Origin: Clostridiaceae bacterium
Lineage (GTDB): Bacteria; Bacillota; Clostridia; Oscillospirales; Acutalibacteraceae
Assembly (NCBI GenBank): GCA_016280595.1
Contig: JAEEHB010000043.1
Span: 1-49,165 of the forward strand
DNA: 49,165 nt
Reading direction: 5' to 3'
The translations under genes were made by a program, and so were the position numbers. The notes below the pieces were generated by a model. The model was not told the origin of the DNA. It ran no database searches and saw nothing but the letters and a program-made list of their open reading frames with translations. Of the stretch, positions 1 through 49,165 are shown one piece after another; within the stretch, counting starts at the first letter, position 1; each line of letters begins with the position of its first letter.

Positions 1-160
1 AGAGATGAAATTTGTGCATATTTGCAGGTTTTGACGACGAGGAATACTTGGCTGTATTCCGAGGAGGAAACCCTGCATAAGATGTGCAAAGGTCGCTCTT
101 TGAGGCATTACTGTTTTATGACCCTCCGCCCTTTTGCACTGCAAGTCTTTTTATTATGGC
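1..160. ncRNA. Candidate structured RNA or leader at the left edge (unidentified)
   Basis: The stretch left of rnfB carries no convincing gene but folds well on the plus strand. GGAATAC (41-47) and GTATTCC (54-60) form a perfect 7-bp hairpin around a 6-nt loop. It is enclosed by GCAGG (25-29) pairing with CCTGC (72-76), with purine-rich internal loops between. A second pairing, GTGCAAAGG (84-92) with CCTTTTGCAC (131-140), is followed by T-rich sequence (147-180), as at the end of a transcript. A plus-strand reading frame from 22 to 354 crosses it, but that frame runs antisense into rnfB and has no ribosome binding site. I could not match it to a known riboswitch or RNA class. A 6S-like rod is one possibility. 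The 5' end may lie outside the window. Confidence 0.3.
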
Positions 161-169
161 TTTGTTTTT

Positions 170-982
170 TTATTTCTTTAATTCCACAAGACCTATTGAG
201 CCAACGGGGCACTGCTCCTGGCAGGCGCCGCAGCCGATACATTTTTCGTAGTCGACGTGAGCGCAGAATCTGTCAATTTCAATTGCCTCTGCGGGGCAGC
301 CCTTTGCGCATTTCATACAGCCTATGCAGCCCGCCGAACATTCCTTGCGGGTAATCGCGCCCTTGTCGTGGTTTTTGCAGAGCACCGCCGCCTTGATTTC
401 CTCAAGGGGAAGCATCTCAATAAGACCTTTGGGGCAGGCGTTCATACATTTCTTACAGGCTTTGCACATTGAAGGATTAATGTGCGCTATGCCGTTTTCA
501 ACCGAGATTGCGCCGTATTCGCACACGCTCATACAGTCGCCGTAGCCGAGACAGCCGTAGATACACTCTTTCGGTCCGCCGTATGCCTGAATTGCCATTT
601 TACAGCTGATTACGCCCTGATAGATGAGTTTCTGCGCGGCGGCATCGTTGTTGCCTCTGCAGAGCACAACCGCGGCAACGGGCTTCACCGAAGAAGCCTC
701 AACGCCGAGTATTTCGCTTATCTGCTTTGCGGCTTCGTTTCCGCCGGGGTTACAGAGTGCGGTGTCGGTGCATTCGCCCGACGAAAGAGCGGCGGCATAG
801 CCGTCACAGCCCGAAAATCCGCAGGCGCCGCAGTTTGCGCCGGGAAGGCACTCTCTGATGGCGGCGGCTTTTTCGTCAACGGGCACGGAAAATACTTTTG
901 ATGCGATTGCAAGGGCAAGGGCGGCAACTGCGCCCGTAACCGCGAGGATAACAACCGCTGTTATGATAAGATGAAAATTCAT
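170..982 (-). CDS. rnfB: RnfB, iron-sulfur subunit of the Rnf complex
   Basis: RnfB is the electron-entry subunit of the membrane Rnf complex, which oxidises reduced ferredoxin, passes electrons to NAD+ and pumps Na+ or H+. The 270-residue product starts with one membrane anchor (about residues 5-28). A four-Cys Fe4S4 motif near residues 45-62 (CLPGANCGACGFSGC) follows. The C-terminal half is packed with Cys clusters of ferredoxin type, the last being CIGCGACQEQCP just before the C-terminus. This multi-cluster layout is the clostridial form of RnfB. It is the last gene of the operon, 12 bp after rnfA. I see no convincing intrinsic terminator behind it on the minus strand. Confidence 0.96.
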   Translation of the reverse strand: MNFHLIITAVVILAVTGAVAALALAIASKVFSVPVDEKAAAIRECLPGANCGACGFSGCDGYAAALSSGECTDTALCNPGGNEAAKQISEILGVEASSVKPVAAVVLCRGNNDAAAQKLIYQGVISCKMAIQAYGGPKECIYGCLGYGDCMSVCEYGAISVENGIAHINPSMCKACKKCMNACPKGLIEMLPLEEIKAAVLCKNHDKGAITRKECSAGCIGCMKCAKGCPAEAIEIDRFCAHVDYEKCIGCGACQEQCPVGSIGLVELKK

Positions 983-994
983 TTCGCGCCCCCC

Positions 995-1576
995 TTAACC
1001 GAAAATGCTTTCAACTATTCCGGCAAATCCCTGGAATGAAAGCGAAACCAGGGAAGCGGCGATAAGCGTGATGGGGAAGCCCTGCAGGGCTTTGGGGATA
1101 TCGTTGCCCTCAAGTCTTTCGCGCACGCCCGCGAAGAGGACCATCGCGATAAGGAAGCCGACACCCGCGCCTACCGAGTTGACTAAAGACTGCGCGAAGT
1201 TGTAGCCGCTCTCAACATTGAGAAGCACCACGCCGAGCACAGCGCAGTTGGTGGTGATAAGCGGCAGATAGATGCCGAGCGCCTGATAAAGCGAGGGGAT
1301 AAATTTCTTGAGAATAATCTCAACAAACTGCACGAGAGCGGCGATAACGAGAATGAAGACTATCGTCTGCAGATACTCGAGACCGTTCTTTACAAGCAGA
1401 TATTTGTTGATGGGGTAGGTCGCGGCTGTGGCGAGAGCCATAACGAAGATAACCGCAACGCTCATACCTACAGCGGTATTGAGTTTTTTGGAAACGCCCA
1501 GGAAGGGGCAGATTCCGAGGAACTGACATAAAACATAGTTCTCCGTGAGAACAACGGTAAGGAAAATAGCAATCAT
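995..1576 (-). CDS. rnfA: RnfA, integral membrane subunit of the Rnf complex
   Basis: RnfA is one of the two related six-helix membrane subunits (A and E) that form the core of the Rnf pump. The 193-residue product is almost entirely hydrophobic and has the normal length for the family. It keeps the conserved Cys-containing loops, for example ENYVLCQFLGICPFLG near residues 12-27 and LITTNCAVLG near the middle, which in Rnf/Nqr complexes hold an intramembrane iron-sulfur centre. The start ATG overlaps the end of rnfE by 4 bp, so the two are translationally coupled. Confidence 0.96.
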   Translation of the reverse strand: MIAIFLTVVLTENYVLCQFLGICPFLGVSKKLNTAVGMSVAVIFVMALATAATYPINKYLLVKNGLEYLQTIVFILVIAALVQFVEIILKKFIPSLYQALGIYLPLITTNCAVLGVVLLNVESGYNFAQSLVNSVGAGVGFLIAMVLFAGVRERLEGNDIPKALQGFPITLIAASLVSLSFQGFAGIVESIFG

Positions 1577-2328
1577 GATGCGCTCTCCTCCTTTGCCTTT
1601 TCTTCACAGGATTCGCCTTTGCCCGCCATCGAGCAGGCATCCGCCATCGGGCAGGCGGAGCAGTCTTTGAGCTCTGCCTTGGGCTTGCCTCTGCCCTCGG
1701 CAATCTTGTTGGCGAGAGCCATCACAAGGCCGAATACGAGGAAGCCGCCGGGAGCCATAACCATAACGCCCACGGGATTTGAAAACAGGGTAAAGCCCGT
1801 AAATCCGGTTACTCCGAAGAGGGCGGTCAGGCTGTCAATACCGTCAAGGAAGGTGCCCGAGCCGATAATCTCACGGATGGTAGCCATCACTATGAGGGCG
1901 AAGGTGAAGCCTATGCCCATGCCGAGACCGTCGAAGAAGGAAGCGGCAACGGGGTTTTTGCCCGCGAATGCTTCCGCTCTGCCGAGTATGATGCAGTTAA
2001 CAACTATAAGGGGCAGATAAACGCCGAGAGCATCGTTGAGCGCAGGCACAAACGCCTTTACAAGCATCTGGACTATCGTAACGAAAGAAGCGATAACCAC
2101 TATGTAAGCGGGAATTCTGATTTTTGAGGGAATTATTTTTCTGAGGGCGGAGATAACAACGTTTGAGCAGATAAGCACAAGCGTTGCCGCTATGCCCATA
2201 CCTATCGCGTTGGTCACCGAAACGGAAACCGCAAGGGTCGGGCAGGTGCCGAGCACGAGTCTGAGCACGGGATTCTCTTTTATGAGACCTTTGCTGAATT
2301 CTTTACCGAGTTTTGCTTTTTCAGCCAT
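1573..2328 (-). CDS. rnfE: RnfE, integral membrane subunit with an extra Cys-rich tail
   Basis: RnfE is the second six-helix core subunit of the Rnf complex, homologous to RnfA. The first ~215 residues are standard: hydrophobic helices, LRLVLGTCPTLAVS near residue 27 and VNCIILGRAEAFA near residue 110. The last ~35 residues form a hydrophilic tail with four cysteines in the pattern C-x2-C-x5-C-x8-C (CSACPMADAC, then SC). That spacing could bind a metal or form disulfides. The gene overlaps rnfG upstream by 8 bp and rnfA downstream by 4 bp. The core call is secure; the tail's role is unknown. Confidence 0.95.
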   Translation of the reverse strand: MAEKAKLGKEFSKGLIKENPVLRLVLGTCPTLAVSVSVTNAIGMGIAATLVLICSNVVISALRKIIPSKIRIPAYIVVIASFVTIVQMLVKAFVPALNDALGVYLPLIVVNCIILGRAEAFAGKNPVAASFFDGLGMGIGFTFALIVMATIREIIGSGTFLDGIDSLTALFGVTGFTGFTLFSNPVGVMVMAPGGFLVFGLVMALANKIAEGRGKPKAELKDCSACPMADACSMAGKGESCEEKAKEESAS

Positions 2329-2872
2329 TTGCCCTCACCTCCTCATAGCAGAGTAACGCATTGTTAACGGCGTCTGTAACAGCCGTTGAAGTTTTGGTCG
2401 CGCCCGAAACGGCATCAACTGTGCCGCCGTTTTTCGTGAGCGCCGCCGAGCCGAAGAGCCCGGTAAACTGCGAAAGGAAACTTTCGTTTTTGGGAATCTT
2501 TCCTCCGATTGAAGGAGTTTCGTCTATTTCGAGGAAACTGATGTTTTTAACCTTGCCTTCACTGTCAATGCCGACCATAAGTTTGACGGTGCCGTTGTAT
2601 CCGCCTTTGCCTTCCGCGGTGACCGCGTAGCCGGCGATTTCTCCGTCTTTGCCGTAAGCGGGGGCGTAAACTCCGAATTCGTTTTCAGCCGTGTCGCCGA
2701 ATTTGTCGGCGTCGGGCAGCACTTCCTTCATAGCCGCCGCGCTCGCCTTTGCCGCGTTTGCTTCAATAACCGGAGCGGTAACATCGTTTGTAACTCCGAG
2801 CAGAGTCGCCGCAATCAGGCAGATAAGGAAAAGTACCAGGGTGGGGACAAGAAATTCCTTTATGTTTTTCAT
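2321..2872 (-). CDS. rnfG: RnfG, FMN-carrying subunit of the Rnf complex
   Basis: RnfG is an extracytoplasmic electron-transfer subunit with a covalently bound FMN. The 183-residue product has one N-terminal membrane helix (residues 8-26) and an FMN-binding domain ending in VSGATKTSTAV. The flavinylation motif SGAT is at residues 156-159, so Thr159 is the expected phosphoester attachment site, used by the ApbE enzyme encoded at the head of the same operon. The gene overlaps rnfD upstream by 4 bp and rnfE downstream by 8 bp. Confidence 0.95.
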   Translation of the reverse strand: MKNIKEFLVPTLVLFLICLIAATLLGVTNDVTAPVIEANAAKASAAAMKEVLPDADKFGDTAENEFGVYAPAYGKDGEIAGYAVTAEGKGGYNGTVKLMVGIDSEGKVKNISFLEIDETPSIGGKIPKNESFLSQFTGLFGSAALTKNGGTVDAVSGATKTSTAVTDAVNNALLCYEEVRANG

Positions 2873-3852
2873 GCTGTCTCCTCCTTCGCCTTTTTCTCTT
2901 TCTTGGGAGTGCCGAAGGGCTTGGGAGTGGTGATTCTCTCAATAAGAGGAGTTGCTATATTCATAAGAATGATTGAGTATGATACGCCTTCGGGCAGTGA
3001 GCCGAAGATACGGATGAGGCTTGTGATAAGGCCGCAGCCGATTGCGTAAATCACTTTGCCCTTAGTGGAAATGGGGCTTGTGGTGTAGTCGGTCGCCATA
3101 AATACAGCGCCGAGCACAAGGCCGCCGGAGAGCACCTGATAGGCAACGTGATTGAAATCACCCTTGCCCGCTATAAGCATAATCACGGCAACCGTGCCGA
3201 TATAGACGCAGGGGATAACCGGGGTGATAACCTTGCGCACAACAAGATAAAGGCCGCCGAGCACAAGCGCGACTATGCAGGTTTCACCGAGGCAGCCGCC
3301 TCTGATGCCGAGCAGCATATCGGTGAGTGACGGAAGGGCTTCGCCCTCTGCAACTGCGAGAGGTGTGGCTCCCGTGAGAGCCTCAACTTTGGTAAGATTC
3401 ATAAAGCCCGCCATGGGTGCGGTCCATTTGGACATCTGACCGAATGAAAGCAGCATAAAAATTCTGCCTGCGATTGCGGGGTTTACGAAATTCTGACCGA
3501 TGCCGCCGAAGCACTGCTTAACGATTATGATTGCTACCGCGTCGCCGACGATTACCATCCATACGGGAAGGCCGGAGGGGCAGTTGAAAGCAATCAGTAT
3601 GCCGGTAACAACCGCGCTCAGGTCGCCGAGTGTGTTGCTGCGCCCGAGAATCTTTCTCATAGCGTATTCAAACACAACGCAGGCGATAACCGAAACCGCC
3701 GTGAGCACGAGGGCTCTCAGCCCGAATATAATGCCGGAGGCGATGAGAGCGGGGCAAAGCGCGATAATCACATCAAGCATCACGCTTCGCGTTGTTTTGG
3801 TGGTGCGAAGGTGAGGCGAAATGCTCACGTGAAGGGTTTTGCCGTTAATCAT
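2869..3852 (-). CDS. rnfD: RnfD, membrane FMN-carrying subunit of the Rnf complex
   Basis: RnfD is the multi-helix membrane subunit that carries a covalent FMN and takes part in ion translocation. I start it at the ATG at 3852 (MINGKTLHVS), which overlaps the rnfC stop as ATGA and gives 327 residues, the usual length. The open frame extends further upstream, but only inside rnfC. The flavin attachment motif is TGAT at residues 160-163 (LTGATPLAV), with Thr163 as the expected acceptor. Conserved family segments include FNCPSGLP near residue 89 and GGIGQNFVNPAIAGR near residues 116-130. Confidence 0.96.
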   Translation of the reverse strand: MINGKTLHVSISPHLRTTKTTRSVMLDVIIALCPALIASGIIFGLRALVLTAVSVIACVVFEYAMRKILGRSNTLGDLSAVVTGILIAFNCPSGLPVWMVIVGDAVAIIIVKQCFGGIGQNFVNPAIAGRIFMLLSFGQMSKWTAPMAGFMNLTKVEALTGATPLAVAEGEALPSLTDMLLGIRGGCLGETCIVALVLGGLYLVVRKVITPVIPCVYIGTVAVIMLIAGKGDFNHVAYQVLSGGLVLGAVFMATDYTTSPISTKGKVIYAIGCGLITSLIRIFGSLPEGVSYSIILMNIATPLIERITTPKPFGTPKKEKKAKEETA

Positions 3853-5198
3853 TTCTTTGCCGCCTCCTCTCTTAATATTGTTTTTGCAAGTCTCATATAC
3901 TGCACAAGAGGTTTGCCTGCCGGGCAGGAGAATGCGCAGGAGCCGCATTCCATACATACCATAGCGCCCATACGGTTGAGGGCGGCGGGGTCTTTCGCCT
4001 TTACCGCTCTTACGATGTTTGTGGGCGTAAGGCTGAGCGGGCACGCCGATGCGCAGGAGCCGCATCTTATGCAGTCTGTTTCTTTCTTGAGTATCGCGTC
4101 ATCCTCCGCGAAAGCGAGAATGGCGTTATTCTGCTTGAGCACGGGGAAATCGGTGCCGACTATGGCAACGCCCATCATCGGGCCGCCCATAATCAGTTTG
4201 CAGGGGTCTTTTGAAAAACCGCCGCAGAAGTCAATGATTTCGCCGATGTTTGTGCCGATGGGCACTCTCACGTTTTTGGGCTCTTTGATTGCGGAGCCGT
4301 CAATTGTGAGCGAGCGTGAAACGAGAGGTTTGCCCGTCTTGATATACCTTGAGATAAACGCCACCGAAGCAACATTCATCACCACACAGCCTACGTCTGC
4401 GGGCAGTTTTCCGGGCGGGACCTTTCTGCCGGTGGCGGACTGTACCATCATCTTTTCCGCGCCCTGAGGATATTTTGACTTGAGGACCATTACCTTGACC
4501 TCGTCGTTTACATCCTCTCTGTCATCGGCAATTCTCTTGAGAATCTTGAGCGCCTCGGGCTTATTGTCCTCAACGGCGATTACAACCTTTTTGAAGCCGA
4601 ACATATCTTTGATCATATAGACGGCCGAAAGGATGTCCCAGGAATTGTCAATGCACTCGCGGTAGTCAACAGTGATGTAGGGCTCGCACTCCGCAGCGTT
4701 GATGACGAGGGTGTCTATACCCTTGTCGGGCGGAAAACTGAGTTTGACGTGAGTGGGGAAACCCGCGCCGCCCAGACCTACGAGGCCCGACGCTCTCACC
4801 GCTTTGATGAAATCCTCGCGGCTGTTGATTTCAGGGGCTTTGATGCCTTCCCAGAGTCTCATTTCGCCGTCGGATTCAATGGTGACCGCCTTTGCCATAT
4901 TGCCCTGCGGCATCTTGATGTCGCTGATTGCGGTGACTTTGCCGGAGACGGTAGCGTGAATCGGAGCCGATACAAACTTGTCGGTATCTCCTATCAGCTG
5001 ACCGACCGCAACTTCGTCACCCACCTTGACTACCGGCTCGCAGGGTGCGCCGATATTCATCTGCATAGGGATAGTTACGGATTTGGGGGTATCGATTCTG
5101 ATAACTTCGCAGTCCGCGGTGTTTTTGTGGTGAGCCACTTTGACGCCGCCTCTGACCTGTTTGACTGCGGTCAGAACACCCCCGGGAAGTTTCGCCAT
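3849..5198 (-). CDS. rnfC: RnfC, NADH/FMN-binding peripheral subunit of the Rnf complex
   Basis: RnfC is the cytoplasmic subunit expected to reduce NAD+, related to the NuoF flavoprotein of complex I. The 449-residue product has the family layout: an N-terminal barrel-sandwich region, a nucleotide/FMN-binding segment with GLVGLGGAGFPTHVK near residues 120-134, and two C-terminal Fe4S4 motifs, CIRCGSCASACP (376-387) and CMECGSCAFSCP (415-426). It is the first rnf gene proper and lies 18 bp downstream of the Gx transporter gene. rnfD overlaps its end by 4 bp. Confidence 0.97.
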   Translation of the reverse strand: MAKLPGGVLTAVKQVRGGVKVAHHKNTADCEVIRIDTPKSVTIPMQMNIGAPCEPVVKVGDEVAVGQLIGDTDKFVSAPIHATVSGKVTAISDIKMPQGNMAKAVTIESDGEMRLWEGIKAPEINSREDFIKAVRASGLVGLGGAGFPTHVKLSFPPDKGIDTLVINAAECEPYITVDYRECIDNSWDILSAVYMIKDMFGFKKVVIAVEDNKPEALKILKRIADDREDVNDEVKVMVLKSKYPQGAEKMMVQSATGRKVPPGKLPADVGCVVMNVASVAFISRYIKTGKPLVSRSLTIDGSAIKEPKNVRVPIGTNIGEIIDFCGGFSKDPCKLIMGGPMMGVAIVGTDFPVLKQNNAILAFAEDDAILKKETDCIRCGSCASACPLSLTPTNIVRAVKAKDPAALNRMGAMVCMECGSCAFSCPAGKPLVQYMRLAKTILREEAAKK

Positions 5199-5216
5199 AT
5201 TTTTCCCTCCTGATAT

Positions 5217-5753
5217 TTATCTCCTGATATATTTTTTCATTTTATCAAGCGCCGGAAGAACCGCCGCAAAAATAACGCCTGTGATTACGCCCGTGATTAC
5301 GCCGAAGAGCGCGAGAAAAGGAGCGTAATAGAAAGTCATCCTGCTGCCCGTGATAACGCAGGAAGCGCACAGCTGCCCGAAATTGTGGCACAGCGAGCAG
5401 ATTACCGAAATGCCGATAAAGCCGAGTTTCTTCTGCGCGAAGGTGAGCAGAAGCCACGCCGCGAGGCAGGATAGAAGCCCGCCCGATATGCTCATTATAA
5501 AAGCGGTAAAGCCTCTCGTGGCAAAAGCGAAAAGCGACTTTGCCAGCGTGATTATAAGCGCCTCGGGAAGCCCGAGCGAGTTTGCCGCAAACATCGTGAT
5601 GATGTTTGAAAGTCCGGGTTTTGCCCCCGGCGGTAAAAACGGAATTTCGGGAATAAGGCTCTCAAAAAAACTTATCGCTATCGCCTGCGCGCAGAGTACG
5701 GCGCACAGCGCAGGTCTGAAATTGGGGTCCGCCCCGTTAGTGTTTCTTTTCAT
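5217..5753 (-). CDS. Gx transporter family membrane protein (Hpre_diP_synt_I family)
   Basis: This 178-residue hydrophobic protein has about five membrane helices and the family hallmarks ESLIPEIPFLPPGAKPGLSN near residue 32 and a Gly-rich run IMSISGGLLSC near residue 88. The family was once labelled heptaprenyl diphosphate synthase component I but looks like a small S-component-type transporter whose substrate is not known to me. It sits between the NusG_II gene (4 bp away) and rnfC (18 bp away) in the Rnf operon. That context suggests a role in supplying or assembling the complex, perhaps cofactor-related; this part is inference. Confidence 0.82.
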   Translation of the reverse strand: MKRNTNGADPNFRPALCAVLCAQAIAISFFESLIPEIPFLPPGAKPGLSNIITMFAANSLGLPEALIITLAKSLFAFATRGFTAFIMSISGGLLSCLAAWLLLTFAQKKLGFIGISVICSLCHNFGQLCASCVITGSRMTFYYAPFLALFGVITGVITGVIFAAVLPALDKMKKYIRR

Positions 5754-5757
5754 AATA

Positions 5758-6129
5758 TCAGTATGTCACGGCGTCGGGGCCCGAGCCTGTGATGCTCACA
5801 ACGGTCTTTGCCGGCAGGCACACGGCTATATCCCCCGCCTTTGAAAGTCTGCCCGATTTGACGCAGATTTTATCTCTGCATCCGGAGGACTCAAAATAAA
5901 TCTCTCCGTTTTCCGCCGCGATTACAACCTGCGGGTCGGTGTCGGGCATAATTGTTATTTTCTCTTTTACTTCGTCAAGGTCTATTCTGTCGGTTACGGC
6001 GGAATCAACCGTGATTACGGCAATCCTTCGCTCCGATTTGCTTCCTCTTAAGAATATGAAGAGGAGAGCGAGCGCGGCAACGCCGAGCACAATGAATATA
6101 TCCGCTTTTTTCAGAGGCTTGTTTTTCAT
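5758..6129 (-). CDS. NusG domain II-containing small membrane-anchored protein
   Basis: The 123-residue product has an N-terminal membrane helix (about residues 9-27) and an extracytoplasmic domain of about 90 residues. The motif SSGCRDKICVKSG, with two cysteines four residues apart, is the signature of stand-alone NusG_II proteins in Firmicutes. Despite the name there is no NGN or KOW transcription-factor part. The function is not established. It overlaps apbE by 4 bp (ATGA) and precedes the Gx transporter by 4 bp, so it is co-translated with the flavinylation gene. A redox or assembly role for Rnf at the outer membrane face is an inference from location and the conserved Cys pair. Confidence 0.85.
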   Translation of the reverse strand: MKNKPLKKADIFIVLGVAALALLFIFLRGSKSERRIAVITVDSAVTDRIDLDEVKEKITIMPDTDPQVVIAAENGEIYFESSGCRDKICVKSGRLSKAGDIAVCLPAKTVVSITGSGPDAVTY

Positions 6130-7133
6130 TTTACGCCCTCTGCCCTGTAGTAATCGTCCGTGATTTCGAGGCTGTCTTTTACGCCGTCTGTGGCATAAAC
6201 TCCGCCGTCTTCATATACAAACACGGCTTCGCACCCGAATTCTTTGCACAGCGTTTCTCCCTTTTCGCGCCCGAGCACGAAGCACGCGGTTGAAAGCGCG
6301 TCGGAGAGTGTGCCGCCCGGAGCAATAACCGTAACCCCCGCGAGCCCGCTGTTTACGGGATAACCCGTTCCGGGGTCGAGAATATGGTGATATCTTACGC
6401 CGTCTTTTTCGAAATATCTCTCATAGTTTCCGCTCGTTGAAACAAAGCAGTCTCCGAGCGTGAGCACCGCCATATAGCCCGCCGAGCGCGGGTCCTTGAT
6501 GCCGACGGTGAATTCCCCGGAGCCGTAAAGCATAATACTGCCGCCGAGTGAAACGACCGCTCTGCTTATTTTCTCCCGCCCGAATTCTTTTTCGATTTCG
6601 TCAAGGGCGATGCCTTTGCCCGCCGCGCCGAAATCAAGGGATATGCCTTCGGGGAATTTTATTTTTCCGTCTGTATAATCGAGTTTGTCCGCTCCCGTTA
6701 GAGCGAGCGCTTTTTTAATTTCGTCATCCGACGGCACTCTTTCGTTTTCCGTGCCTATGCCCCAGAGGTCAGTGAGCGTGCCGAGCGTAAAATCAAACGC
6801 GCCGCCGCTTTTTTCGTAAACTTCAAAAAGCGTGTCGAGGTAAGGCGCAAGTTCTTCGGGAATTCTGCCGCCGCGATTCAGATTGATTTCATTTACCGCG
6901 CTTGTATCGCTGTGCCTTGAAAGCAGGGCTGTATCAAGTTCACTTGTGATTTCCGATACGGAGGAAAGAGCCTTTTTCGCGTCCGCTCCGCGCACCTTGA
7001 CGGTGTTATAGGTATCCATGGCGGTAAAGGAGCCCGTGTATTCTTTTGAAAGCGCTCCGTAAACGGCCCCTGACGCCAGCGCGGCAGCGCACACAAGAGC
7101 AAGAATTATTGTTACAGGGCGTTTCTTTCCCAT
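6126..7133 (-). CDS. apbE: ApbE, FAD:protein FMN transferase
   Basis: ApbE cuts FAD and links the FMN half to a Thr in S/T-G-A-T motifs of target proteins; RnfD and RnfG in this operon both carry such motifs. The 335-residue product has an N-terminal signal peptide or anchor (residues 6-27, no lipobox). The catalytic fold follows, with FTAMDTYNTV near residue 36, LDFGAAGKGIALD in the middle and HHILDPGTGYPV in the C-terminal third, then the TLSDALSTACFVLG segment that holds the Mg-binding Asp. It is the first gene of the operon, immediately behind the promoter at 7166-7194. Confidence 0.95.
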   Translation of the reverse strand: MGKKRPVTIILALVCAAALASGAVYGALSKEYTGSFTAMDTYNTVKVRGADAKKALSSVSEITSELDTALLSRHSDTSAVNEINLNRGGRIPEELAPYLDTLFEVYEKSGGAFDFTLGTLTDLWGIGTENERVPSDDEIKKALALTGADKLDYTDGKIKFPEGISLDFGAAGKGIALDEIEKEFGREKISRAVVSLGGSIMLYGSGEFTVGIKDPRSAGYMAVLTLGDCFVSTSGNYERYFEKDGVRYHHILDPGTGYPVNSGLAGVTVIAPGGTLSDALSTACFVLGREKGETLCKEFGCEAVFVYEDGGVYATDGVKDSLEITDDYYRAEGVK

Positions 7134-7165
7134 ACCTACCTCAATATATCACAGTATTATATAGT

Positions 7166-7194
7166 ATAATACACCTTTTAAAGATTCTTATCAA
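7166..7194 (-). promoter_or_regulatory. SigA-type promoter of the apbE-rnf operon
   Basis: On the minus strand TTGATA (7194-7189) and TATTAT (7171-7166) are separated by 17 bp, a near-consensus housekeeping promoter. Transcription would begin about 25-30 bp before the apbE start at 7133. It is the only promoter-like signal seen upstream of the nine-gene run. Confidence 0.7.
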
Positions 7195-7213
7195 TAATAA
7201 AATGGAGAAATCA

Positions 7214-7241
7214 TTGATTTTTTCGCCGAAATCTTTATAAT
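7214..7241 (+). promoter_or_regulatory. SigA-type promoter of the alcohol dehydrogenase gene
   Basis: TTGATT (7214-7219) and TATAAT (7236-7241) are 16 bp apart. The predicted start of transcription, near 7248, coincides with an in-frame ATG, which argues that translation starts at the later ATG at 7275 behind the ribosome binding site GGAGG. It lies back to back with the rnf operon promoter. Confidence 0.7.
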
Positions 7242-7274
7242 GATAGTATGAAACAGAAAGCGGAGGAAATACAG

Positions 7275-8384
7275 ATGACATACGATGTATATATGCCCGT
7301 AAGATGCATTTACGGCAAAGACGCCGTAACAGAAAATTCGTCGCTTTTTAAAGGGCTCGGCTCACGCTGCCTCATAGTCACGGGTAAGCACGCCGCAAAG
7401 GCGAGCGGAGCACTTGACGACGCGTGCAAAGCGCTTGAAAAAGAAGGCATCGCATACGCCGTTTTCGATGAAATAACGGCAAATCCCCTGCTCTCCTCCT
7501 GCCGCAAGGCGGGCGAAAAAGCAAGGGAAATAAATGCTGATTTCATTCTCGGCATCGGCGGAGGCTCTCCGCAGGATTCGTGCAAGGCGATTGCGATTTA
7601 CGCGACCAACCCCGACCTTTCAGAGCTCGATATCTACAAAAGAGTTTACAATAATCCTCCCCTTCCCGTCGCCCTCATCGGCACTACCGCCGGCACGGGC
7701 AGTGAGGTGACGGCGGTCAGCGTGCTCACCAATGATGAAACGGGCGTAAAGAAGAGCATAAAAGGGCCCGACTGCTACGCGAAAATTTCTTTCTGCGACC
7801 CGAAATACACCTACTCCGTGCCGCTCGAGCAGACAATATCAACCGCGCTTGACGCCTTTGCCCACGCGGCGGAAGGCTTCTTCACGGCAAAATGCGAAGG
7901 CATCGAGAGGCTCTACGCCGAAAAATGCATCCCCTCTCTCTATTCCTGCCTCAAAGCCCTGGCACAGGGTGATGAGATAACGGAAGACCTGCGCGATGAA
8001 CTCTATTACGGCTCAATTTACGCGGGCCTTGTAATCAACACCTGCGGCACCGCTTTTCCTCACCCGATGGGCTATGTGCTCACGGAAAACTACGGCGTGT
8101 TGCACGGCACGGCCTGCGCCGCGTTTTATTCGCCCTTCCTTGACAGGTGCGCAGAGTTTTCGCCCGAAAAGGCAAAATGCTTCTTCGAGATGACGGACGA
8201 AAAAGAAAAAGTGAAGAGCCTTATCGCTTCGCTCACTCATATAAGCGGCATAAAGATGAGCCCCGAAGAGGCTCACAAATACTCCGAAAGATGGGCGTCC
8301 GTTACGCCCGGCAACTTCCTCGCCTCGCCCGGCTCGCTCACGAGAGAGGAAGCGGAGGCAATACTGAACGAACTTTTCGGATAA
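7275..8384 (+). CDS. Iron-containing alcohol dehydrogenase
   Basis: This is a group III, Fe-dependent NAD(P)-linked alcohol dehydrogenase that interconverts an aldehyde and an alcohol in the cytoplasm. I start it at the ATG at 7275 (MTYDVYMPVR), preceded by GGAGG, rather than at the in-frame ATG at 7248. The product is 369 residues. The nucleotide-binding loop is GIGGGSPQDSCKA, followed by GTTAGTGSEVT. Metal ligands are visible in LDAFAHAAEG (Asp and His), in FPHPMGYVL and in YGVLHGTACA. The substrate cannot be told from sequence. It is a single gene between its own promoter and a terminator. Confidence 0.93.
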   Translation: MTYDVYMPVRCIYGKDAVTENSSLFKGLGSRCLIVTGKHAAKASGALDDACKALEKEGIAYAVFDEITANPLLSSCRKAGEKAREINADFILGIGGGSPQDSCKAIAIYATNPDLSELDIYKRVYNNPPLPVALIGTTAGTGSEVTAVSVLTNDETGVKKSIKGPDCYAKISFCDPKYTYSVPLEQTISTALDAFAHAAEGFFTAKCEGIERLYAEKCIPSLYSCLKALAQGDEITEDLRDELYYGSIYAGLVINTCGTAFPHPMGYVLTENYGVLHGTACAAFYSPFLDRCAEFSPEKAKCFFEMTDEKEKVKSLIASLTHISGIKMSPEEAHKYSERWASVTPGNFLASPGSLTREEAEAILNELFG

Positions 8385-8401
8385 AGCGAAACAAAAAAAC
8401 C

Positions 8402-8430
8402 AGGACTGCCTGTTTTTTACAGACAGTCCT
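8402..8430. terminator. Bidirectional intrinsic terminator
   Basis: AGGACTG-c-CTGT (8402-8413) pairs with ACAG-a-CAGTCCT (8419-8430) around a 5-T loop. T-rich tracts follow on both strands. It separates the convergent alcohol dehydrogenase and apgM genes. Confidence 0.85.
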
Positions 8431-8441
8431 TTTGTTATTTA

Positions 8442-9659
8442 TCAATCTGCCGAAAGAAACCGGGACATAAGCCCGGGTCCGTATTCAACGAAATCTCCGG
8501 TCAGGGAGGCTGTCGTTTCGTTGACCGAGTCAACTCCGGAGTCAACCTCTTTACCCTTGTGATAAATCATAAACGGTACGGGGTCTCTCGCGTGAGTCAT
8601 GGTGACTATCGGGGTCGGGTGGTCGGGCAGAATCATCATCTTATAGTCTTCTCCGCAGCTGTCAAGGTAGCCGAGCAGCACGGGGAGGACTTTTTCGTCG
8701 ATGAGTTCAATCGATCTCACCTTGTTTTCGGGCTCGTTTCTGTGTCCGCATTCATCGGGGGCTTCAAAGTGAAGATAAACAAAGTCCGCTCCGTTTTTCC
8801 ACTCTTCAACAGCCGCTTTCGCCTTACCCTCGAAGTTTGTATCGATATATCCCGTCGCGCCCTCAACCTCGGGGGTGTTCATCCCTGCGCAGATGCCTAT
8901 GCCTTTGAGCAGGTCAACGGCGGAAATGATGCTGCCTTTGAGCCCTCTGAGTTTTTCAAAGGATTCGAGCGCGGGTTTGCCGCCCTCGCCCCAGAGCCAG
9001 ATTGAGTTTGCGGGCCTCCTGCCCTCGGAAATTCTCTTGATGTTTACGGGATGATTTTTGAGGAAATCATAACTTTCCTTCATCATTGCGATGAGTTTCG
9101 CCGCGTTGGGCGAAGTTGAAAGATATTCGCCTATAACCCTGCCCGAAATATCGTGCGGAGGGGTCATATTGCCGAGGTCGGTGGTGCCGTTGTTTACTAT
9201 AAGGCAGTGGCGGTAACTTACGCCGCTGTAAAAAGCGAATTCGTCGTTGCCGAAATGCTCCTGCACGCTCTTTATTATTTCAGCCGCCTCGGCGGTTGAA
9301 ATATCGCCTGCCGAATAATCGACCATCGTTTTTGCGCTGTAATCTTCCTCGTCGCTCAGGGTTACAAGGTTGCACCTTAAAGAAACGTCGGTGTCTTTCA
9401 TTTTTACACCGATGCTCACCGCCTCGAGGGGCGAGCGACCCGTGTAGCAAACGGCGGGGTCGTAGCCGAGCACGCTGAGGTTTGCGACATCCGAGCCGGG
9501 TTTGAGCCCGTCGGCAACCGTCCTGACCATACCCACTCTGCCTTTTCTGCCGAGCGAGTCAAACAGGGGCTTTTTCGCCACCTGCATCGGCGTTTTGCCG
9601 TCAAGCGCGGGCACGGGGTAATCCGCCATGCCGTCATATAAAACTACCGCGTATTTCAT
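8442..9659 (-). CDS. apgM: ApgM-type cofactor-independent phosphoglycerate mutase / putative homoserine kinase
   Basis: The 405-residue product belongs to the archaeal-type cofactor-independent phosphoglycerate mutase family in the alkaline phosphatase superfamily. Metal and nucleophile motifs are visible: VLYDGMADYP at the N-terminus, GSDVANLSVLGYDP (nucleophile Ser) near residue 55, FEAPDECGHRN near residue 300 and LPDHPTPI near residue 345, with THARDPVPF after it. In many anaerobes this subgroup is proposed to serve as an alternative homoserine kinase in threonine synthesis; no thr genes are adjacent here to support that. Its start overlaps the 88-residue gene upstream by 4 bp. Confidence 0.88.
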   Translation of the reverse strand: MKYAVVLYDGMADYPVPALDGKTPMQVAKKPLFDSLGRKGRVGMVRTVADGLKPGSDVANLSVLGYDPAVCYTGRSPLEAVSIGVKMKDTDVSLRCNLVTLSDEEDYSAKTMVDYSAGDISTAEAAEIIKSVQEHFGNDEFAFYSGVSYRHCLIVNNGTTDLGNMTPPHDISGRVIGEYLSTSPNAAKLIAMMKESYDFLKNHPVNIKRISEGRRPANSIWLWGEGGKPALESFEKLRGLKGSIISAVDLLKGIGICAGMNTPEVEGATGYIDTNFEGKAKAAVEEWKNGADFVYLHFEAPDECGHRNEPENKVRSIELIDEKVLPVLLGYLDSCGEDYKMMILPDHPTPIVTMTHARDPVPFMIYHKGKEVDSGVDSVNETTASLTGDFVEYGPGLMSRFLSAD

Positions 9660-9922
9660 TTGCTTTCTCCGTCCTGCCCGTCATCTTTTTTGTTTTTGCC
9701 CGATTTAGATGTAGCCACCGCGCAGACAACCGCCGCCACGAGCGCAATCACGGCAATGAGGGCAAAAATCAGCACCTTATCGTTACTGCCTGTGTCGGGC
9801 GAAGGTACAGCCGCTTCGGGGCCTGCGGCAAGGGCGTAAATTGCAACCGTCACCACGCCGAGCACAAGCAGGGCGCACATAACAATTGCGATTATTCTGA
9901 TAATAAGATTTCTCTTTTTCAT
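9656..9922 (-). CDS. 88-residue secreted mini-protein with SPDTG sortase-type C-terminal signal
   Basis: The product has an N-terminal signal-peptide-like helix (about residues 7-33, ending YALAAG), an ~11-residue spacer, the motif SPDTG (residues 41-45), a second helix (49-70) and a charged tail (KSGKNKK then acidic). Motif, helix and basic residues in that order form a cell-wall sorting signal. SPxTG matches the (S/P)PxTG motif described for the class B sortase of Clostridioides difficile, and two class B sortases are encoded at 16763-19546. The ribosome binding site AAGGAG is well placed. It lies between pgm (22 bp) and apgM (4-bp overlap). Only a very short peptide would be anchored, so it could also simply be a two-helix membrane protein. 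Confidence 0.75.
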   Translation of the reverse strand: MKKRNLIIRIIAIVMCALLVLGVVTVAIYALAAGPEAAVPSPDTGSNDKVLIFALIAVIALVAAVVCAVATSKSGKNKKDDGQDGESK

Positions 9923-9944
9923 AAGGCGGTCTCCTTACAAACGC

Positions 9945-11660
9945 TTATTTCAGAAGGGCTTTCATTGCCTCGCCTATCGAATCGGCAATCTCGGATGCCT
10001 TTTCTTTGGTTTCGGCTATGCCCGTGATGTATATCTTGATTTTCGGCTCGGTGCCCGAAGGTCTCATAATTACGAAGTTGCCGCCGGGCAGCTCGTAAGC
10101 GAGGATATTTGACTTGGGCAGGGTGATTGCCTCTTTCTCTCCGGTGCGGTTGTCGATAATCTCGCTCGTGTTGTAGTTATAGTGTCTGAGCACTTCGAAG
10201 TCCGCGATGCTTGCGGGGGGATTTGCCGCCGTTGACGACATAATCTCAGCCATCTTTGCCATACCGTCGGCGCCTTCATAAGCGAAGTTGAGCAGTTTGT
10301 TGCTGAAATAGCCGAATTCGGCGTAAAGTTCATCAAGCACATCGGCGAGTGTTTTGCCCTGTGACTTGTAATATGCCGTCATTTCACAAATCATAAGAGA
10401 AGCGGCAACTGCGTCTTTATCCTTTGCGTGAGTGCCGATAAGGTAGCCGTAACTTTCCTCAAAGCCGATGATGAAATCGTCTTTTTTGCCCTGCGCCTCA
10501 AGGCCCGTGATAACTTCGCCGATATATTTGAATCCTGTGAGCACGTCAACGAGTTTCGCGCCGTATTTGGCACAGATTCTGTCAACAAGTTTGGTTGAAA
10601 CGAAGGATTTCACCACTACCGGGTTTTCGGGCAGAGTGCCGAGCGCCTTTCTCTGTGAGAGCAGGTAGTTTACAAGCAGGGCGCCTATGTCGTTGCCGGT
10701 AAGCAGCGCGTATTCGCCGTGTGTGAGCACCGCCGTGCCTACTCTGTCGCAGTCCGGGTCGGTGGCAAGCAGAAGGTCCGCTTTGAAGTCCTTTGTCATT
10801 TCAAGTCCGCACTCAAACACCTGGCGGATTTCGGGGTTGGGATAGGGGCAGGTCGGGAAGTTGCCGTCGGGCAGTTCCTGCTCTTTTACAACCTCTATGT
10901 TTTTGTAGCCCGCTCTGTCAAGCACCGTCCTTACGGGGATATTGCCCGTGCCGTTAAGGGGTGAATAAATGATTTTCACATCGCTCTGCTTCACGATTTC
11001 GGGGTGAAGAGGTCTCGAAAGGCAGAGAGCGTAATATTCTTCGATTATATCGTCGGAAATATACCCGATAAGGCCTTTTGCTTTCGCCTCGTCGAAATCC
11101 ATAGTCTTGATTCCGCCGAACATATCGGTTTTGCAGATGAAGGAGTAGGTGCGCGCGGCGGCCTCTTCTGTCATCTGATAGCCTCTGGGATCATAGCACT
11201 TGTAGCCGTTGTACTTTGAAGGATTGTGGCTGGCTGTGATGACTATGCCGCTCTGACAGGAGAGCCTCATAACCGCGTATGAAACGAAGGGCGTGGGCAT
11301 AAGGCGGCTGTACATATACACCTTGATGCCGTTTGCCGCAAGGATTTTCGCGCTCTCATAGGCGAAATCTTCGGATTTGATTCTCGAGTCGTAGCCTATG
11401 GCAACGCTCGACTGTGAATACTCGCTGTTAAGGTAATCGGCAAGACCCTGAGTCGCCTGACCGACCGTGTAGATGTTCATTCTGTTTGTGCCCGCTCCGA
11501 GCACACCCCTGAGACCGGCTGTGCCGAATTCAAGGTTGCGGTAAAATCTGTCAAGAATTTCGTCTTCGTTGCCCGCTATCGCTTCAAGTTCGCCGTGCAG
11601 TTCGTCGTTGCCTTCGGTGCCCTTGAGCCAGGCGGAATACAGTTCTTTTACATTGTTCAT
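9945..11660 (-). CDS. Phosphoglucomutase / phosphomannomutase family enzyme
   Basis: This alpha-D-phosphohexomutase interconverts hexose 1- and 6-phosphates for envelope sugar or glycogen metabolism. I start it at the ATG at 11660 (MNNVKELYSA), which has GGAGG 9 bases ahead, not at the longer in-frame start at 11687; the product is 571 residues. The four family loops are present: TASHNPSKYNGYK with the phosphoserine, DPDCDRVG for Mg, GFEESYG for sugar recognition and RPSGTEPKIK for phosphate. The length fits the long phosphoglucomutase/phosphomannomutase subfamily. A perfect hairpin lies immediately upstream of the ribosome binding site. Confidence 0.94.
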   Translation of the reverse strand: MNNVKELYSAWLKGTEGNDELHGELEAIAGNEDEILDRFYRNLEFGTAGLRGVLGAGTNRMNIYTVGQATQGLADYLNSEYSQSSVAIGYDSRIKSEDFAYESAKILAANGIKVYMYSRLMPTPFVSYAVMRLSCQSGIVITASHNPSKYNGYKCYDPRGYQMTEEAAARTYSFICKTDMFGGIKTMDFDEAKAKGLIGYISDDIIEEYYALCLSRPLHPEIVKQSDVKIIYSPLNGTGNIPVRTVLDRAGYKNIEVVKEQELPDGNFPTCPYPNPEIRQVFECGLEMTKDFKADLLLATDPDCDRVGTAVLTHGEYALLTGNDIGALLVNYLLSQRKALGTLPENPVVVKSFVSTKLVDRICAKYGAKLVDVLTGFKYIGEVITGLEAQGKKDDFIIGFEESYGYLIGTHAKDKDAVAASLMICEMTAYYKSQGKTLADVLDELYAEFGYFSNKLLNFAYEGADGMAKMAEIMSSTAANPPASIADFEVLRHYNYNTSEIIDNRTGEKEAITLPKSNILAYELPGGNFVIMRPSGTEPKIKIYITGIAETKEKASEIADSIGEAMKALLK

Positions 11661-11681
11661 ACCCTGTACCTCCGTAAAAAT

Positions 11682-11715
11682 ATCCACCCTTTATTTTAAG
11701 ACATAAAGGGTGGAT
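11682..11715 (-). terminator. Perfect hairpin between the metallophosphoesterase stop and the pgm ribosome binding site
   Basis: CCACCCTTTAT (11684-11694) and ATAAAGGGTGG (11703-11713) are perfect inverted repeats with an 8-nt loop; two more A-T pairs extend the stem. On the minus strand it is followed by ATATTTTTA, so it reads as an intrinsic terminator for the metallophosphoesterase. The ribosome binding site of the phosphohexomutase gene begins right after the T tract, leaving no room for a promoter. The hairpin may therefore attenuate, or stabilise, the downstream message. Confidence 0.75.
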
Positions 11716-11732
11716 TGTCAAGAATTATGAAC

Positions 11733-12938
11733 TTACAGAGAAGCGAAGAAATCAATCACCACGCTCACAAGACTGCGCGCGAAATAGCCGAGCGCGAGGA
11801 TGTATGACTGCGGCGTGTCGCCCGTGTTTCCGTAGGGCACATCCGTCTGCTTTTCAAAGTGAGCGTCGCCTCTTTTTACGCTTCCCTCATAGGTGTACAT
11901 CTCGTTTTCGTAGTTTGTCAAATCGTTTTCGTCAAGGGTGATGAGGCGGTAGCCGTAGGGTCCGCTTTTCGCCATCTCGGCACCGTAGTTGAAGCCCATT
12001 TCAATGCCGTCGTAAGTACCTGTAAAGCCCTCAATATGCTGATGTCCGAAGTACGCTCCGATTACATCGCCCTGCTCTTTCCACGCCTTGAATTCATAGG
12101 TGGGCTCGCACGGAGCATAGGCGAAATAGTTATAGCCCGCCGCCCTCCCGGGGTCAAGGCGGTAAAACTTTAAGCCCTTCGCTCTCGCCCCTTCGTCAAA
12201 GGGTGAGCACTCGGTGAAAAGATTGCCTATATCATCCGCTTGTATGTGCTGAAAAGCGATTGCGGGTACGGGCTCGCCGCCGTTTCTTTCTCTGATTTCC
12301 GATGACTTGCGCGAATACCAGTCAACCTGGTCGTTGTTAAGTCCGTGCCTGCCGGTATCCATAATCCAGAGGTTGAATTTATCCGCGCCGGAGGAATCGG
12401 TTATCTCAAGGTGATAGTCTATCCTGCCCTCCGAATCATCGCTTTCGTCAAAGGTGAGGCAGTTTGAGTAGTGAGAATAAAACTCAAGCCACTCCTCGTT
12501 TGTGATTTCGGCCTTGTAGTCGTTGTTGCCCTGCACAATCGCAAAGGGTACGCCCGACGCCTGAAAAACAGAGAGCACGGCATCAGCCGCCGTCTTTACG
12601 TTTTCAAGAGTTTTCTCACGGTCAACCTTGCCGAGATTTTTAACAACAACACCGTCTCTGAAGGGCTCGTCATCCGTAAAGAAATCGAGCACGGGCCTTG
12701 AATCCTCAATCAGGTCGCCCGTAAACACGATAAGGTCGGGCGAGGTTTCCTCTATCGCCTTTTCAATAAGGTTAAGCATATCGGGCGCGGGATTCTGATC
12801 ATCCTGCGTATCCGACAGCACAAGAATTTTGAATTTTCCGCCGCCGAAACCAAGTGAACTGTCCTGCGCAAATCCGCTTACGGAAAAAGCGGAAAAAAGT
12901 ATCAGCGCGCAGCAGAGCAGAGCCGTCATTTTCTTCAT
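11733..12938 (-). CDS. Secreted calcineurin-like metallophosphoesterase
   Basis: The product is a secreted phosphohydrolase with an N-terminal signal peptide (residues 1-25, cleavage likely after SGFA). I use the ATG at 12938 (MKKMTALL), which has AGGAGAG just ahead; an upstream in-frame start at 12971 overlaps the promoter. The binuclear-metal motifs follow in order: LVLSDTQDD, VFTGDLIED, VQGNNDYKA, AFQHIQ and YFGHQHIEG. These match the family of calcineurin-like phosphoesterases that includes yeast Dcr2-like proteins. A hydrophobic C-terminal segment (YFARSLVSVVIDFFASL) could hold it at the membrane. The substrate is unknown. Confidence 0.9.
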   Translation of the reverse strand: MKKMTALLCCALILFSAFSVSGFAQDSSLGFGGGKFKILVLSDTQDDQNPAPDMLNLIEKAIEETSPDLIVFTGDLIEDSRPVLDFFTDDEPFRDGVVVKNLGKVDREKTLENVKTAADAVLSVFQASGVPFAIVQGNNDYKAEITNEEWLEFYSHYSNCLTFDESDDSEGRIDYHLEITDSSGADKFNLWIMDTGRHGLNNDQVDWYSRKSSEIRERNGGEPVPAIAFQHIQADDIGNLFTECSPFDEGARAKGLKFYRLDPGRAAGYNYFAYAPCEPTYEFKAWKEQGDVIGAYFGHQHIEGFTGTYDGIEMGFNYGAEMAKSGPYGYRLITLDENDLTNYENEMYTYEGSVKRGDAHFEKQTDVPYGNTGDTPQSYILALGYFARSLVSVVIDFFASL

Positions 12939-12969
12939 AATCACACTCTCCTTTCGTAATTGTCTGCTC

Positions 12970-12997
12970 ATTATACCAAATTTGTCAGTTTTTTCAA
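12970..12997 (-). promoter_or_regulatory. Promoter of the metallophosphoesterase gene
   Basis: On the minus strand TTGAAA (12997-12992) and TATAAT (12975-12970) are 16 bp apart, 30 bp upstream of the start codon at 12938. Confidence 0.7.
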
Positions 12998-13052
12998 GTG
13001 ATGCGTTTTTGTTCTCCGCTCCCCTGCCGAGAGCCCAGCCCTTATAAAATAC

Positions 13053-13081
13053 TTGAAATATTTATATATATATAGTATAAT
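13053..13081 (+). promoter_or_regulatory. Strong promoter of the desulfurase-thiI-cinA-sortase-spoIID run
   Basis: TTGAAA (13053-13058) and TATAAT (13076-13081) have the ideal 17-bp spacing, with an AT-only stretch between. It is the only clear promoter before the six co-directional genes from 13152 to 21810. The leader is about 65 nt long. Confidence 0.78.
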
Positions 13082-13151
13082 GTGTTAAATATGTGCCAAA
13101 AAATCGGAAAACGCAGGCATACGAAAAGCGGCTTTTTTACGGAGAAAAAAT

Positions 13152-14288
13152 ATGATAACTTCGGCTTATTTTGATAACAGCGCCACCACGATGCCCTGCG
13201 AAGAAGCGGTGCTTGCGGCGGAAAAAGCAATAAAGGAATTCTGGGGAAATCCCTCCTCTCTGCACGGCGTCGGAAACTCCGCAAACGCCCTGCTCGAAGG
13301 CAGCAGAGAAGCAATCGCGGATTTTCTTCACTGCTCACCGGGCGAAATTTATTTCACATCCGGCGGCACGGAAAGCGATAACCTCGCCGTGCTGGGCGCC
13401 GCAGAAAAAATGAAGAGATACGGTAAAAGAATAGTATCAACCGAAATCGAGCACCCCGCCGTTTATGATACGCTCACGAAACTCGGCAACAGCGGCTTTG
13501 AAATAGTCAGGCTTAAACCGGGCGCGGACGGAAACATAAGCGAAAAAGATCTGTTTGACGCCGTAACACCCGACACAATTCTCATAAGCATGATGGCTGT
13601 CAACAACGAAACGGGCGCTGTGCTGCCCGTCGCTTCTGCAAAGAAGGCGGCTGTGAGAGCGGACTCGCACGCCCTTATTCACTGCGACGCGGTGCAGGCA
13701 TTCGGCAAGATGCCGCTAAGACCCTCCTCGCTCGGAGTTGACCTTATGAGCATAAGCGCACATAAGATTCACGGCGTAAAAGGCGCAGGCGCGCTCTACA
13801 TAAGCAAAAACGTCTCCATACTTCCCCGCGTTTACGGAGGCGAGCAGGAGAGCAAGGTGCGCCCCGGCACTGAGGCTGTGCCCGCGATAGCGGCATTCGC
13901 CGCCGCGGTTAAGGCCCTGCCCAATATAAACGCAGAAAGAGAAAAAATGTCCGCCCTCAGAAAGAGGATGCTTGACCGCTTTGCTCTTGAAGGCGGCATT
14001 GAGGTAAACTCCCCCGCGGATTCCTCACCCTATGTGACAAACGTATCCGTAACAGGCATAAAAAGCGAGCCGATGCTCAACTTCCTCTCCGCAAACGGAG
14101 TTTACGTTTCATCGGGCTCAGCCTGCTCAAAGGGTAAAAAGAGCAGAGTGCTCAAAGCGATGAATCTGCCCGGCGGGCGCCTCGAAAGCCCCATAAGAAT
14201 CAGTTTTTCACGATACACCACCGAGGAGGAAATCGACTTCCTCTGCGATATGATTGCCCGCGCGAAAAAAGAAATTTACTCTAAATAA
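13152..14288 (+). CDS. Cysteine desulfurase (NifS/IscS family)
   Basis: This PLP enzyme takes sulfur from cysteine as a persulfide and hands it to acceptor proteins. The 378-residue product shows the PLP lysine in SAHKIHG (Lys205), the cofactor-binding TSGGTESDN (69-77) and the catalytic loop VSSGSACSKG with Cys325. The thiI gene lies 13 bp downstream, the usual pairing in Firmicutes where a dedicated desulfurase supplies sulfur for 4-thiouridine in tRNA. No iscU/sufU scaffold is nearby, which favours a tRNA-thiolation role over general Fe-S assembly. The ribosome binding site is CGGAGAA, 8 bases from the ATG. Confidence 0.94.
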   Translation: MITSAYFDNSATTMPCEEAVLAAEKAIKEFWGNPSSLHGVGNSANALLEGSREAIADFLHCSPGEIYFTSGGTESDNLAVLGAAEKMKRYGKRIVSTEIEHPAVYDTLTKLGNSGFEIVRLKPGADGNISEKDLFDAVTPDTILISMMAVNNETGAVLPVASAKKAAVRADSHALIHCDAVQAFGKMPLRPSSLGVDLMSISAHKIHGVKGAGALYISKNVSILPRVYGGEQESKVRPGTEAVPAIAAFAAAVKALPNINAEREKMSALRKRMLDRFALEGGIEVNSPADSSPYVTNVSVTGIKSEPMLNFLSANGVYVSSGSACSKGKKSRVLKAMNLPGGRLESPIRISFSRYTTEEEIDFLCDMIARAKKEIYSK

Positions 14289-14301
14289 ACCGGAGACCGC
14301 G

Positions 14302-15477
14302 ATGAAAGAAGTTATACTTATCAAAAACGGTGAGCTTGCACTCAAAGGCCTCAACAGGCGCACATTTGAGGACATTCTCATTAAAAATATGAAGCACCGC
14401 CTCTCGTCACTCGGCAAATTCGATTTTTCGGTTGCTCAGTCAACCATAGTCGCCTCCCCTGCGGACGACAGCATCGACCTTGACGAAGCCTGCGAAAAAA
14501 TCGCGAAGGTATTCGGCATAGCGGCATTTTCGAGAGCGGCGGCGGTTGAAAAAGATTTCAATGTGATACTCGACGCCTGCGTCAAATACCTTGAAGATGA
14601 ACTCAGCTGCGCAAAGACCTTCAAGGTTGAAGCGAAGAGGAGCGATAAAAAATTCCCGCTTCAGTCTCCCGAAATATGCAGGGAAACGGGCGGCAGAATT
14701 CTTGAAGCCTTCCCTCACCTCACGGTTGACGTACACTCGCCCGATGTGGTGGTAAATGTTGAAATCAGGGACGAATACGCCTACATTCACGGCAGGCAGA
14801 TAAAAGGCTCGGGCGGTATGCCCGTAGGCTCGTCCGGCAAAGCGTGCCTGCTCATTTCCGGCGGCATTGACAGCCCCGTGGCCGGCTATATGATGGCTAA
14901 AAGAGGGCTTGAACTTACCGCCGTGCATTTTGCCTCTCCCCCCTACACAAGCGAGAGAGCGGAGCAGAAGGTACACTCACTGCTCGGGAAAGTGTCGGAG
15001 TATTCGGGCAAAATCGGTCTGTGGGTAGTCCCCTTTACCGGTATTCAGGAAAAAATCAAGGATAACTGCCCCGAAGAAATTTTTACCGTGATTATGCGCC
15101 GCATGATGATGAGGGTTGCTCAGATAATAGCCCTTCGCGAAAAGGCGGGCGCGCTCATCACGGGCGAGAGCGTAGGTCAGGTGGCAAGCCAGACTCTCTA
15201 CGCCATGATTTGCACCGACAATGTGTGCGATATGCCCGTATTCAGGCCGCTCATAGGTATGGATAAAGACGAGGTCATCGCGATTTCGAGAAAGATAGAT
15301 ACATTTGATATTTCCGTGCTTCCCTACGAAGACTGCTGCACGGTATTCACCCCGAAGCACCCGAGAACAAGGCCGACTCTCGACTATGTGGAGCGCGCCG
15401 AAGAGGCCTTCGATTACGCGCCGATGATAGCCGAAGCGGCTCAGAATGCAAGATTTGTTAACATCAGCGCCAGATAA
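14302..15477 (+). CDS. thiI: ThiI, tRNA 4-thiouridine sulfurtransferase
   Basis: ThiI adenylates U8 of tRNA and replaces the oxygen with sulfur. I start it at the ATG at 14302 (MKEVILIKNG), with CGGAGA ahead; the longer frame begins inside the desulfurase gene. The 391-residue product has the N-terminal ferredoxin-like and THUMP domains (to about residue 165) and then the PP-loop SGGIDSPVAGYMM. It ends after the AANH/PP-loop domain with no rhodanese extension, as in Bacillus-type ThiI, so the sulfur must come from the adjacent desulfurase. CTVFTPKHPRT near the C-terminus is a conserved family segment. Confidence 0.95.
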   Translation: MKEVILIKNGELALKGLNRRTFEDILIKNMKHRLSSLGKFDFSVAQSTIVASPADDSIDLDEACEKIAKVFGIAAFSRAAAVEKDFNVILDACVKYLEDELSCAKTFKVEAKRSDKKFPLQSPEICRETGGRILEAFPHLTVDVHSPDVVVNVEIRDEYAYIHGRQIKGSGGMPVGSSGKACLLISGGIDSPVAGYMMAKRGLELTAVHFASPPYTSERAEQKVHSLLGKVSEYSGKIGLWVVPFTGIQEKIKDNCPEEIFTVIMRRMMMRVAQIIALREKAGALITGESVGQVASQTLYAMICTDNVCDMPVFRPLIGMDKDEVIAISRKIDTFDISVLPYEDCCTVFTPKHPRTRPTLDYVERAEEAFDYAPMIAEAAQNARFVNISAR

Positions 15478-15504
15478 TTATTAACATTCAGGAGATATAC
15501 TGAA

Positions 15505-16758
15505 ATGTCGATATGTGAAATACTGTCGGTCGGCACCGAAATCCTGCTCGGCGATATTCTCAACACAAACTGCAGATTTCTCTCCCGCGCGCTTGCCGAT
15601 ATGGGCATCTCCGTGCTCTACCACGAAACCGTGGGCGACAATGAGCAGCGCCTCGCCGACGCGCTTGAGCGCGCCCTGGGCAGAAGCGATATAGTGATAA
15701 CCACAGGCGGGCTCGGGCCCACACCCGACGATATTACAAGAGACGTCTGCACAAAGGCTTTCGGTTATGAACTCGAATTCAGACCGGAACTTGCCCGGCA
15801 GATTGAAGATTATTTCACAAGAGCGGGCAGAAAAATGGCTGACAGCAACCTGCGTCAGGCATATGCCCCCAAAGAAGCAACCGTGTTCAGAAACTACAAC
15901 GGCACCGCACCCGGTCTCGGTATGAAAAAAGACGGCAAGTGCCTTGTGCTCCTGCCCGGCCCTCCGTTTGAGGCGGAGCCGATGTTCAGGCAGAGCGTTG
16001 TGCCCTTCCTCGAAGAGTACCGCACCTGCACGATAGTTTCGCATCAGGTGCGCACAATCGGCATAGGCGAAAGCACTATGGCTCAGATTGCGGGCGAACT
16101 GCTCGACGGCGAAAATCCCACTGTCGCCCCCTACTGCAAAACAGGAGAGGCGTATCTCAGAGTTTCCGCAAGAGCGCACAATAAAGAAGAGGCGGATCTG
16201 CTCTGCGCCCCCGTGATTGAAGAACTGAAAAAGCGCCTGGGCGATTATGTTTACGGCATTGATGTTGAAGGCGTTGAGCAGGCGGTTGTGCCCCTTCTCA
16301 AAGAAGCAAATCTCACCGTTGCGACAGCCGAAAGCTGCACGGCGGGTTTCATAGCAAAAAGGATAACCGATGTGCCGGGCGCAAGCGCGGTGTTTAAGCA
16401 CGGCATCATCACCTACGCAAACGAAGTAAAGGAAAAGGCTCTCGGAGTAAGCCCCGAAACTCTCGCTCTGCACGGCGCCGTCAGCGAAGAGACGGCAAGA
16501 GAAATGGCGCAGGGCGTGCGAAAAGTGACGGGCGCGGACATCGGCCTTTCGGTAACCGGTTTCGCGGGCCCCGATTCAGACGAAGAGGGCAAAGCGCCGG
16601 GCCTCATATATACCGCTCTTGACGCGCCGGGAGTAACCCTGTGCGAAAAGATTGAAACAGGCAGAAACGACAGAGACTACAACCGCTTTGTTGCCGCCTC
16701 GCGCGCGCTCAACCTGCTGCGCAGATATCTTACAAGCAAACCTCACCAAGGAGGATAA
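15505..16758 (+). CDS. cinA: CinA, competence/damage-inducible protein with nicotinamide-nucleotide amidase domain
   Basis: The 417-residue product has both CinA domains. The N-terminal MoCF-binding domain (about 1-170) starts CEILSVGTEILLGDILNTN and contains TTGGLGPTPDDITRD and LLPGPPFEAEPMF. The C-terminal amidase domain (about 260-415) contains TVATAESCTAGFIAKRIT with the catalytic Ser and SVTGFAGPDS. The protein recycles pyridine nucleotides by deamidating NMN and may hydrolyse ADP-ribose. The ribosome binding site is AGGAGATAT. The next gene, a sortase, begins only 4 bp after the stop, with its ribosome binding site inside cinA. Confidence 0.94.
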   Translation: MSICEILSVGTEILLGDILNTNCRFLSRALADMGISVLYHETVGDNEQRLADALERALGRSDIVITTGGLGPTPDDITRDVCTKAFGYELEFRPELARQIEDYFTRAGRKMADSNLRQAYAPKEATVFRNYNGTAPGLGMKKDGKCLVLLPGPPFEAEPMFRQSVVPFLEEYRTCTIVSHQVRTIGIGESTMAQIAGELLDGENPTVAPYCKTGEAYLRVSARAHNKEEADLLCAPVIEELKKRLGDYVYGIDVEGVEQAVVPLLKEANLTVATAESCTAGFIAKRITDVPGASAVFKHGIITYANEVKEKALGVSPETLALHGAVSEETAREMAQGVRKVTGADIGLSVTGFAGPDSDEEGKAPGLIYTALDAPGVTLCEKIETGRNDRDYNRFVAASRALNLLRRYLTSKPHQGG

Positions 16759-16762
16759 CCCA

Positions 16763-17740
16763 ATGAAAAATAAAATCTGGAGTATACTGTGCCCCGTGTT
16801 TGCGGTGGCCGCGGCAGTGCTTATAGTGCTCTCCGCGCTCAATTTCCGCAGCGGCGCGGGAGGAGAGGAAACCGCCTCTCAGGCAAACTGGTCGCTCGCT
16901 GAAGGCGCTGTTACCGACACGCTTTCCCAAAACCTTGCCGCAGTAATTCCCAACAATATGAAAAGCGTCAAGTATCCCGACGGCATTCTCGAAAATATGA
17001 AACCTCTCTATGCCGCCAACAGCCACACGGCTGCCCTGCTTTCAATTCCGGGCACCGAGATTGACACTCCGGTGGTGCAGAGCAAAGACAACAGCCACTA
17101 TCTCACCTACGATTTCTATGAGAGATATACCACCGAGACGAGCAGCCTCAACTACGGCAATATCTACCTCGATTACCGCTGCAGCAACACGGCGGATATC
17201 TCAAAGAATATGATAATCCACGGCCACACCACAGGCAGGTCCGACGGAATTCCGAAGCAGTCCTTCCGCTCGCTTTACGATTACAGGAGCAAGGATTATT
17301 TCATCAAAAACCCGATAATGAAACTCACCACTCTCTACGGTGAATATACATACAAAATCTGCGCGGTATTCCTTTCCACCACCGAGCCTTCGGCGGATAA
17401 CGGATACTTCTTCAATTATATTTACCCCGATATGTCCGAAAACAATATGGTCGGCTATATTCAGCAGGTAAGGCAGAGGATGCTCTATGATACGGGCGTT
17501 TCGCTCGAGCCCTCCGATAAGATTCTCACCCTTTCCACCTGCATTTACGATTACGGCAAAAGCGTTGACACAAGGCTTGTAGTTGTCGGGCGTCTGCTTC
17601 ACGAGGGCGAAGATATAAGCATTGATACCTCTCTCGTAAAAGACAATCCCGATTACCGCAGACCTCAGATATGGTACAATTCACACGGCAAGACCAATCC
17701 TTATAAAGGCTCCGCGAAATGGGAGCCCAGTCCGGACTGA
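16763..17740 (+). CDS. Class B sortase (first of a tandem pair)
   Basis: Sortases join surface proteins to peptidoglycan by cutting a C-terminal sorting motif. I start the gene at the ATG at 16763, directly after AGGAGG; the open frame reaches back into cinA. The 325-residue product has one N-terminal membrane helix (residues 7-27) and an extracytoplasmic domain. Catalytic residues are His155 (IIHGHTT), Cys260 (ILTLSTC) and Arg271 (DTRLVVVGRL). The TLSTC-x10-R spacing and overall length are typical of class B. Its C-terminal tail (IWYNSHGKTNPY) resembles that of the next gene, so the two arose by duplication. Confidence 0.9.
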   Translation: MKNKIWSILCPVFAVAAAVLIVLSALNFRSGAGGEETASQANWSLAEGAVTDTLSQNLAAVIPNNMKSVKYPDGILENMKPLYAANSHTAALLSIPGTEIDTPVVQSKDNSHYLTYDFYERYTTETSSLNYGNIYLDYRCSNTADISKNMIIHGHTTGRSDGIPKQSFRSLYDYRSKDYFIKNPIMKLTTLYGEYTYKICAVFLSTTEPSADNGYFFNYIYPDMSENNMVGYIQQVRQRMLYDTGVSLEPSDKILTLSTCIYDYGKSVDTRLVVVGRLLHEGEDISIDTSLVKDNPDYRRPQIWYNSHGKTNPYKGSAKWEPSPD

Positions 17741-17788
17741 TAATGTCTCAGGTCTATCACCCGGTAAATAAGACAAAGGAGAACGGAA

Positions 17789-19546
17789 ATGGCAGATAAG
17801 GATAAAAATTTACCCGACGAAATCAACTCAATCGCGGACGAGGAAACTCTGACCGAAATAGACCTCGGCAGCTTTCTCGCGGATAAGGACAGCGAAGAGG
17901 TTGTGTTTGACGGTTATCACAGCGATATAGAAAAAACCGAAAAGAGCCTTGAGGATGAACTTCAGTCTCTTTATGACGATATCATGAGCACGGGCCCCGT
18001 TACCATAGTGCCCCAGAAACTCGACGATATCACCTCGGACGCTCCCGCGGGGGAGAGCCCGGAAGAGCCTAAAGTGGACATCAGGGAAAAGGTGAATTCC
18101 CCCGGGGTTTCCGCAGAGAGTAACGACAGCGCAAAAGAGGATATCATGAGCATGATAGAATCCCTCAAGTCCGACGCTGAGAAAGAGCCCGGCTTTGACA
18201 GGATTCTCACCGACATAGAGTCAAACGAAGATATTGCGCCCTTCGTGAGCGATATTTCAAAATCGGATGATCTCACAAAGGATTTTGCTCCCGAAAAGGA
18301 GCCTCAGGTACCCGTGCAGAGCGCTCCGGCAAAAGCTCCCGGCGGCATTGATACCGACTCGGCGGAGTTTGCGGATGAACTTGCCGCTCTTCTCGGCGAT
18401 AAGCCCGCCCCGCAGGCAGAGGCAACCGCCAAAACCGAAGCCGTCAATCCCGTTGTAAATATTCCCGAAGAAACCGCGCAGGAAAACGGCTTTGTTTTTG
18501 ACCTGCTTCCCGGCGACGGTCAGCGCACCGTAGGCGTTGTGCCCGATGAAATCATCGAGGACGACGGCAAAATCACCAGGAAAGACAGACAGAGGGCAAA
18601 GAGGGAAACCGCGGAGCTCAGCGGCAAAAAATACAAGGGCGATATCATCCGCAGGATTGTGCTTGCAGTTTCGATTATCGTAATTCTTGTCAGCAGCGCA
18701 ATTCTCGCAAACACCTACATCCTTGAGCCCTATAAATACAAGAAAAACGAAACGGCGATTTCGGACACTCTTGACAAAGAGGTTACCGGCACCGTTGACG
18801 AGATAGAAAAAGACGAAGACGACGACACCGAGTATCCCTCGGGCATGCTTGCGAAATACAGGCATTTGTTCAAGGTTAACAGCGACCTCAAGGGCTGGAT
18901 TTCCATACCCGCGCTCGAAATCAATCTGCCCATAGCGCAGGCGTCGGACAATGACTACTATCTTCACAGAAACATTTACAAGAAGTGGACCAACTACGGC
19001 GTGCCCTTCTATGATTACAGAATAGAAGACCTCAAAAACCTGCCGAAAAACACCGTAATCTACGGCCACAATATGCACTATGACGATTTGATTTTCGGTA
19101 TGCTCGAAAACTACCGCGAGCCCGAAGGCTTCAAGAGCGCACCGGTGATTGAGTGCAACACCATTTACGGCGACCACGTATGGTTTGTTTACGCCGCTTT
19201 CATCACCAACTCCGCTCCGAGCCAGGACAACGGCTATGTTTTCCCCTACAACTTCATCGACATCAGCGAGCAGAAGTTTGCCGAATATATCCAGGAAGTG
19301 GACAAGAGAAAATTCTACACTACCGGCGTTGACATCTCCCCGACGGATAAGATTCTTACTCTTTCCACCTGCTGCTACGACTTTGACGGAGGCAGACTCG
19401 TTATAGTCGCCCGCCTCAAGAGAGACGGCGAGTCCGACACGGTTGACACCTCGAGAGTAGTTGTAAACAGCAACCCGAAATATCCTCAGGCGTGGTACAA
19501 CGCAAACAAGAAAACCAACCCCTACGCAAACGACCCCAGGTGGTAA
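17789..19546 (+). CDS. Class B sortase with a large acidic cytoplasmic N-terminal region
   Basis: The 585-residue product has an unusual build. Residues 1-285 are hydrophilic, acidic and low in complexity, with Pro/Ala/Glu-rich linkers. Basic residues (KKYKGDIIRR) precede a membrane helix at 290-312, and the sortase domain covers about 350-585. His427 (VIYGHNMH), Cys528 (ILTLSTC, followed by another Cys) and Arg536 form the active site. By the positive-inside rule the long N-terminus is cytoplasmic. Ordinary class B sortases have only a short N-terminal anchor, so this region may bind a cytoplasmic or divisome partner. The gene lies 48 bp after its paralogue with a good AAGGAG. Confidence 0.88.
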   Translation: MADKDKNLPDEINSIADEETLTEIDLGSFLADKDSEEVVFDGYHSDIEKTEKSLEDELQSLYDDIMSTGPVTIVPQKLDDITSDAPAGESPEEPKVDIREKVNSPGVSAESNDSAKEDIMSMIESLKSDAEKEPGFDRILTDIESNEDIAPFVSDISKSDDLTKDFAPEKEPQVPVQSAPAKAPGGIDTDSAEFADELAALLGDKPAPQAEATAKTEAVNPVVNIPEETAQENGFVFDLLPGDGQRTVGVVPDEIIEDDGKITRKDRQRAKRETAELSGKKYKGDIIRRIVLAVSIIVILVSSAILANTYILEPYKYKKNETAISDTLDKEVTGTVDEIEKDEDDDTEYPSGMLAKYRHLFKVNSDLKGWISIPALEINLPIAQASDNDYYLHRNIYKKWTNYGVPFYDYRIEDLKNLPKNTVIYGHNMHYDDLIFGMLENYREPEGFKSAPVIECNTIYGDHVWFVYAAFITNSAPSQDNGYVFPYNFIDISEQKFAEYIQEVDKRKFYTTGVDISPTDKILTLSTCCYDFDGGRLVIVARLKRDGESDTVDTSRVVVNSNPKYPQAWYNANKKTNPYANDPRW

Positions 19547-19590
19547 TTTAAGATATAATTCTTCATTCTCCCGAAAAAGGAGTTGAGACT

Positions 19591-21810
19591 TTGGCAGTTA
19601 AAGTAACCCTTTTCATACCGGACGCAGAAGCTTACGGCAACCTCAGAGGCATAGCGGCGGAAAAACTCGATGTGCAGCAGACGAATTTTTACACCGACCC
19701 CGCACAGGCGGCAAAGCAGGCCGCGGACCTCGCGAGAGAGGGCAAAACATCAATAGTATTTGCGGGCGAAGAGCATTTCGTACCCGCCAAGTTCGTGTTG
19801 CTCAAAGAAACCGGAGCGAAGATTCTGCGCTCCTCGCTCATAGTTGAGAGAGCGGGAAGCAATCTGCCCACAGACCCGAAAGCGTACAATGTGCAGAGCG
19901 CCTGCCCCGAAGGCGGCAAAGTATATCTTTCAAAAGACGGTCTTTTCAGCGCCGTCGCCTGCGGCATAGGCACGGGCAAGGCGATAATTGTGCCTGCTCA
20001 GGAGGAAAGACTCGCCGACGCAATCGAAGCGGGCGTGTTTGAAGACACCCGCTCCGCAAAAGATAAGATATCCGATTTTATCCGCGATATAAGCGAAACG
20101 GGCAAAACGGTTGCCCTCTTCCCCGGTGCGGGAGCGCAGGCGTTTATGAAGGTAATCGGCAGTGTCGATCCTCTGACGGACCTTTTCACCGTTGCGGATA
20201 CAGAGCAGGACGAAACCGCGCCGAACCCGGATATGAGCGAAAAAGCGCTCGCCGCAGAAAACGCGAAAGCCGCCCGTGACGCGGAAGGCAGAGAACTCGG
20301 AGTATATATTTCGATGCCTTCGGATGAAGACACCGTCACTCTCGCTACGGCAAACGGGGAAAGCGCGAAAATAGAAGTCCTGCACGCTCTTGAAGGAGAA
20401 GACAAAAAGCACCTTCTTGCCGCCGCGATAATGCGTCTTTGCGAAATGACGGAGGACGCCGCCTGCAACGGCATTCAGGTGCCCACATATAAAGAAACGC
20501 ATCTGTCAAAGAAAGGCTTTATAGCAGTGCTTTGCGGCATAGGCGCGGCTGTGCTCGCCTGCCTTGTGGCCTGCATCATTCTTTTCAGGCAGAGCGCATC
20601 CGTTTCGGAATCAACGGCCGAAGTATCAAACACGGGCGCCGACGAATTTGCGGCGGTTGAATACGACTCACGCGATTTATCGGACACCTTCCTTAATTAC
20701 TACGAAATGACATCCGAAAGCGATCTGCTTACGGAAACCACTCGCGATATAATAACATCCACCTTCTATGCCGGCAACCCGGGCATCGCTTCGGGCTACG
20801 GCTTCACCACCTCGCCCACATCAATTCCGCAGCTTGAAACCTCCGCAACAGTCACCGTTACCGAGACTTCTCTCACCGAAACGGGGAGCACGGCGGAAAA
20901 AGGGCAGACAACCACCACGCGCAAGGGCGAATCCTCATCCTCCACAATCACCGCGACTGCCGCGCCCGCTTACAGCGGCACTTTTACCTTCACGGTTTAC
21001 GGCTGGGGTCACGGCGTGGGAATGAGTCAGGACGGCGCAAAGGTTATGGCTCGAAACGGCAAATCCTATAAAGAAATTCTTTCCGCCTATTACCCCGGCA
21101 CCACTATCGTGCAGGGCGACCCGAATACTCCGATGTACGCCGAGGAGCCCAAGGAAGACGGCAGCGGCGGTATGACTCTGCTCGAATTCCTGTGCAAAAC
21201 CGTCAAGCAGGAAATAGGCGACAACGCCCCCTACGAAGCGCTCAAGGCACAGGCTGTGTGCGCCTACACATACGCTATGAGAAAAGGCAACTTCGGCGCG
21301 GGTCAGACTATGGACTACGGCTACAACTACGCGGGCACCAATGTTGAAAGAGCGGTTATGGAAATTCTCCAGATTGATTCCGCCGAGCAGCAGCCTCACG
21401 CCACCTACATTTCATACGGCGGCCAGTATATAAACGCGGTTTATTATTCAAACTGCGCAGGCACCACCACATCATCCGTAAACGCCTGGGGCGGCTCAAA
21501 GGTGAGTTACCTGTGCGGCGGCACAAAGAGCCCCGAAACGACCGAGGTTTCCACCGTCACATATTCCGCCCAGGAGATGCTCTCGCTCATAAAGGGCTAC
21601 GCATCGAGAAACGGGCTTAATCCCAGGATAAGCGAAAACCCCGCCGAATGGCTTAACATAGTAAGCCACGACGGAGCATATAATAACAGTATCGGTTATA
21701 TTGACAGAATCGACGTATGCGGTATGTCAATGGGCGGCAACGATTTCAGAACTTCTCTTATGAGAGGCAAACTGAAATCCCACTGCTTCACCATCACTTA
21801 TACGCCGTAA
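19591..21810 (+). CDS. Membrane protein with cytoplasmic domain and circularly permuted SpoIID/LytB domain
   Basis: Translation starts at a TTG (19591), 8 bases after AGGAG. Residues 1-305 form a cytoplasmic region I do not recognise, with repeated VYLSKDGLFS-like strands. A membrane helix (309-332), a Thr/Ser-rich linker (340-460) and an extracytoplasmic SpoIID-type region (462-739) follow. SpoIID proteins cut denuded glycan strands as lytic transglycosylases. Here the GWGHGVGMSQ...YYPGTT segment (471-505), normally the C-terminal end of the fold, comes first. The catalytic half, VKQEIGDNAPYEALKAQAV (from 538, with Glu541 in the place of the catalytic Glu), comes second and the protein stops after FRTSLMRGKLKSHCF. 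The two preceding genes are sortases. Confidence 0.85.
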   Translation: MAVKVTLFIPDAEAYGNLRGIAAEKLDVQQTNFYTDPAQAAKQAADLAREGKTSIVFAGEEHFVPAKFVLLKETGAKILRSSLIVERAGSNLPTDPKAYNVQSACPEGGKVYLSKDGLFSAVACGIGTGKAIIVPAQEERLADAIEAGVFEDTRSAKDKISDFIRDISETGKTVALFPGAGAQAFMKVIGSVDPLTDLFTVADTEQDETAPNPDMSEKALAAENAKAARDAEGRELGVYISMPSDEDTVTLATANGESAKIEVLHALEGEDKKHLLAAAIMRLCEMTEDAACNGIQVPTYKETHLSKKGFIAVLCGIGAAVLACLVACIILFRQSASVSESTAEVSNTGADEFAAVEYDSRDLSDTFLNYYEMTSESDLLTETTRDIITSTFYAGNPGIASGYGFTTSPTSIPQLETSATVTVTETSLTETGSTAEKGQTTTTRKGESSSSTITATAAPAYSGTFTFTVYGWGHGVGMSQDGAKVMARNGKSYKEILSAYYPGTTIVQGDPNTPMYAEEPKEDGSGGMTLLEFLCKTVKQEIGDNAPYEALKAQAVCAYTYAMRKGNFGAGQTMDYGYNYAGTNVERAVMEILQIDSAEQQPHATYISYGGQYINAVYYSNCAGTTTSSVNAWGGSKVSYLCGGTKSPETTEVSTVTYSAQEMLSLIKGYASRNGLNPRISENPAEWLNIVSHDGAYNNSIGYIDRIDVCGMSMGGNDFRTSLMRGKLKSHCFTITYTP

Positions 21811-22345
21811 ATTTTTCGGCGGAGTCGGTGTCGATGAGCCCGCAGATAAGGTCCGCGATTTCATAGACGGATTCCTCCATATCACGCTCAAACCATTTGC
21901 GGAAAACTCCGAGCACCGCGCCAAGATAAAATGAAGTAATATATTCGTTCTCCGTGTTGCCCTGTATTCCGGGAAATGCGGAGAACAGTTTTAACAGCAG
22001 TTCATTAATGAGCCTCTCGCTCTGCCCCGTCTTTACGGCGGCAACGGTGAATGAATAATTGCTCTGGATAAACAGCCCCACCTGCACAATAAGGTCGTGC
22101 ACGGATTCAAACCTGTGGCCGGATAGTTTGTCGGAAAAATCCTTCGCTTTTTCAAGCAGGTAATAAACAAGGACATCATCCTTGCAGGTGTAGTTCCTGT
22201 AAAAAGTCATGCGCGAAAAGCCCGCGCGTGAAGTGATGTCCACAATGGAGATTTCCTCATAGGGCTTTTCTTCCATAAGCATCATCAGGGCGGTCGCCAT
22301 ACACTCTTTTGTGATTGAAATACTGTCTTTACCGTTTTTACTCAT
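21794..22345 (-). CDS. TetR/AcrR family transcriptional regulator
   Basis: The 183-residue product has a TetR-type DNA-binding domain at residues 1-60: the helix-turn-helix region reads EISIVDITSRAGFSRMTFYRNY. The rest is a ligand-binding helical domain (TetR_C type common in Firmicutes). It is divergent from the fused ABC transporter gene, and the 135-bp gap between them carries twin palindromes over the transporter promoter, so it most likely represses the transporter and itself. Its 3' end overlaps the end of the SpoIID-type gene by 17 bp in convergent orientation, leaving no space for a terminator. Confidence 0.9.
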   Translation of the reverse strand: MSKNGKDSISITKECMATALMMLMEEKPYEEISIVDITSRAGFSRMTFYRNYTCKDDVLVYYLLEKAKDFSDKLSGHRFESVHDLIVQVGLFIQSNYSFTVAAVKTGQSERLINELLLKLFSAFPGIQGNTENEYITSFYLGAVLGVFRKWFERDMEESVYEIADLICGLIDTDSAEKFTAYK

Positions 22346-22385
22346 TTACAGATATGCCTCTTTTGTAACATTTCGGTGAGAGTTA

Positions 22386-22414
22386 TTGAAATGTTCATAT
22401 TTTAAGGTTACAAT
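22386..22414 (+). promoter_or_regulatory. Promoter of the ABC transporter gene
   Basis: TTGAAA (22386-22391) and TACAAT (22409-22414) are separated by 17 bp. The -10 element lies inside the first operator palindrome, so a bound repressor would block it. Confidence 0.7.
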
Positions 22415-22436
22415 TGTAACTGTTACAAGTGTAACA
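22407..22436. promoter_or_regulatory. Tandem TetR-type operators GTTACA-N2-TGTAAC
   Basis: Two palindromes with the same half-sites stand side by side: GTTACAATTGTAAC (22407-22420) and TGTTACAAGTGTAACA (22421-22436). Their centres are 15 bp apart. A lone half-site TGTAACA lies at 22365-22371, close to the regulator start. The first covers the -10 of the transporter promoter and the second covers its predicted transcription start. Confidence 0.8.
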
Positions 22437-22477
22437 GATTTTTATCATTTCGTCAAGCGAAAGCAATGGAGGTTAGT

Positions 22478-25400
22478 ATGCTTAAACTTGTTGATATAGT
22501 AAAAGAATATCCTACCGGGGATACAAGCGTAACCGCGCTCAAAGGCGTATCCGTGGAATTCCGCAAGAGCGAGTTTGTCTCAATACTCGGACACTCGGGC
22601 TGCGGCAAGACCACGCTCCTCAATATAATCGGCGGCCTTGACCAGTACACCAGCGGCGACCTTATAATCGGCGGCAAATCCACCAAGGATTTCAATGACA
22701 GGGACTGGGACAATTACCGCAACCATTCGGTCGGTTTCATTTTTCAGAGTTACAACCTGATACCGCATCAGAGCGTGCTCTCAAATGTTGAACTTGCCCT
22801 CACCCTCTCCGGCGTTTCTAAAGAGGAGAGAAAGAGAAGGGCGAAAGAGGCGCTCGAAAAAGTCGGGCTCGGCGACCAGCTGAACAAACGCCCCAATCAA
22901 CTTTCGGGCGGTCAGATGCAGAGAGTTGCCATAGCCAGAGCCCTTGTCAACGACCCGGAAATCCTCCTTGCGGACGAGCCTACGGGCGCGCTTGACTCCG
23001 ACACGAGCATACAGATTATGGATATACTCAGGGAAGTGAGCGCGGACCGCCTTGTTATTATGGTCACTCACAATCCCGACCTCGCAAATGAATACTCCAC
23101 AAGAATTATAAGACTTGTTGACGGCAACATAACAGCCGACAGTATGCCCTACAGCGAGAGCGAAGACGAAACCGCGCAGGAAGAAACCGTAACAAAGGAA
23201 AAGAAGAGCGGCAAGGAAACAAGGCCCTCCATGTCTTTCCTTACAGCCCTCTCCCTTTCACTCAACAACCTTATGACCAAGAAGGCGCGCACCTTCCTCA
23301 CCTCGTTTGCGGGCAGTATAGGCATCATAGGCATAGCGCTTATTCTCGCGCTCTCAAACGGCTTCCAGGCATATATCGATTCAATTCAGCAGGAGGCTCT
23401 CACCTCCTACCCCATCACGGTTGACACCAACACGATGGACTTAAACTCCCTGCTCACATCATTTTCGGGCATGACGCCCGGCTCGACCGGAGAGGTTGAC
23501 CACGCGCTTGACAAGGTATATTCAAACACACTCTCCGCGAGTATGATGGAATCGCTTTCGTCGGAAGTATGGACAAACGACCTTGAATCCTTCAAGAAAT
23601 TTCTCACCGACAACAAAGCGCAGATTGATCAGTATGTAAGTTCAATTCAGTATAAATACGCCGGAGATATGAACATCTATTACTCCGACACATCCGAAGG
23701 CTTAAATCAGGTTTACCCGAGCCCGATAATCGACCTTATGAACAGTATGATGGGCTCCTTCGATTTCGGCGGCTACAATATCGACTCCACCACGATGGAA
23801 ACCTACCAGAGTTACTATAACTCCTGGCTCGAACTCGTTGATAACGAAGAACTGCTCAGAAATCAGTATGACCTTGTGAAGGGCAGCTGGCCGTCAAAGT
23901 ATAACGAAGTGGTGCTGGTTGTAGATAAAAACAACGAAATCAGCGACCTCGCAATTCAGGGCCTCGGCATTATGAGCGCCACCGAACTTACCTCATCGTT
24001 TATGAGCGTTGCCTCGGGCGAAGAGGCGCAGGTCAAGAAATACGAGATTGACTACGATGAAATCATCGGCAGAAAATTCAAACTCGTGCTCGAGCCCGAT
24101 TATTACAGTTACAACAAGGAAACCTCTCAGTGGGAGGATATGCACGGCGACGATTACTATGTGCAGAGCGTAATCGAAAAAGCGGAGGATATCACGATAG
24201 TCGGTATTATCCGCCCGAGCGATGACAGCATTATGGTTGTCACTACCGGCTCCGTCGGCTATACCACCGACCTTACGCAGTATGTGGTTGAGGCGACAAA
24301 CAAGAGAGAAATCGTAAAACAGCAGAAAGCGCATCCCGACATTGATGTTTTCACAGGCCTCCCGTTTGTGACCGAAGAAACCGCGAAGGAAGAAAAAGCG
24401 GATACAAAAGCCGCGAAGCCGGAAGAGAAAACGACAGCCGCCGAGGCAAAGAACACGGATGTGTTTGAAACTCCGAGCGCGGGCTTTGCTTACAAGAGCG
24501 ACGAAGAGGCGAAAGCCGGATTCACCGCGCAGCAGTTTGACCTCTCCTCCCTGCCGCCCGCAACGGAAGAAGACGTGTACGCGGCGATTGACGCGAATTA
24601 CAGCGGCGAAGAGGCGGAGAGATACAAGAGGACCGTCGAACTTCTGCTTAAGCCCATACGCTCCTCCTCCGAGAGGGCGGAACTGATAGCAAACCTCAAC
24701 GATATGCTCGCGGGCTACGAGATTGAGGGAATGGGCTCAATGACAGGCGAGCAGGCGCTCAATATGTTTTCAATGCTCGATAACTCCACGAAACTCAAGG
24801 TGCTCTACGCGATAGCCAGCGGTCAGTTTGACGATATGGCGACACCCGAAGGCGAGGCGGAAACTCCCGCCGGGCCCGAAAAAGAAGAGGGCAAAGACAA
24901 GGCGGAAAAGGATGAGAAAACTCCCGGCGCCGATAAGACAGAAGAGGAAACTCAGCCCGAAGAGGAGCCCGAGGAGGAAGTGCCTCAGCCGCTTGCCGCG
25001 AACTATGCTCAGGCTCTTTCAATGCTCGGCGCGGGCGACATAAACGTGCCTACGCAGATAAACATCTACCCCAAGGACTTTGAGGCGAAAGACGAAATTT
25101 CAAAACTCATCGAAGAATACAACAAGGAGCACGAGGGCGCGGAAATCAAATACACCGATTACATCGGTCTTCTGCTGACCTCCGTCACAAAGATAATCAA
25201 CATCATTTCCTATGTGCTGATTGCTTTCGTTGCCATTTCGCTCGTTGTTTCTTCAATCATGATAGGCATTATCACCTACATTTCCGTGCTTGAAAGAACT
25301 AAGGAAATCGGCATACTGCGTGCTATCGGCGCGTCAAAGAGAGATATTTCCCGCGTATTCAACGCCGAGACATTTATCGTGGGACTTGTGTCGGGCGCGA

Positions 25401-25606
25401 TAGGCATAGGCGCAACGCTCCTGCTGTGCATCCCGATAAATATGGTAATAAAATATGTAACCACCATCCCCCACGTTGCGCAGCTTCCGTTTAACGGCGC
25501 GATAATCCTGATTATCATAAGCATTGTGCTCACGCTTGTTGCAGGTCTTATCCCCGCAAAGATTGCCTCGAAGAAAGATCCGGTAATAGCGCTCAGGACA
25601 GAATAA
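22478..25606 (+). CDS. Fused ABC transporter ATPase-permease (MacB/FtsX type)
   Basis: The product is a MacB-like half transporter with ATPase and permease in one chain, 1042 residues from the ATG at 22478 that follows GGAGG. The ATPase domain comes first: Walker A GHSGCGKT (38-45), signature LSGGQMQR (142-149) and Walker B ILLADEP (162-168). The first membrane helix, FAGSIGIIGIALILAL, begins near residue 275. A long extracytoplasmic part follows that includes two Glu/Lys/Ala/Pro-rich low-complexity stretches. Three C-terminal helices surround an FtsX-type core with ERTKEIGILRAIGASKRDI. Such transporters act in mechanical export or antimicrobial peptide resistance. The divergent TetR gene and twin operators point to inducible expression. 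Confidence 0.93.
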   Translation: MLKLVDIVKEYPTGDTSVTALKGVSVEFRKSEFVSILGHSGCGKTTLLNIIGGLDQYTSGDLIIGGKSTKDFNDRDWDNYRNHSVGFIFQSYNLIPHQSVLSNVELALTLSGVSKEERKRRAKEALEKVGLGDQLNKRPNQLSGGQMQRVAIARALVNDPEILLADEPTGALDSDTSIQIMDILREVSADRLVIMVTHNPDLANEYSTRIIRLVDGNITADSMPYSESEDETAQEETVTKEKKSGKETRPSMSFLTALSLSLNNLMTKKARTFLTSFAGSIGIIGIALILALSNGFQAYIDSIQQEALTSYPITVDTNTMDLNSLLTSFSGMTPGSTGEVDHALDKVYSNTLSASMMESLSSEVWTNDLESFKKFLTDNKAQIDQYVSSIQYKYAGDMNIYYSDTSEGLNQVYPSPIIDLMNSMMGSFDFGGYNIDSTTMETYQSYYNSWLELVDNEELLRNQYDLVKGSWPSKYNEVVLVVDKNNEISDLAIQGLGIMSATELTSSFMSVASGEEAQVKKYEIDYDEIIGRKFKLVLEPDYYSYNKETSQWEDMHGDDYYVQSVIEKAEDITIVGIIRPSDDSIMVVTTGSVGYTTDLTQYVVEATNKREIVKQQKAHPDIDVFTGLPFVTEETAKEEKADTKAAKPEEKTTAAEAKNTDVFETPSAGFAYKSDEEAKAGFTAQQFDLSSLPPATEEDVYAAIDANYSGEEAERYKRTVELLLKPIRSSSERAELIANLNDMLAGYEIEGMGSMTGEQALNMFSMLDNSTKLKVLYAIASGQFDDMATPEGEAETPAGPEKEEGKDKAEKDEKTPGADKTEEETQPEEEPEEEVPQPLAANYAQALSMLGAGDINVPTQINIYPKDFEAKDEISKLIEEYNKEHEGAEIKYTDYIGLLLTSVTKIINIISYVLIAFVAISLVVSSIMIGIITYISVLERTKEIGILRAIGASKRDISRVFNAETFIVGLVSGAIGIGATLLLCIPINMVIKYVTTIPHVAQLPFNGAIILIIISIVLTLVAGLIPAKIASKKDPVIALRTE

Positions 25607-25616
25607 TACCGCAGAT

Positions 25617-25657
25617 AAAAAAAAGCAGACCCGTCGGTGACAGGTCTGCTTTTTTTT
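25617..25657. terminator. Bidirectional intrinsic terminator
   Basis: GCAGACC (25625-25631) and GGTCTGC (25643-25649) form a perfect stem flanked by eight A before and eight T after. It ends both the ABC transporter gene and the convergent eight-gene minus-strand run. Confidence 0.93.
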
Positions 25658-25666
25658 ATAAATTTT

Positions 25667-26743
25667 TTACTGCACGGGTACAGCGGTTATATACTTTGTG
25701 CTCACCCAGCCTGTCTGTCCGCCGTAGGTGGTTTTTGCCCAGCCTTCAACGCTCTCGGTCACCGTGATTACCGTGCCCTTGGGCACTTCGGTGAGCACCG
25801 CGGCATCGCTGTTTGAATCCGCCCTGAGGTTAAGGCTGCTCGACGCCGTTGTGACGGTGTAACTGCCGGGCTCCACTTTTACCGTGTTGCTCTGCGCCGC
25901 CGCCTTGCTCTCGGCGTATCTGTAAACCTCGCCCGCTTTGAGCTCTATGCCGTATGCCTCAAACATATCGCTGACGGTTACAAGTTTGTAGCCCGCCTGC
26001 ACAAGTTTCGGAATGAGTATCTCGCACACATCGGCGCTGAAATCATAAATCTCGTGCATAAGAATTATACAGCCGGGCGAAACATTTGACATAACGTGAT
26101 CGACAATTCCGTTTATCTCGGAGTTTCTCTGTTCTTCCGTTCTCGAAGAACTCTGCTTGTCTTTATGCCTCCAGTCGTTTGTGTCAATGCTCCACTGAAT
26201 GAGAGGCATACCCGTTTCCGCCGCCGAGTTGCCTATATTGCCGCCGGGCGCCCTGAGGAGAGTCGGTCTTTTGCCCGTAATCTGCTCAACTTTATCGTTT
26301 ACATAGTTTACCTGCTCGTGTATTTCGGCAGGTGTGGATTTTGAAAGATACTTGTGGCCTTTAGTATGATTCGCTATCTCGTTTCCGTTGTCAAACGCCG
26401 CCTTGACCGCATCGGGATGCTCGTCAATGTTGTAGCCGACCATAAAGAAGGTGGCGTAGGAATCATTTTCGGCAAGTAAACGGAGAATTTTGGCGGAGGA
26501 ATCCGTGCCGGGGCCGTCATCAAAGGTGAGGGCTATGAGATTGTCGGCAACGGTGTATTTGGGCGCGGGAGCCTGCGTCTCTGTTTCCGTGACTGTCTGA
26601 GAAGTGCCCTGAGGCATTTCGGAAAAGGACTCGGATGTGGGCTCGCCGTTATTATCCGTATTGTTTGTTTTGCCGCCGCAGGCGGAAAAGATAAGGAGAG
26701 CGGCAATAACAAGCGCTGTAATTCTGATTGCATTCTTTTTCAT
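25667..26743 (-). CDS. Polysaccharide deacetylase lipoprotein with SH3b domain
   Basis: The product is an exported lipoprotein (lipobox LIFSAC, Cys22) with a NodB-type deacetylase domain (about 65-265) and a C-terminal bacterial SH3 domain (about 294-355). The metal and catalytic motifs are TFDDGP (73-78), H126-x3-H130 (NHTKGH), RAPGG (164-168) and LMHE with His230. Such enzymes remove acetyl groups from peptidoglycan GlcNAc or other amino sugars, which hardens the wall against lysozyme, and the SH3b domain would bind the wall. It is the last gene of the run and begins 14 bp after the GH5-like gene. Confidence 0.94.
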   Translation of the reverse strand: MKKNAIRITALVIAALLIFSACGGKTNNTDNNGEPTSESFSEMPQGTSQTVTETETQAPAPKYTVADNLIALTFDDGPGTDSSAKILRLLAENDSYATFFMVGYNIDEHPDAVKAAFDNGNEIANHTKGHKYLSKSTPAEIHEQVNYVNDKVEQITGKRPTLLRAPGGNIGNSAAETGMPLIQWSIDTNDWRHKDKQSSSRTEEQRNSEINGIVDHVMSNVSPGCIILMHEIYDFSADVCEILIPKLVQAGYKLVTVSDMFEAYGIELKAGEVYRYAESKAAAQSNTVKVEPGSYTVTTASSSLNLRADSNSDAAVLTEVPKGTVITVTESVEGWAKTTYGGQTGWVSTKYITAVPVQ

Positions 26744-26757
26744 ATATGTTCCTCCGC

Positions 26758-27996
26758 TTATATTCCCGCCGAATATGCTTTGCCGCGGGAATAATGTATT
26801 TTAATCGGTTCTTTGATTACTTTACGGAATACGATATTCTGAGCCGCATTCCTGACTTCGTTTTCAAGTGCTTCGTTTTTGGTATAAGTGCCTGTCGCGA
26901 AAGCGTCGGCAAGTTTTTCGTTTATGCTTTCATAGGTGTCGAGTTTAAGGTCGGTAACAGGGCTGCTGCCGCAGTAGATGCAGTCCTTAACGCCCTTGTA
27001 TCCCGTGAATACTCCGCTGACACCCGCGCCGCCGAAAGCCTCGAGCGCGCCGGTGAAACTTGAGGGCCTTAAATTGGTGATAAAAGAGGCAATTCCCTTT
27101 TCCCCGAGCGTTTTCGTTTTTGCCGCAAGGGCCTGAGTTTCATAAAATGAACAGTATTTTCTGCCCGTGCCGATTGCGGCATTTAGGTTTTTGATTTCTT
27201 CAATTCTGCTCTCGTCAATTTCGGGAATCTGCAGAATCGCGATATGGCTGTCGCCCGTATTCCTGAGCGCTTTGACCGCCCTTATATAGAAATTTACGGC
27301 GTTATCGTCGCACTCAAAACCGAGAGCGCCTCTGTCAAGGATATCGTAGGCGGCAACCGACGGCACGTCTTTATAATGCTCGGCGATTTTGAGCCACATG
27401 GATATCGCGGCGTTTCTCAGGGCAAAGCCTTTTCTGCCCTGCGAGAGGAAGGAATCCTCCCTGCCGTCTTCAAATCCGGGCACATATTCGAGCGAGAGCA
27501 CGGAATAGATACCCGCCTTGCCGAATTTTTCAACGAGTTTGTCGACTCTGTCAAGTTCCGGCTCTGTTTTTTTGAGTTTGCCGTCTCTGAACAGCAGATA
27601 TGAGTACACCGGTATCCTCACGCAGTTGATACCGAGTTTTTTTATTTCTTTAATATCCTGTTTGGTAATAAAACTGTCGGTGCATTTACCGAAAATCTCA
27701 CGCGCGCCGTAGTTGCCGAATCTCGCCTCAAGTTCGCCGAAAATGTTTTCGGGCTGAAGCGAGACCGCTTCGGTATCGCGGGTGCATCTGAGGGCGGGCG
27801 AGCCGAGGTCAATCCCGGTGAGCACCGTCTGCCGTGAGTCGGCGGTGATAAACGCGCCGTTTTCGGCTCTGAGCATATCGTCGTCATCAAGCGGTTTGCG
27901 CTTTTTGCTCAGATATACTCCGTATGCAATCGGCACAGCCGCCGTCACTATGCCGGTGGACGCGCCTGCAACAGCAAATTTAGTTCCGGTTTTCAT
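26758..27996 (-). CDS. Membrane-anchored GH5-like protein lacking catalytic residues
   Basis: The 412-residue product has an N-terminal helix (about 8-29) followed by KKRKP, then a region resembling the TIM barrel of glycoside hydrolase family 5. KKLGINCVRIPVYSYLL (119-135) matches the strand-3 family segment, and AGIYSVLSLEYVPG (161-174) the next strand. In active GH5 enzymes strand 4 ends in Asn-Glu-Pro; here the segment VAAYDILDRG (214-223) has Asp-Arg-Gly instead. I also see no GEFG-like nucleophile strand near the C-terminus. It is probably a non-enzymatic sugar-binding or scaffold protein. The basic residues after the helix leave the membrane orientation uncertain. Confidence 0.7.
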   Translation of the reverse strand: MKTGTKFAVAGASTGIVTAAVPIAYGVYLSKKRKPLDDDDMLRAENGAFITADSRQTVLTGIDLGSPALRCTRDTEAVSLQPENIFGELEARFGNYGAREIFGKCTDSFITKQDIKEIKKLGINCVRIPVYSYLLFRDGKLKKTEPELDRVDKLVEKFGKAGIYSVLSLEYVPGFEDGREDSFLSQGRKGFALRNAAISMWLKIAEHYKDVPSVAAYDILDRGALGFECDDNAVNFYIRAVKALRNTGDSHIAILQIPEIDESRIEEIKNLNAAIGTGRKYCSFYETQALAAKTKTLGEKGIASFITNLRPSSFTGALEAFGGAGVSGVFTGYKGVKDCIYCGSSPVTDLKLDTYESINEKLADAFATGTYTKNEALENEVRNAAQNIVFRKVIKEPIKIHYSRGKAYSAGI

Positions 27997-28011
27997 TCTT
28001 TCACCCCGCCT

Positions 28012-29628
28012 TTACTTCGCATTTATGAAAGATACCGTTGCCTGTGAGCCGGGCATCTCAATGCCCGATACATCGTTTGAAACCACAAATCTCGCGGCTT
28101 TTGAATACAGCGGGAAGCATACTCCCTGCTTGAGCAGATAATCCTCCGCCGTGAAGCAGCCGCCCGTAATATCCTCTTCGCTTGTCACGGTCACAAGGCG
28201 CTCGATTACAGCGCGGTAATTCTTCGAGTTGTAGCGGAAAGGATTTGTTTCGCTGAGGTCCGCGAGGAAACTTACCGCGTCATTCTGCTGAGCCGTCACG
28301 CTCCCGAGAGCAATCTGGAAGTTGCCCGATTTTATGCCCGAGGCAATCTGTGCTGGGGATGCGGACTCAACGCTCACCGTTATGCTCAGGCCGAAAAGCC
28401 TCTGCCAAATCTGTATCTGATTTCTCACCGCGTTTTCATACTCTTCGGGGCAGAGCACGGTGAGGGTTACTTTATCCGTTTCAAGCGAGGCGAGACCTTT
28501 ATTCCACCTCTTGACTGCTTCGGTTTCATTATGCTCAATCACGGGTGTCTGCTCGCCTACCAGACTGCGGTAGGAATACGCGCCCGCGACACAGCTTTCG
28601 GGGATTACGCCGCTCTGCGGATATACATTGTCCGCCTCGGTTTCAAAAAGGCTTCTGTCGATTGAGCCGCAAAGCCCTTTTCTTATGTCGCCTTTTTTAA
28701 GCACTTCGTCGGAGCAGTTGAATATAAAGCCGTAAACGGTGTTGACAACATTTTTCTCAACTTTCACATTTGATGGAAGGGGCTCGTCGGGGCTGAGAAA
28801 AGCGGCTGAAAACGAAGACGAGGCAAGTTTTTTGTTCACGGTTTCACTGTCGTTACCGAAAACGAAACTTACCGATACGGGCAGCACCGTGCGGGTGCCC
28901 GCGTAGTATCTGTTTGCCTTCACCGTCATTGACGCCTCGGGGTCCCAGTAACTGATAAAGAAAGGTCCGTTACACATAATATGCCTTACGGTAAGGCCGT
29001 ATCTGCCGCCCATTTCATTGAAGAATTCTTCGTTGCAGGGCATAAACTCGCTTTCGGTGAGCCTCGTAAGAAAATCGGGGCACTGCATCGCAAGGCGGAA
29101 TATGAGTGTGGTGTCATCCTGCGCGGTAACGCCGAGCGAGGTCACATCTTTTTCGCCCGCGCCTATCTGAGAGGCGTTTTCGATTACGCCGAGCCTGTGA
29201 GCAAGGGGCGACGCCGTTGCGGGGTCAACCGCTCTGCGGCAGGCAAACACAAAATCGGCGGCGGTAACTTTCGCGCTTGAAAACTTATCGTAGAATTCGT
29301 CGCCGTATTCTTTTTTAAGCGTGGCGGGGCAGTACCATTCGGTGCCCTCCTGCAGATGGAAAGTATAGATAAGACCGTCGTCGGATACTTCCCAGGTTTC
29401 GGCAAGTCCGGGTATAATCCCGCCTTCGCCGTCGAGCCTTACAAGACCTTCAAACACATTGTTGATTATAAGTTTAGCCCCTGTTTCGTCCGCATATTGC
29501 GGGTCAAGGGTTGACGGTGACGCCTCAAGGGGATAACTGAGCGATTTGCCCTGCCCGCTCTTTTCCGTGCAGGCGGTAATGCTCAGAATCATCAGTGCCG
29601 CCGTAAGGGCGCATATTATTCTTTTCAT
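28012..29628 (-). CDS. Peptide/nickel-type ABC transporter substrate-binding lipoprotein (family 5)
   Basis: The 538-residue exported lipoprotein (lipobox LSITAC, Cys20) belongs to solute-binding protein family 5. LSYPLEASPSTLDPQYADE at residues 30-48, the strand NVFEGLVRL and the segment GLAETWEVSDDGLIYTFHL are typical OppA/DppA features. No permease or ATPase genes are next to it, so it is an orphan binding protein that may share a distant transporter or act as a sensor. Its start overlaps the topB stop by 4 bp, and the GH5-like gene follows after 15 bp. Confidence 0.92.
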   Translation of the reverse strand: MKRIICALTAALMILSITACTEKSGQGKSLSYPLEASPSTLDPQYADETGAKLIINNVFEGLVRLDGEGGIIPGLAETWEVSDDGLIYTFHLQEGTEWYCPATLKKEYGDEFYDKFSSAKVTAADFVFACRRAVDPATASPLAHRLGVIENASQIGAGEKDVTSLGVTAQDDTTLIFRLAMQCPDFLTRLTESEFMPCNEEFFNEMGGRYGLTVRHIMCNGPFFISYWDPEASMTVKANRYYAGTRTVLPVSVSFVFGNDSETVNKKLASSSFSAAFLSPDEPLPSNVKVEKNVVNTVYGFIFNCSDEVLKKGDIRKGLCGSIDRSLFETEADNVYPQSGVIPESCVAGAYSYRSLVGEQTPVIEHNETEAVKRWNKGLASLETDKVTLTVLCPEEYENAVRNQIQIWQRLFGLSITVSVESASPAQIASGIKSGNFQIALGSVTAQQNDAVSFLADLSETNPFRYNSKNYRAVIERLVTVTSEEDITGGCFTAEDYLLKQGVCFPLYSKAARFVVSNDVSGIEMPGSQATVSFINAK

Positions 29629-31802
29629 TCCTCACCCTCCAGTAAAGCGGCAAGCTGGTCGGCAAGAGCCGTGTTTCCGGGCTTCGGCTGCCTGCTCTGC
29701 TCCCTCAAATATTTTTCTACATCGCGTTTTCCTGCACCGTCCGTGCTCCTGCGTTTTTCAAAATCGCTGAGTTTCTCACGGTAGCCGCAGACGCAGTAAA
29801 ACATCTTCTTTTCGCCTTCGCCGCGCATTTCAAGTTTTTTATGGCAGCGCGGACATCTGGCGTTGGTGATTACGGACAGACTCTTGCGGTAGCCGCACTC
29901 CCTGTCCTGACACACGAGCATCTTGCCCTTTTTGCCGTTTACTTCAAGCAGATACTTTCCGCATTCGGGGCAGACTTCGCGGGTGATATTGTCGTGCCTG
30001 TACTGCGCCCGGCTCTTTTTGACATCCGAAACGAGGGACGAGGCGTATGTGCGCATTTCGTTTATAAAGTCCCTGTCCCTTACCTTGCCGTCGGCGATGA
30101 GAGAGAGTTTCTGCTCCCAGCGCGCGGTAAGTTCGGCGGAGCGCAGGTCTTCGGGCACGATGGAAACGAGCTGCCTTCCCTTTGAAGTCGGGTGAATTTC
30201 CTTGCCCCTGCGCTCGATATAAAAACAGTCAAACAGTTTTTCGATTATATCCGCTCTCGTGGCGGGCGTGCCTATGCCTCCCGCGTTTTTGAGCGCGGTC
30301 TTGAGAGCGCCGTCCTCCACCTGGGAAGACGGATTTTCCATAGCGGTGAGCAGAGTCGCCTCGGTATAGCGGGCGGGCGGCTTAGTTTTGCCGTTTACGA
30401 TGCGCACCTCTTTGAAACCGGTTTTCGTGCCCTGCACGAGACTCGGCAGGCTCTGGTCTCTCATATCCTCGTCATCGTTTTCGTCAAAGGACGACGAGCC
30501 GTAGAGCGCCTTCCAGCCGGCTGAAATGACAGTCTGCCCTTTCGCGTAAAAGTCATAACTTCCGGATGTGATTTTAACCTGCACCTCGTTGTATTCATAG
30601 GGCGCTGAGAGCACCGCGAGAAATCTGCGCACAACAAGGTCGTAAATATGCCTCTCGTCATTTGACAGGCGGTTAAGGTCAACATACTGCTCGGTGGGTA
30701 TAATCGCGTGGTGGTCAGTCACCTTCGCGTCGTTGACTATATATTTGGTCTGAATTGTTTTCTGCCTCAAAAGCGCGCCCGCAAACTCCCTGTAAGGCCC
30801 GATTGAAATCGCTTTGAGCCTTTCGGGCAGAGTGGGCACAACATCCTTTGTGATGTATCTCGAATCCGTCCTCGGATAGGTGAGCAGTTTGTGCGTTTCA
30901 TAAAGGCTCTGCATAATCGAGAGAGTCTGCTTTGCCGAGTAGCCGTATTTTTTGTTTGCGTCTCTCTGCAGTTCCGTAAGGTCATAGGCGGCGGGAGGCG
31001 CTTTGAATTTGTAGGTCTTGTTCACCTGTGAAATGACACCCTGAGTGCCTCTCACATTCTGCGCCACAGCCTGCGCCTTCGCTGCGTCAAACATTCTCGC
31101 CTGATTGTGCTTATCCTTGTAAAGAGCGGTGAAAGCGCCGAAATCGGCCCTGACGGTAAAATAATCCGCAGGCCTGAATTTAAGTATTTCTTCCTCTCTC
31201 CTGATTATCATTGCGAGCGTGGGCGTCTGCACCCTGCCGGCGGAGAGCTGCGCGTTATGCTTGCAGGTGAGAGCGCGCGTTACATTGAGGCCCACAAGCC
31301 AGTCCGCCTGCGCCCTGCTCTGCGCGCTTCTGAAAAGATTGTCATACTGCGAAGCGGGTTTAAGGGAGGCAAAGCCCTCCTTTATCGCCTTATCCGTCTG
31401 CGACGAAATCCACAGGCGCTCCATCGGCTTTTTGCAGCCCGCCTTTGCGATTATCCACCTCGCCACAAGTTCGCCCTCGCGCCCGGCGTCGGTTGCTATT
31501 ACGACCTTGCCGAATTCGCTGCTGCCCAGCAGCGTGCTCACTGCCTTGAACTGCTTTGATGTCTGCCCGATTACAACCAGCCTGAATTTTTCGGGAAGCA
31601 TGGGCAGGTCTTCCATACGCCAGTTTTTATATTTATCGCTGTATGCCTCGGGGTCGGCAAGAGTAACAAGGTGGCCGAGCGCCCAGGTGACAACGTATTT
31701 ATCGCCGATTATACAGCCGTTTCCGTTCTTTTTACAGCCAAGCACACGCGCAATATCCTTGGCTACGGACGGTTTTTCGGTTAATACAAGTGTTTTTGCC
31801 AC
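29625..31802 (-). CDS. topB: DNA topoisomerase III (type IA)
   Basis: TopB relaxes and decatenates DNA by passing strands through a transient single-strand break. The 725-residue product starts at a GTG (31802) behind AGGAGG. It has an N-terminal TOPRIM domain (LVLTEKPSVAKDIARVLG and ATDAGREGE at 104-112), the active-site Tyr309 in LLTYPRTDSRYI and SAGRVQTPTLAM at 187-198. The C-terminal zinc-ribbon region holds three Cys pairs (CPECGKYLL, CQDRECGY, CPRCHKKL) and then CVCG. It is embedded in a run of envelope genes rather than near replication genes, which may indicate a plasmid- or element-derived copy, though composition looks like its neighbours. Confidence 0.95.
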   Translation of the reverse strand: MAKTLVLTEKPSVAKDIARVLGCKKNGNGCIIGDKYVVTWALGHLVTLADPEAYSDKYKNWRMEDLPMLPEKFRLVVIGQTSKQFKAVSTLLGSSEFGKVVIATDAGREGELVARWIIAKAGCKKPMERLWISSQTDKAIKEGFASLKPASQYDNLFRSAQSRAQADWLVGLNVTRALTCKHNAQLSAGRVQTPTLAMIIRREEEILKFRPADYFTVRADFGAFTALYKDKHNQARMFDAAKAQAVAQNVRGTQGVISQVNKTYKFKAPPAAYDLTELQRDANKKYGYSAKQTLSIMQSLYETHKLLTYPRTDSRYITKDVVPTLPERLKAISIGPYREFAGALLRQKTIQTKYIVNDAKVTDHHAIIPTEQYVDLNRLSNDERHIYDLVVRRFLAVLSAPYEYNEVQVKITSGSYDFYAKGQTVISAGWKALYGSSSFDENDDEDMRDQSLPSLVQGTKTGFKEVRIVNGKTKPPARYTEATLLTAMENPSSQVEDGALKTALKNAGGIGTPATRADIIEKLFDCFYIERRGKEIHPTSKGRQLVSIVPEDLRSAELTARWEQKLSLIADGKVRDRDFINEMRTYASSLVSDVKKSRAQYRHDNITREVCPECGKYLLEVNGKKGKMLVCQDRECGYRKSLSVITNARCPRCHKKLEMRGEGEKKMFYCVCGYREKLSDFEKRRSTDGAGKRDVEKYLREQSRQPKPGNTALADQLAALLEGEE

Positions 31803-31838
31803 GGTGCTTCGCCTCCTTTAAGTAAACTTGATTAAGTG

Positions 31839-32279
31839 TCAGTTTTCTTCTCTGTAAAACATCGGCCTCGCGCTTCTTTTGGTGAAGGAAACGAGCACTA
31901 CCTCGTCCCCCGCCGAGTAGTTTTTAAGCGGAGCGTTGTCGAGAAACTTTTCAAACGAGACCGCGTTTTTAACGGTGATGTCGCCTGCTTTTACAATCGC
32001 TTTATTGCCCTTGATTGAAACGATTGTTCCTTTGGCGCAGATATACGGCTTTTTGCGTGCCGACACAATAAAGCCGAGCGGCACCGCAAAGCAGAGAGCC
32101 GCGGGGATAAACGCCAGAGGCGCGAGCGGGTTGCTCTTTTCGGCACAGCCAAGTGCGGCAATCACCGTAATTATCACGCCGATTACAAAAAATGCCGATG
32201 CGCCTATTACGCAGTAGATAACATATCTTCTGTGAAAGTCTGTGCTTCTGAATTTTGAATACAGAACATCGTCAAACAT
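31839..32279 (-). CDS. Two-helix membrane protein of unknown function
   Basis: I do not recognise this 146-residue protein. It has a short N-terminal tail, two membrane helices (about 20-44 and 51-72) and a C-terminal domain of about 70 residues predicted as beta strands (ICAKGTIVSIKGNKAIVKAG...DEVVLVSF), an OB- or SH3-like pattern as found in small NfeD- or DUF3592-like proteins. It begins 15 bp after the serine hydrolase gene and ends 36 bp before topB. Confidence 0.75.
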   Translation of the reverse strand: MFDDVLYSKFRSTDFHRRYVIYCVIGASAFFVIGVIITVIAALGCAEKSNPLAPLAFIPAALCFAVPLGFIVSARKKPYICAKGTIVSIKGNKAIVKAGDITVKNAVSFEKFLDNAPLKNYSAGDEVVLVSFTKRSARPMFYREEN

Positions 32280-32294
32280 TTTTATCCTCTTTTC

Positions 32295-33152
32295 TCAATC
32301 AGTATATTCGGCGGCAAACACTGCAAGGTGGTCGCTGTTTGCTCCGTAACTCTGCATTGAAACAGCTCTGCCGTTTATCTTGTTAAAGAGCATTTTCTGC
32401 CCGTTCATTCCGCCTTTGAAAAACACCTTTCCGGTTTTATCCCACTCGAAGCAGTATTCCTTTCTGAGCACGGTGTTTACCCAGTCTTCAGAAAGATATC
32501 TCTTTCCGCCGTAAACGCCGCCGTCTCTGTAAAGAATCGGGAGTTTTATCATATCGGACGAGTGAATATAAAGCCCTGTGCCGCCTACGGGGTAGCCCAT
32601 AGGGCATCTGCTCCACGCCGCCTCAAGAAAGCCGAGACCTGCAAAGAGCCTGTCCCACAGGAAATCGTCAAGTCGCATTCCCGTTTTTTCTGTAACCACT
32701 CTCGAAAGCAGATAATGAGAGGCGTCGGTATAAATCCTGCCCTCGCCGGGCACATAGGCGAGAGGCACGGAAAACATATTCCTGAAATGGTCGCGCCCGA
32801 ATTCCAGAGTGGAATCGGTGTCTATATCCATAAAACTTGACGGGAAACCGACAGTGTGGAGAATTGCGTGCTCAACCGTCGCCTTTTCCCAGCGCGGGTC
32901 GATATTATCGGGCAGTTTATCCGCAAAGATATCGGTTATTTTGTCGTCAACCGAAAGCACCCCGTCGTCACACAGGATGCCGATTGCGGTCATTGTGAAT
33001 GCCTTCGCGCCCGAATAGATATCCTGACAGCGGTTTGAGGGCACGAGTTCAAGCGTTTCGATTTCGCCGCCGGGTAACTGCTCGGAAAGGCGGAGCACAT
33101 TGTCACCCTTTTCCTTAAGCATTTTTGCGCATTCTTCAAGAAATTTACTCAT
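32295..33152 (-). CDS. Serine hydrolase of the beta-lactamase / class C-like family
   Basis: The 285-residue product (ATG at 33152) resembles the penicillin-binding-like serine hydrolases. The SxxK motif is SGAK within IYSGAKAFTMTAIG, and the Y-x-N position holds YTD within IYTDASHYLLSRV. PMGYPVGGTGLYIHSSDM matches the family's third motif region. There is no signal peptide, so it is cytoplasmic and probably an esterase or amidase rather than a beta-lactamase. Its start overlaps the end of the preceding gene by 8 bp. Confidence 0.85.
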   Translation of the reverse strand: MSKFLEECAKMLKEKGDNVLRLSEQLPGGEIETLELVPSNRCQDIYSGAKAFTMTAIGILCDDGVLSVDDKITDIFADKLPDNIDPRWEKATVEHAILHTVGFPSSFMDIDTDSTLEFGRDHFRNMFSVPLAYVPGEGRIYTDASHYLLSRVVTEKTGMRLDDFLWDRLFAGLGFLEAAWSRCPMGYPVGGTGLYIHSSDMIKLPILYRDGGVYGGKRYLSEDWVNTVLRKEYCFEWDKTGKVFFKGGMNGQKMLFNKINGRAVSMQSYGANSDHLAVFAAEYTD

Positions 33153-33597
33153 TGTTATCACCGCTTAAATATTTTTCTGCTATATCGGCCGCGCATCTGC
33201 AAAGTTCGGAGCACGGGCGTTTTTTATAAAACGCGGCCGATCGCTCCTCGGGCACGGGACCGCCCGAAGACACTCCCGCAAGAAGTTCGCGGCAGATATA
33301 ACTGCCGTTTTCCGCTTTGAATTCGCCTATCGCTTTCTGAATAAGCGCGTAAAGGTCAGCCTTTGCCTGCCTGTCGTTCGGGTCCGCGGAAGCGCTGAGA
33401 AACGAAAGCACGGCTGTCATACCGCTCACGGCTCCGCAGATTTCACGCATCCTGCCGAAACCTCCGCCGAATCCCGCCGCAAGCCTTGCGCCGGTTTCGC
33501 GGTCAAAGCCCGTTTTATCTTCAAACGCCAGAAAAACAGCCTGCGAGCAGTTGTAACCCTGCTCAAAGAGTTCTTTCGCTTTTTCTCCTCTTGTCAA
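33145..33597 (-). CDS. C_GCAxxG_C_C family redox-type protein
   Basis: The 150-residue product belongs to the C-GCAxxG-C-C family: GYNCSQAVFLAF near residue 14, CGAVSGM near residue 54, ICRELLAG near residue 101 and CSELCRCAA near residue 129. The conserved cysteines suggest a metal- or redox-related role, but no activity is established for the family. It lies 10 bp after the DUF1015 gene and overlaps the serine hydrolase gene. Confidence 0.9.
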   Translation of the reverse strand: MTRGEKAKELFEQGYNCSQAVFLAFEDKTGFDRETGARLAAGFGGGFGRMREICGAVSGMTAVLSFLSASADPNDRQAKADLYALIQKAIGEFKAENGSYICRELLAGVSSGGPVPEERSAAFYKKRPCSELCRCAADIAEKYLSGDNNE

Positions 33598-33607
33598 TGA
33601 AATTACC

Positions 33608-34852
33608 TCATTTCAGTTTGTGAATAAACAGTCCGCTGAGAAGTTTGGGCTCAAACCAGGTGGACTTGGGAGGCATTATCTCGCCCGCGTCCGCTATATT
33701 CATAAGTTCGTCAAGCGATGTCGGATACATCGAAAAGGCTATTTCCATATCGGTGTTGGCTCTTTTCACAAGTTCGCCGAGCCCTCTTATGCCGCCCACG
33801 AAATCTATCTTTTTGCTCATTCTCGGGTCGTCTATTCCGAGCACGGGAGCAATCAGGTTTTTCTGCAGGATTGAAACATCGAGCGAGTCAATCACGTTAT
33901 CGGGGTCAAACGTGCCCTCTTTCGCCGTAAGGCGGTACCAGACGTTGCCGAGCAGCATGCCGAAAGAATGCCTGCTTTCGGGTGCGTAAGGCTCTCTGCC
34001 GATTTCGGTAATCTCAAACTTTTCGGAAATTCTTCTTAAAAGTTCTTCTCTCGGGGTGTTTCTCGGCGTATTTGCCACGCGGTTATAGGGCATTATTTCA
34101 AGTTCGTCGCTCGAAAACAGCACGGCGAGGAAATAATTGAATTCTTCCGTACCGTCATAGCCGGGATTATCCTGCCTGCGCATAAGCCCTACTTTAACTG
34201 CGGAATTCGCCCTGTGATGTCCGTCGGCAATATAGAGCGCCTCAACCTCTTTGAAAAGTTCCGATATTCTGTTAACGGTTTCTTCTTCGTCCACCGCCCA
34301 TACGGTGCTCCCGATGCCGTCGGGAGTTACGAAATCATAGACGGGTGTGTGCGATGCCGCCCAGCCGGAGATAACCTGTCTGAGCGCCTCTTTGGGTCTG
34401 TAAACGAGGAAAATCGGGCCCGTATTCGCGTCGCAGTAGTTGACATGGTTTATTCTGTCGGTTTCCTTGTCCGCTCTGGTGAGTTCGTGCTTTTTGATTT
34501 TATTCTCAATATATTCGTCAATGGAAGTGCAGCCCACAAGCCCTGTCTGCACTCTGCCGTTCATTACCTGACGGTAGATGTAAAACATGGGCTTTTCGTC
34601 CTGGGCGAATATCCCCTTATCTTCAAGGGAGTCGAGTATTTCCCTCGCCTTGAGGTAAACCTGCTCCGAATACTGATCGGTGCCCTTGGGGAAATTAACT
34701 TCAGCCCTGTCTATACGCATAAAGGTATAGGGCTTGTCTTTCACAAAATCATATGCCTCTTCGCTGCTCATAACGTCATAGGGCAGCGATGCGACCCTGT
34801 CGGCGTATTCCGCGGCGGGTCTCACGGCTCTGAAAGGTTTAACAACGGACAT
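33608..34852 (-). CDS. DUF1015 family protein
   Basis: The 414-residue product is a full-length DUF1015 protein: KPFRAVRPAAEYADRVASLP at the N-terminus, SLPYDVMSSEEAYDF, YIADGHHRANSAV in the middle and FEPKLLSGLFIHKL at the end. The ADGHHR segment looks like a catalytic or phosphate-binding loop of the ParB/sulfiredoxin type. In other Firmicutes the family often lies beside serine biosynthesis genes, suggesting a role in serine or phosphoserine metabolism, but no ser genes are present here. It is the first gene of the eight-gene run, behind a strong promoter. Confidence 0.9.
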   Translation of the reverse strand: MSVVKPFRAVRPAAEYADRVASLPYDVMSSEEAYDFVKDKPYTFMRIDRAEVNFPKGTDQYSEQVYLKAREILDSLEDKGIFAQDEKPMFYIYRQVMNGRVQTGLVGCTSIDEYIENKIKKHELTRADKETDRINHVNYCDANTGPIFLVYRPKEALRQVISGWAASHTPVYDFVTPDGIGSTVWAVDEEETVNRISELFKEVEALYIADGHHRANSAVKVGLMRRQDNPGYDGTEEFNYFLAVLFSSDELEIMPYNRVANTPRNTPREELLRRISEKFEITEIGREPYAPESRHSFGMLLGNVWYRLTAKEGTFDPDNVIDSLDVSILQKNLIAPVLGIDDPRMSKKIDFVGGIRGLGELVKRANTDMEIAFSMYPTSLDELMNIADAGEIMPPKSTWFEPKLLSGLFIHKLK

Positions 34853-34890
34853 AATATATCAAAATCCTCTCGCGCATATTTTTTCATAAT

Positions 34891-34920
34891 ATTATAATAT
34901 TTTATGCCCTGCTTTGTCAA
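34891..34920 (-). promoter_or_regulatory. Promoter of the DUF1015-to-deacetylase run
   Basis: On the minus strand a consensus TTGACA (34920-34915) is followed after 18 bp by TATAAT (34896-34891). No other promoter of this quality occurs in the following 9 kb of co-directional genes, whose gaps are all 36 bp or less. Confidence 0.78.
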
Positions 34921-34976
34921 ACATAATCGGAAAGATTTACGCATTTTTTGAGCCGTTTTTTCTCCCCGGAAAACGC

Positions 34977-35007
34977 AAAAAAAGACTGCGGGTGTTATCC
35001 GCAGTCT
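34977..35007 (-). terminator. Intrinsic terminator of the ogg gene
   Basis: AGACTGCGG (34983-34991) pairs perfectly with CCGCAGTCT (34999-35007). On the minus strand the stem is followed by seven T. It lies 24 bp after the ogg stop and upstream of the next promoter. Confidence 0.9.
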
Positions 35008-35030
35008 CTGAAGAGGCTTTAATGCTGTTT

Positions 35031-35849
35031 TTATTTCTCCGCATCCGTGTTTCTGCGGTAGTGAAAAAGATACTGCTGGGCAATACCTCTCACGCCCTTT
35101 GTGCATTCGGGCATACCGCCGGGATAGGTTTCCTCAAGGATTTTTCTGACCCACGTGTCAATCGGAAGAGCGTCAACCTTTCCGAAGCCGTAGAGCAGAG
35201 TGCAGGCGGCTACCTTATCGCCCACGCCCTTGATTTTCTTGAGTTCTTCCGCTCCCGTTTCGAGGTCGGACGCAAGGATTCTGTCAAAGTCCACCCTGCC
35301 GCTCACAACGCTCTGCGCAGCGTCGAGGATATATTTTACCCTGAAACCCGCACGCAAAGGCGCAAGACCTTCCGCGCCCGCCTCAAGCACCTTTCCGGGC
35401 GAAGGAAAGGTGAAATCGCCGTTTCCCAGGTCGTCGCCGAGATTTTCGCACAGGCGGTTTATTATGCCCTTTATTCTCGGAATATTGTTATTCTGCGAAA
35501 TGATAAAAGAGCAGAGAGTTTCCCACGGCTCCTGACGCAGAATTCTGATGCCCGGATATGCCTCAACCGCCTTTTTAAGATATTTGTCGGCGGCAAACTT
35601 TTTGTAAAGAGCGGCATAGTCGCGGTCAAGGTCAAGGTAGGGTCTCCATATCTCATTAAACTCTTTTTCGTCCGTATCGTAAAACACCGCTTCGGTGTCA
35701 TTTTCGCTCACGGTGAGAGCCCTTCCGAAGGCGACTCCGTGGATGGTGCCGTCCTCCCGTTTTTCCCAGCGGAAAGCCTGGCCGCAGTCAAAAGAAAGAG
35801 AAATATTCAGGGCATTTTTGTGCAATACATAGAATTTTTTTTCGTTCAT
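35031..35849 (-). CDS. ogg: 8-oxoguanine DNA glycosylase (Ogg family)
   Basis: This bifunctional base-excision enzyme removes 8-oxoguanine and nicks the strand. The 272-residue product has the OGG-type N-terminal domain (LSFDCGQAFRWEK near residue 18) and the HhH-GPD core: QEPWETLCSFIISQNNNIPRI near residue 107, the hairpin IKGVGDKVAACTLLYGFG with the catalytic Lys, and DALPIDTWVRKIL with the catalytic Asp. It lies next to nth in the same orientation, separated by 110 bp that hold the DnaA-box-like cluster. Confidence 0.93.
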   Translation of the reverse strand: MNEKKFYVLHKNALNISLSFDCGQAFRWEKREDGTIHGVAFGRALTVSENDTEAVFYDTDEKEFNEIWRPYLDLDRDYAALYKKFAADKYLKKAVEAYPGIRILRQEPWETLCSFIISQNNNIPRIKGIINRLCENLGDDLGNGDFTFPSPGKVLEAGAEGLAPLRAGFRVKYILDAAQSVVSGRVDFDRILASDLETGAEELKKIKGVGDKVAACTLLYGFGKVDALPIDTWVRKILEETYPGGMPECTKGVRGIAQQYLFHYRRNTDAEK

Positions 35850-35864
35850 AATTTTGCCTCAATT

Positions 35865-35954
35865 TGTGAATAACTTTCGTTTCTCACGCCCGAAATCCGT
35901 AAAAATCAAGGCTTTTCGGCGTATTTGTTCACTTTATTCACATAGTTATTCACT
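35865..35954. promoter_or_regulatory. Cluster of DnaA-box-like 9-mers between nth and ogg
   Basis: TTATTCACA occurs on the minus strand at 35873-35865 and on the plus strand at 35934-35942, both matching the relaxed DnaA consensus TTATNCACA. TTATTCACT follows at 35946-35954. TTCAC cores recur at 35928, 35937, 35949 and 35959, roughly one helical turn apart. The region also holds the upstream sequence of ogg on the minus strand. Whether DnaA or another protein binds cannot be told from sequence. Confidence 0.4.
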
Positions 35955-35959
35955 TTTTT

Positions 35960-36604
35960 TCACGCGTTTTTGCTGTTTTTCACCCAATGTGAACAACCTT
36001 TTTTCAGCACGCAAAGCTCGCATTTCGGGCGCCCCGCAACGCAGGTTTCCCTGCCGTGAAGAACACATCTGTGGCAGAAATCATTGCTCTCTTCCGGGGG
36101 TAAAAGAGCCCTTAACTGAGCCTCGACTTTCGCGGGGTCTTTCGTTGAAACGAGGCCGAGCAGATTGGTGATTCTGATTACGTGAGTGTCCGTCACAACA
36201 GCGGGAGCGTGGTAGACATCGCCCATAATCAGGTTGGCTGTTTTTCTGCCGACTCCGGGCAGGGCGGTAAGTTTTTCCATAGTGTCGGGCACTTTGCCGC
36301 CGTATTCATCCCTGATTATTCTGCACATTCCGACTATATCTCTCGCCTTGGCCCTGAAAAAGCCGCAGGAGTGAATCAGGTTTTCAACATCCGCAATGTC
36401 CGCCTCGGCGAAATCATCCGCCGATTTATATTTTGCAAAAAGGGCGGGAGTTACGAGGTTTACCCTCGCGTCCGTACACTGCGCCGAGAGGCGTGTGGCA
36501 ATCAGCAATTCAAGCGGATTTTCGTAATCCAGGCTGCAGAGAGCGTCCGGATATTTTTCTTTAAGCGCGTTAACGGCGAAAATCGCCTTTTCTTTTTTAT
36601 TCAT
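35960..36604 (-). CDS. nth: Endonuclease III
   Basis: Nth removes oxidised pyrimidines and cuts at abasic sites. The 214-residue product has the helix-hairpin-helix LPGVGRKTANLI with the catalytic Lys, the catalytic Asp in VVTDTHVIRI, and a C-terminal Fe4S4 motif with the canonical C-x6-C-x2-C-x5-C spacing (CVAGRPKCELCVLKKGC). With the neighbouring ogg gene it makes a small oxidative base-excision repair group. The ribosome binding site is GGAGAG. Confidence 0.96.
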   Translation of the reverse strand: MNKKEKAIFAVNALKEKYPDALCSLDYENPLELLIATRLSAQCTDARVNLVTPALFAKYKSADDFAEADIADVENLIHSCGFFRAKARDIVGMCRIIRDEYGGKVPDTMEKLTALPGVGRKTANLIMGDVYHAPAVVTDTHVIRITNLLGLVSTKDPAKVEAQLRALLPPEESNDFCHRCVLHGRETCVAGRPKCELCVLKKGCSHWVKNSKNA

Positions 36605-36636
36605 TATGCACTCTCCGGAGAATTTTTTTCGTTATG

Positions 36637-36665
36637 ATTATACAATATTTGCAAACAGATTTGAA
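36637..36665 (-). promoter_or_regulatory. Promoter of nth
   Basis: On the minus strand TATAAT (36642-36637) is preceded after 17 bp by TTCAAA (36665-36660), a weak -35. It lies 33 bp before the nth start codon. Confidence 0.55.
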
Positions 36666-36683
36666 GTAATATGTAAATTTTTT

Positions 36684-36697
36684 TTGCCCGCGGGCAA
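36684..36697. promoter_or_regulatory. Perfect 14-bp palindrome TTGCCCGCGGGCAA
   Basis: A GC-rich perfect palindrome without a loop stands in an otherwise AT-rich 163-bp divergent gap, just upstream of the promoter region of the lipoprotein gene at 36768 and behind that of nth. A TATAAT at 36732-36737 serves the plus-strand gene but has no clear -35, which fits a promoter that needs an activator. The palindrome could be its operator. Confidence 0.4.
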
Positions 36698-36767
36698 TTT
36701 TATTGATTTTAATTTGCGTTTGTGATATTTTTATAATGTATTATTACACAGAAACGGAGGTAAGGCA

Positions 36768-38807
36768 ATGAAAAACAAACTCACGGTCATAACGGCAATC
36801 GCTATGAGCATCCTTCTTGCGGCATCGGTTTTCACGGCCTGCTCTTTCAATAAAGAAAGCAGCGAGGAGTCAACCACTCTTTCGCCGGATGACAGCTGGC
36901 ACCCCGGCACCGATGAACCCTATCAGCCCGTTGAGCTCGAAAGCGTAGAACTCGCGGCCATAGTGTCGGAGGCTCTGGGCGAAGAGGCGAAGGACTTCAA
37001 CGGCGACATCAATTCTCTTTCCAAAGAACAGATTGAGAAGGTAAAGGCAGTTGCCGAAAAAGAAGGCTATATTGTAGGCACCGATGAAAACGGCGACACC
37101 GTTATTCAGAAAGACAGCAATATAAAGGTAAGCGAAGCCTCAAGCGAAAAGACAAGCGAAATTCTCTCCAAAGCAGGGGTTGAAAACACCACCCGTCTTT
37201 CAAGAGAGCAGTTTGAAAAGGTCTCAAAGGCGGCCGATGACAAAGGCGCCACCGCCGTGACGGATTCAAAAGGTAATGTAAAGATTATAGAAACCACCAA
37301 GGAATCCACTACTGCGGCTCCCAAGACCACAAAGGGCAGCGGCACCACCAAAGAGAATTCCACCTCAAAGGGTGACAGCAATACCACCGCAGCCACAGAG
37401 GCCGCAACTCCCGCTCCCGTTACCACCACAAAGAGCAACGTTAAGCCCACCACATATTCGGGCGGCGGCGAACTTGCTCCCACCAATCGTACAACTCCCA
37501 TTACCACGAGTTACAAACTCACCGGTATGGATTCATCCGCCGTTAACACCTACAGCGCGGGCGGCAACAGCATCTTCGTTTCCTCCGCTGCCGTAAATGA
37601 CGGCACAATAGCGGTAGGCAACGCGTTTACAAACTCCTCCGAAACGGCAAGTTCGGACGCGCTTATAGCAAAGTTCAATTCATCGGGCAAAAAGGTCTGG
37701 AGCGATATGACCAAGTCCGACGATATGACCGACTATGAAGATGTTGCGGTGCTTGCAGACGGAAGCATAATCGCCGTAGGCAGCACTCTCTCGGAAAACC
37801 TTGTTTCCGATGCCGAATACAGATGCAAGGGCACTGTTGAAGGCGTTATCGCCAAATACAGCGAAGACGGCAAGAGGCAGTGGATAAAGCTCTTCGGCGG
37901 AAGCGGCGGCGATATGGCTTACGCGGTTGCTCCCACTTCGGACGGCGGTTTCGTTATCGGCGGCAAAACCGATTCAACCGACTATGACCTCAAAGGAGTA
38001 AGCGGCGAAAGAATCAAGGCGTTTGTAGCAAAATACGACGCAAGCGGCAAGCGCGAATGGGTTTCCGCACTCACCTCCACGATGCACAGCGCGGTAAAAG
38101 ATATTACGGCAGCCAAAGACGGTATTTATGTTCTTATAGAAACTCTTGCCAAGGACGGCTCTTTTGCTTCACTCAAAGCCGCCGAGCGCAACAAGAAATA
38201 CTCCGTAATAGCAAAATACGATTACTCCGGTAACAAGCAGTGGCTCAAGGACTTCTTCGAGTCCGGTCAGGTTAACCTTGTTTCAATCACTGCTGCCAAC
38301 GGCGGCGGCTGTGTTGCGGCAGGCTCCTATTCCTTCAGCAAAGACGGCCCCGTAGGCACATTTGCCGACCTTCACAACGGCGGCCCCACCGGCACGTTTG
38401 ACGGCATAATCGTATGCCTTGAGCCCTCAAGCACCATTAAGTGGAGACAGCCTCTCATCGGCTTCCAGAGCGACTACATCACCGGCATAGCAACTCTCAA
38501 AGAGGGCTACGCCTTCACAGGATACACCACCTCCACCAACAGAGACTTCCCGTTTACCAACAAGGGCGAATATGACTCCTTCGCGGGCGTGGTTTCAAAC
38601 GGCGGCACGGTTACCCTGATAAGATCATTCGGCGGCTCCGCCTCCGACAGAGCGATGTCGGTATGTACCAACGGTGTGGATACTCTTTACACCTGCGGCT
38701 CGACCTACTCGGCAGACGGCGACTTTGCTTCGTGTGATGCCAAGAGTAACGGCTCGGCTACCGTGGCATTCGTAAACAAATACAGCATCGCCAGAGAAAA
38801 CGTCTGA
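36768..38807 (+). CDS. Lipoprotein with duplicated N-terminal repeats, Thr-rich linker and beta-propeller-like domain
   Basis: The 679-residue exported lipoprotein has its lipobox at FTAC (Cys25). Two similar units follow: residues 61-115 (LSKEQIEKVKAVAEKEG...) and 128-176 (LSREQFEKVSKAADDKG...), an internal duplication. A Thr/Lys/Ser-rich linker (177-247) leads to a domain of about 430 residues made of repeats ending in AKY-x-x-x-G-K-x-x-W (for example VIAKYSEDGKRQW, FVAKYDASGKREW, VIAKYDYSGNKQW) alternating with GGSGGDMAYAVAPTSDGGF-type strands, as in SBBP/WD-like propellers. It is a surface protein of unknown ligand. GGAGG precedes the ATG and a terminator follows. Confidence 0.8.
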   Translation: MKNKLTVITAIAMSILLAASVFTACSFNKESSEESTTLSPDDSWHPGTDEPYQPVELESVELAAIVSEALGEEAKDFNGDINSLSKEQIEKVKAVAEKEGYIVGTDENGDTVIQKDSNIKVSEASSEKTSEILSKAGVENTTRLSREQFEKVSKAADDKGATAVTDSKGNVKIIETTKESTTAAPKTTKGSGTTKENSTSKGDSNTTAATEAATPAPVTTTKSNVKPTTYSGGGELAPTNRTTPITTSYKLTGMDSSAVNTYSAGGNSIFVSSAAVNDGTIAVGNAFTNSSETASSDALIAKFNSSGKKVWSDMTKSDDMTDYEDVAVLADGSIIAVGSTLSENLVSDAEYRCKGTVEGVIAKYSEDGKRQWIKLFGGSGGDMAYAVAPTSDGGFVIGGKTDSTDYDLKGVSGERIKAFVAKYDASGKREWVSALTSTMHSAVKDITAAKDGIYVLIETLAKDGSFASLKAAERNKKYSVIAKYDYSGNKQWLKDFFESGQVNLVSITAANGGGCVAAGSYSFSKDGPVGTFADLHNGGPTGTFDGIIVCLEPSSTIKWRQPLIGFQSDYITGIATLKEGYAFTGYTTSTNRDFPFTNKGEYDSFAGVVSNGGTVTLIRSFGGSASDRAMSVCTNGVDTLYTCGSTYSADGDFASCDAKSNGSATVAFVNKYSIARENV

Positions 38808-38824
38808 TAAAGCATAACCAAATT

Positions 38825-38857
38825 AAAAGACCTGCGGGCTTTCCCCGCAGGTCTTTT
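38825..38857. terminator. Bidirectional intrinsic terminator
   Basis: AAAAGACCTGCGGG (38825-38838) and CCCGCAGGTCTTTT (38844-38857) form a perfect 14-bp stem with a 5-nt loop. It separates the convergent propeller lipoprotein and DUF4430 lipoprotein genes. Confidence 0.93.
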
Positions 38858-38860
38858 GTT

Positions 38861-39784
38861 TTATCCGGTATATCCGGTATCGCCCATTTTAACTGTGTAA
38901 ATCCAGACCACTTCATCGCCCGGCTGAACTTTGTAACTGTTTGCGCCCTTGTTGGGATATACTCCGTTTACGCTGTAGAGCCAGCCGCTCTCGGGCCCGC
39001 ACTTTTTCTCCTTGAGCCCGCCTATACCCGTTACATAATCCGAACGGCCCGTGACCTCGAGGTCGCTTTTTGCAGCCGCCTTTTCGAGCACGCTTCTTCC
39101 GGTGTCGCCCTCTTCATACTCAACCTCAACAGTTGTGTTTGACGGGAGTCCCTGCTTTCCGTAGTTTACGGCGTTTGTGAAGTCAATGGTAACCTTTACG
39201 GTCTTCGCTTTGGGCTGTGTCGCGGTGGTTTTGGTCGCAGATGTTGCCTGCGTGGATGAGGGTGACGGCTTTGCAGTTGTCGGCGCCGTTTCCGTTACGG
39301 TGACAACCGGAGTGGTGTACTGTTTCCGTGTAGTTGTCGCCTGCGTCTGCGTCTGAGATGCGCTTGTCGTAAACCTGTGTGTGCGCTCCGCCGCTCCCGT
39401 GGTGGTCTTTGCTGACGAAGTCTTTTCGCTTTTCTTTGTGCTCGTCTGAGCCTTCGCCGAAGAGGTTTCGCTCTTTGCCGCTGTTGTCTGCTTTGCCGTT
39501 GTCTTTTTCGGCGAAGTTACGGTGCTTTTATCCGGCGCACTCTGCGATGACGCGGGCTGTGTATCCGGCTGTGCCGTTGTTTCATCCGCCTGAGTTTCCG
39601 TTTCGGCGGAAGTGCCGCTTTCTTCGGGCTCCTGCGAAATTTCTTCGGCGGTTTCGCTTTGGCTTACAACTTCTTCGCTCGTATATTCTGTTTGTGTGTC
39701 TTTATCCGCGCCCTGTTTGCAGGATGCAAAAGCCGATATCATTATCAGCACCAGGACGGCGGCGATAATCCGTTTTGCGTTCAT
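38861..39784 (-). CDS. DUF4430 lipoprotein with long Ser/Thr-rich linker
   Basis: The 307-residue exported lipoprotein has its lipobox at FASC (Cys22). Residues 30-195 are almost wholly Ser, Thr, Ala, Lys, Gln and Glu, a flexible wall-spanning linker. The C-terminal ~105 residues are a DUF4430 domain of the ubiquitin-like SLBB/transcobalamin type: VEYEEGDTGRSVLEKAAA, then GWLYSVNGVYPNKGANSYK and VQPGDEVVWIYT. The domain is associated with ligand binding at the surface, possibly corrinoids or other cofactors. It follows the TIGR03936 gene by 10 bp, so it seems part of that transcript, an unusual neighbour. Confidence 0.85.
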   Translation of the reverse strand: MNAKRIIAAVLVLIMISAFASCKQGADKDTQTEYTSEEVVSQSETAEEISQEPEESGTSAETETQADETTAQPDTQPASSQSAPDKSTVTSPKKTTAKQTTAAKSETSSAKAQTSTKKSEKTSSAKTTTGAAERTHRFTTSASQTQTQATTTRKQYTTPVVTVTETAPTTAKPSPSSTQATSATKTTATQPKAKTVKVTIDFTNAVNYGKQGLPSNTTVEVEYEEGDTGRSVLEKAAAKSDLEVTGRSDYVTGIGGLKEKKCGPESGWLYSVNGVYPNKGANSYKVQPGDEVVWIYTVKMGDTGYTG

Positions 39785-39794
39785 ATCTTATGCC

Positions 39795-40457
39795 TCATTC
39801 AAATACGGCTCTGTCCGCCTTATATATTGTTTTGCGTGTGAGCGAGCATTTTTCGGGCTCAACGCCCGCCGCTTTTTCAAGCGTTTCCTCGAGCAGATTT
39901 GCCGCAAGGTTATTCTGCGTGCCCGTAGCGAGCACGGCGGTGAGCACGGCGGTGTTTTCATCTGCCCGTGCATCGAAATCAAGGATAAACTCGCAGAGGT
40001 TTACCGTTTTGATACCCTTCTTTGAGCGTTTTTCCGCTTCGAGCACACCGGTTTTTACAATGCTTTCCGCCTTAAGCGCAAACTCAGCCGCATCTTCGCT
40101 TGAATTAAACTCCGCTTTTATCTCATAGAGGGCGGATTCCACGGCGTTTGCCTTATCCTTCGCCTCGGTCACATCGACTATTTCCACCCCTCCGGGCAGC
40201 ACGGCGTTGAGCCTTGCTTTTATCTCTTCGGGTGAAATATCTTCAAGAGTCCTTATGTCAACGGGCTCTCTCTCGCCGGCCGTGCCGAGCGGGAGCGGAA
40301 GCAGAAATGTGAGGTAAGGGTGAGGGTTGAAGCCCTCGGTGTACCACAGAGGTATGCCCGCGCGTCTTACCGCCCTTGTGAAACAGCGGTTCATATCAAG
40401 GTGAGAGGTGTAAACCGCGAGGCCGCTCTTTTTATACCATAGCCTGACGAAGTTCAT
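39795..40457 (-). CDS. TIGR03936 family radical-SAM-associated protein (DUF2344)
   Basis: The 220-residue product (ATG at 40457, with GGAGG 8 bases upstream) shows the family start VRLWYKKSGLAVYTSHLDMNR, then RRAGIPLWYTEGFNPHPYL and LPLPLGTAGEREPVDI. It has no radical-SAM cluster itself; it accompanies the TIGR03960 protein, which it overlaps by 26 bp. In other Firmicutes the pair usually precedes an RNase E/G gene and the L21/L27 ribosomal protein genes, suggesting a link to RNA or ribosome modification. That continuation is absent here. Confidence 0.93.
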   Translation of the reverse strand: MNFVRLWYKKSGLAVYTSHLDMNRCFTRAVRRAGIPLWYTEGFNPHPYLTFLLPLPLGTAGEREPVDIRTLEDISPEEIKARLNAVLPGGVEIVDVTEAKDKANAVESALYEIKAEFNSSEDAAEFALKAESIVKTGVLEAEKRSKKGIKTVNLCEFILDFDARADENTAVLTAVLATGTQNNLAANLLEETLEKAAGVEPEKCSLTRKTIYKADRAVFE

Positions 40458-42288
40458 TACACACACCTCCGTTCAGTTTCGCGGCGCCGCAGCCGGAGCA
40501 TTTTTCACGGCATGAGGGCGTTGTGAGCCCGTCGTGCGCCCTTTTGTTTTCGCGTTTGAGAAATTCTTTTGTAACGCCGAAATCCATATGGTCATAGGGC
40601 AGAATTTCGTCAAAATCTCTCTTTCGCGCGGTGTAGAAATACGGGTCAATTCCGCACTTTTCGAAACTCTGCATCCAGGTGTCAAACTTAAGATGCTCTT
40701 CCCAGCTGTCAAACTTGCAGCCGTTTCGCCACGCGGTTTCAATCACATCGCAAAGCCGCCTGTCGCCTCGGGCGAAAACGCCTTCGAGGAAACTCGTTCT
40801 CGGCACGTGCCTTGACACGGTGATTTTGCGTGATTTCACGTTTTCCATAAGAAACGCCTGCTTTTCAATCAGCGTTTCGGGTCTGTCCTGCGCCTCCCAC
40901 TGGAAGGGCGTGAAGGGTTTCGGCACAAAGGACGCGAGGCTTATGCTCACATTTACCCCTTTGCCTTTGGGTTTATTATCGCAGTGATAGTATTCCTCCA
41001 CCACCGCCTGCGCGAGCGCGGCGATGCCGGCGATATCCTCGGGCGTTTCGGTGGGCAGGCCTATCATAAAATAGAGTTTCACCGCGGTCCAGCCGCCCTC
41101 AAAAGCCTGAGCGCAGGTTGAGAGCACTTCCTTTTCGGTGATATTCTTGTTGATTACATCCCTGAGCCTCTGCGTGCCCGCCTCGGGCGCAAAGGTTAGG
41201 CCGCTCCTTCTCACGGTGTTCAGCTGCTCCATAAGTTCTTTGGGGAAGTTATCGGCGCGAAGTGAGGGAAGCGCAACGTTTATCTGATTTTCATTTGCCC
41301 ACGGGAGCATTGAGGTAAGCAGTTCTTCGAGCCCGCGGTAGTCGCTCGTGCTCAGTGAACAGAGCGAAATCTCGTCATAACCGGTGGCGTTGCAGATTGC
41401 CCTGCACTGCCTTTCAACCTCGGCGGGCGATTTTTCCCTGAGCGGTCTGTTTATAAAGCCCGCCTGGCAGAAGCGGCAGCCTCTGATACAGCCCCTGAAT
41501 ATCTCAACCGTGGTCCTGTCAAACACCGTTTCGAGAAACGGCACGACAAACGATTCGGGAGAATACATCTTATCAAGGTCGGCAACATTTCTTTTCACGA
41601 CCTTTTCGGGCGCGCCGTCTTTCGGCTCAATCGCCTTCACGGTGCCGTCTCCGTTATATGACACATCATAGAGCGAGGGCACATACACGCCGGGAATCCG
41701 CGACGCGGCTCTGAGGAATTCCTCTTTGCCCGCGCCCTTCGCCTTGTATTCCTTGAGCAGGTCAATCAGTTCCATCGTGACCTCTTCGCCGTCTCCGAGC
41801 AGGGTGAGGTCAACGAAATCTGCCATCGGCTCAAAGTTGCAAACGCAGGTGCCGCCCGCCACAACTATCGGGGTGAGGGCGTGTCTGTCCGCACTCCTTA
41901 CCGGCAGGCCCGCAAGGTCAAGCATATTGAGCAGATTGGTGTAACTGAGTTCATACTGCATCGTGAAGCCGATAATATCAAAATCTTTCACCGGCTCCCC
42001 GCTTTCGAGCGCGTAGAGTTCAATGCCGTTTTCGCGCATTATCTCTTCCATATCCACATCCGGCGCAAAAACTCTCTCACACCTCGCGTCTTCCCTTGAA
42101 TTGACAAGACCGTAGATTATTTTCATGCCGAGGTGCGACATGCCGATTTCGTATGTATCCGGGAAGCAAAATGCGTATGAGATACCGACACTGCCTTTAT
42201 CTTTGACAATGCTGTTGAGTTCTCCGCCGGTGTACCGCCCCGGCTTCTGAACTTTCATTAAAAATTTTTCGAGTTTCTCAGGGTACAT
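40432..42288 (-). CDS. TIGR03960 family B12-binding-like radical SAM protein
   Basis: The 618-residue product has an N-terminal B12-binding-like domain, a radical-SAM core with the cluster motif CIRGCRFCQAGF near residue 270 and a C-terminal region ending in two Cys pairs (SCREKCSGCGAAKLNGGVC). SYAFCFPDTYEIGMSHLGM near residue 34 and VVAGGTCVCNFEPMADF are family signatures. The reaction is unknown; the family belongs to the methylthiotransferase/B12-radical SAM group. The stop overlaps the next gene. A GC-rich hairpin (CCGGGC/GCCCGG, 42315-42332) lies in the leader. Confidence 0.93.
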   Translation of the reverse strand: MYPEKLEKFLMKVQKPGRYTGGELNSIVKDKGSVGISYAFCFPDTYEIGMSHLGMKIIYGLVNSREDARCERVFAPDVDMEEIMRENGIELYALESGEPVKDFDIIGFTMQYELSYTNLLNMLDLAGLPVRSADRHALTPIVVAGGTCVCNFEPMADFVDLTLLGDGEEVTMELIDLLKEYKAKGAGKEEFLRAASRIPGVYVPSLYDVSYNGDGTVKAIEPKDGAPEKVVKRNVADLDKMYSPESFVVPFLETVFDRTTVEIFRGCIRGCRFCQAGFINRPLREKSPAEVERQCRAICNATGYDEISLCSLSTSDYRGLEELLTSMLPWANENQINVALPSLRADNFPKELMEQLNTVRRSGLTFAPEAGTQRLRDVINKNITEKEVLSTCAQAFEGGWTAVKLYFMIGLPTETPEDIAGIAALAQAVVEEYYHCDNKPKGKGVNVSISLASFVPKPFTPFQWEAQDRPETLIEKQAFLMENVKSRKITVSRHVPRTSFLEGVFARGDRRLCDVIETAWRNGCKFDSWEEHLKFDTWMQSFEKCGIDPYFYTARKRDFDEILPYDHMDFGVTKEFLKRENKRAHDGLTTPSCREKCSGCGAAKLNGGVCNELRQAMV

Positions 42289-42355
42289 AAACTGTCCTGC
42301 GCTCTCAGAGTATTCCGGGCAAAGCCGCCCGGTAACATAAATTCGCTATTAAATA

Positions 42356-42384
42356 AATATATCATATATTTAATTCATTATCAA
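42356..42384 (-). promoter_or_regulatory. Promoter of the TIGR03960 operon
   Basis: On the minus strand TTGATA (42384-42379) and TATATT (42361-42356) are 17 bp apart, about 68 bp upstream of the start codon. The transcript leader contains the hairpin at 42315-42332. Confidence 0.68.
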
Positions 42385-42423
42385 GTGCGGGGATGCTCTG
42401 CAAAATAAAACCCCATCCGGCAG

Positions 42424-42452
42424 TTGCAAAAATCTTTCCCGTGCGGTAAAAT
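42424..42452 (+). promoter_or_regulatory. Promoter of the AI-2E transporter and rhomboid genes
   Basis: TTGCAA (42424-42429) and TAAAAT (42447-42452) are 17 bp apart, 38 bp before the start codon at 42490. It is divergent from the TIGR03960 promoter. Confidence 0.65.
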
Positions 42453-42489
42453 AAATGTTCGTAAAACTTTTAATTGCGGAGAGGGTATT

Positions 42490-43701
42490 ATGTCTAAATT
42501 CAGATCTGTTTTCACAAAGCGGCAGATGGGGTGGCTGATTACCGTGTGCATCGGCGTGCTGCTTTACGAATTCCTTGAGCATTTTGCCGACCTCAGGCCT
42601 TTCCTGAACGGCGTGAAAACTTTTATCTCGCCTATCCTCATAGGCTTCGCGATCGCCTACCTCTTTGACCCGGTCGCGGATGATTTCTTTGAGAAAAAAG
42701 TGCTCAAAAATATGAAAAACGAGAGCGCGCGCCACACAACGGGTATTATACTCACGATTGTGTGCATCATCCTGATTATCGCCCTGCTGCTCGTCGCCCT
42801 CATCCCCTCGGTCGCGCAGAGCATAACAAAACTCGTTTCAAACTGGGATATTTATAATCAAAAACTTCATTTTCTCATCCGCAAGGCAGCGTCGTTTGCC
42901 TCCGCGCACAAGATTAACATTGATGTGAGTGTGGCTGAAGCCTACCTAGACAACGCCGCGGAAAAGATTATGGATACCGTCAAGAGCAATTCGAAGACCA
43001 TCCTCGCGAAGGTCGGAGAAATCGGCAGCGGCGTTTCGAATTTTGCCATCGGCGTGGTATTCGGCTTCTGCTTCCTCGGGGCGAAACAAACCCTGCTCTC
43101 ATTTCTCAACAGAATCCGCAGCGCCATTCACCCTCAGGAGAGAATTGAAAGAAACAACGCTCTTTTCGGCAGCTGCCACAAAATCTTCGTGCGATACATC
43201 GGCTGCACCCTGCTCGATGCTCTCATAGTAGGCGTGGTTACCCTGCTGTTTATGCTGATTATGCGTATGCCTTACGCTCCGCTGATTGCCGTGGTGGTGG
43301 CGGTGACAAATATCATACCGACCTTCGGCCCGATGATTGGCTCGGCAATCGCCATCTTCTTCCTGATACTCGACGACCCGATGAAAGCCCTGTGGTATTT
43401 CATCTTTTCCTGCATTCTTCAGTTGATTGACGGTATGGTCATCAAGCCCAAACTTTTCAGCGACTCGCTCGGCATTCCCGCCGTATGGACTCTGGTACTC
43501 ATAGTGCTCGGCGGCAAAATCGCCGGTATGCTCGGCATCATCCTCGCCATCCCCTTCGCGTCAATGTTTGTGATAATTTACAATGAAACCATCCTGCCCG
43601 CGCTCGAAAGGCGCGCCGCAAAACTCAACGCCTCGGCGGACGAAACACCCGGCTCCCCTGCCCCCGCGGAAGAAACGGCAGAGGAAACACAAGGTGAATA
43701 A
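42490..43701 (+). CDS. AI-2E family transporter
   Basis: The 403-residue product (ATG at 42490 behind GGAGAGGG) is a polytopic membrane protein of the AI-2E exporter family, with about eight helices. Family hallmarks are FISPILIGFAIAYLFDPV in the N-terminal part, the extracytoplasmic middle part and, near the C-terminus, AVTNIIPTFGPMIGSAIA with LQLIDGMVIKPKLFSDSLG. Members export small signals or move ions (Na+/Li+ antiport); which applies here is unknown. A Pro/Glu/Ala-rich hydrophilic tail ends the protein. The rhomboid gene starts 1 bp after the stop. Confidence 0.93.
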   Translation: MSKFRSVFTKRQMGWLITVCIGVLLYEFLEHFADLRPFLNGVKTFISPILIGFAIAYLFDPVADDFFEKKVLKNMKNESARHTTGIILTIVCIILIIALLLVALIPSVAQSITKLVSNWDIYNQKLHFLIRKAASFASAHKINIDVSVAEAYLDNAAEKIMDTVKSNSKTILAKVGEIGSGVSNFAIGVVFGFCFLGAKQTLLSFLNRIRSAIHPQERIERNNALFGSCHKIFVRYIGCTLLDALIVGVVTLLFMLIMRMPYAPLIAVVVAVTNIIPTFGPMIGSAIAIFFLILDDPMKALWYFIFSCILQLIDGMVIKPKLFSDSLGIPAVWTLVLIVLGGKIAGMLGIILAIPFASMFVIIYNETILPALERRAAKLNASADETPGSPAPAEETAEETQGE

Positions 43702-43702
43702 T

Positions 43703-44296
43703 ATGCCTGTGTTCACGTTATCATTTTGCGCGGTAATAATTATCATATACATTCTCGATACCGTTTTCCTGATTCCGGAGACGGCAGATGTCACGCTCAA
43801 AGAAAAACTTTTTACGGGGCACAACAAGGGTTATATAAACCGCGCTCTGCATCTTTCGGATAAGAAAATCAAAAAGGGCGAAGTCTGGCGGCTGGTGTCG
43901 TCCGAACTTCTCCATGTGGGTACGCCGCACATCATCACAAATACAATCGCGATGCTGATTGCCGGGTGGGCGGTTGAATCCGTAATCGGCTCCGTGAAAA
44001 CCCTGATCTGCTTCGCGGGCGCATCGCTGATATCGGGCCTGTTTATGGCGTTTGTATATAAACTGCACGAGGGCGAGGGCGCTTCGCCCGGGATATTCGG
44101 CCTCATAGCCGTGTTTGTTATACTCGCCGTAAAAAACGGCACGGTGCTGTTTTCCGCAGTGCCCGTCTATGCGCTCATTATCCTCGCCGTCTATACAGCC
44201 ATCGGTCTTTTCGGCGGCAAAACCACCCTTTGCGAGCACCTTTCCGGCTTCGCCGGCGGCCTGCTCACAGGCCTGCTTCTCACCCGCGGCATGTGA
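43703..44296 (+). CDS. Rhomboid family intramembrane serine protease
   Basis: The 197-residue product (ATG at 43703) has about six membrane helices and the rhomboid motifs: VWRLVSSELLH (61-71), H76-x3-N80, the catalytic Ser128 in GEGASPGIFG and the catalytic His179 in CEHLSGFAGG. It would cleave single-span membrane proteins within the bilayer. It is shorter than many rhomboids but complete. AAGGTGA in the end of the preceding gene acts as ribosome binding site, so the two are coupled; the physiological substrate is not evident. Confidence 0.88.
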   Translation: MPVFTLSFCAVIIIIYILDTVFLIPETADVTLKEKLFTGHNKGYINRALHLSDKKIKKGEVWRLVSSELLHVGTPHIITNTIAMLIAGWAVESVIGSVKTLICFAGASLISGLFMAFVYKLHEGEGASPGIFGLIAVFVILAVKNGTVLFSAVPVYALIILAVYTAIGLFGGKTTLCEHLSGFAGGLLTGLLLTRGM

Positions 44297-44358
44297 CAGG
44301 ATGAGTAAGACTTCGAATAAGGCTTAAGGAATAAATAATAATAACAGAATAAAAAATG

Positions 44359-44392
44359 CACCCCCGACCGGGATAAAACCCGATCGGGGGTG
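44359..44392. terminator. Bidirectional intrinsic terminator
   Basis: CACCCCCGACCGGG (44359-44372) and CCCGATCGGGGGTG (44379-44392) pair with one mismatch around a 6-nt loop. T tracts follow on both strands. It separates the rhomboid gene from the convergent activase gene. Confidence 0.88.
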
Positions 44393-44428
44393 TTTGCTTT
44401 TTTGCTTGCCGATGTTGTGTGTTATAAA

Positions 44429-45280
44429 CTATACCCCCGTCGGGGTGTAGATTGCGCCGGAGGTTTCGGCGATTTGTTTCATTTTTTCCGGCGGGAAGGG
44501 TTTTGCGGGTATGATTTCGTCCTTTCTGAACAGCGCTTTGTATTTGCCGTTGCCTGCGGTGTGAAAGGCGAGCAATTCAAGGGGCACGCCGCGTGTGAAT
44601 TCCGAAACCGCTTTCACTTCGTCATCGTTATACCCGGGAATAACCGGCATGCGGAAGAGTATTTCTTTGCCCGAATCCATCAGCCGCGCGGCGTTGGCGA
44701 GTATCTGTTCGTTTGATACTCCCGTGTTGCGCTTGTGCTTTTCAGGGTCGATGCCTTTTATGTCATAGAGAAACAAATCAACAAGACTAAGGACAGCGTC
44801 AAAGCAGTCCCAACTGACGGCGCCCGATGTTTCAACCGCGGTGTGAATTCCCTCTTCTTTGCAGCCCAAGAGGATTTCTCTCAGAAATTCTCCGCCGAGC
44901 ATAGGCTCGCCGCCCGAAACTGTCATTCCCCCGCCGGATGTCTTGTAGTATTCCTTATCCCTGTGCACCGCTTCCACAACCTCGCGCGAGGAAACTGTTT
45001 TACCTGCTTTTTCTCTTGCTCCGCTTCTGCAGACTTCGGCGCAGATAATGTTTTCGCACTCTGCGCAGGCATCCGTGAAAGCCTTGCCGCAGACTTCCCT
45101 GCACTTTCCGCACCCGGTGCATTTATCTTCAAAAAACATCAGCTGTGGCGTTTTTTTCTGCGATTCGGGGTTATGGCACCAGAGGCAGCGCAGCGGACAG
45201 CCCTTCAGAAACACCGTTGTTCTGATGCCCGGGCCGTCGTGTATGCAGAAACGCTGTATGTCAAATATTATTCCGTCCAT
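44429..45280 (-). CDS. Glycyl radical enzyme activase (radical SAM)
   Basis: The activase uses S-adenosylmethionine and an Fe4S4 cluster to make the glycyl radical on its partner enzyme. I start it at the ATG at 45280 (MDGIIFDIQRF), one base after the partner's stop, giving 283 residues. The radical-SAM motif is C28-PLR-C32-LW-C35. An inserted eight-Cys ferredoxin-like segment (about 54-84) marks the activases of dehydratase-type and decarboxylase-type enzymes rather than that of classical pyruvate formate-lyase. MTVSGGEPMLG is the SAM-binding strand. The tight spacing implies that it activates the enzyme just upstream. Confidence 0.94.
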   Translation of the reverse strand: MDGIIFDIQRFCIHDGPGIRTTVFLKGCPLRCLWCHNPESQKKTPQLMFFEDKCTGCGKCREVCGKAFTDACAECENIICAEVCRSGAREKAGKTVSSREVVEAVHRDKEYYKTSGGGMTVSGGEPMLGGEFLREILLGCKEEGIHTAVETSGAVSWDCFDAVLSLVDLFLYDIKGIDPEKHKRNTGVSNEQILANAARLMDSGKEILFRMPVIPGYNDDEVKAVSEFTRGVPLELLAFHTAGNGKYKALFRKDEIIPAKPFPPEKMKQIAETSGAIYTPTGV

Positions 45281-45281
45281 A

Positions 45282-47462
45282 TCAAAATCCGTTTTCCGTT
45301 CTGGTGATGATATTATCCTGAAGTCCTTTTTCAAGCTGTGTGAAATAGGCGCTGAAGCCGCCGACTCTCACTATCAGGTTTTTGTATTTTTCGGGGTGCT
45401 TCTGCGCTTCGATAAGTTCATCCGCGTTCAGCACGTTTACCTGCAGTGTCTGCCCGCCGAGGCGGAAATAGGTTTTCGCAAGGGCAATGAACGCGCCGAG
45501 CCCCGCCTCTGTATTAAACTGCGCCTTGCTGAATTTGAGCTGCAAAACGTTTCCGCTGACAGCAAGATACTGGTTTGCTTTCAATACGGAATTGAGCACC
45601 GCGGTAGGTCCGTTACGGTCACAGCCGGGCACGGGCCCTATGCTGTCCGCAAGCAGGGATTCATCTCTGTGCTTTCCGTTGGGTAGCGCGCCTACACTTC
45701 TGCCGTATCTCGCGGCTCTTTCAAAGGTGCTGCAGCCCATTCCGAATATCCCGCCCCTGAAAGTTCTGAAATTACGCACATAGCGGTAGATATGATCGGT
45801 TATATCGGCGTAGATTTTATCAACATCCTCTTCGTCGTTTCCGAATTTATGCCAGGTTGAAAAATCATAATAAAGATCTTCATACCCTTCAAAATCGTTT
45901 TCGAGCGCGTCGAGAAGCTGCGCCATCGTGTATTTGCCCGTATCATAGACATAGTGCTTCACCGCGGCAAGGGAATCAGCCGTGTCGGGCAGTCCCTCCG
46001 TAAGAATCTGACCGTCGCCGTAATAAGGGCCGCCGTTTTTATAGTCAATTCCCTTTTCAATGCAGCCCTGAATCACAACGGAATGCCAGGGGTTGGGGCT
46101 GGTCCCGGCAAAAATCTTCTGGCAGTTGTTTGATATTTCAATCACGTTGTCCGCAAGATATTCGACCTGTCTGTAATATGCGTTCAGCAGTTCATCAAAC
46201 GTGCCGAAATTTCTTGCGTCCCCCGTTGAAAGCCCGAGTTTCAGCCCGGATTTCTGACAGACGCCGTCAAAGAGAGCGAACTCAAGCGCTTTGATTATGC
46301 TTATTTCGCCGTCTTCGAGCCCCATATGCGATTTGCCGAAAATATCTATCTGGTTGCATCCGTTCATGCAGTAAAGGTGCGAATCGGACGCGGGTATGCC
46401 CAGTGATTCAAGCGCGGGGCAGACAACATCGTCGTTATATATCGCGGGCATTCCGATTCCCGTTGCAATCGTTTCGGCGGCTTCGCGCCAGTTTCTTTCG
46501 GGGCTGTTTTTATGAAGGCGCATCGTGATATTCGGCGTGTTGTAGTGCAGTTCCCTCGCAACGCGGAGAACGTCATACGTCAGATCGCAGGAGTAGTCGT
46601 TTCCGAATTCATCGCTTCTGCCGATGCAGAGATTCCACGCACGCACGCGGTGAAAGAGTTCCCACAGTTTTTTCAGGCACTCATATCTGTCATCGCGGTC
46701 GCTTATGTCATAGTATTTGCCCAGAGCAAAATCAAAAAGTCCCGGGGAATCGTTATCAATAAAACTGTAGGCGAGCCAGAAAAACTGGCAGGCTTCAAAG
46801 AAGTCGCGCGGCTGTCTGTACGGTACAACCTCAAAGGCCTTGATAATACGCTCCAGGATTTCCGCGTCTTTACCGGATGCATCAGGCAGCATTTTCAATG
46901 CGAGTTCTTTATATCTCCCGGCAAGAATTTCCAGTGCCGAAATCGAAATTTCAAGGCATTTGTAGAAATCAGCGCGGTCGGTGTGTATCTTTTTGAACTT
47001 TTCAATCTTTTCGCGGATTCCTTCGGTGCCGATTCTCAGCAGCATTTCATAATCGGGATTGGCGTGGCCGCCTCCGGTACCCCAGCAGCAGTTGTTTTCG
47101 GCAAGTTTAAACTGAACCTCGCTGCGGGTTAAATCAGCGTTGTATTGATTTGTCAGAGGTCTGAATTCCGCATACAAGGCGTCGAGTTCGGCGGCAAGTT
47201 CGGGATATTTCTCCTTTTTCTCGCGGAGGTAACGTTCGTCCGCTTCAAGTCCGCCGGCTCTCGAATACCGGATTCCTATTTCGGGATATGTGCAGCCGGG
47301 CCCGACGAACCAGTCATCGGGGTTTATGGTGATTTCGGTTTTGGAGACAAGTTCCCTGAAACCGCAGGCAATCCTGTACTCCCGCTCGTATTTCTCATCA
47401 ATTCCGGATACGTCCGCATCTTTAAAACCGAACGCAAATATTTCAATATCTCTCAAGTTCAT
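45282..47462 (-). CDS. Glycyl radical enzyme of unknown substrate (pyruvate formate-lyase superfamily)
   Basis: The 726-residue product has the glycyl radical motif RVGGFSAYF (699-707; radical Gly702) and the neighbouring GGQTLQVNVLNADEL strand. The thiyl-radical Cys is Cys369 in CMNGCNQIDIFG. Dehydratases of the family have Cys-x-Glu there and pyruvate formate-lyase has Cys-Cys; this enzyme has Cys-Asn-Gln. The segment SIGPVPGCDRNGPTAVLNS (607-625) is dehydratase-like, and the protein is shorter than most family members (about 780-850). The reaction cannot be assigned. No microcompartment shell genes or aldehyde dehydrogenase are adjacent. Its promoter is at 47483-47510 and AGAGGTGA precedes the ATG. 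Confidence 0.9.
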   Translation of the reverse strand: MNLRDIEIFAFGFKDADVSGIDEKYEREYRIACGFRELVSKTEITINPDDWFVGPGCTYPEIGIRYSRAGGLEADERYLREKKEKYPELAAELDALYAEFRPLTNQYNADLTRSEVQFKLAENNCCWGTGGGHANPDYEMLLRIGTEGIREKIEKFKKIHTDRADFYKCLEISISALEILAGRYKELALKMLPDASGKDAEILERIIKAFEVVPYRQPRDFFEACQFFWLAYSFIDNDSPGLFDFALGKYYDISDRDDRYECLKKLWELFHRVRAWNLCIGRSDEFGNDYSCDLTYDVLRVARELHYNTPNITMRLHKNSPERNWREAAETIATGIGMPAIYNDDVVCPALESLGIPASDSHLYCMNGCNQIDIFGKSHMGLEDGEISIIKALEFALFDGVCQKSGLKLGLSTGDARNFGTFDELLNAYYRQVEYLADNVIEISNNCQKIFAGTSPNPWHSVVIQGCIEKGIDYKNGGPYYGDGQILTEGLPDTADSLAAVKHYVYDTGKYTMAQLLDALENDFEGYEDLYYDFSTWHKFGNDEEDVDKIYADITDHIYRYVRNFRTFRGGIFGMGCSTFERAARYGRSVGALPNGKHRDESLLADSIGPVPGCDRNGPTAVLNSVLKANQYLAVSGNVLQLKFSKAQFNTEAGLGAFIALAKTYFRLGGQTLQVNVLNADELIEAQKHPEKYKNLIVRVGGFSAYFTQLEKGLQDNIITRTENGF

Positions 47463-47482
47463 AAAATCACCTCTTTAACAGT

Positions 47483-47510
47483 AATATACCATAAGATTGC
47501 CGCTTGTTAA
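47483..47510 (-). promoter_or_regulatory. Promoter of the glycyl radical enzyme operon
   Basis: On the minus strand TTAACA (47510-47505) and TATATT (47488-47483) are 16 bp apart. The -35 element begins five bases after the stop codon of the recombinase gene. Confidence 0.6.
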
Positions 47511-47515
47511 ACTAT

Positions 47516-49165
47516 TTAATAAAAATATCCCGGATAAGTTTCGCTCGCGCCCTTTTCGATTCCCGCCTTTGCATTCTGCAAAGCAAAATGACCCGCCCCA
47601 TTGGGCGAGTCATTTTTCTGGTGAACGTTAGTGTTTTGATTTCGACTAAGCATATTTGCTTTGGCTTCAATCTCTGTAAAAAACTCTGAATCAGTATCTG
47701 TTTTGATTGATATCCTTAGTTTATACTTGTCAGGATCGTTAGGTTCAGGGTCAAAAACATCAATTCTTGAAACATAGCTCTTAATAATGTTTGATCGACC
47801 CTCGGCGGTGGTTTGCATTTCAATCCACAAATCACGAAGTGTCTTGATTTCTTCAATAAAGTCTTTTGCACTTTTACTGTGTTTGGTGATGCTGTCTATT
47901 TCTTTGAGTTCAGATTCATATTCCTTAATTATTTCAGATTCCTGTTTACTCAGTTCAATCCATTTCTTATCACCGGTATCCATATATGCATCATCTGCTC
48001 TGCACACACGTTCCTTGTGATTACGGATTGCTTTTTCAAGTTCCGCGACCCTTGGATTAACAGTTACTTTAGAATCCATGCTTTCAGCCACAGAAATGTA
48101 TTGTTGAATCATTTCCTCATCCCAAATAAAATCCGAAACGATTTGCATCACTGCAGCTTCGATGGATTCTTTTGGAACATTTTTCTTTGTACACCTGGTT
48201 TTATCGGTAGTTCTTTTGCTTTTTTTATTTTTACAGGAGTAATAACTTCGTTTCTTGCCTTGCTTATTTATAACACAGTCTGCAATCATTTCTTCACCGC
48301 AAACTCCACAGAAGAGTTTTCCTCTAAGCTCATATACTCCTCTGGTTCTTTCTGATGCACCCGTGCGAGCACGCTTTTTTCGCTGTTGCTGAACTCTATC
48401 CCAAAGCTCTTCCGATATAATCGCTTCGCAGGCATCATCAGCAATATACATTTTATGCTCAACTTTGTTATCAAAAACCGTAACTTTTGTACCTTTATAA
48501 ATAGGATTTGCAAGCATTCTGTTTATGGTATCTCTGGTAAGTGTTTCCCCCTGAGAATTCCTGATACCATGCTCGTTAAGGTATTTCATTAAATCGCCGG
48601 TTGTATCTCCGGAAGCATACATCTCAAATGCTTTTGCGATATATTCTTTTGTTTCTTCAACCGGTTCATAGCGTTTACTCTTTCTTTCTTCTCCAACTAG
48701 CCTGAAGCCGACCGGAAGCGATCTTCCCCCATTGAAATACCCATTCATAGCATTGTCACGCATACCTCTGACAACATTCTTCCGAAGTTGAGCAACATAT
48801 TCAGCAGCCATAGTTACTTGAACAGCTTTTGAAATCTCACCACCGTATCCGTCATCAAAAACCTGTGTGGCATACTCAATTCGGACACCATTTTTATTTA
48901 ATGTATTTTCATATCCGTAAAAGCCGCCATGCTCTTCACGGCTGATTCTATCTAGTGCATAGGAAACAACAACATCAAATTCATCATTCGCAGAATCTTC
49001 AATCAGTTTAAGGAAGTCGCTGCGTTTTTCAACATCCTTGGATGCAGATTTGGCACTATCGGAATAAATCTTAATCAGCTCATAACCTTTGCGGTTGATG
49101 TATTCCATACATTCGCGGGTTTGCTGTTCAATACTCGCTTCCTTCTGCCTGTCAGAACTGTATCG
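47516..49165 (-). CDS. Large serine recombinase (site-specific integrase), 5' end outside the window
   Basis: The frame stays open to the right edge, where it reads RYSSDRQKEASIEQQ, the catalytic-Ser segment of a resolvase-type N-terminal domain, so only the first few residues are missing. Then come the rest of the catalytic domain (SYALDRISREEHGGFYG), a Recombinase domain (LNEHGIRNSQGETLTRDTIN), a zinc ribbon (LFCGVCGEEMI...YYSCKNK) and a coiled-coil-like C-terminal part. Such enzymes integrate and excise prophages or conjugative transposons. The body is clearly AT-richer than the neighbouring genes, a sign of transfer. The last ~45 residues run through a hairpin in GC-richer DNA. Confidence 0.92.
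   Translation of the reverse strand, partial: RYSSDRQKEASIEQQTRECMEYINRKGYELIKIYSDSAKSASKDVEKRSDFLKLIEDSANDEFDVVVSYALDRISREEHGGFYGYENTLNKNGVRIEYATQVFDDGYGGEISKAVQVTMAAEYVAQLRKNVVRGMRDNAMNGYFNGGRSLPVGFRLVGEERKSKRYEPVEETKEYIAKAFEMYASGDTTGDLMKYLNEHGIRNSQGETLTRDTINRMLANPIYKGTKVTVFDNKVEHKMYIADDACEAIISEELWDRVQQQRKKRARTGASERTRGVYELRGKLFCGVCGEEMIADCVINKQGKKRSYYSCKNKKSKRTTDKTRCTKKNVPKESIEAAVMQIVSDFIWDEEMIQQYISVAESMDSKVTVNPRVAELEKAIRNHKERVCRADDAYMDTGDKKWIELSKQESEIIKEYESELKEIDSITKHSKSAKDFIEEIKTLRDLWIEMQTTAEGRSNIIKSYVSRIDVFDPEPNDPDKYKLRISIKTDTDSEFFTEIEAKANMLSRNQNTNVHQKNDSPNGAGHFALQNAKAGIEKGASETYPGYFY
47567..47616. repeat. Two adjacent hairpins inside the 3' end of the recombinase gene
   Basis: CTTTGCA/TGCAAAG (47567-47583, 3-nt loop) is followed at once by AAAATGACCCGCCC/GGGCGAGTCATTTT (47585-47616, one mismatch, 4-nt loop). 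The second has the form of an intrinsic terminator readable on either strand. Both lie within the recombinase coding sequence, about 50-100 bases before its stop, close to the change in base composition. Confidence 0.65.

Follow-up and report, generated by a model that had tools for sequence, protein, structure and literature searches.

A circularly permuted SpoIID/LytB domain predicted at a sortase-linked locus of Oscillospirales

In canonical SpoIID proteins the catalytic core comes first and a GHGVGMSQ segment follows. A gene in a 49,165-nucleotide contig from a Clostridiaceae bacterium (JAEEHB010000043.1; 'the window' hereafter means this whole stretch) presents these segments in reverse, and raises the question of whether an enzyme domain has been naturally rewired there and, if so, how often and in which cellular setting. 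The open reading frame (739 residues, TTG start, no internal stop) is continuous and no frameshift is needed. The placement of the GHGVGMSQ/YYPGT segment ahead of the catalytic core, as proposed in an earlier note on this DNA, is borne out by NCBIfam, Pfam and PDB-chain matches: the C-terminal end of TIGR02870 (model length 338) and positions 8-165 of TIGR02669 are placed in swapped order (Table 1), Pfam SpoIID (PF08486; 37.7 bits, above its cut-off of 23) covers residues 528-571, and in phmmer comparisons the PDB chains 4rwr, 5i1t and 5txu each align their C-terminal piece with the start of the query and their N-terminal piece further on. Against TIGR02669 the whole protein scores 130.5 bits (cut-off 83.3). 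BLAST comparisons with canonical relatives reproduce the swap: for the protein of locus L082, query positions 74-277 fall on 256-442 and query positions 1-46 on 443-488.

Table 1. Features of the gene cluster and of the permuted protein, in window positions.
Feature	Position	Strand	Basis
Class-V aminotransferase, first gene of the conserved cluster	13152..14288	+	Pfam Aminotran_5 E 9.2e-69; same position in relatives
ThiI	14254..15477	+	Pfam ThiI, THUMP, ThiI_fer; conserved neighbour
CinA, full length (MoCF, KH, CinA_C)	15505..16758	+	Pfam; conserved neighbour
Class B-like sortase 1	16763..17740	+	Pfam Sortase E 1.6e-9; NCBIfam class B sortase TIGR03064, below cut-off
Class B-like sortase 2, long N-terminal extension	17789..19546	+	Pfam Sortase E 4.1e-9; TIGR03064, below cut-off
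Whole gene: CinA-like domain, membrane helix, linker, circularly permuted SpoIID/LytB domain	19591..21810	+	
Degenerate CinA-like domain, ~residues 1-293	19591..20469	+	hhalign, Foldseek
Predicted membrane helix, ~residues 313-331	20527..20583	+	Mean hydropathy of 2.91 across 19 residues (positions converted from L001)
Ser/Thr-rich linker, probably extracytoplasmic	20584..20967	+	Sequence; topology inferred
Displaced C-terminal segment of SpoIID (GHGVGMSQ...YYPGT), residues 462-508	20974..21114	+	TIGR02870 291-337; PDB chains
New linker between old C and N termini	21115..21177	+	Gap separating the two profile matches
SpoIID catalytic core, residues 530-739, the protein's end	21178..21807	+	TIGR02669 8-165 over residues 530-688; remainder from alignment with permuted relatives
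Predicted catalytic Glu541	21211..21213	+	Aligned to position 101 in chain 5txu (C. difficile SpoIID)

The cut point is the turn between the strand that ends in SHCFTI and the strand that leads into GHGVGMSQ. Judged by eye, the last strand of the core in canonical relatives turns straight into the GHGVGMSQ strand, and the window domain starts and stops at that very hairpin turn, with a short linker connecting its old ends. The length of this join, taken as the difference between the two match ends, has a median of 15 residues (range 10-126) in 85 distinct permuted proteins. A search of the window for the GHGVGM motif at DNA level, with at most one mismatch, gave a single site (21007-21024; 0.04 expected by chance), so there is no second copy that would follow the core. 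The earlier description of a clean circular permutation, not a truncation, thus holds: neither half lacks a part, the catalytic Glu is retained, and the domain is opened at a hairpin turn. The start given there, 20983, lies inside the first strand; about 20968-21807 describes the domain better. On sequence evidence, then, the window domain is a natural circular permutation of one enzyme domain.

Since the window stems from a draft genome (78% complete), an assembly or annotation artefact, or a truncated tandem-domain protein, has to be weighed. The continuous reading frame speaks against it, and homologues with the same order exist throughout the genus: 43 of 45 genomes, the window's own included, share the permuted order (the exceptions being G005, with no match, and G032, with a canonical gene only), which excludes chance or assembly error. 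Moreover, proteins with two C segments, as expected of tandem-duplication intermediates, numbered zero among the 207 ORFs (192 distinct) that hold both halves. Taken with these findings, an artefact is extremely improbable. A phage origin was also considered and rejected, as the two phage records that match each cover less than 80% of the query and no PHROG match was found at E 0.01. One unannotated phage stretch (MT835515.1, 27990-28565) carries a weak SpoIID-core match of 27.9% identity.

An AlphaFold2 model of the permuted domain, built on an alignment of 16 sequences (pLDDT 84.3, pTM 0.77), has SpoIID structures as its best Foldseek hits in the PDB (5i1t, E 2.5e-6, probability 1.00; 4rwr, E 4.5e-4 and 1.4e-3), the next best hit being at E 2.4. 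The alignment to 5i1t is sequential (TM 0.42, rmsd 7.7 A, 273 columns), which fits a permutation and is no proof of shifted termini. Residue E101 of C. difficile SpoIID is described as catalytic in PMC6221140. All 98 distinct permuted domains and all 145 distinct canonical ones carry Glu at this position; both sets were gathered by similarity searches and are thus not a random sample. Two Cys columns are invariant in 25 same-genus rows and are not conserved across groups; a disulfide is therefore not claimed.

The region ahead of the permuted domain yields no Pfam match, CinA included, in its 293 N-terminal residues. Profile comparison of 39 family N-termini (36 used) with 18 CinA proteins by hhalign gave a probability of 98.4% (E 4.7e-15), while a four-row alignment reached only 6.6%, and the best Foldseek PDB hit of the N-terminal model (pLDDT 78.0, pTM 0.49) was CinA 4ct8 (E 3.2e-11, TM 0.34). 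In CinA an AESCTGG-type motif is catalytic. The stretch aligned with ATAESCTAG of CinA reads ALFPGAGAQ; with this motif lost, the domain is probably inactive as a CinA enzyme. A full-length CinA gene lies upstream of this CinA-like/SpoIID fusion, beyond the two sortases.

All genes from 13152 to 21810 are co-directional, with the SpoIID gene last, and their spacing and conservation mark them as a putative operon. The aminotransferase at its head may be cysteine-desulfurase-like, judged by its gene company, and the start codon of sortase 1 was chosen inside a longer ORF. Elsewhere in the window, a 679-residue ORF (36768-38807, +) has no Pfam match at E 1e-4. The cluster with its sortases is also present in L063, L065 and L066, which carry the same long type of gene as the window, and in 14 of 15 hand-chosen regions around long-type genes, where one or two sortases were detected (the fifteenth, L220, is 1.6 kb and too short to tell). 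The Ruminococcus-type permuted genes (L070-L078 and L080) lie in the same cluster, of which the detected pieces vary: in L072 and L073, for example, its CinA is a short protein of 189 residues. A short CinA-like protein accompanies two sortases in L068 and L069. No sortase was found within the fetched flanks of L064 (M23 type) or L067 (short type), so that the sortase link is limited to the long type and most Ruminococcus-type genes.

The same position in the cluster can be held by a canonical-order SpoIID, as in L082, L129 and L140. As at the window locus, ThiI and sortases lie upstream in L082; in L129 and L140 the upstream genes are an aminotransferase, ThiI, one sortase and a CinA protein that, by eye, is a short C-domain form. 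These three proteins belong to the same clade as the permuted sortase-locus proteins, from which they differ in their canonical order and in having no match to the window-type N-terminal profile. By eye, a SleB-type cell-wall hydrolase look-alike stands between sortase and canonical SpoIID in L140 (6669-7694) and L129 (5008-5925). Canonical SpoIID also adjoins sortases in L094, L116 and L123; in L103 it follows aminotransferase and ThiI, with no sortase present. Furthermore, single proteins combine MoCF or CinA domains with a sortase and a canonical SpoIID in L109 (5163-8837) and L095 (5475-8858; its SpoIID part is below the Pfam cut-off), and a sortase with a canonical SpoIID in L248 (1-2238, cut at the locus edge). 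Natural fusions thus link CinA, sortase and SpoIID functions.

Beyond the genus, a sample of the family holds permuted matches in 27 of 150 genomes (29 rows, one with an internal stop), all at E <= 1.2e-52, the next match being at 5.2e-23. In a class sample of 291 genomes, the full-length permuted proteins among the matches listed are the two of the window's own genome. The second of these (contig C21; L002, 976-2406, -) has an M23 peptidase domain (Pfam E 6e-22) fused ahead of its permuted SpoIID and is a putative two-activity peptidoglycan hydrolase. Among 80 named loci, 18 are permuted (L063-L078, L080 and L113, with L069 cut by a contig end), L070-L078 and L080 being Ruminococcus or Oscillospiraceae records. 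Plasmid records of the Actinomycetota genera Tsukamurella, Rhodococcus and Nocardia (the last with a partial core match) are permuted too; Thermus and Nostoc records have the canonical order. In the phylum of the genome of L113, 66 of 100 genomes have a match, and 13 further loci, a biased pick of best matches to a permuted query or hand-chosen cases, comprise 12 permuted and one canonical. L113 itself, from a record titled Chlamydiae bacterium, groups in the tree with Tsukamurella and Rhodococcus proteins, and the title may be wrong. Judged by eye and from profile order, the cut lies at the same hairpin in the window type, in Ruminococcus and in Actinomycetota. The permuted SpoIIDs make up a conserved family, and the window protein is no isolated case.

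The genus also allows the permuted form to be set against sporulation genes. SpoIIP was detected in 24 of the 45 genomes, Spo0A_C in 24 and canonical SpoIID in 22. SpoIIP and canonical SpoIID occur together in 21 genomes and are both undetected in 20; G022 has canonical SpoIID only, and G036, G005 and G009 have SpoIIP only (G009 with Spo0A undetected as well). This association is strong (Fisher p 1.2e-8, a guide only, as the genomes are related). Spo0A, SpoIIP and canonical SpoIID are all undetected in 20 genomes, seven of them at least 91% complete in a set where many are incomplete, and all 20 keep a permuted gene; its role therefore probably lies outside sporulation. The window's own genome (G000) gave no SpoIIP and no Spo0A match. 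The joint non-detection of the three genes in 20 of 45 genomes is a likely case of sporulation loss within one genus.

The explanation that we favour, with good though incomplete confidence, is a membrane-tethered lytic transglycosylase with a circularly permuted SpoIID/LytB domain, working in a vegetative, sortase-linked envelope system; its activity, topology, co-transcription, sortase partnership and the role of the CinA-like domain are all as we infer them. The old N and C termini would be joined by the short linker, with new termini in the hairpin turn before GHGVGMSQ, and through the permutation the tether would attach at the GHGVGMSQ strand and no longer where the core begins. As the active-site Glu is kept, the domain would most likely cleave peptidoglycan glycan strands, in a vegetative and not a sporulation process, probably by opening or trimming strands at the sites of sortase action. 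The CinA-like domain, predicted to be cytosolic and to have lost its enzyme motif, would probably serve as a sensor or scaffold; any link to the function of CinA is guesswork.

LytB is an amidase enhancer, and the permuted domain might accordingly be a non-enzymatic or regulatory relative of SpoIID, an enhancer of this kind or a wall-binding module, and not a lytic transglycosylase. A further point in that direction is that C. difficile SpoIID depends on prior action of the amidase SpoIIP to attack purified peptidoglycan (PMC6221140), and the 78% complete genome of the window has no SpoIIP match. However, a pure binding module would not need the Glu that is invariant at the E101 position, and one of the paralogues is itself fused to an M23 peptidase domain. 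We regard a non-enzymatic role as unlikely and retain the lytic transglycosylase.

How often the order has changed was read from a tree of 101 domains (249 columns), on which the canonical label needs four changes. Forcing all 52 permuted rows into one clade is rejected (lnL 187 lower, p-AU 1.8e-67); this group was set by label, and the finer tree groups were named after the first tree. One clade of window type plus Ruminococcus type has p 0.047 with the 101 rows and p 0.0035 with 94 rows that include more canonical sortase-locus proteins, and in a core-only quick tree without Actinomycetota-type rows the two types again form two separate groups. At least two changes of segment order are well supported by these sequence trees, and three or more are likely, with the direction of change set by interpretation. 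Since some relatives hold the normal order at the same cluster spot, this looks like a rewiring of one enzyme that came about naturally and probably more than once.

If instead one ancient permutation had been passed on by descent and transfer, the apparent independent origins would be a product of tree error or of reversions to the canonical order. The cut point, which by eye and in profile order seems not to differ between the groups, suits this reading, as does the one gene cluster that window-type and Ruminococcus-type genes share. One clade is not rejected either for the 15 Actinomycetota-type rows (p 0.42) or for the 38 canonical sortase-locus rows of the 94-row focused tree (p 0.0645), which makes one gain with a reversion possible; in the focused tree, two gains take two changes, and a single gain followed by a reversion could take just as many. 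The rejected all-permuted clade, the low p values for window plus Ruminococcus type and the canonical proteins at the same cluster position all argue against it, and we hold a single origin to be rather doubtful. The fuller proposal is put forward tentatively, as less than probable in all its parts together: several independent permutations at the same hairpin, at least two at one Oscillospirales cluster position and at least one in Actinomycetota, would have been selected for re-tethering the catalytic cleft in an undescribed vegetative CinA-sortase-lytic transglycosylase envelope system.

A lytic transglycosylase family of several phyla includes permuted members that annotation does not distinguish by name. 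Related genomes with one order or the other at a shared cluster position amount to a natural experiment on the origin and effects of a permutation. The cluster and the CinA/sortase/SpoIID fusions suggest that gut Oscillospirales have an envelope system not yet characterised, and a vegetative system of this kind could explain why bacteria with no apparent ability to sporulate carry SpoIID genes. In the literature searched (titles and abstract starts of the records listed, with few subscription papers among the sources), no description was found of a permuted SpoIID or of this CinA-sortase-SpoIID system.

Compared with known systems, the window protein shares with the SpoIID lytic transglycosylases (4rwr, 5i1t and 5txu) both conserved segments and the catalytic Glu, and SpoIID structures are the best matches to its predicted fold. 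It differs from them in its swapped segments, its CinA-like N-terminus and its score against the TIGR02870 equivalog (101 bits, below the cut-off of 234.75), and the permuted form occurs in genomes without detected SpoIIP or Spo0A. With respect to the SpoIID/LytB domain proteins of TIGR02669, it lies above the family cut-off, but its two matched stretches are in reverse order. Permuted SpoIID/LytB proteins also occur in Actinomycetota (Tsukamurella L183, Rhodococcus L185 and Nocardia L187), where the order and, by eye, the cut point are the same; L183 and L185 are annotated as SpoIID/LytB domain protein, and L187, with its partial core match, is unannotated. They differ from the window protein in having 105-115 residues between the matched pieces and are distant from it in the tree.
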